Source of the DNA: Bacillota bacterium
Lineage (GTDB): Bacteria; Sysuimicrobiota; Sysuimicrobiia; Sysuimicrobiales; Segetimicrobiaceae
Assembly: GCA_021324255.1 (NCBI GenBank)
Contig: JAJPJL010000023.1
Span: 1 to 55,370, forward strand
DNA: 55,370 nucleotides
Reading direction: 5' to 3'
Under the pieces are notes generated by a model that saw nothing but the letters and a program-made list of their open reading frames with translations, had not been told where the DNA came from and made no database searches. Shown in pieces: positions 1-55,370 of the stretch; the first letter of the stretch is position 1, and every line of letters starts with the position of its first letter. The position numbers and the translations under genes are program-made.

Positions 1-46
1 CATGGTGGAGGGCACCGCGCGCATGAGACGGGAGCTCGCGTCATAG
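1..46 (+). CDS. C-terminal end of an upstream gene (cut by left edge)
   Basis: A plus-strand frame is open from the left edge and stops at TAG 44-46, two bases before the GTG of the next gene. That tight spacing is typical of genes in one transcription unit. Only about 15 residues are visible, too few to recognise a family. It could also be a chance open frame in GC-rich DNA. Confidence 0.3.
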   Translation, partial: MVEGTARMRRELAS

Positions 47-48
47 CC

Positions 49-918
49 GTGCCGGCCCCGCCCGTCCTCGCCGTGGAGGCGCGGCGGGTGATCCGCGCCT
101 CCATGGAACACGTCTTCAGCCACCTGGTGCCGCCGGAGGCGATGGCGCGCTACGGCGGGCCGCTGTGGATGGTGGCCGAGGTCGTGGAGAAGCGCGGCGC
201 CGCGCAGCTCGTCTCGCTGCGCGGCTACTTCGCGGGGCTGCCCGCGGAATGTCTGCTCCGCGTCTCGCTCCGGACGCCCTCGTCGATCGAGTTCACGCAG
301 GTGCTTGGCACGCTGCGCGCGTTTTCCGGCCGCTGCACGCTCCGGAGCGGCGAGGACGGCGTCGAGGTCGTCTATCGCGTCGACGCGGATCCGGGCATCG
401 CGATGATCAGCGACGCGGCGGCGCGGCAGTTCCTCGTGCAGTTCCTGGAGCGGATGCTCGACCGTATCAAGCATGCCTCCGAGCGCAAGCCGCCCGGCCG
501 CCGGCCGGCGGCCAAGGGGACGGCCGTCAGCACGGCGCTGGGCGAGGCGGCGCCGCCGGACGAGGAGTCCCTGGACTTTCCGGAGGTCCACGCGCGGGAG
601 ACAGCGCACATGCCCTCGGCGCCGCGGCCCGACGAGGCGCGTGGAGCGCCCGCGGGCGGCCGCGCCGCGCGGCCGGAAGCACGGCCGCAACCGTCACCGC
701 CGGTTCAGGCGCCGCACCCCGCGCGGCGGCGGCATCCGAACGACGGGGCGGCGAGCGCGTCCCACGCGCCGCGGGCGGGGTCCGGAACCCCGGACGCCGC
801 CGCCCCACCGCCGGCGGCGGGTGAGGCGGCGAGTGCCGCGCCGCACCAGCGCAAACGCCGGAGGCGGCGGCGCGGGCGGCGGGGCAGCGCGGGCGGCGCG
901 GCGACGCCGCAACCGTAA
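49..918 (+). CDS. SRPBCC-fold (START-like) protein with long basic low-complexity tail
   Basis: 289 residues from GTG 49. Residues 1 to about 135 look like an SRPBCC (polyketide cyclase/CoxG-like) ligand-binding fold: an N-terminal strand followed by a 'ASMEHVFSHLVPPEAMARY' helix, alternating strands, and a closing amphipathic helix (FLVQFLERMLDRIKHA). From about 145 to the end the protein is Pro/Ala/Arg-rich and unstructured, closing on an arginine run near residues 270-281 (KRRRRRRGRRG). The ligand is unknown; the family binds hydrophobic molecules. The tail could bind nucleic acid or a membrane, which is inference. It faces the convergent glycosyltransferase at 1025. Confidence 0.6.
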   Translation: MPAPPVLAVEARRVIRASMEHVFSHLVPPEAMARYGGPLWMVAEVVEKRGAAQLVSLRGYFAGLPAECLLRVSLRTPSSIEFTQVLGTLRAFSGRCTLRSGEDGVEVVYRVDADPGIAMISDAAARQFLVQFLERMLDRIKHASERKPPGRRPAAKGTAVSTALGEAAPPDEESLDFPEVHARETAHMPSAPRPDEARGAPAGGRAARPEARPQPSPPVQAPHPARRRHPNDGAASASHAPRAGSGTPDAAAPPPAAGEAASAAPHQRKRRRRRRGRRGSAGGAATPQP

Positions 919-1024
919 GGTCCCACTCCAGCGCCACGCTCATCCACGTTCCGCCAGCGCGAACCCGGACCGTCTTGTTCCCGGTGTCTGGGACCCCTGC
1001 TGTGTGCGTCGTCGAGGGGCCGCG

Positions 1025-2185
1025 TCAGCGGCGCGCCGGGGCCGAAGTGTCCCGGGCGAGGCACCGTACGATTGCCATCACCTCGTCCACGTGCCGCGCC
1101 CACGAGAACGCGCTCGCCCGCGCACGTCCTCGGTCCGCCATCGTCCGCCTCGCCGCCTCGTCACCGCGCAGCCGCGTGATCTCGGCCGCGAGCGCGCCGG
1201 CGTCGAGCGGCGGGTAGTACGCGGCGGCGTCGCCGCACATCTCCCGGTTCAGCGGACGCTCGGCGGCGATCACCGGGAGGCCGCTCGCCATCGCCTCCAC
1301 CAGCGGAAAGGCAAACGACTCGCAGAGGGAGGGGTGCACGAACACGTCGGCCGCGGCGTAGACCCGATGCACGGCCCCGTGAGGCACCCGGCCGAGGATT
1401 CTCACCCGCTCCCCGAGGGCGTGGCGGGCCAGGAACGCCTGGTAGCGGGAGAAGCCCTCCGGCCAGTCTTCCGGGGCGATCGTGAGCCAGACGGTCGATG
1501 GGATGCCGCGATCCCGGAGCAGTCGCGCGGCCTCGAGCAGGATCTCGATCCCCTTATAGGGGGCGGCATGGGAGACGTAGAGCAGGCGGACCCCCCGAGA
1601 TCCGGCGATGGCCGTCCGGACGGCGTCGGGAAGCGGCGTGTCCGTGTGGAAGACGTCCGCGCCGAAGCCGTGCGGCACCACGCGGAAGCGGTCCTCCGGG
1701 AGCCCGGGATAGTACGCGCGGATCATGTCCCGCATCGCCGCGGACGGGGTCACGATGCACTGGGCCCGCCGCATGATCGCGTGCGCAAGGGTTCGGGTCG
1801 CGATCACGGCCGCCTTCTGCCGGACGGTGAGTCGGCGGAGGTAGTACTCGCAGTAGTAGACCGGGTTGCGCTGGAACAGGACGTGCGGAACCGGGCTGCG
1901 CACCGGACCGAAGTTGAGAAGAGAGACCAGCACGTCGGGACGCTCCCGCCTCCCGGTCCGGTTCACCCCCCATTGGTCCCACACGGCGTGGGCGAGGCGG
2001 CCCCGCAACTCGGGGGTGCGGATGAGCCGGACGTTGGCCGGTAACGGGGGCGCCTGCCAGCGCTCGTTGACGCAGGCGATGAACGAGTCGGAGGGGTACC
2101 GGAGGCCCGCCGTCGCGAGGAAATTTGGAAGATGCGTGGCCGAGCCGCCCATGCGGGCGGATACCGCGTTGATGAGGAACCGCAC
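1025..2185 (-). CDS. Glycosyltransferase family 4 (group 1)
   Basis: Likely retaining GT-B glycosyltransferase that transfers a sugar from a nucleotide-sugar donor, probably in surface polysaccharide synthesis. The N-terminus (VRFLINAVSARMGGSATHL) has the glycine-rich acceptor loop of GT4 enzymes. The C-terminal half has the donor-site motif CESFAFPLVEAMASGLPVIA (the E-x7-E motif), preceded by 'ILGRVPHGAVHRVYAAADVFVHPS'-type sequence. I chose GTG 2185 (386 aa) because the family starts there. An in-frame ATG at 2233 adds 16 residues; neither has a clear ribosome site. It is divergent from mrp across a 197-bp gap, so the promoter/Fur-box region might affect it too. Confidence 0.8.
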   Translation of the reverse strand: MRFLINAVSARMGGSATHLPNFLATAGLRYPSDSFIACVNERWQAPPLPANVRLIRTPELRGRLAHAVWDQWGVNRTGRRERPDVLVSLLNFGPVRSPVPHVLFQRNPVYYCEYYLRRLTVRQKAAVIATRTLAHAIMRRAQCIVTPSAAMRDMIRAYYPGLPEDRFRVVPHGFGADVFHTDTPLPDAVRTAIAGSRGVRLLYVSHAAPYKGIEILLEAARLLRDRGIPSTVWLTIAPEDWPEGFSRYQAFLARHALGERVRILGRVPHGAVHRVYAAADVFVHPSLCESFAFPLVEAMASGLPVIAAERPLNREMCGDAAAYYPPLDAGALAAEITRLRGDEAARRTMADRGRARASAFSWARHVDEVMAIVRCLARDTSAPARR

Positions 2186-2253
2186 GCGGCCTGATTGGCG
2201 GCCGGCGGCCCGGGTTCCTGGACCGGGCGCCATGGCGCGCCATGGGACGTTCC

Positions 2254-2282
2254 TTGACGCTCCCAGGGCGCGATGCTACGCT
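2254..2282 (+). promoter_or_regulatory. Probable sigma-70-type promoter of the mrp-DUF169-fur-lptA operon
   Basis: TTGACG (2254-2259) is separated by 17 bases from TACGCT (2277-2282), with the extended -10 dinucleotide TG at 2274-2275. Transcription would start near 2289, about 95 bases before the mrp ATG and immediately before the Fur-family dyad at 2293-2307. The -10 hexamer is only a partial match, so confidence is moderate. Confidence 0.5.
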
Positions 2283-2292
2283 CGTTATGCGT

Positions 2293-2307
2293 TGAGAATG
2301 ACTCTCA
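2293..2307. promoter_or_regulatory. Fur-family operator (7-1-7 inverted repeat)
   Basis: The 15-mer TGAGAATGACTCTCA is a 7-1-7 dyad matching the classical Fur/PerR-type box TGATAATnATTATCA at 11 of the 14 defined positions; its two arms agree at 6 of 7. Flanking C-G and G-C pairs (2290/2310, 2291/2309) extend the symmetry. It sits just downstream of the predicted promoter and of the start of transcription, where a bound repressor would block initiation. The third gene of the operon encodes a Fur-family protein, so autoregulation is the natural inference. Confidence 0.55.
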
Positions 2308-2382
2308 TCGGCCCCCCGCCGGTCCCGGCATGATCGCCGCCCCGGGGCCTGATTCGCGCCCAACGACCTGAGGAGGCCAACC

Positions 2383-3474
2383 ATGGCTGCCCGCCAGCTC
2401 GCGGTGACCCGAGACCAAGTGCTCGAGGCGCTGCGTGACGTCATGGATCCCGAGCTTCACCGTAGCATTGTGGAGCTCAACATGGTCAAGGACATCGCGA
2501 TCCGCGGCGGTGATGTGCGCGTGGACGCGTTGCTGACGATCAGCGGGTGTCCGCTTCGGGAGACCATCATCGACTCGATCAAGACCAAGGTCGCGTCGCT
2601 CCCGGGCGTCGAGCGGGTGGACGTCCACCTCGGCGTGATGACGCAGGAACAGCGGCAGGCGCTCGTCGCGCAGCTCCGCCCCGGGCCGCAACGGCAATCG
2701 CCCCTGCTCGCCCCCACGTCGAAGACGCGCATCCTGGCCATCGCGAGCGGCAAGGGCGGCGTCGGGAAGTCCACGGTGACCGTCAACATCGCGGCCGCCC
2801 TCGCCAGGCGGGGCCGCACGGTCGGCGTCGTCGACGCGGACGTCTACGGGTTCAGCGTCCCGAAGATGCTCGGCGTGTCGGGTCACCCCACCATCATCGA
2901 TCAGATGATCATCCCGCTCGAGCGCTGGGGCGTGCGCGTCATGTCCATCGGCTTCATGGTCAACGAGGGCGAAGCCGTCATCTGGCGCGGCCCGATGTTG
3001 CACAAGGCGCTGACGACGTTTCTCACGGAGGTCCACTGGGGCGAGGTGGACGATCTGCTGATCGACCTGCCCCCCGGCACGGGCGACGTGTCCTTGACGA
3101 TCGCGCAGACCCTGCCGCGGGCCGAGATGTTGATCGTGACGACCCCGCAGTCCACGGCGACCGGCGTCGCCTACCGCTCCGGCAAGATGGCCGAAAAGGT
3201 CAACATGGGCGTCGTCGGCGTCGTCGAGAACATGTCGTACTTCGTGCCGTCCCCGGGGGCTGAGCCCGTGTATATTTTCGGCCGGGGCGGGGGCGAGGAG
3301 CTGGCGCGGATGGTTGACGCGCCGCTGCTCGGCCGCATTCCGCTCGACCCCGCGATTCGCGAGGGCAGCGACCGGGGGGTCCCCGTCACGATCGGGTCGC
3401 CGGATTCCGCGTCGGCGCGCGTCTTCTTCGAGATCGCCGACGCCCTGCTCGGCGCCGGCGTGCCGAACGGATAG
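2383..3474 (+). CDS. mrp: Mrp/NBP35-type P-loop ATPase (Fe-S cluster carrier family), lacking the CPxC motif
   Basis: 363 aa. Residues 1 to about 85 are an MIP18/DUF59 domain (VLEALRDVMDPELHRSIVEL). The deviant Walker A SGKGGVGKST lies at 122-131, followed by VVDADVYGF, and the switch region is DDLLIDLPPGTGD. The family carries and transfers Fe-S clusters in the cytoplasm. The usual cluster-binding CPxC just after 'ENMSYF' is absent: the segment reads ENMSYFVPSPGAEPVYIFG with no cysteine. The ATG follows a strong ribosome site (GAGGAGG, about 7 nt). It is the first gene of the Fur-box operon, 20 bases ahead of the DUF169 gene. Confidence 0.92.
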   Translation: MAARQLAVTRDQVLEALRDVMDPELHRSIVELNMVKDIAIRGGDVRVDALLTISGCPLRETIIDSIKTKVASLPGVERVDVHLGVMTQEQRQALVAQLRPGPQRQSPLLAPTSKTRILAIASGKGGVGKSTVTVNIAAALARRGRTVGVVDADVYGFSVPKMLGVSGHPTIIDQMIIPLERWGVRVMSIGFMVNEGEAVIWRGPMLHKALTTFLTEVHWGEVDDLLIDLPPGTGDVSLTIAQTLPRAEMLIVTTPQSTATGVAYRSGKMAEKVNMGVVGVVENMSYFVPSPGAEPVYIFGRGGGEELARMVDAPLLGRIPLDPAIREGSDRGVPVTIGSPDSASARVFFEIADALLGAGVPNG

Positions 3475-3494
3475 TGGAGGAGGGGGCGCACCGC

Positions 3495-4292
3495 ATGGAG
3501 CCGGCCTCGCTGAACGCCGAGATCGAGAAGCACGTCCGCCCGCAGACTTTTCCGGTCGGCATCCGCATGGTGCGGCCCGGCGAGGCGCTGCCGGACAACG
3601 CGCGGCGGCCCGCACAGGATCTGGGCATCCGGGTCGCCATCTGCCAGACCTTCTCGATAGCGCGCCGGTATGGGTGGACGGTGGCGGTGGGGCGGGACGA
3701 CCTGAGTTGTCCCCTCGCGAAGACCGCGTTCGGGTTCGAGCCGGTGCTGCCGTACTACGCCGAGGGTCAACTCGCGTGCGGCATGTATGTCGACACGCCG
3801 GAGGCGGCGGCGCGCACGGAGGCCGAGGTACCGAAGTTCTCCTTCGGCGAGTACGAGCGCATCCTCATCGGCCCGCTGGCCCGGGCGGCGTTCGAGCCGC
3901 ACGTGGTGCTGGTGTACGGAAACTCCGCGCAGGTGATGCGTCTCGTCGCCGCGGCGCTGTTCCGGCGCGGCGGCCGGCTGCACAGCAGCTTCTCCGCGCG
4001 CCTCGACTGCGCCGACGCCGTCATCGAGACGATGCATTCGGGGCAGCCGCAGGTCATTCTCCCGTGCTACGGCGACCGGATCTACGGGCAAACCGAGGAT
4101 CATGAGATGGCGTTTACGATCCCCTGGGCCATGGCCGAGGAGCTCGTGGACGGGCTTGCCGGGACGCAGCGGGGCGGCGTGCGGTACCCGATTCCGGCCT
4201 GGCTCAGATATACAGGAGAGTTTCCCGAGAAGTACCGCAAGCTGGACGCGCTGTGGGACGAGGAGCGCGCGCGCAAGCCGGGGACGCCGTAA
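3495..4292 (+). CDS. DUF169 family protein
   Basis: Conserved protein of unknown function, about 265 aa, matching the DUF169/COG2043 pattern: an N-terminal 'FPVGIRMV' segment, a cysteine-containing 'ICQTFSIARRYGWTVAVG', 'DDLSCPLAKTAFGF', and the glycine-rich 'VLVYGNSAQVMRLVAA' and 'LPCYGDRIYGQTEDHEM'. Several cysteines (in CQ, SCPL, ACGM, DCAD, PCYG) could bind a metal or cofactor, though this is inference. ATG 3495 is preferred over the overlapping GTG 3474 because GGAGGAGGGGG ends about 7 bases before it. It lies between mrp and fur, suggesting a link to metal or Fe-S homeostasis. Confidence 0.8.
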   Translation: MEPASLNAEIEKHVRPQTFPVGIRMVRPGEALPDNARRPAQDLGIRVAICQTFSIARRYGWTVAVGRDDLSCPLAKTAFGFEPVLPYYAEGQLACGMYVDTPEAAARTEAEVPKFSFGEYERILIGPLARAAFEPHVVLVYGNSAQVMRLVAAALFRRGGRLHSSFSARLDCADAVIETMHSGQPQVILPCYGDRIYGQTEDHEMAFTIPWAMAEELVDGLAGTQRGGVRYPIPAWLRYTGEFPEKYRKLDALWDEERARKPGTP

Positions 4293-4335
4293 CGTCGCGT
4301 TCCCGCAGCGCAGCGCGGCCGAGGGGAGCCGACAG

Positions 4336-4845
4336 GTGGCGGTCACGACGGCGGGGAGGGGCAGGCGGCGGGCGGTCGCGCGGGGCACCGGCGCGACGCT
4401 GGCCGACCGCCTGGAGGCGCTCGAGCGGCAGGGTTACCGGGCCACGCCGCAGCGCCGTGCGATTCTTGCGGCCGTGCTCGGCGCGGGACGCATCAACGTC
4501 TCCGCGGAGGAGGTGTGCGGCCGCGCGAAGGCGCTGTGCCCGACCGTCAACCTCGCGACGACGTACCGTACCCTGGACCTGCTCAAGCGCCTCGGCATCG
4601 TGCGCCGGGTGACCTACGGCGACGGCCGAGGCGTCTTTTGCGCAAACCCCGACCCGCATTACCACGGCACGTGCCTCCAATGCGGAGCCGTGGTCGACCT
4701 GCCCCGGGGACGCATCGCGGACGTGCTCGAGCGCGAGCAGCGGGGCCTCACGGACCCGGCCTTCGCGGTGGTGGGACACCGCGTCGAATTTTACGGGTAC
4801 TGCGACGCGTGCCGCTCGGCCGGCCGGACCGGGGCGATCCTGTGA
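4336..4845 (+). CDS. fur: Fur-family metal/peroxide-responsive transcriptional regulator
   Basis: 169 aa from GTG 4336, with GAGGGGA about 9 nt upstream. The winged helix (about 22-95) includes GYRATPQRRAILAAVL and the recognition-helix region VNLATTYRTLDLLKRLGIV. The dimerisation/metal half has HYHGTCLQCG (H108, H110, C113, C116), H148 and a second CDAC pair (C156, C159), the two CxxC pairs that hold structural zinc. The 20-residue Arg-rich N-terminal extension is unusual. Whether it senses Fe, Zn, Mn or peroxide cannot be read from the sequence. It probably binds the dyad at 2293-2307. Its stop overlaps the lptA start by 4 nt. Confidence 0.9.
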   Translation: MAVTTAGRGRRRAVARGTGATLADRLEALERQGYRATPQRRAILAAVLGAGRINVSAEEVCGRAKALCPTVNLATTYRTLDLLKRLGIVRRVTYGDGRGVFCANPDPHYHGTCLQCGAVVDLPRGRIADVLEREQRGLTDPAFAVVGHRVEFYGYCDACRSAGRTGAIL

Positions 4846-5690
4846 CACGCCGGCGGACGGTACGGGCTGCCCTCCTGGTGAGCCTCCTGCCGGCGCTCTG
4901 CGTCGCATCGTGGGCCGCCGCCTCGGGGAGCGCGCCGTTGTCGCTCGCGTCCCCGCTGCAGCTGACCGCGGACCAAGTCACGGTGGACAACACGGGCGCG
5001 ACGCTCACCGCGGCCGGCCACGTCCGCATCGACTACGGCGCGGACCGTGCGACCGCCGACCTGCTGCGCCTGAACCGTGCGGCGCGCACCGCGGTGTTGT
5101 CCGGCCACGTCACGGCGACCGGACCGCAGGGGCAGGCCACGGCCGACGCGATCACGCTCGTCCTGAGCCAGGCCAACGAGATCACGCGGGCCGTCATGAG
5201 CGGGAACGCATCCGTCGAGACGACGCAATACGCGCTCTCGGCCGATTCGATCGATGCGGACCGGTCCGGGGAGCATCTCGTCGCCGCGGGGCACGTCACC
5301 ATGTTCGACGCGCCCGACCTCGTCGTGACCGGGGACCGGCTGGTATACGATGGGCGGAGCCAACACGGGCTGGTGACGGGGCATCCGACCGTGGCCAACA
5401 AGGCCGGCCGCCTGCAGGGGAGCGCGATCGAGTTGTTTCGGGCCGAAGACCGCGCCGTGATCCACGGGCCGGTGCAGGCCGACGTGTACGGTGCCGTGGC
5501 CACCAGCGAGGACGCCGCCGTGAACTTCAAGACGTCGGTGGCCACACTCACGGGCAAAGTCGTCATCGTACGGCGTCAGGGTACGCTGTGGGCGGACCGC
5601 GTGACCATCGACTACAAGACGCGGCGCTTGGTGGCGGAGGGAACCACGCGCGCGCACTTTACCGACCTCGGCGACGCCGGGACGCCCTGA
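4842..5690 (+). CDS. lptA: LptA/OstA-like lipopolysaccharide transport periplasmic protein
   Basis: 282 aa from GTG 4842 (GTGA overlap with the fur stop, so translation is probably coupled). A signal peptide covers residues 1-27 (VRAALLVSLLPALCVASWAAA). The rest is repeated OstA beta-jellyroll strands: 'LQLTADQVTVDNTGATLTAA', 'GHVRIDYGADRATADLL', 'ALSADSIDADRSGEHLVAAG', 'LVVTGDRLVYDGRSQHGLVT'. LptA bridges the periplasm, carrying LPS from the inner-membrane LptBFGC complex to LptD. Fusion to a fur operon is unusual. A YrbI/LptB neighbour is absent; the LptD-like gene is 40 kb away at 45398. Confidence 0.82.
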   Translation: MTRRRTVRAALLVSLLPALCVASWAAASGSAPLSLASPLQLTADQVTVDNTGATLTAAGHVRIDYGADRATADLLRLNRAARTAVLSGHVTATGPQGQATADAITLVLSQANEITRAVMSGNASVETTQYALSADSIDADRSGEHLVAAGHVTMFDAPDLVVTGDRLVYDGRSQHGLVTGHPTVANKAGRLQGSAIELFRAEDRAVIHGPVQADVYGAVATSEDAAVNFKTSVATLTGKVVIVRRQGTLWADRVTIDYKTRRLVAEGTTRAHFTDLGDAGTP

Positions 5691-5779
5691 CACGGCATGC
5701 GCACCCCTATCGCCCGCGGTCGTGAGCGCGGCCGGACCTCCACCCGCCGCGGATCTGTCCCGCCGGGGACCGCTTAAGC

Positions 5780-6199
5780 GTGCGGGGGCGAGTGTTGCGG
5801 GCGGCCGTCTGGCGCTGGACGGTCGCGGTGGCGGCGGGCGTCGCGGTCTTTGAGGGGTTGGACTCGCTCGGGGCCAGCCCGCCCGTCGTGGAGGCATTGC
5901 CGGCCGCGGCCTCGCTGCCGGCGGTGTCGCCGTTTGCGTGCGGTCTCGCCGCCGTGTGGGCGACCCGCCTCCCGGTACCCGCCGCGCTCGCGGCCGCCGC
6001 CGCCGCGGTGTGGGCCCGGATCGGGGCGGACCGGGTGATCGGGATGTGGCACGGGGTCAACCCACCCCCCGAATACGGCGTGGTGCTCGTGCTGGCCTTC
6101 GGCGTGCCTTGGATGGTGAGCGCGCTGGCCGGCGGCGCCATCGCGGCGCTTGCGAGAGGAGCCGTCCGCCCGCTGATCGGGCGGTGGCTGGGGTCATAG
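5780..6199 (+). CDS. Small integral membrane protein, unknown function
   Basis: 139 aa, very Ala/Val-rich. Three or four hydrophobic stretches are visible: about 8-25 (AAVWRWTVAVAAGVAVF), 48-75 (SPFACGLAAVWATRLPVP on into AAAAAAVWARIG), and 95-125 (YGVVLVLAFGVPWMVSALAGG). No family recognised. GTG 5780 is used; GTG 5792 is a possible alternative. It follows lptA by 89 bases on the same strand and may be the last gene of that operon. The reading frame is convincing mainly because no competing frame codes here. Confidence 0.5.
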   Translation: MRGRVLRAAVWRWTVAVAAGVAVFEGLDSLGASPPVVEALPAAASLPAVSPFACGLAAVWATRLPVPAALAAAAAAVWARIGADRVIGMWHGVNPPPEYGVVLVLAFGVPWMVSALAGGAIAALARGAVRPLIGRWLGS

Positions 6200-6366
6200 C
6201 ACGTCAACCGGTCGCCGGCGCCCCGGCCGGTTCGGCCGCGGATCTCCCGTCGTCGTTCCGCGCGAGGCGGCGCGCCAGGTCCTCGGTAGCCTCATCGGCC
6301 GGGTAGAAGCACCGACGCGCAACTCCTGTAGCGTAATGTCCTGCGGCGTTCCGAGGGTGGCGTGAC

Positions 6367-6810
6367 TCAACGGATTTCGAGGGTGCCGGCCATCCCGGCT
6401 TCTCGGTGCCCTTCGATCGTGCAGGCGAAGGAGACGCGCCCGCGTATCGCCGGCACAAACGTCACTTTCGCGGTCGCCCCCGGCTGCAGACGAACGACCG
6501 TGACGCCGGACGCCTCGACGCGCAGCGCGTCGGTGACGACGACGGTGGGGACCGTCCGCAGATAGCCGGTTTCGAATTGATGGGACAGCTGGCCGCGATT
6601 CTCGAGGACGAGGGTCACCGGACGGCCGGCGCTCAGGCGGATGACGGCGGGGTGAAACGCAAACTCGACCATCTCGACCGACACGACGGAGGCCGGCCCG
6701 CCATCGGCGTGAGGCGGCACGAGCATCAGCGGCGTGAGGAGCAGGAGCCACGGCCAGACGAGCACCGGGGAGAGCCTTGGGGCTCTCCCCGGGCGTCGCT
6801 TACTCGACAT
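6367..6810 (-). CDS. Secreted single-domain cupredoxin
   Basis: 147 aa. A hydrophobic signal or anchor lies at about 15-35 (VLVWPWLLLLTPLMLVPP). The mature part is one plastocyanin/azurin-like domain with all four type-1 copper ligands visible: His in 'QLSHQFETG', then Cys, His and Met in FACTIEGHREAGMAG (C-x4-H-x4-M). It is a likely periplasmic or cell-surface electron carrier. The ATG lies within the last 11 bases of the upstream gene (6800-7384), so the two are probably one transcript and functionally linked. Confidence 0.85.
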   Translation of the reverse strand: MSSKRRPGRAPRLSPVLVWPWLLLLTPLMLVPPHADGGPASVVSVEMVEFAFHPAVIRLSAGRPVTLVLENRGQLSHQFETGYLRTVPTVVVTDALRVEASGVTVVRLQPGATAKVTFVPAIRGRVSFACTIEGHREAGMAGTLEIR

Positions 6811-7384
6811 TGAACGGCGTCACGAGGGGATTGAATTCACCGAACACGCCGGAGGGATTCGGGTACCAGATCCAGATGTGAAACGTGACCAGCGACGGGT
6901 GCCAGAACATGAAATCCGCACCGGTTGTGGGACTGGTCTTGCCGCACGCCGCTTGGGACTCCGATGGGATGAACGACCCGTCGGTATAATGGCAGGCCGC
7001 TCCGAACGAACCGTACCGGGCGCCCGGGAGGGGAGCGACCGCCGGTTTCTTGGGCCACACCCACTCCAGCGCCACCAGCTGCCACGCGTCCCCTCGATGC
7101 ACATAGACCAGGATCGGAGGCTTCGTGACGTCGAACGCCGTAATTTTCGGGTTCAGGAAATGATAGCCCATATTGGGGATCATGGGCGTGATGATCGTGT
7201 ATCCGTCCGCCTTGGCGCGCTCGAGATCCGTCGCGTATTTCGCCGTGGCCAGCCTCGCCATCGCGAGCTTCGTCACGACGTCCGGCGCCACGGTGGTCTG
7301 GGCCCCGGCGACCAGCAGATTCCCGACATAGGCCAACGTGACGGCGAGCAATACACCGAGCGTAATGGAGACGGTCTTTCGCAC
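6800..7384 (-). CDS. Secreted protein of unknown function, paired with cupredoxin
   Basis: 194 aa with an N-terminal signal peptide (VSITLGVLLAVTLAYVG, cleavage near GAQ about residue 29). The mature part contains 'ATDLERAKADGYTIITPMIP', 'NMGYHFLNPKITAFDV', two cysteines (in AACHYTDG and QAACGKTS), and an aromatic, His-rich C-terminus (FMFWHPSLVTFHIWIWYP). The family is not one I can name; metal binding by the His/Cys clusters is possible. GTG 7384 has a good ribosome site (AGGAGG, 9 nt). The partial -10-like TACGCT at 7412-7417 may be its promoter. The next gene, a cupredoxin, starts inside its end. Confidence 0.75.
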   Translation of the reverse strand: MRKTVSITLGVLLAVTLAYVGNLLVAGAQTTVAPDVVTKLAMARLATAKYATDLERAKADGYTIITPMIPNMGYHFLNPKITAFDVTKPPILVYVHRGDAWQLVALEWVWPKKPAVAPLPGARYGSFGAACHYTDGSFIPSESQAACGKTSPTTGADFMFWHPSLVTFHIWIWYPNPSGVFGEFNPLVTPFNVE

Positions 7385-7490
7385 GGTCCTTCACCTCCTC
7401 TCAAGCTTGCGAGCGTACCCGTGGCCTCTGAGTTGGTTCAGCCCGCCTGCGCCCGCGGAGCGACGCCGCGCGTGACCTGTTGCTCCCCGG

Positions 7491-7766
7491 TCAGCTCGGG
7501 AGCGCGTAGGTGGCGGCGCATACCTCCACGACTTCCGTCACACGGTCGCACGGGATGTCGGCCAGCCTGGCAGCCTCCCGCACGGCGTCTGGGTTGGGCG
7601 CTTCATATTCACAGAAGAACTTGCTCCGGTCGACCGCGAGGTTGCTGTGAACCCAGCGAATCTGCGGCAGCGTCGTATTGACGGCGATGGCGCGCCGGAC
7701 CGCATCCTCGACCTCCGCGGGCGTGATTCCCGGCGGCAGGGTGCGCTCGATCACGTATCTCGGCAT
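7491..7766 (-). CDS. DUF4242 family small protein
   Basis: 91 aa. The sequence follows the DUF4242 pattern: MPRYVIERTLPPGIT start, 'LPQIRWVHSNLAVDRSKFF' in the middle, and 'CEYEAPNPDAVREAARLADI' leading to 'CDRVTEVVEV'. The family is a small ferredoxin-like-fold protein of unknown function often described as a possible nickel- or sensor-binding domain. ATG 7766 has a strong GAGGAGG ribosome site about 7 nt upstream. It is divergent from the large LuxR regulator at 7891; the 124-bp gap may hold both promoters. Confidence 0.8.
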   Translation of the reverse strand: MPRYVIERTLPPGITPAEVEDAVRRAIAVNTTLPQIRWVHSNLAVDRSKFFCEYEAPNPDAVREAARLADIPCDRVTEVVEVCAATYALPS

Positions 7767-7890
7767 AGACGCTCCTCCTCTGCGCTGGTCTCGCCGGCAT
7801 CGTAGGCGCACCGGGGCGCCGCGGCATCGGGGTTTCCCCCTATCTTTTTGCGAAGGAGGACCGCCCCGGCCGCCGAAACACGCAGCCACT

Positions 7891-10524
7891 ATGAGGCCGG
7901 CGGGGAACGCGTTTCTCGAGCGCGGCGTGTTTCTGCAAGAACTATCCGTCCGGCTGGAAGCCGCCGGCAAAGGTCACGGGTCGCTCACCTTTGTGGGCGC
8001 GGAGGCCGGGGTCGGCAAGACCACCCTCGCGCGGAAGCTCTGCGAGATCGCCGGCGGCGGCGTGCGCGTCGCCTGGGGGATGTGCGAGTCTCTATCGACG
8101 CCGAGCGCCTTCGGCCCCGTGGTCGAAATCGCCGAGGTCTTGGATGAAGCGGTGGCGCGGTTGTTCGACGATCGCCGGCACCGGGCCCTGGCCTTCCGCT
8201 CGTGTGTCGGCCTGTTGCGGCAGCCGAACCCGGCGACGCTGCTCGTCATCGAAGACGTTCACCAGGCCGACGAGGCGACGCTGGATTTCCTTCGCTTCAT
8301 CGGCCGGCGCATCGCCGACACCACGGCCGTGGTGATTGCCACGTACCGCGACGACGAGGTGGGCCCCGATCATGCGCTGCGGGTGCTGCTGGGCGATCTG
8401 GCCACCGCGCCACGGGTGTACCGCATGATCCTGCCGCCCCTGTCCGAAGCCGCGGTCCGCGTGATGGCGCGAGAGAGCGGATTGGACGCCGCGCTACTCC
8501 ACCGGCGTACGGGCGGCAACCCGTTCTTTGTCGCAGAGATCCTGAGCAGCGGGGAGCCGGACATGCCGGAAACCGTCCGCGACGCCGTCCTGGCGCGGGT
8601 GTCCAGACTGTCGCAAGCGGCGCGCTCCGCGCTCGAGGCCTGCGCGATCATCGGTACCCGGGTGGAGCCGTGGCTTCTGGATCGGGTGGCCGCGCCAAGC
8701 CCCGCAGCGATCGAAGAATGTCTGTCCAGGGGGATGCTCCAGGGGACCGGAGCGGTCCTGAGGTTCCGTCACGATCTCGCCCGGGACGCGATCTTGCGCT
8801 CGATTCCGCTGTCGAGGTCCCTCGGCCTTGAGCGCGCCGTGCTGGCAGCGCTCAGGGCGTCGCCGTTGGCCGATCGCGATCCGGCGCGCCTCGCGCACCA
8901 CGCGGAGGCCGCGGGCGACGACGCGGGCGTGCAACAGTATGCGCCGGAGGCCGCTCGACGGGCGTCGGCGCTGGGAGCGCACCGCGAGGCCGCAGCGCAG
9001 TACGCGCGAGCCTTGCGGTGCGCCGGGGGGCTGCCGCCCGAAGCCATGGCCGACCTGCTCGAGCGCTACGCGTATCAGTGCTTCCTCATCGCCCGGTTTG
9101 ATGACGCCGTCGCGGCGCACGAGCGTGCGCTCCGGTGCCGCCGGACGCTCGGCGACCCGAGAAGCGAAGGCAGATCGCTGTGCGCGCTCTCGCGTATGCT
9201 GTGGTGCGAAGGCCGGATCCTCGAGGCCGGCAAGCGCGCACGCGAGGCGGTGTCCGTCCTCGAACGGCTTCCAGCCGGGCACGAGCTGGCCATGGCCTAC
9301 AGCGCCATGACGTCGGTGTGCATGAACGCCGAAGATGCCGAAGGGACCATGGCCTGGGGCGCCCGCGCGCTGGAGCTGGCGGAGCGCCTCGGCAACAGCG
9401 AGGTTGTCATCCACGCCCTCAACAGTATCGGCACGATGGAGCTGGTTCGCGGTCTGCCCCAGGGGAGGGACAAGCTCGAGCGCAGCCTGGCGCTCGCGCA
9501 CGCGGCCGGGCTCGAGGAGCACGTCGGCCGAGCCTACATCCACCTCGGCTGGGCCGCGGTCCGGACACGGCGGTTTGATTTGGCCCCCCTTCTCTCAGCC
9601 GGCTTGGAGTACGCGACGGAACGCGACCTTTACCTCTGGCGGCTGTGGCTGCTCGCGTACCGCAGCCGTCTGGAGCTCGACCAGGGCCGTTGGAACGCAG
9701 CGGCCGACTCGGCCGGGTTTGTCGTCCGCTATGCCGAGCGCGTCACGGTGCAGCGTATCGTCGCGCTCTCGGTGCTTGCGCTTGTGCGCGCCCGCCGCGG
9801 TGACCGCGACGTCAGGCCCCTCCTGGATGAGGCACGAACGCTGGCGCAGCCGACCGAGCAGCTCCAGCACCTGGCGCCGGTAGCCGCCGCGGCGGCGGAA
9901 GCGGCATGGCTCGAGGGCGACCCCGGTGCCGTCGACGCGGTAACCCGGCAGACGTTTGATCGGGCCGTCGCGGCCGGTGACCCGTGGACGCTCGGCGAGG
10001 TCGGATATTGGCGGTGGCGCGCGGGTCTGCTGCGTGAGCCGCCGCCCGGCGCCGCGGAGCCCTATACCCTGATGATGACCGGTGCATGGCAGCGAGCGGC
10101 GGCGCGCTGGCGGGAGATTGGCTGCCCGTATGAGGCGGCGCTCGCCCTCGCGCAGTCCGACGACGAGGAAGCCCTAAGGCAGGCGTTGGCCGCGTTCAGG
10201 GAACTCGGCGCGCGCCCGATGGCGGCCCTCGTGACTCGCAAGCTGCGGGCGCGCGGCGTGCGTAAGATCGCGCGCGGGCCCCAGGGCTCCACCCGGGCCA
10301 ATCCCGCCGGGCTGACAGTGCGTGAGCTGGAAGTGCTCGCGCTCCTTGCCGACGGGTTGTCGTATCAAGACATGGCACGGAGACTCTACGTCGCTCCCAA
10401 GACGGTCGAGCATCATGTCTCCAGGGTGCTCGCGAAGCTTGGCGTGACTGCCAGGGGAGAGGCCGTCAGAGAGGCGGCCCGGCAGGGTCTCGTCCGGTTC
10501 CCGGGGACGCCGTCGAGAAACTAG
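7891..10524 (+). CDS. Large ATP-binding LuxR-family (LAL/MalT-like) transcriptional regulator
   Basis: 877 aa. The AAA/STAND ATPase at the N-terminus has Walker A GAEAGVGKTT (36-45) and Walker B LLVIEDVHQADE. The middle (about 390-780) is helical TPR-like repeat sequence, for example 'HALNSIGTMELVRGLPQGRD'. The last about 65 residues are a LuxR/GerE HTH (LTVRELEVLALLADGLSY ... APKTVEHHVSRVLAKLGV). Such proteins are ATP-dependent activators triggered by a ligand or partner protein; the signal and targets are unknown. The only good ribosome site (AAGGAGGA, 7852-7859) lies over 30 nt before ATG 7891 with no nearer start codon, so initiation is odd. Confidence 0.88.
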   Translation: MRPAGNAFLERGVFLQELSVRLEAAGKGHGSLTFVGAEAGVGKTTLARKLCEIAGGGVRVAWGMCESLSTPSAFGPVVEIAEVLDEAVARLFDDRRHRALAFRSCVGLLRQPNPATLLVIEDVHQADEATLDFLRFIGRRIADTTAVVIATYRDDEVGPDHALRVLLGDLATAPRVYRMILPPLSEAAVRVMARESGLDAALLHRRTGGNPFFVAEILSSGEPDMPETVRDAVLARVSRLSQAARSALEACAIIGTRVEPWLLDRVAAPSPAAIEECLSRGMLQGTGAVLRFRHDLARDAILRSIPLSRSLGLERAVLAALRASPLADRDPARLAHHAEAAGDDAGVQQYAPEAARRASALGAHREAAAQYARALRCAGGLPPEAMADLLERYAYQCFLIARFDDAVAAHERALRCRRTLGDPRSEGRSLCALSRMLWCEGRILEAGKRAREAVSVLERLPAGHELAMAYSAMTSVCMNAEDAEGTMAWGARALELAERLGNSEVVIHALNSIGTMELVRGLPQGRDKLERSLALAHAAGLEEHVGRAYIHLGWAAVRTRRFDLAPLLSAGLEYATERDLYLWRLWLLAYRSRLELDQGRWNAAADSAGFVVRYAERVTVQRIVALSVLALVRARRGDRDVRPLLDEARTLAQPTEQLQHLAPVAAAAAEAAWLEGDPGAVDAVTRQTFDRAVAAGDPWTLGEVGYWRWRAGLLREPPPGAAEPYTLMMTGAWQRAAARWREIGCPYEAALALAQSDDEEALRQALAAFRELGARPMAALVTRKLRARGVRKIARGPQGSTRANPAGLTVRELEVLALLADGLSYQDMARRLYVAPKTVEHHVSRVLAKLGVTARGEAVREAARQGLVRFPGTPSRN

Positions 10525-10626
10525 TTTTTCGCACTGTGGGCTGCCGCGCAGGCTTCCCGATGTCGTCCCAGGATGACGTGGCGCATAGCGCAACGTACCC
10601 GGGGCCGCCGCCGCCGAAGCCGTCCG

Positions 10627-11316
10627 CTACGGTTCCTCGCCGCGGGGGATGTAATTGTAGAGGGTCCGGTCGCGATAGGCGAGGTTGAACTGCACGGCCG
10701 CGTCCCGCGTGCGCCCGGTGCGGTAGTAGGCGGAGCCGAGCATGTAGTGGAGGACGCTGTTGCTCGGGTCGAGCCGGACGCCCTCCTCCCACTGCGCGAC
10801 GGTGTTTCTGGCATCATTGCGCGTCGAGTAAATGTACCCCAGGTATCCGTGGTTCATGGCGTTCATCGGGTCCTGCCGCGTGATCTCGAGGAACTGCTCG
10901 AACGGCGTCCGGTGGTTGCCGCCGATCCATGTGGCAAACGCCAGCTCGTAGCGGGCCAGGAGATCGTGAGGATCCCGGCCGATGTCGGCCGTCGCGTCCG
11001 TGACGATCTTGTGCTCGAGCGCGGGGCGGTGCGCTTCCCCGCCGATCATCCGGTCCACCTGTTTGAGGACGTGCCATCCGTCGATGAGCATGCCCTCATG
11101 CGCATACACCATCGACAGGCGGAACGCCAGCTCGGGATCGGGATGCTCGGCGAGGCGCGCCTTGAGAACGGGCACCAGGGCCTTCCAGCTATGGCCGCCG
11201 GCTTGGGCCGCGGCCGGCGTCCACGCCGGAGGCGCGGCGAGGACGAGCGAGGCGAGGACGGCGGCAAGGGCGAGGACCGATGCTGCGACGCGGCGACTGC
11301 GACGGTGCGTAGTCAT
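10627..11316 (-). CDS. Secreted/periplasmic TPR-repeat protein
   Basis: About 229 aa. A signal peptide covers residues 1-38 (ASVLALAAVLASLVLAAPPA, cleavage near AAAQA). The rest is TPR-like helices: 'ELAFRLSMVYAHEGMLIDGW', 'PHDLLARYELAFATWIGG', 'NAMNHGYLGYIYSTRNDARN', 'NSVLHYMLGSAYYRTGRTRD'. It is probably a protein-interaction scaffold in the envelope; no partner can be named. ATG 11316 is preferred; a GTG four codons upstream (11328) is possible. It is convergent with the LuxR gene. Confidence 0.7.
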   Translation of the reverse strand: MTTHRRSRRVAASVLALAAVLASLVLAAPPAWTPAAAQAGGHSWKALVPVLKARLAEHPDPELAFRLSMVYAHEGMLIDGWHVLKQVDRMIGGEAHRPALEHKIVTDATADIGRDPHDLLARYELAFATWIGGNHRTPFEQFLEITRQDPMNAMNHGYLGYIYSTRNDARNTVAQWEEGVRLDPSNSVLHYMLGSAYYRTGRTRDAAVQFNLAYRDRTLYNYIPRGEEP

Positions 11317-11441
11317 GTTCGGCGACACTCCGCAGGGGATCAGAACGCCGACAGTGTAGCACAGCCGGCCCGCGCCGCGCTAGGGCCGGGTTCAACATTT
11401 CGAGGCGCGCCCCGGCTTCGTTCGTGCCCGGGGCAGGGTCT

Positions 11442-12161
11442 CTATCGCTCGGCGCCGATCCACTCCGCGCCGCCTTCCCAGACCTCCTTCTTCCAGATCG
11501 GCACCGTGAGCTTGAGCGTGTCGATGCAGAAGCGGGCCGCGTCGAATGCCTCGGCGCGGTGGGGCGCCGACACCGCGATCGCAACGCTGATCTCGCCGAC
11601 GTCGAGCCGGCCCGTGCGGTGCGCGATGCCCACGCGCGTCAATGCCCACCGCCGGCCCGCCTCCGCCGCAATGCGCTCCAGCTCGCGGCGCGCCAGCGCC
11701 TCGTACACTTCGTACGTCAAATGGTGCACGCGCCGGCCGCGCGCGTTGTCACGCACAACGCCGAGAAAGAGGACGATCCCCCCGGCTCGGGCGTCGGCCA
11801 CCTCCGCGAGCAGGCGATCCACGGAGATCGCACCGTCGGTGAGGACAATCAACGGCGTCCGGGCCGCCTGCGCCGCGGTGGCGGCCGGGTGGGGCGACGC
11901 GGCGGCGTCACGCCCGTCCCCACCGCTCACCGGCGGGATGAGCGCAACCTCATCGGATTCGCGGAACGGGCGGGGAGCTTGCACGTACTCGTCGTTCACC
12001 GCGTACCCGCTGGGCGCGGGGAGCGAGGCAAGGGCGGGATACCGCGCGACGAGGGAGGCCCACAGCGCGGGCCCGTCCGCGCCCGGGTCGATCGCGTGCT
12101 CGATGACCGGCTGTCCCACGGCTTCGCGGTAGGAGGCGAACAGCCGGATCTTGATGTTCAC
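11442..12161 (-). CDS. MoaD-MoaE fusion (molybdopterin synthase, MoaX-like)
   Basis: 239 aa. Residues 1-81 are a ubiquitin-like MoaD domain (IKIRLFASYREAVG) ending in Gly80-Gly81 (PPVSGG). A disordered Ala/Pro linker (82-101) follows, then MoaE (GGIVLFLGVVRDNARGRRVH ... PIWKKEVWEGGAEWI, with the conserved Lys pair). Molybdopterin synthase converts precursor Z (cPMP) to molybdopterin using a thiocarboxylate on the MoaD C-terminus. Here that C-terminus is internal, so cleavage after the GG is needed, as reported for the M. tuberculosis MoaX fusion. GTG 12161 fits the MoaD start and has GGTGAT close upstream; ATG 12215 is an alternative. Confidence 0.88.
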   Translation of the reverse strand: MNIKIRLFASYREAVGQPVIEHAIDPGADGPALWASLVARYPALASLPAPSGYAVNDEYVQAPRPFRESDEVALIPPVSGGDGRDAAASPHPAATAAQAARTPLIVLTDGAISVDRLLAEVADARAGGIVLFLGVVRDNARGRRVHHLTYEVYEALARRELERIAAEAGRRWALTRVGIAHRTGRLDVGEISVAIAVSAPHRAEAFDAARFCIDTLKLTVPIWKKEVWEGGAEWIGAER

Positions 12162-12321
12162 CGCATCACCGTCCGGCCCCGGCACGAACGCGCCGGCTGC
12201 GGCAGACGCGGACATCCCCTGTACATGGCTCAATCGTAGCACATGTGCCACGCGCCGCTCTCACAGCGCCGCGGTCCTCAAGGTGCTGGTGCATCGCGGT
12301 CGAACCTTGTGCGGCGGCATC

Positions 12322-13983
12322 ATGACGGGCACGAGTCTTCTGTCGACCGATTCGTCGCTTCCCGCCTGGGACAACAAGGCCGGGGGGCTCGCCGCGGTCG
12401 CGACGCTCGGCGTCATCATGGGCGGAGCCCTGGTGCTTCGCCTGTGGGGCGTCGCGCGGGGGCTCCCGTACGTGCACGAGTGGGATGAGCCGCTCGTGCT
12501 GACGTGGGTCATCGGGATGCTCCAACGCGGGGACCTCAACCCATCCACGTTTGCGTACCCAAACGCCTATTACTACATGCTCCTTCCCGTGGTGCGCCTG
12601 TGGTACTTCTACCTGCACCTGCGGGGCCGCATCACCACCCCCTGGGACATCCAGCTGTTTCACCCGCAGGGCGCCTACGCGCACTATTGGTGGTACATCG
12701 GCTACCCTTCGTTCTATCTCTGGGGGCGCGTGCTCACCGCGTCCCTGGGGACGGCCACCCTGTTGTTGGTGTACCGGATCGGCGCGGTGCTGTTCGAGCC
12801 CGCCGTGGGGCTCCTGAGCGCGGCGATCCTGGCGCTTGCCCCCGGCATGATCTACTATGCCGACACCGTCCGGGTCGACGTGCCCATGGTGTTTTTCCTG
12901 ATGGCCGCGGTGCTCGCCGGCACGAGGCTCTGGATGAGCGGCGCCCGGCGCGACTACGCTCGCGCGGGCCTGCTGGCCGGGGTGGCCGTGTCGACCAAAC
13001 CGAACGCGTTGTTTGTCGCGCTGCCGTTGTTCGTCGCCCACTGGCTCAATCCGAGCCGCCGGGGCGCCGTCGATCGCCTCCTGGTGCGGCTCGGCTGGTT
13101 CACGGTCCTCGGGTTCGTGATCGGGACGCCATTCGCGCTGGCCCAGGTCGGATACTTCTGGGAGCGCATGGGGCAAAACGCCGCCGCGTACGGAGGCTTT
13201 CCGACGCTCGCGATGATGCGGATCGGCCTGCCGCTCTACCTCCGGTACCTCGTCCTTCCGAGCCAGGGACAGGAGTGGTATGTGATTCCCCATACCGCGA
13301 TGGGTCTCGCGCCAACACTCGCCGCGCTCGGGGGCGCCGCGGTCGGCCTCGCGTGGAAGCCGCGGGCGCAGCTGTACCTGCTCAGCTTTCCCGTGGCCTA
13401 CTTTCTCTACACCGCGGGGCAGCGCTTTCTTCCGTTGCGGTACATCCTGCCCGTGCTCCCGTTCATGGCATTGTTCGCGGCGACCGGCATGGTGGGGGCC
13501 TGGCGATGGGCACGGCGGCGCTCGCGCGGCTCGAACGTCTGGCTTCCCGCGTGCGCCGTCGCCGGCGTCGTGGTGCTGCTGGGCGGCCCCGCCCGCGATT
13601 CCCTGGCCGTCGCCCGCGCGCTCGCGGGTGACCGCGACACGCGCACGATCGCGGTCGACTGGCTTCGCCGTCACGCCGCCCCAGGCTCCAGGGTGGCCGT
13701 CGAGGCGGAGCTGCGCTGGTTCCTGCCGGACCTCTCCGGGTTGCCGGATACGATCGTGTACGCGAGCCGCAGCACCCCCGCGGCGTGGTACCGGGAGCGC
13801 CGCATCGACTTCGCCGTTGTCGATCCCGAGAGCGCGCTGCGGTCCGGTCAGGTCGTCGCCCGGATCCCGTCGCCGCCGTACCTCCCGGACTTCTCGGATG
13901 TTGCGACCTGGGCGCAGGACACGTTCCCGGTTATCGACCCGCCGCTCGTGATCCTGAGGGACCCCGGTCGTCCGGCGCCATAG
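12322..13983 (+). CDS. Polytopic membrane glycosyltransferase, PMT/GT39-ArnT-like
   Basis: 553 aa with about ten or more transmembrane helices. The first large periplasmic loop has the family's acidic motif (YVHEWDEPLVLTWVIGML). Further motifs are 'ALVLRLWGVARGLP', 'LAPGMIYYADTVRVDVPMVF' and 'AGVAVSTKPNALFVALPLF'. Enzymes of this group move a sugar from a polyprenyl-phosphate carrier onto a lipid or protein on the outer face of the inner membrane. The acceptor is unknown. No obvious ribosome site precedes ATG 12322. It is divergent from the MoaD-MoaE gene and convergent with the PsbP-like gene, with a hairpin between them. Confidence 0.82.
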   Translation: MTGTSLLSTDSSLPAWDNKAGGLAAVATLGVIMGGALVLRLWGVARGLPYVHEWDEPLVLTWVIGMLQRGDLNPSTFAYPNAYYYMLLPVVRLWYFYLHLRGRITTPWDIQLFHPQGAYAHYWWYIGYPSFYLWGRVLTASLGTATLLLVYRIGAVLFEPAVGLLSAAILALAPGMIYYADTVRVDVPMVFFLMAAVLAGTRLWMSGARRDYARAGLLAGVAVSTKPNALFVALPLFVAHWLNPSRRGAVDRLLVRLGWFTVLGFVIGTPFALAQVGYFWERMGQNAAAYGGFPTLAMMRIGLPLYLRYLVLPSQGQEWYVIPHTAMGLAPTLAALGGAAVGLAWKPRAQLYLLSFPVAYFLYTAGQRFLPLRYILPVLPFMALFAATGMVGAWRWARRRSRGSNVWLPACAVAGVVVLLGGPARDSLAVARALAGDRDTRTIAVDWLRRHAAPGSRVAVEAELRWFLPDLSGLPDTIVYASRSTPAAWYRERRIDFAVVDPESALRSGQVVARIPSPPYLPDFSDVATWAQDTFPVIDPPLVILRDPGRPAP

Positions 13984-14056
13984 ACGCGCGCCCCGGATGC
14001 CGGTGCTCCCGGCGGCACAGGCCGGCGACGCTGCGTCGCTCCCGTTGCCGAAATCC

Positions 14057-14086
14057 GAGGGCCGGCGGACCGTCCCGCCGGCCCTC
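14057..14086. terminator. GC-rich hairpin between convergent genes (bidirectional terminator candidate)
   Basis: A perfect 12-bp inverted repeat, GAGGGCCGGCGG (14057-14068) and CCGCCGGCCCTC (14075-14086), with a 6-base loop. It lies between the ends of the genes at 12322-13983 and 14161-14802. There is no T-tract on either side, so it would be a weak or non-canonical terminator in either direction. Confidence 0.45.
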
Positions 14087-14160
14087 TCGGACCGTAGGCG
14101 TGCTATATGGGCGCCCGTTCGGGTCGCGTGAGGGCTCGCCGCCGGGCGGCGGCGGGGATG

Positions 14161-14802
14161 TCAGTGTCCGCCCTGGCCTCCGGTCCCGCCGTTCGCCGGG
14201 ATCGGGTTCCCTGCCGGCGGCGTTCGGCTGGCGGGCCCGCTCACGATGTCAAACGAGCTCATGATCCGCTCGAGGACGGCTTGGCGATTGGCCAGGCCGG
14301 GGGCCGCATTTTCCGTCGTCGCGGTCACGACGTAGACCGTCCCGTTCTTGACCACGCACTGCTGCCGGCTCCAGCGCGGTTCGCTCTTCGAGGTTTTCCA
14401 CGTGTAGACCCGGGCGTACGCCGGAAGACCGCCCACGGTTGCCGGCCCCGCGCTCACGGTTGTCGAGTTGATGTGGCCGAAGTGCTGGCCGATCCACTGC
14501 GCCTCGTTGATGCACGACCGCGCCGTCATGCCGGCGAGCGCCCCGTGGATCACGGCGTCGACGGTATCCGGCAAGGCGCCCGCCGCGGGCGCCGGTCCCG
14601 TGGCCTGAAGGGTGACATTGCCGCTCGGCGATTGCACCGTCCACCCGCTCGGTACGGTCATCGAGATCTGGTTCGAGTGATCGTATACGGTTTTCCAGCC
14701 CGTTTGCGCGGCGGCGAAAGCCGGCGGCATGACGGCCGCGGGCGCCGCAAGGAGCGCCGCTACACCCATGAACAATCCATACGCTTTCGCGGATCTCGCC
14801 AT
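14161..14802 (-). CDS. Secreted PsbP/DUF1795-like protein
   Basis: 213 aa with a signal peptide (GLFMGVAALLAAPAAVMPPA, cleavage near AFA-A about residue 31). The mature domain begins 'VYDHSNQISMTVPSGWTVQS', a pattern typical of PsbP/MOG1-like folds, and ends with a final helix 'NRQAVLERIMSSFDIVSG' that is also family-like. The two cysteines (SCINE and QQCVV) could form a disulfide. A Gly/Pro-rich tail (PANGGTGGQGGH) ends the protein. Function is unknown; many such domains are envelope lipoproteins, but no lipobox cysteine is seen here. Confidence 0.65.
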   Translation of the reverse strand: MARSAKAYGLFMGVAALLAAPAAVMPPAFAAAQTGWKTVYDHSNQISMTVPSGWTVQSPSGNVTLQATGPAPAAGALPDTVDAVIHGALAGMTARSCINEAQWIGQHFGHINSTTVSAGPATVGGLPAYARVYTWKTSKSEPRWSRQQCVVKNGTVYVVTATTENAAPGLANRQAVLERIMSSFDIVSGPASRTPPAGNPIPANGGTGGQGGH

Positions 14803-15028
14803 CGTATCACCCCGGGTAGAGGAACGTGCCTTGGTCTGGCGCCCGCCACGAGGATTTTACCCAGGCGCCGCCTCTTCCTAGAGGCCGCATCGGGTCTCGG
14901 CCCGGGTGCTCCGGGCCGGGGATGAAGCGGCGGCCGCGACGAGGAAAGATTGAGATGTGTCATCCGCAGCGGGACGGCCGTGTACCCGCCCGCTCAGCAG
15001 GTCGGCGGACAGAAAGGGGGCCTCGCCG

Positions 15029-16036
15029 GTGGGTCGACGCCAAGGCGCCGCGACGCGCGTCCTGTCCGTGGTGTGCTTGATCGCGATGGCCCCGCTTGGC
15101 CACGCCGGACGGGCGGACGCCCAGCTGTTCGGGATCAGCGAGCAGCAAGAGATTCAGATCGGCCGCGAAGTGGAGCGCCGGATGGCGCAGCAGTACGGCT
15201 TCGCCGACGCTTCGCCGCAACTCCAGCGCGTCACCACCATCGGCCTCAGGCTCGCGCGGGTGTCCGAGCGGCCCAATCTGCCCTGGACGTACCACATCGT
15301 CAGAGGCGCCGTTGTCAACTCGTTCGCCGCGCCCGGGGGCTTCATCTTCGTGACGCAGGGCATGCTTCGGTTTGTCCAATCGGACGACGAGCTCGCGTTC
15401 GTCCTCGGTCACGAGACCACCCACGTGGCGCACCGCCACGCGGTGCAGCTCGCCCAACGCGCGATGGAGTTGCAGCTCGGCGCCGCCATCGTCACGCAGG
15501 TGCTGTTTGGCGGCAGCCTCGGCGCGTACGAGCTGTCCCAGGTCGGCGCGGCGCTGATCGGCGCGAAGTACTCGCGCGACAAGGAAGCCGAGGCCGATCA
15601 CTACGGTGTGATCTACATGCGAAAGGCCGGGTGGAATCCGCTGGCCGCGCTTACCTTCTTCAAGCGCCTGGCCGCGAGCGAACACGCGCAGCCGGGCGCG
15701 TTTGCCCACGCGTTCGAGGACCATCCCGACACGCCGGCCCGGATCGCCGCGATCCAAACCGAACTGCACGACATGGGCTACGACGTGCCGCTGCCGCATT
15801 CGTCCCCGGCGCCCGCGAGCGTCCAGGCGTCCGGCCCGACGCCGCCGGCGACGCGCGCTCCCGGGGTGGCGGGCCGGGCCGCGGCCGTCTCCACGCATCA
15901 TCGCGAGCGTCCGGACAGGGAGCCGTTCCGTGTTCCCGAATCCTTCGGGAGTGGCGCCACCGCGCATCCTCGACCCATACGCCGGCCCCGGCCGGTTCCG
16001 CAAGGCGCAGCTGCATTGCCACACGACCAACTCTGA
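15029..16036 (+). CDS. M48-family metalloprotease (secreted, BepA/YfgC-like)
   Basis: 335 aa from GTG 15029 (AAAGGGGG ribosome site about 8 nt upstream). A signal sequence (TRVLSVVCLIAMAPLGHAG) is followed by 'LFGISEQQEIQIGREVERRM', typical of periplasmic M48 proteases. The zinc motif HETTH is at 128-132 and the third-ligand region is DKEAEADHYG. The family does envelope quality control; BepA acts on LptD assembly in E. coli, which would fit the LPS genes here (inference). The last about 85 residues are Pro-rich and disordered, and their coding sequence overlaps the next gene by 107 bases. Confidence 0.85.
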   Translation: MGRRQGAATRVLSVVCLIAMAPLGHAGRADAQLFGISEQQEIQIGREVERRMAQQYGFADASPQLQRVTTIGLRLARVSERPNLPWTYHIVRGAVVNSFAAPGGFIFVTQGMLRFVQSDDELAFVLGHETTHVAHRHAVQLAQRAMELQLGAAIVTQVLFGGSLGAYELSQVGAALIGAKYSRDKEAEADHYGVIYMRKAGWNPLAALTFFKRLAASEHAQPGAFAHAFEDHPDTPARIAAIQTELHDMGYDVPLPHSSPAPASVQASGPTPPATRAPGVAGRAAAVSTHHRERPDREPFRVPESFGSGATAHPRPIRRPRPVPQGAAALPHDQL

Positions 16037-16841
16037 CGGGCGATTCTCGCCGCGCGCGCTCTTGGAGCTATACCGCGCGCGCGGGTACGCGGTCGTCGTC
16101 TTCACGGACCATGAGCGCGTGACCGCCTGCGACGAGCTCAATGACGACGAGTTTCTGGCCCTCCCCGGCGTCGAAACGACGGTCCCGCGGCCGATCCGTC
16201 CGCTCGGGCCGCACATGGGCCGCCTCGGCGCCCCGGGCGTGCTGCGCGCGGGCGGCGCCCAGGCGTGCGTCGACGCCACCGTGGCGGCGGGCGGCGTGGT
16301 GTCGTTGCATCATCCTTCCTGGACCGGCAATGGGTTGACGGGACGGTGGTCCGTCGCCGAGCTGGTGCGCCTCCGCGGCTACCACCTCGTCGAGATCAAC
16401 AATCACCACAGCCGGAGCATCGAGGACACCCGGCGGTGGACGGCCGCGCTCCGGCAGCGCGGCCCAAGCGCCCCGGTCGGCGGGGTCGCGGTGGACGACC
16501 TGCACCGTGAGCGCGACCTGGACCGGGGATGGGTGATGGTCAAGGTCGCCACGCTCTCACCGGCGGGCGTGCTCGCGGCTCTGCGGGCCCTCGCCTGTTA
16601 CGCCTCCACGGGGCCGTGCGCCGAGTTCGGCGTCCGGGACGGCGTGGTCCGCTGTGTCACCGACGCGCCGCGCGTTCGATTCCTGGATGCCGGGGACCGG
16701 GTGCGGCGCGAGGCGCCGGGGCCGGAGGCGGAGTACGCGCCCGCGGGCGACGAGGGGTTCGTCAGGGTCGAGTGCTTCGGACGCTCGGGCGCGACGGCCT
16801 GGTCCCAGCCGTTCTGGCTCGGTGGACGCGAAGCACGCTGA
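15930..16841 (+). CDS. PHP-domain metal-dependent phosphoesterase
   Basis: 303 aa. PHP motifs in order: KAQLHCHTTNSDGRFSP (HxH), VVVFTDHERV, LPGVETTVPRP, SLHHPSW, VEINNHHSRS, and GVAVDDLHRERD. Together they would bind two or three metal ions for phosphate-ester hydrolysis in the cytoplasm. The C-terminal about 80 residues form an extra beta domain (VRFLDAGDRVR...). GTG 15930 has AGGGAG about 8 nt upstream; GTG 15951 is a fallback. Either start lies inside the end of the protease gene, and no later start precedes the catalytic HxH, so the overlap looks real. The substrate is unknown. Confidence 0.8.
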   Translation: MFPNPSGVAPPRILDPYAGPGRFRKAQLHCHTTNSDGRFSPRALLELYRARGYAVVVFTDHERVTACDELNDDEFLALPGVETTVPRPIRPLGPHMGRLGAPGVLRAGGAQACVDATVAAGGVVSLHHPSWTGNGLTGRWSVAELVRLRGYHLVEINNHHSRSIEDTRRWTAALRQRGPSAPVGGVAVDDLHRERDLDRGWVMVKVATLSPAGVLAALRALACYASTGPCAEFGVRDGVVRCVTDAPRVRFLDAGDRVRREAPGPEAEYAPAGDEGFVRVECFGRSGATAWSQPFWLGGREAR

Positions 16842-17100
16842 GCGATCGGCGCGACGCCGTCGTTGCGGCGGCGCAGAACGAGCCGGGCGCGGCGCTGGGT
16901 CACTTTGGCGGCCGGCGCCGGCCGGCAATTGGACATGGCTCGCCGGCACGCGAGGCGCGCAGATCGATGTCTGGATCGGCGCGTGAGCCGCGAGAGAGGT
17001 TCTCTCCCGCCGCGCGGCGAACGCCGGTCTCGTTGCGGCTGGTCGCCGTGCGGGCGCGGTGGCCGCGGTCCGGATCAAGCCTGTGATCGGGGGACGCGCG

Positions 17101-18387
17101 ATGCGGAGTGCGTGGAGAGCGTGCGGGGTAGCGATCCTGGTCGTCGTCCTCGGCGCGACGGCGATGGCGCAGAGCCAGCCCCGGGTGACCATCACGTACT
17201 GGCAGTACTACTTCGAGAGCAAGGTCAAGACCATGGACACGCTCATCGCGCAGTTCGAGGCCAAGACGCCGGGCGTGCACGTGGTCCAGGAGACGTTTCC
17301 CTACGACTCCTACAATCAAAAGGTGGCCAGCGCGATCCCGGCCGGGCAGGGACCCGACGTCGTCAACCTGTACTACGGGTGGCTGCCGCTGTACGTCGGC
17401 AGCGGATACCTGCAGGTCCTGCCCGCCCAAGCATTCCCATCCACCCAGATCGAGCGCGAGTTCGTGCCGATGATCAAGGCGGCGAAGTTTGACGGCCAGT
17501 ACTGGGCGCTGCCGACCGCGGTGCGGACGCTCGCCTTGTTCTACAACAAGGACCTGTTCAGCCGCGCCGGCCTGAGCCGTCCGCCGATCACCTGGGACGA
17601 GTTCCGGGCCGACGCGCAGAAGCTCACGCAGCGGGACGCCGGCGGTCGCATCACCGTGGAAGGGTTTGGCATCGCGCCGAACGGCCAGGACCACCAGTTG
17701 CTGCGGGAGATCCTGTTCCGCCAGTGGGGCACCGCCCCGTACAGCGCCGACAACCGGCGTGTCACCTACAACAACGCCCAGGGCGCCGCGGCCCTGGCGT
17801 GGTACACCGATTTGGTGACCAAGGACAAGGTCGGCGTCATCGACTTCTTCCCCGGCGGCAATGGGTACCGGGACGCGTTCAACGCCGGCAAGGCCGCGAT
17901 GATCGTCGACGGCTCGTTTGCGATCGGCGCCGTCCAGTCGGGCGCGAAGTTCCCGTGGGGCGTCGCGCTCCTGCCGCGGCGGACGGCCGGCGGTGCGCCG
18001 AGCAACTTCGGCTCGTTTTGGGTCAACGGCATCTCGCGCAAGGCGACCGGCCCCCGGCTCACGGCGGCCGTCGCGTTCCTGAAATACCTGACCTCGCCGG
18101 ACGTTCAGCGCACCTGGCTGAGGCAGGTGGGGGAGATCCCGGCGAGCCAGGCGCTCGCCGCGGACCCCAAGCTGGCGCAGGATCCCGTGTACGGGCCGTT
18201 CATCGCCAGCCTGCCGTACGCGCACGCCACGTTCTTCGTCGACGAGACGGCCCAGCGGACCATCATGCTGGACGCGATCAACGAGGTCGTGCTCAATCAC
18301 AAGGATCCCAAGGCCGCGCTGGACGAAGCCGCGGCCAAGGAGCAAAAGGTCCTCGACGACTTCTGGGCCAAGCAGGCGCACAAGTAG
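17101..18387 (+). CDS. Sugar ABC transporter substrate-binding protein (extracellular family 1)
   Basis: 428 aa. A signal peptide covers 1-22 (WRACGVAILVVVLGATAMAQ). The mature N-terminus 'VTITYWQYYFESKVKTMDTL' and later 'IPAGQGPDVVNLYYGWLP', 'YWALPTAVRTLALFYNKDLF' and 'AGKAAMIVDGSFAIGAVQ' are typical of carbohydrate-binding family 1. There is no lipobox cysteine, so it is a free periplasmic protein. ATG 17101 has GGGGGA about 6 nt upstream. It is the first gene of an importer with the two permeases that follow. The 259-bp gap before it holds no gene I can support; the substrate is probably an oligosaccharide or glycerol-phosphate-like solute. Confidence 0.92.
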   Translation: MRSAWRACGVAILVVVLGATAMAQSQPRVTITYWQYYFESKVKTMDTLIAQFEAKTPGVHVVQETFPYDSYNQKVASAIPAGQGPDVVNLYYGWLPLYVGSGYLQVLPAQAFPSTQIEREFVPMIKAAKFDGQYWALPTAVRTLALFYNKDLFSRAGLSRPPITWDEFRADAQKLTQRDAGGRITVEGFGIAPNGQDHQLLREILFRQWGTAPYSADNRRVTYNNAQGAAALAWYTDLVTKDKVGVIDFFPGGNGYRDAFNAGKAAMIVDGSFAIGAVQSGAKFPWGVALLPRRTAGGAPSNFGSFWVNGISRKATGPRLTAAVAFLKYLTSPDVQRTWLRQVGEIPASQALAADPKLAQDPVYGPFIASLPYAHATFFVDETAQRTIMLDAINEVVLNHKDPKAALDEAAAKEQKVLDDFWAKQAHK

Positions 18388-18448
18388 CGCGGGGGACGCC
18401 GGGGCGCGGCCGCGCCTCGGGCGCTCCGTCCCGGGCGCCGGCTTGGCC

Positions 18449-19366
18449 GTGAGCGGTCCCGCGGGCCGGGCGCGGCGGGGCCTGAGTCTCCGCGCGCGCC
18501 GCACGCTGTCCGCCTATACGTTCCTCGCCGTGCCGCTCGTGTTTTTCTTGGCCATCCGCATCGCGCCCGCCGCCGGCGCCATGGTCATCAGCCTGCACCG
18601 GTGGAACATCGTCGGGACGGACCAACCGTGGGTCGGGCTCGCCAACTTCCGCGAGGTCCTGAGCGACCGCCAGTTCTGGCAAGCCGCGACGAACACCCTC
18701 CGGTACGCGGCGGCCGGGATCCCCGCCCAGCTCGTGCTCGGGTTCGCGGTCGCGTTGCTGCTGCGGCGCGCCGCGCGCTTCCGGGGACTCTTTCGCACCG
18801 TGTACTTCGTCCCGTTCGTGACCCCGGTCGTCGCCGCCGCGTGGGTGTGGCAGTGGATGTACTCGCCGAACTTCGGGCCGCTGGCGATGCTCGCCGGGCG
18901 GTTGGGACTGCCCGCGCCGGCGCTCCTCCGCACGCCGGTGCTCGCGCTGTACGCGATCACGGCGCTCGTCGTGTGGGAGTATCTCGGCTTCCAGGTCGTG
19001 ATCTTCCTCGCCGGCCTCGAGGCGATTCCACGCGTCTACTACGAGGCGGCCGCCGTGGACGGCGCGCGCGGGTGGGACCTGTTCCGGCACATCACGGTGC
19101 CGCTGCTCAACGCGACGCTCGTCTTTTCGGTCGTGTACGCCACGATCGTCTACCTGCAGTTGTTCACGCAGGTGCTCAACATGACGTTCGGGGACCCGGG
19201 TGGACCGCTCGGGAGCACGGCGACGGTCGTGCTGTACGTCTACACCCTCGGGTTTCAGCGGTTTCACATGGGCCAGGCGGCCGCGGCCACGGTGGTGTTG
19301 TTTGCGGCCCTCCTCGGCGTCGCGCTGCTCCAGCTTACCGTCCTGACGCGGCGGGTGGAGTACTGA
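18449..19366 (+). CDS. Sugar ABC transporter permease, MalF/UgpA type
   Basis: About 305 aa with six hydrophobic helices. The EAA loop that contacts the ATPase is present (EAAAVDGARGWDLFRHITVP). The first helix region 'LSAYTFLAVPLVFFLAIRI' and 'VYFVPFVTPVVAAAWVWQWM' are classic for MalF/UgpA-type subunits. Start is GTG 18449 or TTG 18443; neither has a clear ribosome site. The stop overlaps the ATG of the second permease (TGATG), suggesting coupled translation. Confidence 0.9.
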   Translation: MSGPAGRARRGLSLRARRTLSAYTFLAVPLVFFLAIRIAPAAGAMVISLHRWNIVGTDQPWVGLANFREVLSDRQFWQAATNTLRYAAAGIPAQLVLGFAVALLLRRAARFRGLFRTVYFVPFVTPVVAAAWVWQWMYSPNFGPLAMLAGRLGLPAPALLRTPVLALYAITALVVWEYLGFQVVIFLAGLEAIPRVYYEAAAVDGARGWDLFRHITVPLLNATLVFSVVYATIVYLQLFTQVLNMTFGDPGGPLGSTATVVLYVYTLGFQRFHMGQAAAATVVLFAALLGVALLQLTVLTRRVEY

Positions 19367-20253
19367 TGGCGCGGGCGCTTGCGCCGGGCGGGCGGACCGG
19401 TCGCGCCGCGAGTGCCCGCGTCCCGCGCGGGTCCCGCACCGGCGCCCGCTGGACGAGCGCCGCGGTGTACGTGGCGCTTGCGGCCGGCGGCGTCGCGGTG
19501 GTGTTCCCGTTTGCGTGGATGCTGGCGACGGCGCTCAAGACCCCGCAGCAGATCTTCGAGCTCACGTTTTGGCCGAGCGCGCCCACGCTCGACAACATCC
19601 GCCAGGTGGTCCTCGCCACTCAGTTCCCGCGCTGGTTCGCCAACAGCCTCGGCGTGGCGGCCGCGACGACCGCGAGCGTGGCGTTCTTCGACTCGCTCGT
19701 GGGCTACACGCTCGCGAAGCTGCGCTTCCCCGGCCGCGACCTGATCTTCATCGTCATCCTGAGCACGCTCATGATCCCCACGGAGATGCTCGTGATCCCG
19801 TGGTACATCATGAGCGCGCGGCTGGGGTGGATCGACACGTACTGGGGCATCTTGTTCCCGGGGATCATGAGCGCGTTCGGGGTGTTTCTGATGCGGCAGT
19901 TCATGGCCGGGGTGCCCGACGAGCTGCTCGAGGCCGCGCGGATCGACGGGCTCAGCGAGTTCGGCCTGTTCACGCGGGTCGCGCTGCCGCTCGTGCGGCC
20001 GGCGCTGGCGGCGTTGTGCATCTTTACGTTCCTCGGCAACTGGAACGCGTTTCTCTGGCCGCTGATCGTGATCCAGACCGCGGGGATGCGGACGCTCCCG
20101 GTCGGCATCGCGCTCTTCAGCGGGGAGGCGGGGTCCTCGTGGCATCTTATCATGGCCGCGTCCACGCTGGCGGTGCTCCCGGTGCTCGCGGTGTTCGCGC
20201 TGCTGCAGCGGCAGATCATCGAGGGGGTTGTGCTCACGGGTCTCCGGAGTTAG
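19366..20253 (+). CDS. Sugar ABC transporter permease, MalG/UgpE type
   Basis: 295 aa. After an Arg-rich cytoplasmic start come six helices with 'VVFPFAWMLATALKTPQQIF' and the EAA loop 'LLEAARIDGLSEFGLFTRVA', the MalG/UgpE signature. It pairs with the upstream permease to form the membrane channel. GGTGGAG lies 6 nt before ATG 19366. No MalK/UgpC-type ATPase gene follows; the operon ends in a terminator at 20327-20353, so a shared ATPase elsewhere is presumed. Confidence 0.92.
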   Translation: MARALAPGGRTGRAASARVPRGSRTGARWTSAAVYVALAAGGVAVVFPFAWMLATALKTPQQIFELTFWPSAPTLDNIRQVVLATQFPRWFANSLGVAAATTASVAFFDSLVGYTLAKLRFPGRDLIFIVILSTLMIPTEMLVIPWYIMSARLGWIDTYWGILFPGIMSAFGVFLMRQFMAGVPDELLEAARIDGLSEFGLFTRVALPLVRPALAALCIFTFLGNWNAFLWPLIVIQTAGMRTLPVGIALFSGEAGSSWHLIMAASTLAVLPVLAVFALLQRQIIEGVVLTGLRS

Positions 20254-20326
20254 CGCAGCGTCTTTGACGTTCGACGAGGGTAGATGGGCCGGCCGGATCT
20301 GCTCGGAGCGGGCGTTCGACGCCCGC

Positions 20327-20353
20327 GGTGCGGACGTGTGTCTCCGCATTTTT
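20327..20353 (+). terminator. Rho-independent terminator of the sugar ABC operon
   Basis: Stem GGTGCGGA (20327-20334) pairs with TCCGCATT (20343-20350; six Watson-Crick pairs plus two G-T), loop of 8, followed by the run TTTTT at 20349-20353. A second, stronger hairpin lies just before it at 20308-20326 (GCGGGCGT / ACGCCCGC, 3-base loop). Both are about 55-100 bases after the last permease stop. Confidence 0.6.
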
Positions 20354-20552
20354 GCTTGTGCGGCGGACAAAGCGACAATCCGGAATCGGGTAGGCGTCGG
20401 TCCGCGAAGCGAAGGGCAGGTCCGGCCGGCTCGCACCCTTGCGGAAGTTCGGCAATGACGCATTAGGAGGTCCGCTGACCCGCTCAGAACGGCGCCGGGT
20501 GACGGCGGCCCAAGACCGCCGGGGGCCTGAGGCGGCGACGAGGTGCAGGCGT

Positions 20553-21500
20553 ATGGCGACGGTTTCGGTGCTGGACTTCCACGCGCATTTTCCCGCCCGC
20601 GATGCCGGCGATCGCGTCCGCGAGGAGTACGTCGCGCGCCACGGTGAGGCGAAGTGGCGGATCGTGTCCGGCTGGCTGCGCGCCGACCAGGCCGCGTGGC
20701 GCCGGGCCTGGGGCTTCTCGGACCCCGAGCCTCCGGGACCGGACGAGGAGATGGCGGACCGGTGGGCGGGGGAGGTGGCGCGGCATCGCCTCCGCCGCGT
20801 CGTGTTCGTGACGGGCGGCGGCAACGACCGGCTCGCGCGCGCGGTCGCGCGGCACCCGGACAAGTTCGTGGGGTTTGCGCATCACGATCCCTTCCGCCCC
20901 GACGCCGCGCGCGAGCTCGAGCGCGCCGTCGGGACGCTTGGCCTGCGGGGGTATAAGCTGATCGCGCCGTTGCTCCACGGGCGTCTCGACGACGAGCGGC
21001 TCTCCCCGCTCTGGGAGACCGCGGAGCGCCTTGGGATCCCGGTGCTGATTCATTTCGGACCGCTCCGCTACCAGGGGATCGTGTCGCACCCCAACATGAG
21101 CCCGCTCGTGCTGCAGGACGTGGCGCGCGCGCACCCCGGGATCCCGTTCGTGATCCCGCACTTCGGCTGCGGGTACCCCCGGGAGTTGCTGCATCTGGCT
21201 TGGGTGTGCGGCAACATCCACGTGGACACGTCGGGCTCGAACGAGTGGATGCGGTGGATGCCGTATCCGCTCACGCTCCCGGGGCTCTTCCGCATGTTTC
21301 TGGAGACGGTCGGGCCCGCGCGCATCGTGTTCGGGACCGACTCGTCCTGGTTTCCACGGGGATTTGCCGTGCGCTACCTCGAGGATCAGCTGCGCGCGTG
21401 CTACGGGATCGGGTGCAACGAGGAAGCGGTGCGGGCGATCTTCGCGGGCAATGCCGAGCGCTTGCTGCGGTTACCGGCGAGCGAGGCGGCGGAAACGTAG
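20553..21500 (+). CDS. Amidohydrolase-2 family protein (COG2159, ACMSD-like)
   Basis: 315 aa from ATG 20553, with GAGGTG about 8 nt upstream. A TIM-barrel metal hydrolase: metal site HxH in 'VLDFHAHFPARD', later 'VLIHFGPLRY', 'IPFVIPHFGCGYP' (His ligand), and the catalytic Asp in 'IVFGTDSSWFP'. The family covers decarboxylases and hydrolases of aromatic or lactone substrates; the substrate here is unknown. The 299-bp gap upstream holds the ABC-operon terminator and nothing else I recognise. Being beyond that terminator, it should have its own promoter. Confidence 0.82.
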   Translation: MATVSVLDFHAHFPARDAGDRVREEYVARHGEAKWRIVSGWLRADQAAWRRAWGFSDPEPPGPDEEMADRWAGEVARHRLRRVVFVTGGGNDRLARAVARHPDKFVGFAHHDPFRPDAARELERAVGTLGLRGYKLIAPLLHGRLDDERLSPLWETAERLGIPVLIHFGPLRYQGIVSHPNMSPLVLQDVARAHPGIPFVIPHFGCGYPRELLHLAWVCGNIHVDTSGSNEWMRWMPYPLTLPGLFRMFLETVGPARIVFGTDSSWFPRGFAVRYLEDQLRACYGIGCNEEAVRAIFAGNAERLLRLPASEAAET

Positions 21501-21596
21501 CCCGACGGCGCTGGCGCGCGAGGCCCGCGCCCCGGCCATCCAGACCCCAATACCACCGGCCGAGCACGCGGGCCCGCTGAGTCCCAAATTCCCTGG

Positions 21597-22604
21597 CTAT
21601 TGCGTGACGATGATCGTGCCCCGCATCCCCTCCGGGACGTGGACCACGCACCAGTACGTGAACGTGCCGGCCTGCGTGAACTTGAGGCTGTAGGACGTCG
21701 GCCCCGGAGGGATGACCGGGAAGAGAATCCCCGAGTTGTAGTACCCGCTGCCGGCATGGGCTGCGCCGCCCGCGGGCTCCAGGATCTTGGGATTGTAGTA
21801 GAAGTTCGGCGGACCCTGGGCCTGCGGCGCCGCCACGATGAACTCGGGCAGCGGCCCCGTCCCCGCGAACGTGACCGTGTGGATCTCGTTCAGGTCGGCC
21901 ATCACCCACTTCACCGTGTCGCCGACCTTGACCCGCAGGGTGTCGCTCCCGAAGCGATAGAGGGAGAGGCGCCGCCCAAAATCCCCGGCCATCGGCGCCG
22001 TGTACAGGGTGCCTCCGGCGCTGTGGACGGCCGTCGCCCGCGTCGCCCTGCGCAATTGAGCGCCGGCGGCGAGGGCCTGGGCGCGCGCCTGGCGGGCGAG
22101 GCGATCATACTGGGCCTGGGTCATGGGGTACGGCGTGCCCGCGGGCTGCACGACCACCGTGCCGATCTGCGCGGGGTGCAGCAGGCATTGGTACGTGTAC
22201 CGCCCCGGCTTCGTAAAGGTAACGGTCCAGCTCTTGCCGAGCCCGGACAACAGGCCGGAACTGGCAAGCCCGGCGCCGTCGTACGACGGGCCGCCCTGCG
22301 GGAACGCGACGTTGGACGGGAAGCGCACACGCCCATCCTGCTGCGGCTCGGCCAGGGCCGGCCGCTTGGCGCCCGACAAGAACGTGACGGTGTGGTCCGA
22401 CACCGCCCCCATAGTAAAGGTGATCGAATCGCCGGCGTCGACCGTGATCGTCCGCGGATAGTAGTCCTGCACCTGCACCGCGTGATCGGCCGAGTCGGCG
22501 CCGACCGTGACGTGCCAAGTCCGTCCGGGCGCCGCGTTGCCGAGCCCCACGAAGACACCGATGCCGAGTGCCACGCAAATCAGTATTGCTCCCGCTCTCG
22601 CCAT
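21597..22604 (-). CDS. Secreted two-domain cupredoxin
   Basis: 335 aa with a signal peptide (AGAILICVALGIGVFVGLGN). Two plastocyanin-like domains follow. Domain 1 (about 28-155) has VSDHTVTF and YQCLLHPAQIG, giving His, Cys and His but no Met at the usual axial position. Domain 2 (about 205-335) has EIHTVTF and YWCVVHVPEGMRG, a complete C-x2-H-x4-M type-1 copper site. The linker (about 160-200) is Ala/Gln/Arg-rich and helical. It is a probable periplasmic electron carrier or copper protein. ATG 22604 has GGGGGGAG about 4-5 nt upstream. Confidence 0.85.
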   Translation of the reverse strand: MARAGAILICVALGIGVFVGLGNAAPGRTWHVTVGADSADHAVQVQDYYPRTITVDAGDSITFTMGAVSDHTVTFLSGAKRPALAEPQQDGRVRFPSNVAFPQGGPSYDGAGLASSGLLSGLGKSWTVTFTKPGRYTYQCLLHPAQIGTVVVQPAGTPYPMTQAQYDRLARQARAQALAAGAQLRRATRATAVHSAGGTLYTAPMAGDFGRRLSLYRFGSDTLRVKVGDTVKWVMADLNEIHTVTFAGTGPLPEFIVAAPQAQGPPNFYYNPKILEPAGGAAHAGSGYYNSGILFPVIPPGPTSYSLKFTQAGTFTYWCVVHVPEGMRGTIIVTQ

Positions 22605-22636
22605 GCGCTCCCCCCGATCCCGATGCAGTCCATAGG

Positions 22637-22663
22637 ACTATACGCTATCAGGCGATACCCTGA
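22637..22663 (-). promoter_or_regulatory. Possible regulated promoter of the two-domain cupredoxin gene
   Basis: On the minus strand, TATAGT (22637-22642) lies 32 bases before the ATG and could be a -10. At the matching -35 position there is no consensus; instead there is an inverted repeat TCAGG-n6-CCTGA (22648-22663). A poor -35 overlapped by a dyad suggests a regulator site. The signal is short and could be chance. Confidence 0.33.
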
Positions 22664-22758
22664 ATTTTAGCATGGCGCCGGCTCCCGGTGATCGACGACA
22701 TGCGGTGAGCCCGGTGGCGCCCAGGCGGGATCGACCGAGGGGGAGGCTGAATCGGCTG

Positions 22759-23196
22759 TTAGCCGGATGTATTCAGGGCCACAGCGGAGCGAACGAGCGC
22801 CTTGAACGCGCCCTCATCGATCTCGTCTCCCTCGTGGATGACGATGGCGCGCGTAGCATTGCCGTCGAGGCTGGCGTTGAAGAGGCGCTTCGGATCCTTG
22901 AGGGAGGCTCCCCTGGCGAAGGTCAGCCGCACGTGGTTCTTGTACGTCTCGCCCGTGCAAATGATCCCATCGTGAGACCAGACTGGAACCCCGGCCGGGT
23001 TCGAGGGCTTCCTCCATTTCACTTCTTCGACCACCTCGGGGTCGGCTTGCTTGATGAGCGTACGGATCCGGGAGAGCGTCTGCCCTCGCCAGTCGCCGAG
23101 CTCCCTGATCCGCGCATCGATCAACCGCGATGGCGACTCGGCTCGCTGCGGAGCGGCGTTCAGCGCGATCTTCACGGGCTTCCTCCGTGTTGTCAT
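22759..23196 (-). CDS. DUF1801 (YdhG/YjbR-like) domain protein
   Basis: 145 aa. The body matches DUF1801: 'RIRTLIKQADPEVVEEVKWR', then 'PVWSHDGIICTGETYKNHVR', 'LTFARGASLKDPKRLFNASL' and 'GNATRAIVIHEGDEIDEGAF'. It has a small alpha/beta frataxin-like fold, cytoplasmic, function unknown. A short Lys/Arg-rich N-terminus precedes the domain. It stands alone: the 203 bases between it and the propeller gene at 23400 contain no supportable gene. Confidence 0.85.
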   Translation of the reverse strand: MTTRRKPVKIALNAAPQRAESPSRLIDARIRELGDWRGQTLSRIRTLIKQADPEVVEEVKWRKPSNPAGVPVWSHDGIICTGETYKNHVRLTFARGASLKDPKRLFNASLDGNATRAIVIHEGDEIDEGAFKALVRSAVALNTSG

Positions 23197-23399
23197 CGTT
23201 CGCGGGCCTCTGCCGCGTCACTCCGATGACGGAACGCGGCCGGAAAATGTGACCGGGTGTGCATGTTCATGCGTGCGGCGGCGCGGCGCTCGCCACGGGC
23301 CTTGGTCGCGTGTTCGCGGATGAACACCGATAGGCCTGGCCGCCGGGCTGCGAATTCCCGGCCCGGCCGTGACGGCGGGCCTCCGCGCCGGTTCACGGC

Positions 23400-24434
23400 C
23401 TACTCGACGTGCACGCGCCAGAGATGCGTGACCGCGTCCTCCCGCCGGACCGCCGTGCCGGTCGCGGCGAGGATCTCGCCGTCGTTGTCCCCGGAGGGGA
23501 GGAGGATGTTGGCGTAGCCGAAGAGGCGGAGATGCCATCCGTCATGGGGCCAGCGAACCACGGGTTCCCACTCCGTCCCGTCGGCGCTCGCATACAGCAC
23601 GGCGTCGCGCCCGTTGTTGACGCGGCTCGGCTCCACGCCCGTGGAAAAGAACAGCGCCCGGCCTACCCGGCAGCCGTAGAAGCTCGACGCGGCGATCGGC
23701 GCGAGGCGGGTCACCGTACCGCCACGATCGAGGCGGTAGATGTAGTTCGCCTCCTGCTCGGTGTCCGACGCGTAGTAGACGGCCTCTGGCAGCGGCACCA
23801 GCGCGACCGCCCGGGCCTGCTGGCCGCCCGCCATCACCACCTCGACGGAAGACCAATCGGGGCTCGCGCGGAGGATGCGGCACTCGTCCCCGTGGTCGCC
23901 CGTGAGCACCCAGAGGCAGTCGCCGTGTGGGTCGTAGGTGATCGTGTGCACATGGCGGATGGAGCGGCGCGGAAACGTGTACACGATCTCCCACCGCTCG
24001 CCGTCCGGCGAGCCGTACACGTGGACGGCGTCCCGGCCCCGGTTCGAAAAGTACTCGCCGAAGTAGACGCGGCCGTCGGGCGTGCTCGCCATCGCGAGCG
24101 GGCGGCGGCCGCGCGGGATGTCCAGCACGGGATCGAAGCGAAACGTGCCGGGGCGGCGCAGCGCGAGGACCCCGGGGAACGAGGCCACGAGCCCGCCATC
24201 GCCCGCCCGCGCGACCCCGTGGCAGCCGCCGCGGGTGAGCCGGTCCGCCAGCCGCGCCTGCGACGCCCAGCGCCGGAGCAGCCCGGGGTCAAATTCCCCC
24301 GCGGATTCCCATTCGAGTGAGGCCGGCATCCAGCGGACCACCTCGTACCCGCGCGCGGCGTACAGGACGCCGGCCTGCCATCCCAAGACCCGCAGCCCGG
24401 GATACCGCGCGAGCGGTTCGAGGCGGAGCCGCAT
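23400..24434 (-). CDS. Beta-propeller-like protein of unknown function in the carbamoyltransferase operon
   Basis: 344 aa, no signal peptide. Repeated strand-turn units resemble a propeller: 'AMASTPDGRVYFGEYFSN', 'VHVYGSPDGERWEIVYTF', 'HTITYDPHGDCLWVLTGDHG', 'AVYYASDTEQEANYIYRL', 'VLYASADGTEWEPVVRWP'. The family is not one I can name. It starts 3 bases after the carbamoyltransferase stop, so the two are co-transcribed. It may recognise or modify the same glycan (inference). There is no visible catalytic motif. Confidence 0.72.
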   Translation of the reverse strand: MRLRLEPLARYPGLRVLGWQAGVLYAARGYEVVRWMPASLEWESAGEFDPGLLRRWASQARLADRLTRGGCHGVARAGDGGLVASFPGVLALRRPGTFRFDPVLDIPRGRRPLAMASTPDGRVYFGEYFSNRGRDAVHVYGSPDGERWEIVYTFPRRSIRHVHTITYDPHGDCLWVLTGDHGDECRILRASPDWSSVEVVMAGGQQARAVALVPLPEAVYYASDTEQEANYIYRLDRGGTVTRLAPIAASSFYGCRVGRALFFSTGVEPSRVNNGRDAVLYASADGTEWEPVVRWPHDGWHLRLFGYANILLPSGDNDGEILAATGTAVRREDAVTHLWRVHVE

Positions 24435-24437
24435 GCG

Positions 24438-26162
24438 CTACTTGCGGGCGAGATAGTCGCCCAGGACGAGCGCGTCCATTCGCGTCCGGAGAAAGCACTC
24501 GATGGCCTCCTCCGGGGTGCAGACGATCGGCTCGTTCTCGTTGAAGGACGTGTTCAAGATCACCGGCACGCCCGTGATCCGCTCGAATTCCTTGATGAGG
24601 CGCCAGTAGCGTGGGTTGGCCTGCCGGTCCACGGTTTGCAGCCGGCCGGTGCCGTCCACGTGGGTGACCGCGGGGATCACGCCGCGCTTGTCCGGCAGCA
24701 CCTGGTACACCTTGACCATGAACGGGTCGGGGTACGTCTGATCGAAATAGTCGCCGACGGCCTCGAGCGTCACCGACGGCGCGAACGGCCGGAACGGCTC
24801 GCGGTGCTTGATGCGGGCGTTGAGAATGTCCTTCATGTCGGCGCGCCGGGGGTCCGCGACGATGCTGCGGTTGCCGAGCGCGCGCGGGCCCCACTCCATG
24901 CGCCCCTGGAACCAGCCCACGACGTTGCCGTCGGCGACGAGCCGGGCCGCGCGCCGCGCGACCCCGTCGGCGTCCAGCGACTCCGCCGCGATCCCGGCGC
25001 GATCCAGGGCCCGGGCGATGTGGTCGGCGTCGAACTCCGGCCCCGTGTAGGCCCGGTCCATGACGTACCGGCGGGGCCGGCCGAGCACGTGGTGGTAGAG
25101 GTAGTAGCAGACGCCGAGCGCGGTCCCCGCGTCGTTGGCGGCCGGCTGGATGTAGATGTCGGTGAACGGGGTCTCGGGCAGGACCTTGCCGTTGAACGCG
25201 CTGTTCAGCGCGACGCCGCCCGCGAGGCACAGCGCCCGTTCCCCGGTGTCCCGCGCCAGCCGCCGCACCAGGGCGAATTCCCCCTCCTCGAGCATCGCCT
25301 GCAGCGAAGCGGCGACGTCCCGGTGGTGGTCGGTGAGGGGCTCGCCGGGTCCGCGCGGCGGGCCGAACACGTCGACGAACTTCTCGGAGTACATCGTGCC
25401 GATCTCCGGCGCCCCCTCGTCGAACGTCATCGAGACGCCGGCGGCGTGGTGGACGAAGTAGTCGAGGTCCAGCTCGAACGTCCCGTCCTGCTGGAGGCGG
25501 ACGATCTTCCGGAACCGGTCGAGATACCGCGGCTCGCCGTACGGGGCGAGGCCCATGACCTTGCCCTCGTCGCCGTACTTCGGGAAGCCGAGCCACTGGG
25601 ACGCCGCGGTGTAGATGTAGCCGAGGGAGTGCGGGAAGTTGATCTCGCCGTGGACCTCGATGCGCGTGTCCCGGCCCACGCCCCACATGGTGCTCACGAA
25701 GTCGCCCATGCCGTCCACGGACAGCACGGCGGCCCGCGCAAACGGCGATACGAACAGCGCGCTGGCCATGTGCGCGCGATGGTGCTCCACGTTGTGAAAC
25801 TGGGCCCGCAGGCGCCGGGGGTCGAGCGCGAACGCCGCGCACAGGGCCGCGTCCGGGCGGCGCACCCGGGCGGCGTTCGCCAGCCGGGCGCGGATCATCG
25901 CCGCGCTCGGGCGCCGCCGGATCGCGAACGCGACCTTTTTCAGGAGGTTGGCCTTGGGATCGCGGGAGATGCCGACGTGGTCGAGCTCGTACGGGGTGAT
26001 GCCCGCGGCTTCCAGGCAGTAGGCGATCGCACGGGTGGGGAAGCCCGCCCAGTACTTGATGCGGCGGAACCGCTCCTCCTCCGCCGCCGCGACGAGCTCG
26101 CCGTCGCGGATGAGGCAGGCCGACGATCCGCCGTGGTAGGCATTGATGCCCAGAATGTACAC
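24438..26162 (-). CDS. NodU/CmcH-family carbamoyltransferase
   Basis: 574 aa. Transfers a carbamoyl group from carbamoyl phosphate, through carbamoyl-AMP, to a hydroxyl of a sugar or antibiotic. N-terminal ASKHA-like domain: ILGINAYHGGSSACLIRDG, AAAEEERFRRIKY, metal-site VEHHRAHMAS, and LCLAGGVALNSAFNGKVL. C-terminal domain: GWFQGRMEWGPRALGNRSI and NTSFNENEPIVCTPEEA. It lies 9 bases downstream of the SIS-isomerase gene and after the GHMP kinase, so the acceptor is probably a heptose or another sugar of the surface glycan (inference); nodulation-factor or antibiotic roles are less likely here. Confidence 0.92.
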   Translation of the reverse strand: MYILGINAYHGGSSACLIRDGELVAAAEEERFRRIKYWAGFPTRAIAYCLEAAGITPYELDHVGISRDPKANLLKKVAFAIRRRPSAAMIRARLANAARVRRPDAALCAAFALDPRRLRAQFHNVEHHRAHMASALFVSPFARAAVLSVDGMGDFVSTMWGVGRDTRIEVHGEINFPHSLGYIYTAASQWLGFPKYGDEGKVMGLAPYGEPRYLDRFRKIVRLQQDGTFELDLDYFVHHAAGVSMTFDEGAPEIGTMYSEKFVDVFGPPRGPGEPLTDHHRDVAASLQAMLEEGEFALVRRLARDTGERALCLAGGVALNSAFNGKVLPETPFTDIYIQPAANDAGTALGVCYYLYHHVLGRPRRYVMDRAYTGPEFDADHIARALDRAGIAAESLDADGVARRAARLVADGNVVGWFQGRMEWGPRALGNRSIVADPRRADMKDILNARIKHREPFRPFAPSVTLEAVGDYFDQTYPDPFMVKVYQVLPDKRGVIPAVTHVDGTGRLQTVDRQANPRYWRLIKEFERITGVPVILNTSFNENEPIVCTPEEAIECFLRTRMDALVLGDYLARK

Positions 26163-26171
26163 GCGCCGCCC

Positions 26172-26831
26172 TCAGGTCCGGCGCGGCGTCCGGGTTCGGG
26201 CGGCCCGGCGGACCGCGGCCCGGCGAACCGCAGGCCGGCCCGCGCGGTCCAGGGCGTCCTTGAGATACACCGTCAGGATGTGGCCGATCGCCAGGTGCGT
26301 GTCCTCCACGATCTCGTATTCGCGGCTCGGGACGACGACGGCGAGGTCCGCGAGCGCCCGGAGCTCGCCGCCCGGGTGGCCCACGAGCGCGATCACCGCC
26401 GCGCCGGCCGCCCGCGCCGCCCGCGCCGCGGCCACCATGTTGGGGGAGGTGCCGCTCACGGACAGCAGCACCGCGGCGTCGCCCGGCCGGGCGTGCGTGC
26501 TCACTTGCTCCGCAAAGACGCGGTCGTACCCGTGGTCGTTGCCCCACGCCGTGAGCACCGCCGGGTCGCACAACGACAGCGTGCGAATGCGCCGCGCGCC
26601 GGGGCGCGGCGGGCGGCCGCGCGTGGACTTGCCGAGGTCGAGCGCCATGTGCGACGCCGTGGCGGCGCTGCCGCCGTTGCCGGCGAGCAGGATGGTCCCC
26701 CCGGCCAGGGCGACGCGGTGCAGGCGATCCGCGACGGCCGCGACCTCCTTCGCCGCGACCGCGTCCAGGCAGGCCCGCAGCCGGGACGCGTAGGCTTCCA
26801 CCGCGCGGCGCGCGGCGTCATTCCTCGACAT
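26172..26831 (-). CDS. gmhA: SIS-domain sugar isomerase, GmhA-like (sedoheptulose-7-phosphate isomerase)
   Basis: 219 aa. SIS fold with GGTILLAGNGGSAATASHMA, 'LDLGKSTRG', 'AVLLSVSGTSPNMVAAARAA' and 'VEDTHLAIGHILTVYLKDAL' (the E-x2-H zinc region of GmhA). GmhA makes D-glycero-D-manno-heptose 7-phosphate from sedoheptulose 7-phosphate. The C-terminal 20 residues are Arg-rich. ATG 26831 lies inside the end of the kinase gene (14-base overlap), matching the usual GmhA-HddA pairing. A different phosphosugar cannot be excluded. Confidence 0.82.
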   Translation of the reverse strand: MSRNDAARRAVEAYASRLRACLDAVAAKEVAAVADRLHRVALAGGTILLAGNGGSAATASHMALDLGKSTRGRPPRPGARRIRTLSLCDPAVLTAWGNDHGYDRVFAEQVSTHARPGDAAVLLSVSGTSPNMVAAARAARAAGAAVIALVGHPGGELRALADLAVVVPSREYEIVEDTHLAIGHILTVYLKDALDRAGRPAVRRAAVRRAARTRTPRRT

Positions 26832-27810
26832 AGATGATCCGGCTCCCTTGCGGCTCGAACCTGAACGGCACCGGACGCAGTTCCGGAAGCGCCCGGCGGA
26901 TCGCGTCGTGGCGCTCAGGCGACGCAAATAATAGCAAAAAGCCGCCGCCGCCCGCGCCGAGGATCTTGCCGCCGGCCGCGCCGGCCGCGCGGGCCCGCGC
27001 GTACCAGGCGTCGATCTCGGGCGAGGTGATCCCCGGGGCGAGGGTCTGCTTGAGCCGCCAGCCGGCCTCCAGGATCTCGCCCACGGCATCGAGCTGCTGC
27101 TCGAGCAGCGCCGCGCGCAGGTCCAGGGCGAGATCTCGCACTCGCGCCGCGCTTGCGCGGACGGTCGCGTCCTCGCGCAGGTTGCGGCCCTGTTCCTGGA
27201 GGATCGCGTCCGCGCTGCGGGTGAGGCCGGTGTACAGGAGGAGGAAGCACGTCTGGAGGCGCTCGCGGAACGCCGCGCTCATGACGAGCGGTTCGACGCG
27301 GACGCCGTCCGCGTCGAACCGCATGAACTGGAGGCCGCCGTAGGCGGCGATGTACTGATCCTGCTTGCCGATGGGCTTGCCGCACCGCTGGAGCTCGATC
27401 TCGCAGGCTTCCTCGGCGAGGCGCTGCGCGCCCGCGTGTCGGCCCGCATACGCGTGCAGCGCGTGCAGCAGCCCGACCGTGTAGGTGCTGCTGGAGCCGA
27501 GCCCGGTGCCGCGCGAGGGGATGTCGGAAATCGACGTGATCTCGATGCCGCCCGGGACCCCGACCATCCGCAGGGCCTCTCGGATGAGCTCGTGGCGCAG
27601 GTCATCGACGCGGTCGACCATTTCCGTGACGGAATAGCTCGCCCGAATCCGGTCGTCGAACTTCTTGTTCACGGTGATGTAGATGTACTTGTTGATCGCG
27701 GTCGTGACGACGGCGCCGGGCTCGCGCCCGTAGAAGGCCGGCAGATCGGAGCCGCCGCCCGCGAAGCTGATCCGCAGGGGAGTGCGCGAAATGATCACGC
27801 GCTCAACCAT
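26818..27810 (-). CDS. hddA: GHMP kinase, D-glycero-D-manno-heptose 7-phosphate kinase (HddA-like)
   Basis: 330 aa. N-terminal 'ISRTPLRISFAGGGSDLPAF' is the HddA-type opening, the GHMP phosphate loop is SRGTGLGSSSTYTVGLL, and motif 3 near the end is GAAGGKILGAGGGGFLLLF. It would phosphorylate heptose 7-phosphate at C1 on the way to GDP- or ADP-heptose. ATG 27810 is used; a TTG six codons upstream is less likely. It is the first gene of the minus-strand kinase-isomerase-carbamoyltransferase-propeller operon. A nucleotidyltransferase and phosphatase (HddC, GmhB) are not in this window. Confidence 0.87.
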   Translation of the reverse strand: MVERVIISRTPLRISFAGGGSDLPAFYGREPGAVVTTAINKYIYITVNKKFDDRIRASYSVTEMVDRVDDLRHELIREALRMVGVPGGIEITSISDIPSRGTGLGSSSTYTVGLLHALHAYAGRHAGAQRLAEEACEIELQRCGKPIGKQDQYIAAYGGLQFMRFDADGVRVEPLVMSAAFRERLQTCFLLLYTGLTRSADAILQEQGRNLREDATVRASAARVRDLALDLRAALLEQQLDAVGEILEAGWRLKQTLAPGITSPEIDAWYARARAAGAAGGKILGAGGGGFLLLFASPERHDAIRRALPELRPVPFRFEPQGSRIIYVEE

Positions 27811-27860
27811 TCGGGCCGGTGCGGCCAAATCCTGGCACCGTGACGCGTCCGCGGCGTCGC

Positions 27861-27890
27861 TTGCCGCTCCGGCGATGCCTAGCGTATAAT
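27861..27890 (+). promoter_or_regulatory. Promoter for the LpxB-like operon; implies a leaderless mRNA
   Basis: TTGCCG (27861-27866), an 18-base spacer, and a perfect TATAAT (27885-27890). Six bases later is the GTG start codon at 27897, exactly where transcription should begin. There is no ribosome site, so the transcript would be leaderless. It is the clearest promoter in the window. Confidence 0.65.
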
Positions 27891-27896
27891 CCAGGC

Positions 27897-29162
27897 GTGG
27901 CGGCGTCCCGCGGTTCTGTCGCTCCGCCGAAGGCCTTTCCCGCCGACAGCGTTGGAGCTCGTGCCTCCGCGGACCTGGTGATCGTTTCGAGCGGTCCCGG
28001 CGAGGTGTCGAATTGGGCGGTGCCGATGGCCCAGGCCGCGGCGGCGTGGGCCCGCGAGCGCGGCACGCCGCTCGGCATCTCGCTGGTGCTTCCCCCGTGC
28101 CAGTTCGCGAGCGGGCAGGAGGCGGCGTACGCGCGCCGCCAGGGACCGTTTGCGCGCATTCTCGGTCCGGGCGCGTGCCTCGCCGTGGTCGCCGGCCTGC
28201 GCCGGCTGCCCGTCTCGAACGCCGGCTGCGTGTTGCATCTGGGCGGCGACCTGTGGTACACGGCGACGCTCGGCCGGCGCCTGCGGTTCCCCGCGTTCGC
28301 CTACGCGGAGACGGATCTTGTGCGGCGCCGGGCGCGCCGGTTTGCGCGCATCTTTCTCCCGTCGCAGGAGCTCGCCGATGCGCTCGCGTCCCGCGTCCCG
28401 CCGGAGCGGCTCGCGGTCGTCGGCGACCTCCGCGTGGACCATCTGCGGTCGTTCCGCGGCCTCGCCGGCGGGCCGAGGACCGGCACCCGCGTCGCGTTGC
28501 TGCCGGGGAGCCGCGGGTGGCTGCTCGCCGGCATGCTGCCGTTTCTGCTGGACACCGCCGGGGCCATGCGCGCGCGGCGGGCGGCGCTCCGGTTCGTCCT
28601 GATCGCGTCGCCGTTTCTTGCGCCCGACGTGCTGGAGCGCGTGGCGGGCCCGTATCGCGGGCGGCTCCAGGCGCTCGGCATCGACGTCGTGCGGGACGAC
28701 CGCCTGCGCGCCCTCGCGGAGTGCGACCTCGCGATCACCATGCCGGGCACCAACACGGTGGAGCTCGCCACCCTCGGCGTGCCGATGCTGGTCGTCGTGC
28801 CGCTCAACGAACCCGCGCGCATCCGCACCGAGGGGCTGAGCGAGTGGATCAGCCGCCTGCCGGGCCTCCGGACCGCGGTCAAGTCGGTGATCGCCTGGCG
28901 GTTTACGCGGCGCCGGCAGCTGGTCGCGTGGCCGAATCGCAAGGCGGGCCGCGAGGTGACCCCGGAGATCGTGGGCCGTCTCACGCCCGCGGACGTCGCG
29001 CACCACGCGCTCGACCTCCTCGCCGACCGCGCGCGGCTCGACCGCATCGGCGCGGAGTTGCGCGGGCTCTACGCGACGCCGCCCGGCGTGGCCCAGCGCA
29101 TGCTCGACGAGATGGCGCCGTTTCTCTCCACGCGCCCGGACCGGTGCGCCGCGCTCGCGTGA
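27897..29162 (+). CDS. LpxB-related glycosyltransferase (first of tandem pair)
   Basis: 421 aa. Starts at GTG 27897, 6 bases after a TATAAT. The family signature is at the N-terminus, ADLVIVSSGPGEVSNWAVPM, similar to the 'SNGPGEV' opening of the cyanobacterial LpxB-like proteins. Later come 'VALLPGSRGWLLAGMLPFLL' and 'CDLAITMPGTNTVELATLGV' with PMLVVVPLNEP, matching the GT-B donor-site loop of LpxB/MurG enzymes. LpxB proper joins two acylated glucosamines in lipid A; whether this one does so is unknown. GTG of the next gene overlaps its stop. Confidence 0.78.
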   Translation: MAASRGSVAPPKAFPADSVGARASADLVIVSSGPGEVSNWAVPMAQAAAAWARERGTPLGISLVLPPCQFASGQEAAYARRQGPFARILGPGACLAVVAGLRRLPVSNAGCVLHLGGDLWYTATLGRRLRFPAFAYAETDLVRRRARRFARIFLPSQELADALASRVPPERLAVVGDLRVDHLRSFRGLAGGPRTGTRVALLPGSRGWLLAGMLPFLLDTAGAMRARRAALRFVLIASPFLAPDVLERVAGPYRGRLQALGIDVVRDDRLRALAECDLAITMPGTNTVELATLGVPMLVVVPLNEPARIRTEGLSEWISRLPGLRTAVKSVIAWRFTRRRQLVAWPNRKAGREVTPEIVGRLTPADVAHHALDLLADRARLDRIGAELRGLYATPPGVAQRMLDEMAPFLSTRPDRCAALA

Positions 29163-30292
29163 AACGGTTGCTGGTCGTGAGCAACGGGTACGGAGAGGAC
29201 GTCGAGGCCGCGCAGGTCGTTCGGGCGCTCCCCGCCGGCGCCGCCCAGGTGGTTGCCTACCCGCTCGTCGGCCTCGGGCACGCGTATCCGCCCGGCGTGG
29301 AGCTGCTCGACCCGCGGCGAGAGTTTCCGAGCGGCGGCTTCGCCGCGCGGGCGGGGCCCGCCGCGCTGTGGAGCGATCTCCGCCGCGGCTGGCTCGGATT
29401 CTGGCGGGCGCAGCGGCGGACGCTCAGAGCCGAGCGCGGCCGCACGGCGCTCGCGGTGGCCGCGGGCGACGCGTATTGCCTGTGGATGACGGCGCTCGCA
29501 GGCGGGCCGCTCGTCTACCTGGCCCTGCCGCGGTCCGAGTACGTGGCCCCGCACACGGCCGCGGAGGTGTGGTTCCTCCGCCGCACGGCCTCCCGCGTGT
29601 TCACCCGAGACGAGGTCACCGCGCAGGCGCTGCGGCGGCGCGGCATTGCCGCCGAGTACCGCGGCTTCCCCCTCATGGACGCGCTGGCGCCGACCGGCGA
29701 GACGTTTGGGATCCCGCCCGGCCGGCCGGTGCTGACGCTCCTGCCCGGCAGCAAGCCCGCGGCGTTCGACAACCTGCTCCTCTTGCTCCGCGCCGCGGCG
29801 CTCGTCGCCGCGGAGAACGGCGCCCGCCCCGAGGTCCTGGTGGCGTGGGCTCCCAACCTGTCCCGCGACGACCTGCGGCGCACCGTCGAAGCCGCGGGCG
29901 GCCGGTGGGCCGGCGCGGGGCGGTGGGACTGGCACGGTCTGGAGGTCGCGCTGGCCGGCGACCGGTTCGCGGACGCGCTGGCGCGCGCGACGGTGGTGCT
30001 GGGGATGGCCGGCGCGGCGCACGAGCAGGCGGCCGGCCTGGGCAAGCCTGTCGTCGCGTTCCCCGGCACCGGCCCGCAGTTCACCGCGCGGTTTCTGCGG
30101 GAACAGCAGCGGCTGCTCGGCGACGCGCTCGTCGTCGCGCGCACGGCCGAGGAGGCGGCGGCGCTGACGGTCGCTCTGCTGCGCGACCCCGGCGAACGCG
30201 AGCGTCGCGGCCGCATCGGCCGCGAGCGCCAAGGCCCCCCGGGCGGCGCGCGGGCGATTGCGGAGTATCTCCTGGAAAGCCTCGGCGCTTGA
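29159..30292 (+). CDS. Lipid-A-disaccharide synthase-related protein (TIGR03492-like, second of tandem pair)
   Basis: 377 aa from GTG 29159 (GTGA overlap with the preceding stop). N-terminal 'KRLLVVSNGYGEDVEAAQVV' is the hallmark of the LpxB-related family. Also visible: 'AVAAGDAYCLWMTALAGG', 'FTRDEVTAQALRRRGI', 'VLTLLPGSKPAAFDNLLLLL' and 'ATVVLGMAGAAHEQAAGLGK' followed by VVAFPGTGPQFT. The pair of LpxB-like genes may act in sequence or as a complex at the inner membrane on a lipid-linked sugar (inference). The downstream ArnT-like gene begins in its stop codon. Confidence 0.8.
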   Translation: MKRLLVVSNGYGEDVEAAQVVRALPAGAAQVVAYPLVGLGHAYPPGVELLDPRREFPSGGFAARAGPAALWSDLRRGWLGFWRAQRRTLRAERGRTALAVAAGDAYCLWMTALAGGPLVYLALPRSEYVAPHTAAEVWFLRRTASRVFTRDEVTAQALRRRGIAAEYRGFPLMDALAPTGETFGIPPGRPVLTLLPGSKPAAFDNLLLLLRAAALVAAENGARPEVLVAWAPNLSRDDLRRTVEAAGGRWAGAGRWDWHGLEVALAGDRFADALARATVVLGMAGAAHEQAAGLGKPVVAFPGTGPQFTARFLREQQRLLGDALVVARTAEEAAALTVALLRDPGERERRGRIGRERQGPPGGARAIAEYLLESLGA

Positions 30293-31878
30293 CGGCGCGC
30301 GAGCGGCTGTGGACGTGCGCCCTGCTGGCCGGCGTCGCCGCGCTGACGTTCTATCGGCTCGGCGCGGGCTCCCTGTGGGATCAGGACGAGACGAAGTACG
30401 CCGAGGTCGTCCGCGAGCTCCTCCAGCGGGGCGACTGGATCACGCTGTTCGTGAACGGAGCGCCCTGGTACGTGCACCCGCCGTTCTACATGTGGGTGAC
30501 CGCGCTCACGGCGCGCGTGGCCGGCCTCAGCGAGTTCACCGTGCGATTCTGGTCCGGGGCCTTCAGCGTCGCGGCGGTGTACGCCACGGTGCTGATCGGC
30601 TGCGAGTTGTTTGGGGCCCGCGCCGGGCTGGTCGCGGGCGCGCTGCTCGCCACCACGCTGCACTTCCTCGTCCAGTCGCGCCTCGCCGTGTTCGACACCG
30701 TGCTGCTGGCCTGGATGCTGTTCGCGGTGCACGCGTTTCTCCGCGCGTACCGGACCGGCCGCCGCGGTGACTACCTGCGGTTCTTCCTCTACTGCGGGCT
30801 CGCCACGCTGACCAAGGGGCCGATCGGCCTGGTGCTCCCGGGGCTCGCGGCCGCCGCGTTCGTCACGGTCCGCGGCGCGTGGGGCCGGTGGCGCGAGGTG
30901 CCCTGGACGTCCGGCCTGGCCGTGTACGCGGTGGTCGGCCTGTCGTGGTACGGCGTGGAGACGTGGCTGCACGGGCGCGCGTTTGCGTTCGCGGTGTTTG
31001 GCTACTATGGGCTCGGCCGGTTCTTCGGGGTCGTGGAGAACCAGGCCGGACCGTGGTACTACTACGTGCCCATCGTGCTCGCGGGGGCCTTTCCATGGAC
31101 CGCGTTCTGGCCGGCCGCGGCGGCGTTCCACGGCCGCCGGCTGAGACACGACGGCAGCCTGTTTGTCGCGCTGTGGTGTGTGCTGACCTTGGTCTTCTAC
31201 TCCGTCGCGGGGACCAAGCTCCCAAACTATGTCCTCCCAATCTACCCGCTCGCCGCGGTCGGCGTGGCCAGTTGGTGGGAGGCGTCCGAGGCATCGGCGC
31301 GCGCGAAGGGCGCGGCCGGCGTCTCCGTGGGCCTGCTCGTCGTGCTGCTTGGTGGGGTGTGTTGGGGCGTCGCCGGGTATCTGGCGCGTCTCTACCCCGA
31401 CCGGTTCCACGCGCTCGGGCACGTGCTGATCTGGCCGGCGGCGGCGCTCGCGGCCGGCGTCGCGGCGGTGGGGGTGCTCTGGGCCTGGGGAGCGTGGCGC
31501 GCGGCGCCCGTGGCGCTGTGCGCGGCCATGGCGCTCACGTGGCTCGGGGTGATCGCCGGGATCGCCCCGGTCGTGGACGCGGCGAAGCCCATGAAGCCGC
31601 TCGCGCTCCAAATCCGCGGCGCGCTCACGCCGGGGGACCGTATCGTCGGCTACCGGTTCGACATCTACGCGTCGCTGATCTACTATACCGGCCATCACGT
31701 CGATTGGATCGACGATCCGGGCGCGCTGCGCGCCGCGGTGTGCGCCCCGGGGCGGGTGTTTGTCGTGGGCGACGCCGGCGAACTCGCCCGCGTGCCGCTC
31801 CCCGGGACGCGCGTGTTCGCCGAGCGCGGGGGCGTCCGGATCCTCGTGAAGCCGGCGGGCGAGCGCTGCGGGCCGTAG
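30289..31878 (+). CDS. ArnT-like GT39/GT83 membrane glycosyltransferase
   Basis: 529 aa, about 11-12 transmembrane helices. The ArnT motif is clear: SLWDQDETKYAEVVRELL, then 'TLFVNGAPWYVHPPFYMW', 'LATLTKGPIGLVLPGLAA' and 'GTKLPNYVLPIYPLAAVG'. ArnT-type enzymes transfer a sugar from undecaprenyl phosphate to lipid A or an equivalent glycolipid in the outer leaflet of the inner membrane. Start TTG 30289 overlaps the upstream stop (TTGA), with GGAAA about 10 nt before; no better start is in frame nearby. It forms one operon with the two LpxB-like genes, supporting a lipid-A-like substrate. Confidence 0.87.
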   Translation: MTARERLWTCALLAGVAALTFYRLGAGSLWDQDETKYAEVVRELLQRGDWITLFVNGAPWYVHPPFYMWVTALTARVAGLSEFTVRFWSGAFSVAAVYATVLIGCELFGARAGLVAGALLATTLHFLVQSRLAVFDTVLLAWMLFAVHAFLRAYRTGRRGDYLRFFLYCGLATLTKGPIGLVLPGLAAAAFVTVRGAWGRWREVPWTSGLAVYAVVGLSWYGVETWLHGRAFAFAVFGYYGLGRFFGVVENQAGPWYYYVPIVLAGAFPWTAFWPAAAAFHGRRLRHDGSLFVALWCVLTLVFYSVAGTKLPNYVLPIYPLAAVGVASWWEASEASARAKGAAGVSVGLLVVLLGGVCWGVAGYLARLYPDRFHALGHVLIWPAAALAAGVAAVGVLWAWGAWRAAPVALCAAMALTWLGVIAGIAPVVDAAKPMKPLALQIRGALTPGDRIVGYRFDIYASLIYYTGHHVDWIDDPGALRAAVCAPGRVFVVGDAGELARVPLPGTRVFAERGGVRILVKPAGERCGP

Positions 31879-31964
31879 CGGCCGGTCAGGAACCCCGGCG
31901 CCGGGTCCTCCGTTTCTCAAGGGAGGTGCCGGACCACCAACGACGGTGTCGAGAGGAGCCGGAC

Positions 31965-32480
31965 GTGCGTATCCTGTACGCGGTGAGCGGACTGGCGCTC
32001 GCGGTGAGCACGTTATGGGCGTGGACGGCGGCCGTTGCCCAGTCGCCGCCCGCGCCGTTTCCCGATGTGCCGCCGTGGCACTGGGCGTACCAGGCCGTGC
32101 TGCGCGACGAGCAGGCGGGGCTCGTGATCGGCTATCCGGCCAGCCCGGCGGAGCTCGTGGCGACGTCGATCACGCAGGTGTACGACAGCTTTGCGCACGC
32201 GCACGCGACCGGCGCGCAGGCTTGGGCCGAACGCTTCACGTACAACCGGCCCGCGACCTGGCCGGGGCCGCTCGAGCGCTCACAGGTCACCGGGTTTACG
32301 CTGACCGACCTGCGGCCGGTCGTCACGGGGGACACCGCGACCGCGACGTTCAACGCGAGCGTCACCACCGCCGGCGCGGGCACCGCGGTGACGCCGATGC
32401 GCGTCAGCCTGCGATTCATGGACGGTGACTGGAAGATCGATTACGGGACGCTCGCGCAGGGCAGCTCGCTCTTTCGCTGA
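31965..32480 (+). CDS. Secreted protein with a partial SLH domain
   Basis: 171 aa from GTG 31965 (AGAGGAG about 7 nt upstream). Signal peptide (VSGLALAVSTLWAWTAAVAQ) ends near residue 23. The next 30 residues match the first half of an S-layer homology repeat (FPDVPPWHWAYQAVLRDEQ then GLVIGYP). The rest (about 60-171) is an alpha/beta domain ending 'MRVSLRFMDGDWKIDYGTLA', like SnoaL/NTF2-type secreted domains. A single incomplete SLH is unlikely to anchor on its own. It stands 86 bases after the ArnT-like gene; a 6-bp hairpin (32485-32501, GCGGGC/GCCCGC) follows its stop. Confidence 0.72.
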   Translation: MRILYAVSGLALAVSTLWAWTAAVAQSPPAPFPDVPPWHWAYQAVLRDEQAGLVIGYPASPAELVATSITQVYDSFAHAHATGAQAWAERFTYNRPATWPGPLERSQVTGFTLTDLRPVVTGDTATATFNASVTTAGAGTAVTPMRVSLRFMDGDWKIDYGTLAQGSSLFR

Positions 32481-32648
32481 CGTGGCGGGCGGCCTGCCCG
32501 CGGGACATTAACGAAAGAGCGCAACTGCGTAAATAGCGAAGTAGTTATTTCTGGGGGGCGAAAATATCGGCCTCAGAGTGATGGATCCCGGCGCCACCCC
32601 ACTGCGCCCGCGACAACGCCGGCGAGGCGCTGGGGTCTCGCCGGGGGC

Positions 32649-33212
32649 TCAGCGCGGGATCAGGCGAAGCTCGCGCAGGCGGACGCGCATCGCGGCGGGC
32701 GTGACGCCGAACTCCTGCGCCATGGTCCGCACGATATCGTCCGTGGACGCCTCGCCGGTGACCCCCGACCGGTTGCCGTCGGCCGTGAGCCAGTACCGCC
32801 GGGTTTCGGCGAGCGGCATCAGCAGTTCGGCCGCAAACGCGCGCGCCTCCCGCTCGTAGATCGCACGGCGATCCTCGAAGCTGCCGATCTCCGGGCCCCC
32901 CGGTTGCGTGCTCTCGACGAGCTCGTGTCCCAGCAGCACATGACCGAGCTCTTCCGCCAGCACCCATCGCCGCTCGTTCTCCGACGAAAACCGCCAGTCG
33001 CGGTTCAGGATGATGGCGCGCTGGCCGGCGACGTCGCCGATCGTGCCGCGCACCCCTTCGGGCAGCGCGTGCTCCACAATCGGAATGCCGGCCCGATCGA
33101 TCACGGCGCGGACGTTCACCGGCAGGCGCCGTTGCATGAACGCCAGCAAGACACGGGCGCGGTTGCGGGCGAGCGCATAGCGGGGCGCCTTGACGGCCTC
33201 CGAGGTCAGCAC
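32649..33212 (-). CDS. ImmA/IrrE-family protein with altered zinc motif
   Basis: 187 aa from GTG 33212 (GGGAGGA about 5 nt upstream). Matches the ImmA/IrrE (DUF955) metalloprotease fold: 'IPIVEHALPEGVRGTIGDVA', 'RWVLAEELGHVLLGHELVES', and 'YEREARAFAAELLMPLAETR' with the third-ligand Glu. The expected HExxH reads EELGH (87-91), so the first zinc His is Glu. The protein might be inactive, or bind metal differently. It has no HTH domain and no antitoxin or regulator next to it. The last residues (VTPAAMRVRLRELRLI) are typical of the family. Confidence 0.8.
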   Translation of the reverse strand: MLTSEAVKAPRYALARNRARVLLAFMQRRLPVNVRAVIDRAGIPIVEHALPEGVRGTIGDVAGQRAIILNRDWRFSSENERRWVLAEELGHVLLGHELVESTQPGGPEIGSFEDRRAIYEREARAFAAELLMPLAETRRYWLTADGNRSGVTGEASTDDIVRTMAQEFGVTPAAMRVRLRELRLIPR

Positions 33213-33646
33213 GCGGTCCTCCCGTCGCCACGACGCCGGCGGAGATGTGGGTGGTGTTAGATCAGCGACAGGAGGGGCACCGTCTCCCCCCGAGACGGAA
33301 TGTGCGGGATCGCGGGTGCGATGGAGGCGCGTGGTTGTCGTAGTGTAATGACTTCTGCGTCGGACAGTTCGGGGTCCCGTGACGCGTCCCTGCCGCGGTC
33401 GCGCACTTTGTCCGAACGATCCGATGACACCCGCGTGTCCCGATCCTCGCCGCAGGCCCCCGGTGACGCGCGACCGCGGCCGGCGCGGGTGCCTGCGCCG
33501 GAAGGCGCGGCCGGCATGCCGGTTCGAGCGCGTACGTCGCGCGGTCAGGCCGGCGCGTTCACAAGGAAGGGCACGGGGCCGCCGCAGAAGCCTCACGCCG
33601 GAGGAACATCGTTGCTCACCTCGTCCGCCGTGATCATGATCGCACG
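33213..33646 (+). other. 434-bp intergenic region: hairpin, promoter, no gene
   Basis: Between the divergent ImmA-like and epimerase genes. It contains a perfect 7-bp hairpin CCGTCTC-CCCCC-GAGACGG (33280-33298) of unknown role and a probable promoter for the epimerase at 33612-33640. Short open frames on both strands have biased, low-complexity composition and no ribosome sites, so I do not call them genes. Confidence 0.5.
33612..33640 (+). promoter_or_regulatory. Possible promoter of the epimerase gene; start would be leaderless
   Basis: TTGCTC (33612-33617), 17-base spacer, CATGAT (33635-33640), then six bases to the ATG at 33647. The hexamers are weak (3/6 and 4/6), but the spacing copies that of the stronger leaderless promoter at 27861-27890 and no ribosome site precedes the ATG. 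Confidence 0.35.
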
Positions 33647-34603
33647 ATGAAGACGCTCGTCACCGGGGGAGCGGGGTTCATCGGCTCGACCTTGGCGGAC
33701 CGCCTGCTGGCCCTCGGGCACGACGTGACGTGCCTCGATAATTTCGACGCGTACTACGAGCCCGCGGCGAAGCGGCACAACCTCGCGACCGCGTCACGGT
33801 CGCCGCGGTTCCGGCTGGTCGAGGGCGACATCGGCCAGGCGGCGCTGCTGGACCGCCTCCTCGCCAAGCGCCCGGAGGTGGTCGTGCACCTCGCCGCCCG
33901 CGCCGGCGTGCGCCCGTCGATCGCGGATCCGGCGCTCTACGAGCGCGTCAACGTGCAGGGGACGATCACCCTGCTCGAGGCGTGCCGCCGGCACGCGGTG
34001 CCGTACGTGGTGTTCGCCTCGTCGTCGTCGGTCTACGGCGTGTCACGCGACATTCCGTTCCGGGAGGATTCGAGCCGGCTCATGCCGGCCTCGCCCTACG
34101 GCGTCACGAAGCTCGCGGGCGAGTTCTTTTGCCGGGCCTATCACCACCTCTACGGGATCCCGATCACGTGCCTGCGGTTCTTTACCGTGTACGGGCCCCG
34201 GCAGCGTCCCGACATGGCGATTCACCGGTTCGTGCGGCTCATCGAGGACGGGCAGCCGGTGCCGGTCTACGGGGATGGGACTGCCCGGCGTGATTTCACG
34301 TACGTCGACGACGTCGTCGATGGCGTCGTGCGTGCGATCGAACGCCCCCGGGACTTTCAAATCTACAACCTCGGCACCCATGAGACCGTGGCGCTACAGG
34401 ACCTCGTCGCCGCGATCGAACGGGCCGTCGGCAAGCGCGCCGCCATCGCGCGGCAACCGGATCAGCCCGGTGATGTCCCGGTCACGTATGCGGACATCAC
34501 GCGGGCTGCGCGGGATTTGGGGTACGCGCCCTCGACGCGCCTCGGCGAGGGCATCGCGAACTTCGTGGACTGGTTCCGGAGGACGCGGCCGGCGCGGATC
34601 TAG
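33647..34603 (+). CDS. NAD-dependent nucleotide-sugar epimerase (UDP-glucuronate 4-epimerase-like)
   Basis: 318 aa, extended SDR fold. NAD loop [19 protein letters not shown] (4-22), then '[18 protein letters not shown]', typical of uronate 4-epimerases, Ser in '[18 protein letters not shown]', and catalytic YGVTK in '[18 protein letters not shown]'. The end motif '[17 protein letters not shown]' fits too. It would interconvert UDP-GlcA and UDP-GalA (or a related pair) for the surface polysaccharide. It ends 5 bases before the convergent DUF427 gene. A UDP-glucose/galactose epimerase role is possible. Confidence 0.88.
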
Positions 34604-34608
34604 GGACC

Positions 34609-34890
34609 TTACCGCACCTCGACGTCCTCCCAGAAGCCGATCCAGTGATCGACCTGCTTCATGGACGCCTGCGGCGCCTCGTAGGACCACGCGGCGCGCG
34701 GGCTGCGCGCGGCGCCGTCGACGACGTCATAGAACTGGACGCCGTGCGGGCAGGCGAGATCGCTGTCCGTCTTGGGCGTCGGGCGCAGCATGTCCATGCG
34801 GACGGCATCCCGCGGGAAGTAGCGGTAGCCGCCGACTTCCACCGTGCGGTCGCTCGAGGCGATCTCATGTCCGCGCCATGTGGCCTTCAT
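34609..34890 (-). CDS. DUF427 domain protein
   Basis: 93 aa. It matches DUF427: MKATWRGHEIASSDRTVEVG, 'GYRYFPRDAVRMDMLRPTPK', 'TACPHGVQFYDVVDG'-like centre (here LACPHGVQFYDVVDG) and 'VDHWIGFWEDVEV' at the end. It is a small cytoplasmic beta-rich protein of unknown function. ATG 34890 has GGAGGGG about 7 nt upstream. The 218 bases between it and the aminotransferase gene contain no gene I can support. Confidence 0.88.
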   Translation of the reverse strand: MKATWRGHEIASSDRTVEVGGYRYFPRDAVRMDMLRPTPKTDSDLACPHGVQFYDVVDGAARSPRAAWSYEAPQASMKQVDHWIGFWEDVEVR

Positions 34891-35108
34891 GACCTGACCC
34901 CTCCGTGCCGGTTGTGAGGCTGTGTTTCCCTACGGTGTGGAGAACGCCGCGGAGGCACCCGGCGATTTCTACGCGGCGACGCCGCCGTCGAGGGCCACGG
35001 CCATGACCGGCGCCGCGCCCGGCCCGGTCGTCCGTGTTGCCGCCGGGGGCGCGATGATGCGTACGGGCCGGGCCCGGCGGCGCGGGACGGTTCGAGCACG
35101 ATCGTTGA

Positions 35109-36251
35109 TCAGGCGGTCCGGGCGAGACCGGCGAAACACTCCCCGGTCCGCTCCAGCCCGGCGGCGAAGACGGCGGGGTCCTGGCCGATCCCGATGCGCA
35201 GGCGATGCTCGTAGCCGAAGGCGGAGCCCGGGGCCAGCATGACGCTGTAGCGCTCGGCCAGCAGGTTCGCGAGGTCGAGCGACGGGAGCGGCACGTGGTA
35301 CCTGAGGAGGCCCACGAGCCCGCCGCGCGGCGGATGCCAGTCGGCCAGGCCCGCGCGCGCCGCAAACCACCGCCGGGCGGTCGCGAGGTTCGCCGCGATG
35401 ATCTGGCGGCTTCGCTCGACGATCCGCTCCCGGTGGCGCAGCGCGATCACGGCGAGCGCGTCGCTCAGCCGTCCGGGGCTGAGCGAGACGTAGTCCCTGA
35501 GCGCCCAGCAGCGCGCCCCGACGTCGCCGTGCGCGGCCAGCCATCCGATCCGCAGCCCCGGCAGGCCGAACGGCTTCGAGACCGTGCCCACGCTGATGCC
35601 CCGCGCCCCGAGATCGAACATCGGCGGCGCCGGCGGCTCCCCGCCCGGCACGTCAAGCCAGCGGTACGCCTCGTCCGAGAGCACCGTGGCGCCGGCCGCA
35701 TCCGCGAGCGCGTAGACCCGTCGCACATCGGCGTCCGAGAGCGCCGCGCCCGTGGGATTGTGCGGCGTGTTGAGGACGATCAGGCGCGTCTTGCGCGTGA
35801 CGAGCCGCGCCAGGTCGTCGACGTCGAACCGGAAGCCGTCCTCCTCGCGCGCCCGCCAGTAGGCGACCTCGCAGCCCAGGCCCCGCGGCACGCTGTAGAG
35901 CTGTTGATACGCGGGATAGCACGCCACGACGTGGTCGCCGGGCTCCAGCAGGAGTTGAAACAGCAAAAAGTTCGCCTCGATCGCGCCGGTGGTCACCAAA
36001 ATCTCGTCCGGCGCCGCGTCGCGGTACGTCGCCGCGAGCAGCCCGCGCAGCGCCTCGGTGCCGCGAGCCTCCGAGTAGCCGAGGCGAAGATCGAGGAGCG
36101 CGTGGAGCGCCGACGCGCGCTCGGCGTCCGGGAGCAGATCCAGCAGGTCGCGCGCGCGGAGCGGGTGGATGCCGCTCTCGGCAAGATCGTACTGCACCCG
36201 GGTCTCCCAGGTGGTCATCCAGCGCTCGAGCGCAAACGGCTCCATCTTCAT
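35109..36251 (-). CDS. PLP-dependent class I/II aminotransferase
   Basis: 380 aa. Fold-type I features: 'SEARGTEALRGLLAATYRD', 'ILVTTGAIEANFLLFQLLLE', 'VVACYPAYQQLYSVPRGL', 'VLNTPHNPTGAALSD' (Asn binding PLP), 'TVLSDEAYRWLDVPGG', Lys in SVGTVSKPFGLPGLRIGW. The amino-acid or keto-acid substrate is unknown. GGAGGA lies about 7 nt before ATG 36251, which overlaps the AsnB stop by 4 bases. Being last in the glycan operon it may supply an amino compound, but unlike DegT-type sugar aminotransferases it resembles amino-acid aminotransferases. Confidence 0.85.
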   Translation of the reverse strand: MKMEPFALERWMTTWETRVQYDLAESGIHPLRARDLLDLLPDAERASALHALLDLRLGYSEARGTEALRGLLAATYRDAAPDEILVTTGAIEANFLLFQLLLEPGDHVVACYPAYQQLYSVPRGLGCEVAYWRAREEDGFRFDVDDLARLVTRKTRLIVLNTPHNPTGAALSDADVRRVYALADAAGATVLSDEAYRWLDVPGGEPPAPPMFDLGARGISVGTVSKPFGLPGLRIGWLAAHGDVGARCWALRDYVSLSPGRLSDALAVIALRHRERIVERSRQIIAANLATARRWFAARAGLADWHPPRGGLVGLLRYHVPLPSLDLANLLAERYSVMLAPGSAFGYEHRLRIGIGQDPAVFAAGLERTGECFAGLARTA

Positions 36252-38224
36252 GACCCGTCCTCCAACCGGGGCGCCGCAGCGCCTCCCCGGGACGCGTCGC
36301 CCGCTACCATGGGTTGCCCGGTGTGCCCCGGCGGCGGCGCGTCTCCTTCCATGTACGTCCGGTGCCAGATCTGCAGCACGAAGAGGTTCCACAGCTTCTT
36401 CCGGTGGTCGTGCGTCCCGGCGAGGTGCTCGTCGAGCAGCCGCGCGACCGCCTGCGGGTTCAGGAGGCCCTGGCGGGCGAGGCGGTCACGGCTCAGCACG
36501 TCGCAGAACAGATCGCGCCAGGGGCCGCGGATCCACGCGCCGACGGGCACCCCAAAGCCCTTCTTGCGCCGGTGCAGGATGCGGTCCGGCAGGAGTCCCT
36601 TGAGCGCGCGCTTGAGCACAACCTTCGTGGTGAGCCCGCGGAGCTTCTCGTGGGCCGGCAGGCGGCTCGCGAACTCGACGACCGCGGTGTCCAGAAAGGG
36701 GCAGCGCACTTCGAGCGAGCAGGCCATGCTCGCGCGGTCGACTTTGACCAGCACGCCGTCCTGCAGGTAGAGCTTGGCGTCGAGATAGAGCAGCGTGCCG
36801 AGCCAGCCGCGGTCGCGCGCCGCGCGCAGGTGCCCGCGGACCTCGGCGAGCAGGTCGTCCGCCTCGACGGCGCGCCACACGTCCGGCGCGAGCACCTCGG
36901 AGAGCTCGTGCGGGCCGAACGTGCCGAGCCACAGCGTGTGCCGGAGGGCGAGCGGGTGGCCGAGGCCGGACAGAAACCGGCGGATCTTGAAGTCCAGGCT
37001 CAGGTCGGCGTAGGAGATCGGGAGGCGGCCGGCCAGCGCGCGGGCGCCGGCCAGGACCGGCCGCGGCGTCCAGGCGAGCCGCCGCGCCACCTGGTGCGCC
37101 TGGTACGTGGGATAGCCGGCGAACAGCTCGTCCCCGCCGTCGCCGGAGAGGGCCACGGTCACGTACCGCCGCGTGAACCGCGACAGCAGGTAGGTGGGCA
37201 GGATCGAGGCGTCCGCCAGCGGCTCGTCCAGGATCTCCCCGAGCCGTGACGCGAGCGCGGCCATGACGGCCGGCGCCATCACCTCCGCGTGGTGATCCGT
37301 GCCGAGGCACGCCGCCACCTCGCGGGCGTAGCGCGACTCGTCGAAGGACCGCTCCTCGAAGGCGATGCTGAAGGTCTTGACCCGGCTCGCGCTGTGCCGG
37401 GTCATGAGCGCCGCGACCGCGGACGAGTCGATCCCGCCGCTCAGGAACGCGCCGAGCGGGACGTCGCTCAGGAGCCGGCGCGCCGTCGCCGCCTCGAGGA
37501 GCTGCACGAGCCGCTCCGCGGCATCGGGGACGCCTGCGCCGTTGCCGTCCGGCGCCGGCAGATCCCAGTAGCGGGAGACGCGGGCGTCCCCGCCCTCGAA
37601 CACGAGCACGTGACCCGGCGGGAGCTTCGCCACCCCCTCGAAGATCGCGAGCGGCGCCGGCACGTAGTCGAACGCGAGGTAGCGCGCCAGCGCCGGCGCC
37701 GACAGCGCCGGTGCGACGGCCGGGTGCCGCAGCAGCGCCTTGAGCTCCGAGGCAAACACCAGGCCGCCCCGCGGCCGCGCGTAGTGCAGCGGCTTTTTGC
37801 CCATCCGGTCGCGCGCGAGCACGAGCCGCCGCCGCCGCGCGTCCCAGACCGCAAAGGCAAACATCCCCTCGAGCCGGTCGACGAGGTCCGGCCCGTGGTC
37901 TTCGTAGAGGTGCACGAGGACTTCCGTGTCCGACCGCGTGCGGAACCGGTGGCCGCGCCGCGCGGCCTCGGCGCGGATCTCCGGGAAGTTGTAGATCTCG
38001 CCGTTCTGGACGACCCAGACGGTGCCGTCCTCGTTGGGGATGGGCTGATGCCCGCCCGCGAGGTCGATGATGCTGAGCCGCCGGGCCCCCAGCACCGCGC
38101 CGTCCGCATAGTAGCCCTCGTCGTCGGGGCCCCGGTGGCGCAGCGCATCGCACATCGCTCGGATCACGGCGTCCGCCCGGTGCCCGATGAGCGTGTCGGC
38201 CGTAAACCCGGCGATGCCGCACAC
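36248..38224 (-). CDS. asnB: AsnB-type glutamine-dependent amidotransferase
   Basis: 658 aa. Class II glutaminase domain at the N-terminus with the nucleophile Cys2 (MCGIAGF), RHRGPDDEGY, and NGEIYNF. ATP-pyrophosphatase loop SGGIDSSAV starts at Ser262, and 'VALSGDGGDELFAGYPTYQ' follows. It either makes asparagine or, given the location among glycosyltransferases, amidates a uronic acid or other carboxyl group of the glycan, as exopolysaccharide-locus AsnB proteins do. It is longer than plain AsnB (about 550 aa) and closer in size to the exosortase-type amidotransferases. Start GTG 38224. Confidence 0.9.
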   Translation of the reverse strand: MCGIAGFTADTLIGHRADAVIRAMCDALRHRGPDDEGYYADGAVLGARRLSIIDLAGGHQPIPNEDGTVWVVQNGEIYNFPEIRAEAARRGHRFRTRSDTEVLVHLYEDHGPDLVDRLEGMFAFAVWDARRRRLVLARDRMGKKPLHYARPRGGLVFASELKALLRHPAVAPALSAPALARYLAFDYVPAPLAIFEGVAKLPPGHVLVFEGGDARVSRYWDLPAPDGNGAGVPDAAERLVQLLEAATARRLLSDVPLGAFLSGGIDSSAVAALMTRHSASRVKTFSIAFEERSFDESRYAREVAACLGTDHHAEVMAPAVMAALASRLGEILDEPLADASILPTYLLSRFTRRYVTVALSGDGGDELFAGYPTYQAHQVARRLAWTPRPVLAGARALAGRLPISYADLSLDFKIRRFLSGLGHPLALRHTLWLGTFGPHELSEVLAPDVWRAVEADDLLAEVRGHLRAARDRGWLGTLLYLDAKLYLQDGVLVKVDRASMACSLEVRCPFLDTAVVEFASRLPAHEKLRGLTTKVVLKRALKGLLPDRILHRRKKGFGVPVGAWIRGPWRDLFCDVLSRDRLARQGLLNPQAVARLLDEHLAGTHDHRKKLWNLFVLQIWHRTYMEGDAPPPGHTGQPMVAGDASRGGAAAPRLEDGS

Positions 38225-38231
38225 GGCGCCG

Positions 38232-39251
38232 CTACGGCCGCGTCGTCGTCAGCGACGGCGCCTGCGGTCCCACGCGGTCCGCGGCGACGCTGTGTCCGGC
38301 AACGCGCCGCACCACGTAGATCGGTTTCGCCTGCGACTCGTGGTAGGTCCGGACGATCAGCTCCGCCAGCAGGCCCATCAGGATCAGCTGCAGCGCGGAC
38401 ACGAAGCAAAAGCCGGCGATCCACGCGAGCGGATTCTGATGCACCCACACGCCGTACGCCAGCTTCTGGACGGCCACCACGACGGTGACGAGCAGGCCCG
38501 CCGCGGCCAGCGCAAACCCCGCGCCGCCGAAGACGTAGATCGGCTTGGTGAGGTAGCCGCTCAGGAAGCGCACCGTCAGGAGGTCGAGCAGCACCTTGAG
38601 CGTGCGCACGAGGCCGTACTTGGACCGGCCGAACCGGCGCGGGCGGTGGTGGATGGGCAGTTCGGTGATCCGGGCCCCGATCGACGCCGCGAAGCCCGGG
38701 ATCAACCGGTGCATCTCGCCGTAGAGGTGCACGTGGTCCAAAATCTCCCGCCGGTACGCCTTGAGCGTGCACCCGTAGTCGTGCAACCGCAAGCCGAGCA
38801 CGGCGGAGATCGTGCGGTTCGCGAGGATCGAGGGAACGCGGCGGGTGAGCAAGGGGTCCGCCCGGTCCTTGCGCCACCCGCTCACGACGTCGTACCCTTC
38901 ATCGAGCTTGTCCAGGAGCCGCGGGATGTCGGCGGGATCGTGCTGTAAGTCCGCGTCCAGCGGGACCACGATGCGGCCGCGCGCGTGATCGATGCCGGCG
39001 GCGATCGCCGCGGTCTGTCCGAAGTTCCGGCGGAACTGGATCGCCACGACCCGCGAGTCCGCCCGCGCCAGCTCCTCGAGGATCTGGAAGCTGTGGTCGG
39101 AGCTGCCGTCGTCGACGCAAATCAGCTCCCACGAGCGGCCGACGGGCGCCATGGCGGCGGCGATCTCGGCGTGCAGCGTGCGGAGGCTCTCGGCCTCGTT
39201 GTACACCGGCACCACGATGGACACGTCCACCGCGGCGTCACGGGATGCCAT
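38232..39251 (-). CDS. GT2 glycosyltransferase with C-terminal membrane helices (DPM1/ArnC-like)
   Basis: 339 aa. GT-A domain: 'VDVSIVVPVYNEAESLRTL', 'ICVDDGSSDHSFQIL', 'IVVPLDADLQHDPADIPRLL' (DxD), and 'VSGWRKDRADPLLTRRVPSI'. Two transmembrane helices follow at about 240-265 and 285-310. This architecture transfers a sugar to polyprenyl phosphate on the cytoplasmic face, supplying ArnT-like or GT39 enzymes, two of which are encoded at 12322 and 30289. ATG 39251 overlaps the end of the upstream GT2 gene by 14 bases. It starts before AsnB with a 7-base gap. Confidence 0.9.
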   Translation of the reverse strand: MASRDAAVDVSIVVPVYNEAESLRTLHAEIAAAMAPVGRSWELICVDDGSSDHSFQILEELARADSRVVAIQFRRNFGQTAAIAAGIDHARGRIVVPLDADLQHDPADIPRLLDKLDEGYDVVSGWRKDRADPLLTRRVPSILANRTISAVLGLRLHDYGCTLKAYRREILDHVHLYGEMHRLIPGFAASIGARITELPIHHRPRRFGRSKYGLVRTLKVLLDLLTVRFLSGYLTKPIYVFGGAGFALAAAGLLVTVVVAVQKLAYGVWVHQNPLAWIAGFCFVSALQLILMGLLAELIVRTYHESQAKPIYVVRRVAGHSVAADRVGPQAPSLTTTRP

Positions 39252-40212
39252 GATCGGCGCCTCCGGGCACAGGATGCGCGGCCCTGGGGGCCGCGCCGCC
39301 GGGCCGCCACGCGGCGAACACGCCGGCGTAGTACGCTTCTTGGAGCAGGTTCTTATAACATTCGTTGAGGAGGAGCAGCCACCCGCGCCGCTCGCCGACC
39401 GGGACCAGCCGCCGGAGGAGCGGCATCACGAGCGGCGTCCGGTACACGAGCCGCTTCAGGGGCAGCATCCACGGCTGGATCTCGAGGAACAGGCCGAGAC
39501 GCCGGGCCCGGCCGTGCTTTCGCCACACGTACACGGCGCACATCCCCGCCTCGTACATCTTGGCGAGGACGCCGTCGAGGGTTTCCACGTGATGGTGGTA
39601 CCCGCGCGCCGCGGGTTCGTACTCGAACACGACGCCCATCGCCTCCATCCGCAGCGCGAGGTCCAGGTCCTCGTAACCGTAGCCGGGAAACCCTTCGTCG
39701 AAGCCGCCCGCCGCCTTGAGATCGGCCCGCAGCATCGAGATGTTCCGCGAGACGACATGGTACGGCGACATGCGGCGCCGGCTGCGCACGGTGAGATCCG
39801 GGCTCACCTGTTTGACCCGCATGAACGGGGTGGCGAGGCTGTCGGGGTGGATCATCGTGGCGCCCTGCACCGCGATCCGCGACGCCCCCGGCGGGTAGTG
39901 CCGGTGGTGGGAGGCCAGCAGGCCGGGATCGGCCCAAAAGTCGGCGTCGATGAACAACACGACGCGGCCCCGCGACGCGCGCCAGCCGAGATTGCGCACG
40001 GCGGAGGCCCCGCGGTGCGGCTGGACCGCGTGGCGCAGCGGCACCGGACACGCCGCCGACCGCAGCACCGCGGCGGTCGCGTCGGTCGATCCGTCGTCCG
40101 CGACGACGATCTCGTACTGGCCGCGCGGAAAGGCTTGGCCCGCGAGGTGCTCCAGCGTGCGCGCGAGCACGTCGCACCGGTTGTAGGTGGCGACGACGAC
40201 GCTGAGCTCCAT
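39238..40212 (-). CDS. GT2 glycosyltransferase, tandem paralogue 1
   Basis: 324 aa. MELSVVVATYNRCDVLARTL, DDGSTDATAAVL, 'RVVLFIDADFWADPGLLA' (DxD) and the Glyco_transf_7C-type motif FPGYGYEDLDLALRMEAM. C-terminal helices 'MLPLKRLVYRTPLVMPLL' resemble those of the next gene, and the two are about 45% alike by eye. It likely adds one sugar of the glycan in the cytoplasm or at the membrane face; donor and acceptor unknown. Three bases separate it from the upstream gene. Confidence 0.88.
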   Translation of the reverse strand: MELSVVVATYNRCDVLARTLEHLAGQAFPRGQYEIVVADDGSTDATAAVLRSAACPVPLRHAVQPHRGASAVRNLGWRASRGRVVLFIDADFWADPGLLASHHRHYPPGASRIAVQGATMIHPDSLATPFMRVKQVSPDLTVRSRRRMSPYHVVSRNISMLRADLKAAGGFDEGFPGYGYEDLDLALRMEAMGVVFEYEPAARGYHHHVETLDGVLAKMYEAGMCAVYVWRKHGRARRLGLFLEIQPWMLPLKRLVYRTPLVMPLLRRLVPVGERRGWLLLLNECYKNLLQEAYYAGVFAAWRPGGAAPRAAHPVPGGADHGIP

Positions 40213-40215
40213 CGT

Positions 40216-41178
40216 CTAGGTGCGGCGGGCCTGCGCCGCGGGCTGGAGGGCGGACGCCCGTGTCCGCCTGAGCGCCGTAAAGACGCCGTCGTAGTACGCT
40301 TCCCAGATCAGCTCCGTGTAGCATTCATTCGCGAGCAGCAGCCACCCGCGCGCCTCGGCGTACGGGCGCAGCCGGCGAAACAGCGGCATGAAGAGCGGGG
40401 TGCGGAACACGAGCCACTTGAGCGGGAGCAGCGCGGGCAGGATCTCGAGAAACACGCCGAGGTGCGCCGAGCGGCCGTGCTTTTGCCAGAAGTACACGGC
40501 GCCCTCGCCCGCCTGCCGGAGCTTGCGGCAGGCCCCCTCGAACGTCTCGACGTGGTAATGGTACCCGAGGGCCGCGGGATCGTACTCGAAACGGACGCCC
40601 CGGGCCTGCATCCGCATCGCCAGCTCGATGTCCTCCCATCCGTAGCCGGTGAAGCCCTCGTCGAACCCGCCCGCCGCCTCGAACTCGCACCGCGGGATGG
40701 AGAAGTTCCGGGTGATGATGTGCACCGGCGCCAGGTTGCGGCGGCGGCGGACCGAGAGATCGGGCGTGAGCTCCCGGGCCCGCATGAACGCCGTGGTCCG
40801 CGCGTCCGGGTGCGTGAGCGTCCGGCCCTGCACGCCGAGCCTGGACGCCCCCGGCGGGTAGTGCGCGCGATGCGTCGCGAGCAGCGTCGGCGTCGCCCAG
40901 ATGTCCGCGTCGATGAACAGCAGCACGCGGCCCCGCGCCGCGCGCGCCCCGCGGTTGCGCGCCGCGGACCGCCCGCCGTGGGCCTGGACCACGTACTGAA
41001 TCGGGACCGCGCCGCGCTGGGCCTCGGCCACCATCGCGCGCGTGCCGTCCGTCGAGCCGTCGTCGGCGATCACGATCTCGTAGGCGCTGGGCGGGAGCGT
41101 CTGCCGCCCGAGCGCCTCGATGGTCCGGCGCAGGACGTCGCAGTTGTTGAACGTGGGGATGACGACGCTGATCTCCAC
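40216..41178 (-). CDS. GT2 glycosyltransferase, tandem paralogue 2
   Basis: 320 aa. MEISVVIPTFNNCDVLRRTI, DDGSTDGTRAMVAE, 'VLLFIDADIWATPTLLATH' (DxD), and 'GFTGYGWEDIELAMRMQAR'. It shares with its downstream neighbour the whole layout, including 'AGEGAVYFWQKHGRSAHLG' and the hydrophobic C-terminal segment. GTG 41178 has no ribosome site but lies 7 bases after TACAAT (41186-41191), so it is probably translated from a leaderless message. The sugar is unknown. Confidence 0.88.
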   Translation of the reverse strand: MEISVVIPTFNNCDVLRRTIEALGRQTLPPSAYEIVIADDGSTDGTRAMVAEAQRGAVPIQYVVQAHGGRSAARNRGARAARGRVLLFIDADIWATPTLLATHRAHYPPGASRLGVQGRTLTHPDARTTAFMRARELTPDLSVRRRRNLAPVHIITRNFSIPRCEFEAAGGFDEGFTGYGWEDIELAMRMQARGVRFEYDPAALGYHYHVETFEGACRKLRQAGEGAVYFWQKHGRSAHLGVFLEILPALLPLKWLVFRTPLFMPLFRRLRPYAEARGWLLLANECYTELIWEAYYDGVFTALRRTRASALQPAAQARRT

Positions 41179-41185
41179 CGGCGCT

Positions 41186-41191
41186 ATTGTA
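41186..41191 (-). promoter_or_regulatory. -10 box of an internal, leaderless promoter in the glycosyltransferase operon
   Basis: On the minus strand TACAAT (5 of 6 matches to TATAAT) ends 7 bases before GTG 41178. The 61-base gap (41179-41239) is the only sizeable gap in this operon. No good -35 is visible at the right distance, so this rests on the -10 and its position. Confidence 0.45.
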
Positions 41192-41239
41192 TCATCGCCC
41201 GCGCCGGCCGACCGGCGGGTCGCCCGCCGGGGCGCGGCG

Positions 41240-42178
41240 TCACGGCCGGCCGGCCGCGCGCGCTGCGCCTCCGCCGTCCGGGGCGCGCAGGCGGGCCAGA
41301 TACCGTTCGTTCAGGATCCCCGTGAGGAGGACGCGGCCCAGGGCCGGCAGCCCCCAGCGCTGCGAGCGATCGACGAGGGCCTCGACGTTGCCGGCGTGCA
41401 CGAGCCCGAACCCGCGCTGCAGCGCGTTGAGGAGCAGGTGGAGCGGCGTGAGCTGGACCGCAAACCGTGATTCGAGCGTGGGGTGCTTGGCGTAGAAGAG
41501 CCGGGCCGTCCGGGCCCGTTCGTCTTCCTTGGCCAGCATCGCCTCCAGCGTGCCCCGCAGCGCCTCCGGCCGGTAATGGTACAGGGGCGCGTCGCGGCGG
41601 TACACGCGCCGGAGGCCCAGGCGCCGCAGCCGCAGCCCGAGGTCCAGCCCTTCCCAACCGTACGGGAAAAACGTCTCGTCGAACAGCCCGGCACGGAGCA
41701 CGTCCGCGCGCCGCACCGATCCGTTGTCCGTGTCGAAGTACGCGGTCGAGATATCCAGCACGCCGCCGCGGACGTCGAAGGGACGGTCCAGTGACCGCGT
41801 CACGATGACCGGGCCGCGGCAGACGATGCCGGCCGGGTGCGCGTCGTGCGCGGCGAGGTGGGCGGCCAAAAACCCGGGCGGGGCGAACGAGTCATCGTCC
41901 ACAAACGCGACGATCGCGCCGCGCGCGGCGCGGATCGCCGCGTTCCGCGCCGCCGGCACGCCCGCGCGGCGGTCCGCCCGCCAGCAGCGGATCGCGCAGC
42001 GGGCGCGGCGCGTGGCGGCGCCGACGACGGACGGCGTCTCGTCGGTCGAGGCGTCGTCGGCGATGACGACCTCGTAGCGGGAGGCGTCGAGCGTCTGCTG
42101 CTCGAGCGCCTCGATGGCGCGCGCCAGCACCCGCGCGCGGTTGCGCGTCGCCGTGATCACGCTGATCGCGCACGTCAC
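41240..42178 (-). CDS. GT2 glycosyltransferase, more divergent tandem paralogue
   Basis: 312 aa from GTG 42178, whose GTGA overlaps the MsbA-type stop. Motifs: 'ISVITATRNRARVLARAI', DDASTDETPSVVG, 'AIVAFVDDDSFAPPGFLAA' (DDD in place of DxD), and FPYGWEGLDLGLRLRRLG. The C-terminal half ('RTARLFYAKHPTLESRFAVQ') is only loosely like the other two. It is the first transferase after the exporter gene and probably shares its transcript. Confidence 0.87.
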   Translation of the reverse strand: MTCAISVITATRNRARVLARAIEALEQQTLDASRYEVVIADDASTDETPSVVGAATRRARCAIRCWRADRRAGVPAARNAAIRAARGAIVAFVDDDSFAPPGFLAAHLAAHDAHPAGIVCRGPVIVTRSLDRPFDVRGGVLDISTAYFDTDNGSVRRADVLRAGLFDETFFPYGWEGLDLGLRLRRLGLRRVYRRDAPLYHYRPEALRGTLEAMLAKEDERARTARLFYAKHPTLESRFAVQLTPLHLLLNALQRGFGLVHAGNVEALVDRSQRWGLPALGRVLLTGILNERYLARLRAPDGGGAARAAGRP

Positions 42179-43932
42179 GGCGCCGGGGCGGGCGCCGCGG
42201 TCCGGGGGGTGTCCTCGAGGAGCTGGCCGCGGACCAGGCGGCTGTAGACGCCGTCCCGGACCGTCAGGTCATCGTGGCGGCCGGTCTCCACGATCCGTCC
42301 CTCCAGCATCACGACGATCCGGTGGGCGCTGCGGACGGTGGAGAGGCGGTGCGCGACGATGAACGTCGTCCGGTCCTGGGTCAGGCGCGCCATCGCCTCC
42401 TGGATCGCTTCCTCGGACTCGCTGTCGAGCGCCGAGGTCGCCTCGTCCAGGATGTACACGGCGGGGTCGTTCAGCACGGCGCGGGCGAGCGCGAGCCGCT
42501 GCCGCTGCCCGCCGGACAGCCCCATCCCGCCTTCGCCGAGCACGGTGTCGTAGCCGCCGGGCAGCGCCGAGATGAACGCGTGGGCGCCCGCGACGCGGGC
42601 CGCCGCCTCCACCTCCGCGCGCGTGGCGCCGGGCCGGCCGTACGCGATGTTGTCCGCGACGGTCCCGGCAAACAGGACCGTCTCCTGCGGCACGAGGCCG
42701 ACCTGCCGGCGCAGCGATGCGATCGCGACGCGCCGCAGGTCGTGGCCGTCGATCTCCACGCTGCCCTCGCTCGCATCGTAGAAGCGCGGGATCAGGTTGA
42801 CGAGGCTGCTCTTCCCGGCGCCGCTCGGGCCGACGATCGCGATGTGCTCGCCCGGCTCCACGTCGAGGGTGATGTCGCGCAGGGCGTGCCGTCCGGGCTC
42901 ATAGGCGAGCGAGACGTTGCGAAACCGCACGCGGCCGCGCAGCGGCGGGAGGGGGAGGGGGTGCGGATCTTCGCGCACCGTCTCCGGGACGTCGACGAGC
43001 TCGAAGACCCGGACCAGCCCGGCCATGGCCTGGCGCGCCTCGGAGTACAGCCGCGTCATCCCCATGGCCGGATCCATCGCCAGCGCCAGGTAGCCGAGGA
43101 ACGCGAGGAGGGAGCCCGCCGTCATCTCGCCCCGGGCGACGTCCCGCGCGCCGAGCCACAGCACAAACACGAGCGCGAGCGTGGTCAGCAGGCTGACAAA
43201 CGACACCTCGACCGCGATGAGCCGACGGATGCGGTAGTTGGCGTCGAAGGTGCGATCGTTCTCGGCGCCAAACCGCGCCTCCTCGCGCGCCTCCTGCACG
43301 AAGGCCCGGATGATCCGCGCGCCGACCACCGACTCCTTGATGAGCCGCGTCAATGCCGCGACCTGCTGCTGCGCGCTCGCGGAGCTCCGCTGGACCTCGC
43401 GGCCGAACAGGCGGGCCAGGCCGAAGAAGACCGGCAGCGCGAGGAAGACGATGAGCGCGAGACGCCAGTTGATCGTAAAGACCATGACGATGATCCCGGC
43501 GAGCGTCAGCACGGTCGTGATGAGGTCCACCAGGCCGGTGAGCAGGCGCGATTCCACGAGTTGGGTGTCCTGGATCGTGCGGGAGATGATCTCGCCGCTG
43601 TGCCACCGCGCGAAGCGATCGAGGGACCACCGCTGCACCTGGTGGAAGATCCGGGCGCGAAGATCGGCCACCAATCGATGGCCGACGTACGCCAGCAACG
43701 ACAGCTGCCCGTACAGGCAGACGCTGCGAAACAGATAGATCCCGAGCACCATCACGGCGCTCCGGTTGAGGACGGCCAGGCTGCCGGTCTTAATGACGAC
43801 ATCGGCCTGGTTCCCGAGGTAGCGGGGCACGTACAGCCACGCCACCGCCGCGCACACGGCGGCGCCGACGCCGACGCCCAGCTGCGCGGCGTACGGCCGG
43901 ACGAACGCGGCCAGCCGCCGCAATTCGGTCAT
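42175..43932 (-). CDS. msbA: MsbA-type ABC exporter (lipid/glycolipid flippase)
   Basis: 585 aa half-transporter. Membrane domain 1 to about 310 with six helices; nucleotide-binding domain from about 335: 'VRFRNVSLAYEPGRHALRDI', Walker A GPSGAGKSS (368-376), LSGGQRQRLALARAVLND, Walker B AVYILDEATSALDSESEEA, H-loop IVAHRLSTVR. MsbA flips lipid A-core; with the LPS-transport and LpxB-like genes here that is the likely class of cargo, though a lipid-linked oligosaccharide is equally fitting. ATG 43932 is 6 bases after TATAAT, with no ribosome site. The final 15 residues are Pro/Ala-rich. Confidence 0.9.
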   Translation of the reverse strand: MTELRRLAAFVRPYAAQLGVGVGAAVCAAVAWLYVPRYLGNQADVVIKTGSLAVLNRSAVMVLGIYLFRSVCLYGQLSLLAYVGHRLVADLRARIFHQVQRWSLDRFARWHSGEIISRTIQDTQLVESRLLTGLVDLITTVLTLAGIIVMVFTINWRLALIVFLALPVFFGLARLFGREVQRSSASAQQQVAALTRLIKESVVGARIIRAFVQEAREEARFGAENDRTFDANYRIRRLIAVEVSFVSLLTTLALVFVLWLGARDVARGEMTAGSLLAFLGYLALAMDPAMGMTRLYSEARQAMAGLVRVFELVDVPETVREDPHPLPLPPLRGRVRFRNVSLAYEPGRHALRDITLDVEPGEHIAIVGPSGAGKSSLVNLIPRFYDASEGSVEIDGHDLRRVAIASLRRQVGLVPQETVLFAGTVADNIAYGRPGATRAEVEAAARVAGAHAFISALPGGYDTVLGEGGMGLSGGQRQRLALARAVLNDPAVYILDEATSALDSESEEAIQEAMARLTQDRTTFIVAHRLSTVRSAHRIVVMLEGRIVETGRHDDLTVRDGVYSRLVRGQLLEDTPRTAAPAPAP

Positions 43933-43938
43933 GCCGTC

Positions 43939-43944
43939 ATTATA
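43939..43944 (-). promoter_or_regulatory. -10 box (TATAAT) of a leaderless promoter for the exporter-glycosyltransferase operon
   Basis: A perfect TATAAT on the minus strand lies six bases before the ATG at 43932. No ribosome site is present in the short gap and no consensus -35 is seen about 17 bases upstream. The geometry equals that at 27885-27897. Confidence 0.55.
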
Positions 43945-44004
43945 GCGTCCACCTGCAGGGGCAGGTAGACTCCACGGGAAACTGTTGTGTCCGGAGGCGA
44001 GCGC

Positions 44005-45378
44005 ATGCGACCGGCAGCGACGAGCTTTCGCGAGTACGACATCCGGGGCATCGTGGGACGCGACCTGGACGCCGAGGCGGCGGAGATTCTGGCGCGTGCG
44101 TTCGGCACGTACCTCGGCGAGGCGGGCGTGCAGCGCGCCGCGGTGGGACACGACAATCGGACCAGCTCGCAGGCGTTCTACGATGCGGCGATCCGCGGCC
44201 TGCGCGACGCCGGCCGCGACGTCACGGCGATCGGCCTGGCGATCACGCCGATGTTCTACTTTTGCCTGCACCACCTCGGGCTCGGCGGCGGCATGATGGT
44301 CACGGCCAGCCACAATCCGCCCGAGTTCAACGGGTTCAAGTTGGCCTGCGGGCCGGGGACCCTGTACGGCGAGGAGATCCAGCGCGTGCGCGAGATCGCG
44401 GAGCACGAGCCGCCGCGGCGGCCGCAGGGGCGACTCGACGCCGCGGAGATCGCCGGCGCCTACGCCGCGATGCTCGCGGACCGCATCCGGCTCGGCCCGC
44501 GCCGGCTCCGCGTGGCGCTGGACTGCGGCAACGGCACGGCGGGCGCGTTCGTTCCGGAGATCTTCCGCCGGTGGGGCTGCGACGTGCTGCCGCTCTACTG
44601 CGAGCCCGATCCGGCCTTTCCGCACCATCACCCCGATCCCGTGGACCCCCGCAACCTCGCCGACCTGATCCGCCTCGTCACGGAGGAGCGGGCCGACGTC
44701 GGCATCGGCATCGACGGGGACGGGGACCGCATCGGGGCGGTGGACGACCGCGGCGAGATCCTGTGGGGGGACCAGCTGATGGCGCTGTACTGGCGCGAGG
44801 TCCTCGCGGCGCACCCGGGCGCGGTGGCCCTGATCGAGGTGAAGTGCTCGCAGGCGCTGGTGGACGAGGTGCGCCGGCTCGGCGGCCGCCCGGAGTTCAC
44901 GCGGACCGGCCACTCGCTCATCAAGGCGCGCATGCGCGAGGTCGGCGCGGTGTTTGCCGGGGAGATGTCGGGCCACATGTTCTTCGCGGACGAGTACTTT
45001 GGCTACGACGACGCCGTGTACGCCGCGGGGCGCCTGCTCCGGATGCTCTCGCACACGGACCGGCGGCTCTCCGGCATGACGGCGGAGATCCCCCGGTACT
45101 ACGCGACGCCGGAGACCCGCGTCGAGTGTCCCGACGACCGAAAGTTTGCCGTGGTGGAGGCCCTCACGCGCGACTTCCGCGGACGGTACGAGGTGATCGA
45201 CGTCGACGGCGCGCGCCTGGTCTTGCCGGACGGGTGGGCCCTGGTGCGCGCGAGCAACACCCAGCCGGTGCTGGTGGTCCGGGCCGAGGGCAAGACGCCC
45301 GAGGCCCTGGAGCGCGCCAAGCGGGTGATGACGGACGCCCTCCGGCAGCATCCCGAAGTGGCCCCGGTGTCCTGGTAA
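44005..45378 (+). CDS. manB: Phosphomannomutase/phosphoglucomutase
   Basis: 457 aa. Alpha-D-phosphohexomutase with 'TSFREYDIRGIVGRDLDAEA', phosphoserine loop VTASHNPPEFNGFK (Ser102), metal loop IDGDGDRIG (D237, D239, D241), sugar-binding FAGEMSGHMFF and the phosphate loop VRASNTQPVLVVRAEG. It interconverts hexose 6- and 1-phosphates for nucleotide-sugar synthesis (GDP-mannose, or GDP-heptose precursors in this setting). ATG 44005 has GGAGG about 7 nt upstream, better than GTG 43987. It is divergent from the exporter operon and 19 bases ahead of the LptD-like gene. Confidence 0.92.
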   Translation: MRPAATSFREYDIRGIVGRDLDAEAAEILARAFGTYLGEAGVQRAAVGHDNRTSSQAFYDAAIRGLRDAGRDVTAIGLAITPMFYFCLHHLGLGGGMMVTASHNPPEFNGFKLACGPGTLYGEEIQRVREIAEHEPPRRPQGRLDAAEIAGAYAAMLADRIRLGPRRLRVALDCGNGTAGAFVPEIFRRWGCDVLPLYCEPDPAFPHHHPDPVDPRNLADLIRLVTEERADVGIGIDGDGDRIGAVDDRGEILWGDQLMALYWREVLAAHPGAVALIEVKCSQALVDEVRRLGGRPEFTRTGHSLIKARMREVGAVFAGEMSGHMFFADEYFGYDDAVYAAGRLLRMLSHTDRRLSGMTAEIPRYYATPETRVECPDDRKFAVVEALTRDFRGRYEVIDVDGARLVLPDGWALVRASNTQPVLVVRAEGKTPEALERAKRVMTDALRQHPEVAPVSW

Positions 45379-45397
45379 CGGAGACGATGGAGCGGAC

Positions 45398-47059
45398 GTG
45401 CCGGGTCGCCAGCTGATTCGCGCCGCGCTGTGGGCGGCGCGGGCGATGCGACGGCGGGGCGGGCCGCGCGCGGCGCTCCCCCGGCGCGGGCGGGCGCTCG
45501 GCGCCGCGGTCCTGCTCGTGGCCTCGCTCGCGCTCCCGGCCCTCGGCGCGCCGGCGCCGGCCGCCGGCGCGCCCATCACCGTCACCGGCGATCACGTGCA
45601 GTACGATACCAGCACCGGCGACTTCACGGCCGACGGCCACGTCAAGGCCACGCAGGCGGACCAGACGATCACCGCGGATCACCTCACCGGGAACGTCAAC
45701 ACGGGGATGGTCCGCGCCGAGGGGCACGTGGTGCTGACCCAGGCCGGGCAGGTCGCGACCGGCAACACGCTCGTCTACAACTACCGCACGCGTACCGGCA
45801 ACATGGAGACCGTCACGTCGAAGTACGGCCCGTGGAACCTCACCGGCCGTTCGCTGGAGACCGCGCGCGGCCAGGGCGTCGGCTACAACACGTCGGTCAC
45901 GCCGTGCGATCCTCGCCACCCCGCGTTTCTCGTGAAGTCCAAGCGCGTGGTCGTGATCCCGGACGACCACCTCACCGCGTACCAGTCGACGCTGTACGTG
46001 TACGGCGTGCCGGTGGCGTACCTGCCGGTGTACACCGCGTCGCTCCGGCGGCAGCAGCGCAACCGGGGCAGCGGGCCGACCGTCGGCTACACCAACTTCG
46101 ACGGCCTGTTCATCGAGTGGAACCAATGGTTTCCGGTGGGCGACGCCCAGGATCAGTTCCGCATCCGGTACAGCGAGGCCAGCCCCACCCCGATTACCGC
46201 CGAGAACACGCTGACCCAGCGGATGGCGGACCACGTGTGGACGTTGCACCTGGGGCGCCAGGAATTCTACGATATCAACGGCAACCTGGCGAACGTCGAC
46301 CGCAACTCCCTCGACGTCGTGTGGGACGCGCACGACATCCCCGGCGTGCCGGCCTCGTATCAGTTCGAGGCCCACTACGGCGACTACGACGAGATCAGCA
46401 CCGGCGTGCACACGACCCGCGCCGCCGGGATCCTGACGGTGTCCAGCAAGACGTTCCAGCTCACGAAATCCCTGAGCGGCGCGATCAGCGCGTACTACCG
46501 CTACGACGTCTACGGCACGGGGCAGGAGCGGGAGATCTTCTCGACCCAGGCGGCGGTGTCGCAGCCGCTCAACGCGGTCAGCTCGGCCACGCTCTCCTAC
46601 AACCTGCTCGCGATCAGCGGGGTCAATCCGCCGCAGTTCGTGACGAACGGCGGCCCCTTTTCGCCGTTCTCGTTCGACAGTCAGAGCCCCGCCAACTCGG
46701 TGACGCTGACGTACTCGTACTATCCGTCGAAGGGGCTGTTCAACTCGGGCACCGTCAACTTCCAGTACGGCTTCGACAGCCGGCAGTTCGCGAGCACCGC
46801 CACGGTCAACTTGCAGGTGAGCCCCACCATCCTGTTCACGACGTCGGCCACGTACAACTACACGCAGTCTCAGGTGACCGAGGTGGACTACGGGTTGAGC
46901 GGGACCTGTGATTGTCTCCAGCTCGGCGTGCTGTACCGCACCTTTCCGAACAGCCCGTCCAACAACACCTGGTACATTACGCTCGGCATCAACACCCTGC
47001 CCGGCGCGAGCACGCAGTTCCAGCTCGGCGGGGGCGGTCTGAACACGACGATCCGCTGA
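45398..47059 (+). CDS. lptD: LptD-like (OstA) LPS assembly outer-membrane protein
   Basis: 553 aa from GTG 45398. Signal sequence 'AAVLLVASLALPALGAPAPA'. N-terminal OstA jellyroll: 'PITVTGDHVQYDTSTGDFTA', 'LTGNVNTGMVRAEGHVVLTQ', 'LVYNYRTRTGNMETVTSKYG'. The barrel part begins with 'TPCDPRHPAFLVKSKRVVVI' and 'YVYGVPVAYLPVYTASLRR', a classic LptD junction, and is then Tyr/Thr/Asn-rich amphipathic strands. Shorter than proteobacterial LptD (about 780 aa). It would insert LPS or a similar glycolipid in the outer leaflet together with LptE, which is not seen here. Start has a GGAG site about 6 nt upstream. Confidence 0.82.
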   Translation: MPGRQLIRAALWAARAMRRRGGPRAALPRRGRALGAAVLLVASLALPALGAPAPAAGAPITVTGDHVQYDTSTGDFTADGHVKATQADQTITADHLTGNVNTGMVRAEGHVVLTQAGQVATGNTLVYNYRTRTGNMETVTSKYGPWNLTGRSLETARGQGVGYNTSVTPCDPRHPAFLVKSKRVVVIPDDHLTAYQSTLYVYGVPVAYLPVYTASLRRQQRNRGSGPTVGYTNFDGLFIEWNQWFPVGDAQDQFRIRYSEASPTPITAENTLTQRMADHVWTLHLGRQEFYDINGNLANVDRNSLDVVWDAHDIPGVPASYQFEAHYGDYDEISTGVHTTRAAGILTVSSKTFQLTKSLSGAISAYYRYDVYGTGQEREIFSTQAAVSQPLNAVSSATLSYNLLAISGVNPPQFVTNGGPFSPFSFDSQSPANSVTLTYSYYPSKGLFNSGTVNFQYGFDSRQFASTATVNLQVSPTILFTTSATYNYTQSQVTEVDYGLSGTCDCLQLGVLYRTFPNSPSNNTWYITLGINTLPGASTQFQLGGGGLNTTIR

Positions 47060-47130
47060 CGCGTGTCCTGTTCGACTCGGGCATGATCATAGGATGTGGT
47101 GAGCTTGCGCGCGGAAGGAGTTACTTCTCG

Positions 47131-47883
47131 ATGCTTCGAACGGGTCGCACCGTGCGTCGACTTCTGGCCTTGCTGATCGTGATCGGCTGCGCCGTCATGG
47201 CCGCCATCCCGGCGCGCGCCCTGACCATCGCGGACACGTCGCTCCTGCTGCCCGTGTTTGCGGATCTCCTCAACCATCCGCCCGTGCTGCGCGTCGACGC
47301 GGTGCCCGACTTGTACGACGGCGGGTACGCCCGCATCAGCGTGTACGCCGAGCGCCCCGAGATCAAGGGCATGCGGATCGACCAGTTGTGGGTGCGGCTC
47401 GTGGGCGCGAGCTTCGACCCCGAGGCCCTGCGGCAGGGGACGCTCAAGGTGCTCGACGTGCGGGAGAGCAACGTGTACGGCAGATTGGCGCTCGCGAGCG
47501 TCCAGGACTTCCTCAACCACCAGGGAGCGGTCCGGGACGTACGGCTCAGGGCGCAGGAGGACGCGATTACCGCCGTCGGGACCGTGATGTACAACGGCGT
47601 GCCGACGCGCGTCCGGATGCAGGGCGTGTTTCAGGTGTACGGCGCGCCCGAGGTGTTTTTCCACCTGCAGCAGCTCTTCGTCAACTCGCTGCCGCTGCCG
47701 TACGTCCTCGTCGACAAGATCGAGCGCCAGATCAATCCCGTGCTGGACTTCCGCAGCTGGCCGGTTCAGTTCCCGCTGCGCACCTTCCGGCTGGACAAGG
47801 ACGTCTTCGTGTTGAGCAGCCAGGCCGATTACTCCCAGCCCTGTGCGGCGTGCGGGGGCGCACCCCTGCGGCTCAAACCGTGA
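47131..47883 (+). CDS. LmeA/DUF2993-family lipid-binding periplasmic protein
   Basis: 250 aa. Signal peptide 'RRLLALLIVIGCAVMAAIPA' (cleavage near ARA). The DUF2993 domain covers most of the rest: 'YARISVYAERPEIKGMRIDQ', 'WVRLVGASFDPEALRQGTLK', then 'DFLNHQGAVRDVRLRAQEDA', 'RMQGVFQVYGAPEVFFHL', and 'LVDKIERQINPVLDFRSWPV'. It binds phospholipid or glycolipid in the periplasm; mycobacterial LmeA acts in lipomannan maturation. ATG 47131 has GGAAGGAG 10 nt upstream. Located between the LptD-like gene and the methionine gene, whose GTG overlaps its stop. Confidence 0.75.
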   Translation: MLRTGRTVRRLLALLIVIGCAVMAAIPARALTIADTSLLLPVFADLLNHPPVLRVDAVPDLYDGGYARISVYAERPEIKGMRIDQLWVRLVGASFDPEALRQGTLKVLDVRESNVYGRLALASVQDFLNHQGAVRDVRLRAQEDAITAVGTVMYNGVPTRVRMQGVFQVYGAPEVFFHLQQLFVNSLPLPYVLVDKIERQINPVLDFRSWPVQFPLRTFRLDKDVFVLSSQADYSQPCAACGGAPLRLKP

Positions 47884-49751
47884 CGCGGCCCGAGCACCCG
47901 TTCCTGGCGCGGCTCCGCCGGGGCCCGCTCGTGTGCGACGGCGCCATGGGGACCTTGCTCTACGCCCGGGGCGTGCCGTTCGACCAGTGCTTCGACGCGC
48001 TCAACGTCACCCAGCGCGAGCTCGTCCTGAACGTCCACCTCGACTATCTGCGCGCCGGCGCCGAGATGATCGAGACGAACACGTTTGGCGCCAACGCGGT
48101 GCGCCTGGGCGCGCACGGTCTCGCGGAGCGGGTGCGCGAGTTCAACCGGCACGGGGCGAAGCTCGCCAAGGAGGCGCGCGACGTCTTCGGCCGGCCCGTC
48201 TGGATCGCCGGCTCCGTGGGTCCGCTCGGCCGTCCGGTGGCGCCGTACGGACGCATCACGCCGCCGGAGGCGCGCGCGGCGTTTCGCGCCCAGATCGACG
48301 CGCTGGTCGAGGGCGGGGTGGACGTGCTGATCCTCGAGACCTTCGCCGACCTCACCGAGATCCAGGAGGCGCTCCGGGCGGCGCGCGAAGCGTGCGACCT
48401 CCCCGTGATCGCGCAGATGACGTTTACCGACGACGGCCGCACACGGTACGGCCACGGCCCGGCGGAGGTCGTCGCCGCGCTGGAGGGCCTCGGCGCCGAC
48501 GTGATCGGGGCGAACTGCAGCGTGGGCCCGGTGCCGATGCTCGAGGTCGTGCAGCACATGGCCGCCGCGGCGCGGACGCCGCTGTCGGCCCAGCCCAACG
48601 CGGGGTTCCCCACGCTGGTCGAGGGGCGCTATCTCTACCTCTCGTCGCCCGAGCACGTCGCGGCCTACGGCCGCAAGATGATCGCCGCGGGCGCCGCCGT
48701 GATCGGCGGATGCTGCGGCACCACGCCCGAGCACATCGCCGCGCTGGCGCGCGCGGTCGCCGACCTGCGGCCGGGGTCCGCGCCGCCCGCCGTGGCCGAG
48801 CGCGCCGCGCCCCAGGACGCCGCGCCGCCCCGCGTGGACGAGCCGAGCGAGCTTGCGCGGAAGCTCGGCCGGGCGTTCGTGATCAGCGTGGAGGTGGACC
48901 CGCCCAAAGGCCTCGACGCGACCAAGGATCTCGAGGGCGCGCGGCTGCTCAAGGAGGCCGGCGCCGACGTGATCGACGTGGGCGACAGCCCGATCGGGCG
49001 CGTGCGCATGAGCGCGCTCGCCATGTGCTATCTGATCCAACAGCACGTGGGCATCGAGACGATCATCCACTTCACCACGCGGGATCGCAATCTCGTCGGG
49101 CTGCAGGCGGATCTCATCGGCGCGCACGCGATGGGCGTCCGCAACGTGCTGGCGCTCACCGGCGAGCCGCCGCGCGGAGACTACCCCAACGTGACCGCGG
49201 TGTACGACGTCGACAGCCCGGGCCTCATCCGGATCATCAAGCAGCTGAACGACGGCCTCGACCTCAGCGGCAAGTCGATCGGCCACCCGGCCCGCTTCCT
49301 GATCGGCGCCGCGCTCGACATGCATCCCGCGACCCTCGAGCGCGAGTTGCCGCGCCTGGAGCGCAAGCTCGAGGCCGGGGTGGATTTTTTCATGACGCAG
49401 CCGATCTACGAGCCCGAGGTGCTGGACGTGTTCGAGCAGCGTGTGGGGCGTCTTCCCGTGCCGGTCCTGGTCGGCGTGCTCCCGCTGCAGAGCTACCGGC
49501 ACGCCGAGTTTCTGCACCACGAGGTGCCGGGCATCACCATCCCGCAGTGGGTCCGCGACCGCATGCAGGCCGCGGGAAACGCGGGGCGGGAGGAGGGCCT
49601 GCGCCTCGCGCGGGAGCTGCTCGTGGGCCTGCTCGATCGGATCGACGGGGCGTACCTGATGCCGTCGTTCGGGCGGTACGAGGTGGTCGCCGCGCTCGTC
49701 CGGGACGTGCGGGCGCGGATCGGCGCGGGCTCGAGCCGGCGTCGCACGTGA
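47880..49751 (+). CDS. Bifunctional homocysteine S-methyltransferase / methylenetetrahydrofolate reductase
   Basis: 623 aa. Residues 1 to about 295 are a homocysteine S-methyltransferase (LVCDGAMGTLLYARGVPFD; zinc Cys in GANCSVGP and GGCCGTTPEH). An Ala/Pro linker precedes MTHFR from about 325: 'VISVEVDPPKGLDATKDL', 'DVGDSPIGRVRMSAL', LALTGEPPRGDYPN, and 'FFMTQPIYEPEVLDVFEQ'. The second domain reduces 5,10-methylene-THF to 5-methyl-THF and the first uses it (or another methyl donor) to form methionine. Such fusions are common in Firmicutes and Deinococcota. GTG 47880 overlaps the previous stop (GTGA). Confidence 0.93.
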   Translation: MTRPEHPFLARLRRGPLVCDGAMGTLLYARGVPFDQCFDALNVTQRELVLNVHLDYLRAGAEMIETNTFGANAVRLGAHGLAERVREFNRHGAKLAKEARDVFGRPVWIAGSVGPLGRPVAPYGRITPPEARAAFRAQIDALVEGGVDVLILETFADLTEIQEALRAAREACDLPVIAQMTFTDDGRTRYGHGPAEVVAALEGLGADVIGANCSVGPVPMLEVVQHMAAAARTPLSAQPNAGFPTLVEGRYLYLSSPEHVAAYGRKMIAAGAAVIGGCCGTTPEHIAALARAVADLRPGSAPPAVAERAAPQDAAPPRVDEPSELARKLGRAFVISVEVDPPKGLDATKDLEGARLLKEAGADVIDVGDSPIGRVRMSALAMCYLIQQHVGIETIIHFTTRDRNLVGLQADLIGAHAMGVRNVLALTGEPPRGDYPNVTAVYDVDSPGLIRIIKQLNDGLDLSGKSIGHPARFLIGAALDMHPATLERELPRLERKLEAGVDFFMTQPIYEPEVLDVFEQRVGRLPVPVLVGVLPLQSYRHAEFLHHEVPGITIPQWVRDRMQAAGNAGREEGLRLARELLVGLLDRIDGAYLMPSFGRYEVVAALVRDVRARIGAGSSRRRT

Positions 49752-49914
49752 GCCCGCCCGCATCACCCGCCGGCCCCGCGGGCGCGCACGTCACTCAGAG
49801 GGTCCACGGCAAATCTCCCGCACGGCCGGCGCACGGCCGCCTTCGGCGTCGATCTCCGCGGGTCCTCGAACACCGCGGGGCGGGCACCGGGCCGGCGCCG
49901 GGACGGGTGCGACC

Positions 49915-51122
49915 GTGACCGTCGGCGTCAATCACCCGGAGGCGGTGCCCGTGCGGCTGCCGGGCGGGGCGTTTTCCGCCTATATCCGCTGGGCCGCGCT
50001 CGCCATCGCCGCGTTGTTTGCCCCGGGTATTCCACCATCGGGTTTGGCCTGCTGTTCTTCGGACAAGTGTGGCGGTTGGTCCTACGGCGCGAGTGGCTGT
50101 GGGTCCGGACGCCGGCCGACCTCCCGCTCGCGGCATTCGGCGCCATCCTGGCGGCCTCGGCGCTGCTCTCTCCGTACCGCTCCGTGGCCGCCGTTGTTAC
50201 GCTGGCGCTCATCCTGTCGGGCCTCGTCTACCTCGGCGGGTTGACGTGGCTCTTGCGGCGCGACCCTGCGGTCCGGGGACCGTTACTTCGGGCCTGGGCG
50301 GCCGGGTCGGCGGTGACCGGTCTGGCCGGGCTCGCCTACAGCCTGAGCCACCCGATCCGGCTCAACGGCGGCGAAGTGGTTCCCGAGCGGGCCGAGATCT
50401 TCCACGGGGTCGGCCCGAACGGCCTCGGCACGACCATGATGCTCGGGAGCGTGCTCGGCCTGGGACTCGCGTTTCGCAGCCGGGGCCCGGAGCGGGCCCT
50501 CTGGGCCGTCGCGAGCGCCATCGGCTTCATGGCGCTGCTGGCGACCGCGTCGCGCGCCTCGATTGCCGGATGGCTGGTGGCGATCGTGTTCCTCGTCTGG
50601 CGGGAGTTGCGCGGCCGGCCCCGCGTCGCCGCCGCGCTGCTGGCGTCGGGGCTTGTGGCGTTCGTCCTGCTCGTCGCCGCCTCTCCGCAGCTCATGTCCC
50701 GCGTCCGGTACACGATGAGCGACGTGACGGGCAACCGCGTCCAGATCTGGGAAACGTCGCTTCGGATGATCGCGGAGCGGCCGCTCCTCGGCACCGGGTT
50801 CGGCACGTTCGAGACCGCGTACGACCGGCAAAAGAGCCCCGCCATGAGCCCGGAGCCGTTCGCGTTTAACATGGGCCTCAACCTGGCGGTGGAGACGGGG
50901 CTGCTCGGATTGCTCGCCGCCTGCTGGGTCGGGGTCGAGGCGGCCCGGGCGTGGCGGCGAAACGGGCGCGCCGTGCCGCCCGGGGTCGATCCCTACCGCG
51001 CCGTCATCGGCGCGCTGTGGCTCGGGCTGCTGGTCGATCAGCTGGCGGACAACACGCTGTTCTCGATCAGCACGAGCGCGGGCGCGTGGTTGTTGCTGGC
51101 GCTGGTGGTGGTGCCGCCCTAA
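49915..51122 (+). pseudogene. O-antigen ligase/polymerase (Wzy_C family), split by a frameshift near 50030
   Basis: Two frames together give a typical membrane polymerase/ligase. From GTG 49915 one frame encodes 'AYIRWAALAIAALFAPGIP' to about 50034, then becomes meaningless. The frame one base on encodes 'TIGFGLLFFGQVWRLVLRRE' from 50034 and runs to the stop at 51122. Removing one base near 50029-50036 (ATTCCACCA) explains the break. The second part has the Wzy_C core: 'LLATASRASIAGWLVAIVF', 'VTGNRVQIWETSLRMIAERP', and 'LGTGFGTFETAYDRQ'. An ATG/GTG at 50067 could still give a truncated 351-aa protein. It may be a true mutation or a sequencing error. Confidence 0.75.
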
Positions 51123-51224
51123 CGGCGGGTCCCACTCGGCCCGGCCACCGGATGGGCGGGCAGCGTCGAGATGAATCGCCATGGCGCCTCGCGGACGTCC
51201 CCGAGCGCAAGGTGGAGCGCCGAC

Positions 51225-51238
51225 GCACAAGTTTGTGC
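51225..51238. repeat. 14-bp palindrome GCACAA-GT-TTGTGC
   Basis: Perfect inverted repeat with 6-bp arms and a 2-base centre, in the long non-coding stretch upstream of ugd. It looks like a dimeric repressor operator, but it is 490 bases before ugd and 400 before the predicted promoter, so its target is unclear. Confidence 0.3.
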
Positions 51239-51635
51239 TATGCGCTTTGTGGAAAAATAAGCCGGCAGAAGACGCCGGCCAGTGCACGGTAACTGCTGCG
51301 GCTTCCTCGATCCGTCGGATATCCACACGATCACACCCTGCCGGTGGTTACCGGGGTGCGCGGACGGAGGATCGAAGGGCGTCGTGTGGCGCGGTTCCTG
51401 GTACCGACCTCCGCGTCGTTTCCAGATGCTGACCGTGAACACGTCGCGGTCGAGTGGCACGGCGACATTGGGACCGTCGCCGGGGCACGGCCAAACGTGC
51501 GCACGATTGTGGCCCAGGCGTGGTCGCGATTGCGGCTTCGTTGTGCGCCCGCGACGCCGTGCGAACAGGCAGGCAGAGGCCGGGTATCGATCCGGCGAGC
51601 CAGGTCGTGGGCGGCGGTTCCCCAGCGGGACCAAA

Positions 51636-51664
51636 TTGCGTGCCCGGCCGGAGGATGATACCAT
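51636..51664 (+). promoter_or_regulatory. Promoter of the ugd-UXS-AsnB locus
   Basis: TTGCGT (51636-51641), exact 17-base spacer, TACCAT (51659-51664) preceded by the extended -10 TG at 51656-51657. Transcription would start near 51671, leaving a leader of about 60 bases before the ugd ATG. Confidence 0.5.
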
Positions 51665-51730
51665 GGGGCAGCATACGCAGAGGCCAGATGGGCCGGTGAC
51701 CACGGTGATCAACGGGAGCGAGACAGTGCC

Positions 51731-53020
51731 ATGCGACTGAGCGTCATCGGCACCGGGTACGTCGGGCTGGTTACCGCCGCGTGTTTCGCTGACCTGGGAC
51801 ACCAGGTGATCGGGGTCGATCGGGATGAGGAGCGGATCCGGGCGCTGCAGGCCGGCCGGTCCCCCATCTTTGAGCCCGGGATCGAGGAGCTGCTGGCGCG
51901 TGGCGCGGAGCACCGGCGCCTGCGGTTTACCACGGACACCGCCGAGGCGGTGCGGGAGTCCGAGGTCATCTTCATCACGGTCGGCACGCCGTCCCTCGAG
52001 AGCGGGGACGCGGATGTCACGGCGGTCGCCGCCGTGGCGGAGACCATCGCGGAATCGCTGCGCGACTACCGGGTGATCGTCGAGAAGAGCACGGTCCCCG
52101 TGCGCACCGGCGAGCGCATCCGGGATCAGATCATGCTGCTGACGGGCGGCTCGGTGCCGTTCGACATCGCCTCCAATCCCGAATTCACGCGGGAGGGGTC
52201 GGCGATCTACGATTTCATGCATCCGGACCGCATCGTGATCGGCGTCACGAGCGAGCGGGCGGAGAGGCTCCTGCGTGACGTCTACCGCCCGTTCGACTGT
52301 CCGATCCTCGTGACCAACCTGGCGACGGCGGAACTCATCAAGCACGCCAGCAACGCGTTTCTGGCGATGAAGATCTCGTACATCAACGCCGTGGCCAACG
52401 TGTGCGAGCGGGTCGGCGCGGACGTCAAGCTGGTCGCGGAGGGCATGGGGCACGACGCGCGCATCGGGCGGGCCTTCTTGAACGCGGGCGTGGGGTACGG
52501 CGGATCGTGCTTCCCCAAGGACGTCGCCGCGTTCGTGCGCATCGCGCACGAGGCGGGCTACGATTTTCGCCTGCTCCAGGAAGTCGCCCGTGTCAACGAG
52601 GGACAACGCGAGCTGTTGATCCGGCATCTCAAGGACGCGCTGTGGGTGCTGTCGCACCGTGTCGTGACCGTCCTCGGCCTGGCGTTCAAGCCGAACACGG
52701 ACGACATGCGCGAGGCTCCGTCCGTGTGCGTGATCGAGCGCCTGCTGCGCGAGGGCGCGCAGGTCAGGGCCTACGACCCCGTGGCCGAGCCGAACGCCCG
52801 CCGCCTGCTGCCGTCGGTCGCATACTACGACGAGCCGTACGAGGCGTGCCGCGGGAGCGATGCCGTGGTGCTGTTGACCGAGTGGGAAGAGTTTCAGCGG
52901 CTCGACCTGATGCGGCTCCGCTCGCTCATGCGCCGCCCCGTCATCGTCGACGGCCGCAACATCCTCGATCCGGCGAAGGCGCGGGCCCACGGGTTCCACT
53001 ACGCCGGGATGGGGCGATGA
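51731..53020 (+). CDS. ugd: UDP-glucose 6-dehydrogenase
   Basis: 429 aa. NAD loop [20 protein letters not shown], '[13 protein letters not shown]', '[14 protein letters not shown]', '[16 protein letters not shown]', catalytic Cys260 in [12 protein letters not shown], and '[18 protein letters not shown]'. It oxidises UDP-glucose twice to UDP-glucuronate in the cytoplasm. Product feeds the UDP-glucuronate decarboxylase next door and could feed the epimerase at 33647. GGGAG lies about 12 nt before the ATG. Its stop overlaps the next ATG (ATGA). Confidence 0.95.
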
Positions 53021-53955
53021 GGGTTGTCCTGACAGGCGGCGCGGGGTTCATCGGGTCGCATCTGTGCGACCGGCTCCTGGCCGACGGCGCGCACGTGCTC
53101 TGCGTGGACAACCTGCTCACCGGCCGCGCCGACAACCTCGCCCATATTTCCGATCCGCGCTTCGAATTTCGCCGGCACGACATCACGACACCGATCGAGG
53201 TCGCGGGGCCGGTCGACTATGTCCTGCACTTTGCCAGCGCCGCGAGCCCCGTCGACTACCTGACGCACCCGATCAAGACCCTCAAGGCCGGCGCGCTGGG
53301 CACGTGGATCACGCTCGGATTGGCCAAGGCCAAGGGGGCCCGGTTTCTCCTGGCGTCCACGTCCGAGGTGTACGGCGATCCGGAGGTCTCCCCGCAGCCC
53401 GAGACCTACTGGGGCAACGTGAACCCGATCGGCCCGCGCGGATGCTACGACGAGGCGAAACGCTTCGCCGAGGCCATCACGATGGCGTACCACCGGTACC
53501 ACGGTCTCAACACGGCGATCGTTCGCGTCTTCAATACGTATGGACCCCGGATGCGGCCGGACGACGGGCGCGTGGTCCCCACGCTGCTGACGCAGGCGAT
53601 GCGCGGCGAGCCGCTCACCGTCTACGGCGACGGCAGCCAGACGCGCAGTTTCTGCTACATCACGGACTTGATCGAGGGCATCGTACGCCTCGTGCGCTCC
53701 GATATCCACGATCCGGTGAACCTCGGCAACCCCGAGGAGATCACCGTCCTCGAATTCGCCCGCCGCGTGACCGCGATCACCGGCAGCCGGAGCGAGATCG
53801 TGTTTCGTCCGTTGCCGCAGGATGATCCGGCGCGGCGCCGCCCCGACATCACGCGGGCGAAAGCGCTGCTCGGTTGGGAGCCCCGGGTGCCCCTCGAAGA
53901 AGGGCTCAAACGAACGCTCGAGTGGTTTGCCGCCCGCGTGGGGAGCCGGGCGTAG
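53017..53955 (+). CDS. uxs: UDP-glucuronate decarboxylase (UDP-xylose synthase) / extended SDR
   Basis: 312 aa. NAD loop [19 protein letters not shown], '[16 protein letters not shown]' (typical of UDP-xylose synthases), '[20 protein letters not shown]', catalytic Tyr-Lys in [13 protein letters not shown], and '[19 protein letters not shown]'. It converts UDP-glucuronate to UDP-xylose. ATG 53017 overlaps the ugd stop (ATGA), so the pair is translationally coupled and the pathway order is clear. Confidence 0.92.
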
Positions 53956-53956
53956 C

Positions 53957-55370
53957 GTGTGCGGGATCTGCGGGATCTACGAGCCGCGCGGCGCAGATCC
54001 TGAGCGGCTCCGCGCCTCCGTCGCTCGGATGGCCGTAGCGCTCGCGCACCGGGGCCCGGACGACGAAGGCGTGTGGGCGGATCCGGCCGGGCGGGTGGCG
54101 CTCGGGAACCGCCGGCTGGCGATCATCGACCTCTCGCCTGCGGGGCACCAGCCGATGTTCGCTCAGGACGGCCAGGTGGCCATCACCTACAACGGCGAGA
54201 TCTACAACTTCCAGGACCTGCGCCGGGAGCTCGAGCGCGAGGGACGGCGGTTTGCGGGGTACTCCGACACCGAGGTCGTGCTTGCGCTCTACCTGCGCGA
54301 TGGGGTCGACGCGATCCGCCGGCTGCGGGGGATGTTCGCGATCGCCATCTGGGACGGCCGCACCGAGCGTCTGCTGCTCGCGCGGGACCGGCTGGGGATC
54401 AAGCCGCTCTACTACACGCGCAACGGCGGCCGCTGGTTGTTCGCCTCTGAGATCCGCGCCATCAGGGCGGCCCTGCCTGGTCCGCTCCCCGTGGATCCCG
54501 TGGCGGTCGCCGCGTTCCTCCGTCTCGGCTCCGTGCCCGGTCCCCTGACGGCCTTCGACGGGGTCAAGGAACTGCCCCCCGCCACGACGCTCGTTCTGGG
54601 CGACGGCGACGAGGTGACCCCGCGCCCATACTGGCAGGTTCCGGCGCCCGATGCGGGACCGTCAGGGGACACCGAGGCGTCCGCCGGGGAGCTGCGCGAC
54701 CGCTTCGTGGATGCCGTGGCGCGGCATCTCGTGAGCGACCGGCCGGTCGGCGTGTTTCTGAGCGGCGGCGTGGATTCCGGCGCGATCGTCGCCGCGATGC
54801 GCGAGGCCGGGCACGCGCACGTGCGCACGTTCTCGATCACCTTTCCCGAAGTGGAGTTCGACGAGGGAGCAGACGCGGCGCGGGTCGCCGCTCGCTATGA
54901 GACGGAGCACACCGCGAGAACGGTGACCGGCGGGGATCTCGCGGCTGACCTCGATCGCATCGTTGCCGCGATGGACCAGCCGACCGTGGACGGCGTCAAC
55001 ACCTACTATGTTTCCGAGGTGACCCGCGGTTCGGGCACAGTGGTGGCGCTCTCGGGGCTCGGCGGCGACGAGTTGTTCGGCGGCTACTCATCGTTCCGGC
55101 GGTTGCCGAAGCTGCTCGTCTGGCAGCGGGTGGCGGGTCGTGTTCCCTTCGCGAGACCGCTCCTTATGTCCGCGCTCAGTGCGGTCCGGTCTCCGCGATC
55201 CGCGAAGCTGCGGGAGGGGCTCGCTCTGCCCCCGACGGTCCGGTCCGCGTACCTCACGCTTCGCGGCCTTCTCAGCCGGGGCGAGGTGACGGATCTGCTG
55301 CGTCCCGGGCCGATCCACGAGGCGTGCGAGCAATTCGATGCCGCCGCGGCAATCGGGGCGCTCGCCGCCG
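53957..55370 (+). CDS. asnB: AsnB-type glutamine-dependent amidotransferase (cut by right edge)
   Basis: 471 codons visible from GTG 53957; no stop before the window ends. Nucleophile Cys2 (VCGICGIYEPRG), 'LAHRGPDDEGVWADPAG', 'YNGEIYNFQDLRREL', ARDRLGIKPLYY, PP-loop LSGGVDSGAIVAAM (Ser269), and 'LSGLGGDELFGGYSSFRR'. One base after the UXS stop, so it belongs to the same operon. As with the copy at 36248, it may amidate a sugar acid rather than make free asparagine. The two are paralogues but not close copies. Confidence 0.9.
   Translation, partial: MCGICGIYEPRGADPERLRASVARMAVALAHRGPDDEGVWADPAGRVALGNRRLAIIDLSPAGHQPMFAQDGQVAITYNGEIYNFQDLRRELEREGRRFAGYSDTEVVLALYLRDGVDAIRRLRGMFAIAIWDGRTERLLLARDRLGIKPLYYTRNGGRWLFASEIRAIRAALPGPLPVDPVAVAAFLRLGSVPGPLTAFDGVKELPPATTLVLGDGDEVTPRPYWQVPAPDAGPSGDTEASAGELRDRFVDAVARHLVSDRPVGVFLSGGVDSGAIVAAMREAGHAHVRTFSITFPEVEFDEGADAARVAARYETEHTARTVTGGDLAADLDRIVAAMDQPTVDGVNTYYVSEVTRGSGTVVALSGLGGDELFGGYSSFRRLPKLLVWQRVAGRVPFARPLLMSALSAVRSPRSAKLREGLALPPTVRSAYLTLRGLLSRGEVTDLLRPGPIHEACEQFDAAAAIGALAA

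Follow-up and report, generated by a model that had tools for sequence, protein, structure and literature searches.

The window analysed here, a stretch of 55,370 nucleotides, corresponds to contig C27 in a genome (G000) of 3.7 Mb and 142 contigs. It carries a promoter, an inverted repeat and a row of genes, one of which encodes a Fur-family regulator:

2254-2282, forward strand: promoter TTGACG-17-TACGCT, read from the sequence; -35 and -10 elements at similar spacing recur before mrp in the family
2293-2307, no strand assigned: putative operator dyad TGAGAATGACTCTCA, a 7-1-7 Fur-type box, from sequence, conservation and a chance test
2383-3474, forward strand: mrp, with a MIP18-like N-terminal domain and a NUBPL/ParA NTPase domain (Pfam PF01883, PF10609), without CXXC
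3495-4292, forward strand: DUF169 protein (COG2043; Pfam PF02596, E 1.6e-59)
4336-4845, forward strand: Fur-family regulator of 169 aa, here called Fur27 (Pfam PF01475, alignments)
4842-5690, forward strand: lptA-like gene with an LptD_N/OstA domain (Pfam PF03968), found after fur in relatives
5780-6199, forward strand: small protein without a Pfam match, found after lptA in most of the family

A sequence-only reading of this DNA had proposed an operon of the order mrp, DUF169, fur, lptA, ending at 4845. The order is borne out by Pfam, while the lptA-like gene, whose start (4842) overlaps the fur stop (4845), continues to 5690, and the small-protein gene is probably the end of the conserved row. 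The DUF169 frame is open from 3474, but the family alignment favours the ATG at 3495, which is the more likely start. Comparison added something that is invisible from the window alone, namely that most relatives have a pair of genes inserted between DUF169 and fur, which encode the subunits of a 2-oxoacid:ferredoxin oxidoreductase (korA and korB, with POR/POR_N and TPP_enzyme_C/PFO_beta_C domains). The ancestral order was likely mrp-DUF169-korA-korB-fur-lptA, with korAB lost from the operon in the window's genome and in G001. LptA may be merely a fellow traveller.

The promoter consists of a -35 element TTGACG (2254-2259), a spacer of 17 nt and a -10 element TACGCT (2277-2282); by consensus it is weak (8/12), yet it is conserved, and a promoter listing of the window has no entry in this region. 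The dyad starts 10 nt past the -10 element and would occupy about +4 to +18 relative to the expected transcription start. It had been described as a Fur/PerR-type 7-1-7 box just behind this promoter, matching at 11 of 14 positions, and both the placement and the count are correct, the comparison being with TGATAATNATTATCA. Against the degenerate form TGANAATNATTNTCA it agrees at 11 of 12 informative positions, with one mismatch, and six of the seven pairs of its inner palindrome match. A scan of the window with TGANAATNATTNTCA returned TGAGAATGACTCTCA as the sole match with fewer than three mismatches, the next best having three. Nor did the suggestion that such a dyad is unlikely by chance need amendment, for 6 Mb of first-order Markov sequence modelled on the window held no site of equal score. 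Genome-wide, the box pattern with at most two mismatches found 14 sites, against one for the reversed control, which indicates that the organism uses such boxes. With the narrower pattern TGAGAANNNTTCTCA and at most one mismatch the genome yielded just two sites, both away from transporter genes; further TGAGAANNNTTCTCA matches in relatives (e.g., TGAGCAAAGTTCTCA in G004, G007 and G009) were dropped as lying at or inside reading frames. An Rfam search of the window and of the second-site loci described below gave no match.

We sampled 12 genomes of the family, in 10 of which (G000-G009) the DNA upstream of mrp was readable; family and order are the ranks assigned by the genome tool, and the relatives were deposited under names such as 'Terrabacteria group bacterium ANGP1' (L049, a contig of G008) or as unclassified Bacillota MAGs. 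Conservation of the dyad upstream of orthologous operons had been put forward as a check on the box, and both promoter and dyad precede mrp in all 10 readable genomes, with the dyad consensus TGA[GT]AATNNYTCTCA. The dyad reads TGAGAATGACTCTCA in the three genomes of the window's genus, TGAGAATTGTTCTCA in G004, G005 and G009, TGAGAATTCTTCTCA in G007 and TGATAATTACTCTCA in G003, G006 and G008. Across eight of these ten genomes mean pairwise identity is 86% in the dyad and 83% in the -10 element, compared with 49% in the 17-nt spacer and 40% in the 100 nt upstream. Nine genomes from the order's other families, whose mrp orthologues are 63-69% identical, lack the dyad before mrp (0/9, the best candidates reaching 5-8 of 12 positions); they are also without DUF169 and without a close relative of Fur27. 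Fur-family paralogues do occur in those other families, but without the dyad before mrp.

That the operon encodes its own Fur-like regulator, as first proposed from the sequence, is confirmed by a score of 68.7 bits against PF01475 (cut-off 23.1). Fur27 has two structural-zinc CXXC pairs, C113/C116 and C156/C159. Its orthologues, 67-100% identical, are found only in the window's family, where they sit in the same gene row; the best proteins elsewhere reach 39-42%. Naming its subfamily through the NCBIfam PerR, Fur, Zur and Irr models was abandoned, no curated cut-off being reached; the equivalog scores were 82.1 versus 220 for Bacillus Fur, 69.5 versus 180 for PerR and 29.5 versus 167 for Zur. 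Its best match among solved structures is B. subtilis PerR (PDB 2fe3, E 4.2e-20), the regulatory site of which we take to be formed by His37, Asp85, His91, His93 and Asp104. No gap interrupts this alignment within the regulatory region; H108, H110 and D121 of Fur27 fall on PerR H91, H93 and D104, and the four structural cysteines are kept. In contrast, N54 stands in place of H37 and C102 in place of D85, for which reason we rejected an assignment as PerR from the regulatory site, and Fur27 has two extra cysteines, C61 and C68. Among the correctly read orthologues of the family N54, C102, C61 and C68 are invariant.

The window's genome has four Fur-family genes. The paralogue on C39 follows genes for an ABC transporter ATPase and an ABC-3 permease, in front of which lies TGGAAATGATTTACA (G000:C39:2850-2864), and znuA on C6 has a box, TGATAATGATTTTCA (G000:C6:21989-22003), directly behind its -10 element and so placed as at mrp. 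This arrangement at znuA is also seen in G001 and G002. The remaining paralogues, on C75 and C72, have OFeT/VIT-like and FTR1-like genes as neighbours. Taken together, the boxes at znuA and the ABC operon are the predicted zinc-uptake specificity, and they differ from the mrp-type box at positions 4 and 12, which argues that the mrp-type box is a separate one.

Fur27 was also compared with Zur. Site B of E. coli Zur comprises His77, Cys88, His96 and Glu111 (PMC4219657), and the same paper describes the hinge-region cysteine as the site-B residue best conserved across Zur proteins. Fur27 too has a cysteine, Cys102, near the hinge of its regulatory site; it occupies the equivalent of PerR D85, and a pairing with E. 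coli Zur Cys88 would be one of hinge position only, as the spacing differs, the distance to the structural CXXC being the 11 residues of PerR and not the 15 of E. coli Zur. Further differences are the separate Zur-like paralogue beside the zinc-type ABC operon and a mrp box unlike the zinc-uptake boxes; an assignment of Fur27 as Zur through control of zinc uptake was rejected on the same grounds, the znuA and ABC boxes being of another type and another paralogue adjoining the ABC operon. A Zur-like cysteine at the position of PerR Asp85, together with the lost His37, speaks against a classical PerR and makes iron, zinc or another thiophilic signal possible, although zinc would not be our first guess given the other paralogue that sits with the zinc-uptake genes and boxes. 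As its regulatory ligands are partly replaced, metal control of Fur27 cannot be assumed.

The second TGAGAAT-type site of the genome, on C117, lies about 300 nt before a 14-codon frame, with an M29 peptidase gene further on. Centre and right half of the dyad co-vary by genus between mrp and this second locus: G004 has TGAGAATTGTTCTCA at both, with a TTG centre; G007 has TGAGAATTCTTCTCA at mrp and CGAGAATTCTTCTCA at the second locus, with a TTC centre in both; and G000, G001 and G002 have CTCTCA right halves at both. This genus-wise co-variation means that very probably one factor reads both sites, for which Fur27 appears the best candidate. In 8 of the 12 family genomes the leader of some 300 nt, in which long blocks are conserved, terminates in the 14-codon frame, MATKKKAAKKGKKR or a close variant (L039:7560-7909, which is on G000:C117, and L152, L161, L154, L155, L278, L283 and L284). 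The M29 peptidase gene follows further past the frame in several genomes, and the assemblies of G000 and G001 break at the same point of the leader.

The strongest alternative is that the box is real and is read mainly by another paralogue, either the Zur-like protein by the zinc ABC operon or a PerR-like one by the iron transporter genes, so that the operon's own fur would be a target and not the reader. Three further Fur-family genes are available for this role, the boxes observed all vary on a single 7-1-7 pattern, and one genome keeps the dyad without Fur27. In G003 (C33; L274:3356-8208) the row is mrp-korA-korB-lptA, with no Fur27 and only a 29-residue remnant of DUF169, and the promoter dyad TGATAATTACTCTCA is nevertheless retained. 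G006 has the identical dyad, despite a divergence from G003 that leaves the fourfold sites of mrp with only 54% likeness. The left half in the genus of G003 (g2) is TGATAAT, as in the znuA box. Either fur and DUF169 were lost recently in G003 or another paralogue reads TGATAATTACTCTCA there; the remnant is still well preserved, and so the losses may be recent. Against a paralogue as the usual reader stand the differences of the zinc-uptake boxes at positions 4 and 12, the fact that neither of the only two TGAGAAT-type sites in the genome is at a transporter gene, and the restriction of the dyad before mrp to the family that has Fur27, even though the order's other families possess Fur paralogues. 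On this evidence we regard a paralogue as main reader as unlikely, if worth keeping in view.

It would also be logical to ask if the dyad acts in the transcript, as a stem-loop at the 5' end that affects mRNA stability, or if it is the site of an unrelated dimeric regulator. It lies inside the expected transcript, and UGAGA can pair with UCUCA. However, in G003, G006 and G008 the T and C at positions 4 and 12 break the stem and keep the canonical half-site TGATAAT, which disfavours an RNA stem, and positions 6 and 10 are A and C in the window's genus. The recurrence of the same box at the second locus and its specific likeness to Fur-type boxes, as judged by the Markov test, weigh against both forms of this idea, which we consider quite improbable. 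A chance palindrome can be dismissed, having no counterpart in the 6 Mb of Markov sequence and requiring the dyad to have been kept in 10 of 10 genomes while its flanks diverged.

We therefore favour, with reasonable though not full confidence, the dyad before mrp as the operator of a negatively self-regulated operon, with metal-loaded Fur27 as its putative binder and repressor. This reading sets out from what can be observed, that is the box, its position and conservation, its absence outside the family in genomes without the regulator, its family-wide linkage with the regulator gene and the co-variation at the second locus. Fur27 is the natural candidate reader since nearly every family genome with the dyad also carries the fur27 gene within the operon. 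In the proposed mechanism metal-loaded Fur27 would occupy the 15-bp box shortly after the -10 element, blocking RNA polymerase; when the signal, a metal or a redox state, is missing or oxidised, Fur27 would release the box and allow transcription of mrp, DUF169, fur and lptA, and of korAB in most relatives. We infer here that the binder is Fur27 and not a paralogue, that it acts by repression and that the corepressor would be a metal, and the earlier description of the operon as metal-controlled is likewise an interpretation, to be read alongside the altered regulatory ligands. Judged from comparative sequence data, the operon is real and is probably self-regulated and under a lineage-specific Fur-family repressor, and the wider functional story around it is only partly supported.

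That wider story had joined Fe-S carriage, an uncharacterised Cys-containing protein and LPS transport in one metal-controlled unit and had offered a possible role for DUF169. In ApbC/Mrp Fe-S carriers a CXXC motif binds the cluster. The Mrp of the window has a single cysteine, Cys56, and CXXC is absent from Mrp in all 14 genomes of the order that were checked (the window's and 13 others); it also scores below the ApbC cut-off (252.5 versus 348 bits). Fe-S carriage cannot then be deduced from the name Mrp and is doubtful. The DUF169 protein is a clear member of its family (201.7 bits against PF02596, cut-off 27). Nine of the other 11 family genomes have an orthologue, which in one case is cut short by a contig end. 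The idea of a role for DUF169 within the operon gains from this family-wide linkage and from G003, where DUF169 and fur have both gone; since the two genes do not adjoin in that genus, their joint disappearance is a hint of cooperation. It does not extend further, as among 80 DUF169 loci mrp, korAB and fur adjoin only in the three from the window's family and in none of the 77 outside it, and the 80 loci yielded no universal neighbour. Our searches found neither a function for DUF169 in the literature nor a related solved structure; one screen in Desulfovibrio assigned a COG2043 gene to a nitrate-fitness cluster (PMC4001038). At eight loci from Brevibacillus and Ardenticatenia-type genomes (L076, L080, L082, L087, L088, L105, L106 and L123) DUF169 lies near an M29-peptidase-like gene, and in the window's family the M29-linked locus and the DUF169 operon both have a TGAGAAT dyad; this could be coincidence.

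A bolder reading, conceivable but rather doubtful at present, is that Fur27 is the founding member of a separate subgroup of the Fur family, in which Cys102, possibly aided by the invariant Cys61 and Cys68, brings sulphur into the regulatory site, sensing a signal other than free iron, zinc or peroxide (e.g., Fe-S, haem or redox state). Such a regulator would couple the 2-oxoacid:ferredoxin oxidoreductase, the Mrp NTPase, DUF169 and the LptA-like protein to a second unit, in which an M29 peptidase goes with a lysine-rich peptide of 14 residues. Should the altered site indeed sense a new signal, the known range of Fur-family sensors would be widened. More immediately, the locus offers a defined candidate regulator-operator pair for an uncultured lineage, for which the sequence by itself suffices to set up in vitro tests. 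For this lineage it also links the uncharacterised DUF169 family with 2-oxoacid:ferredoxin oxidoreductase genes and with a regulator of the Fur family.

The closest parallels are Fur, PerR and Zur of B. subtilis, which are autoregulated Fur-family systems with a 7-1-7 box. Shared with these are a winged-helix protein of the Fur family, an inverted-repeat box that overlaps the promoter or start region and a gene for the regulator that belongs to the regulon or lies close to it. The system described here differs in its half-site TGAGAAT, in a regulator that is lineage-specific and in the genes that it would control, which are mrp, DUF169, korAB (in most relatives) and lptA in place of a metal transporter or catalase.
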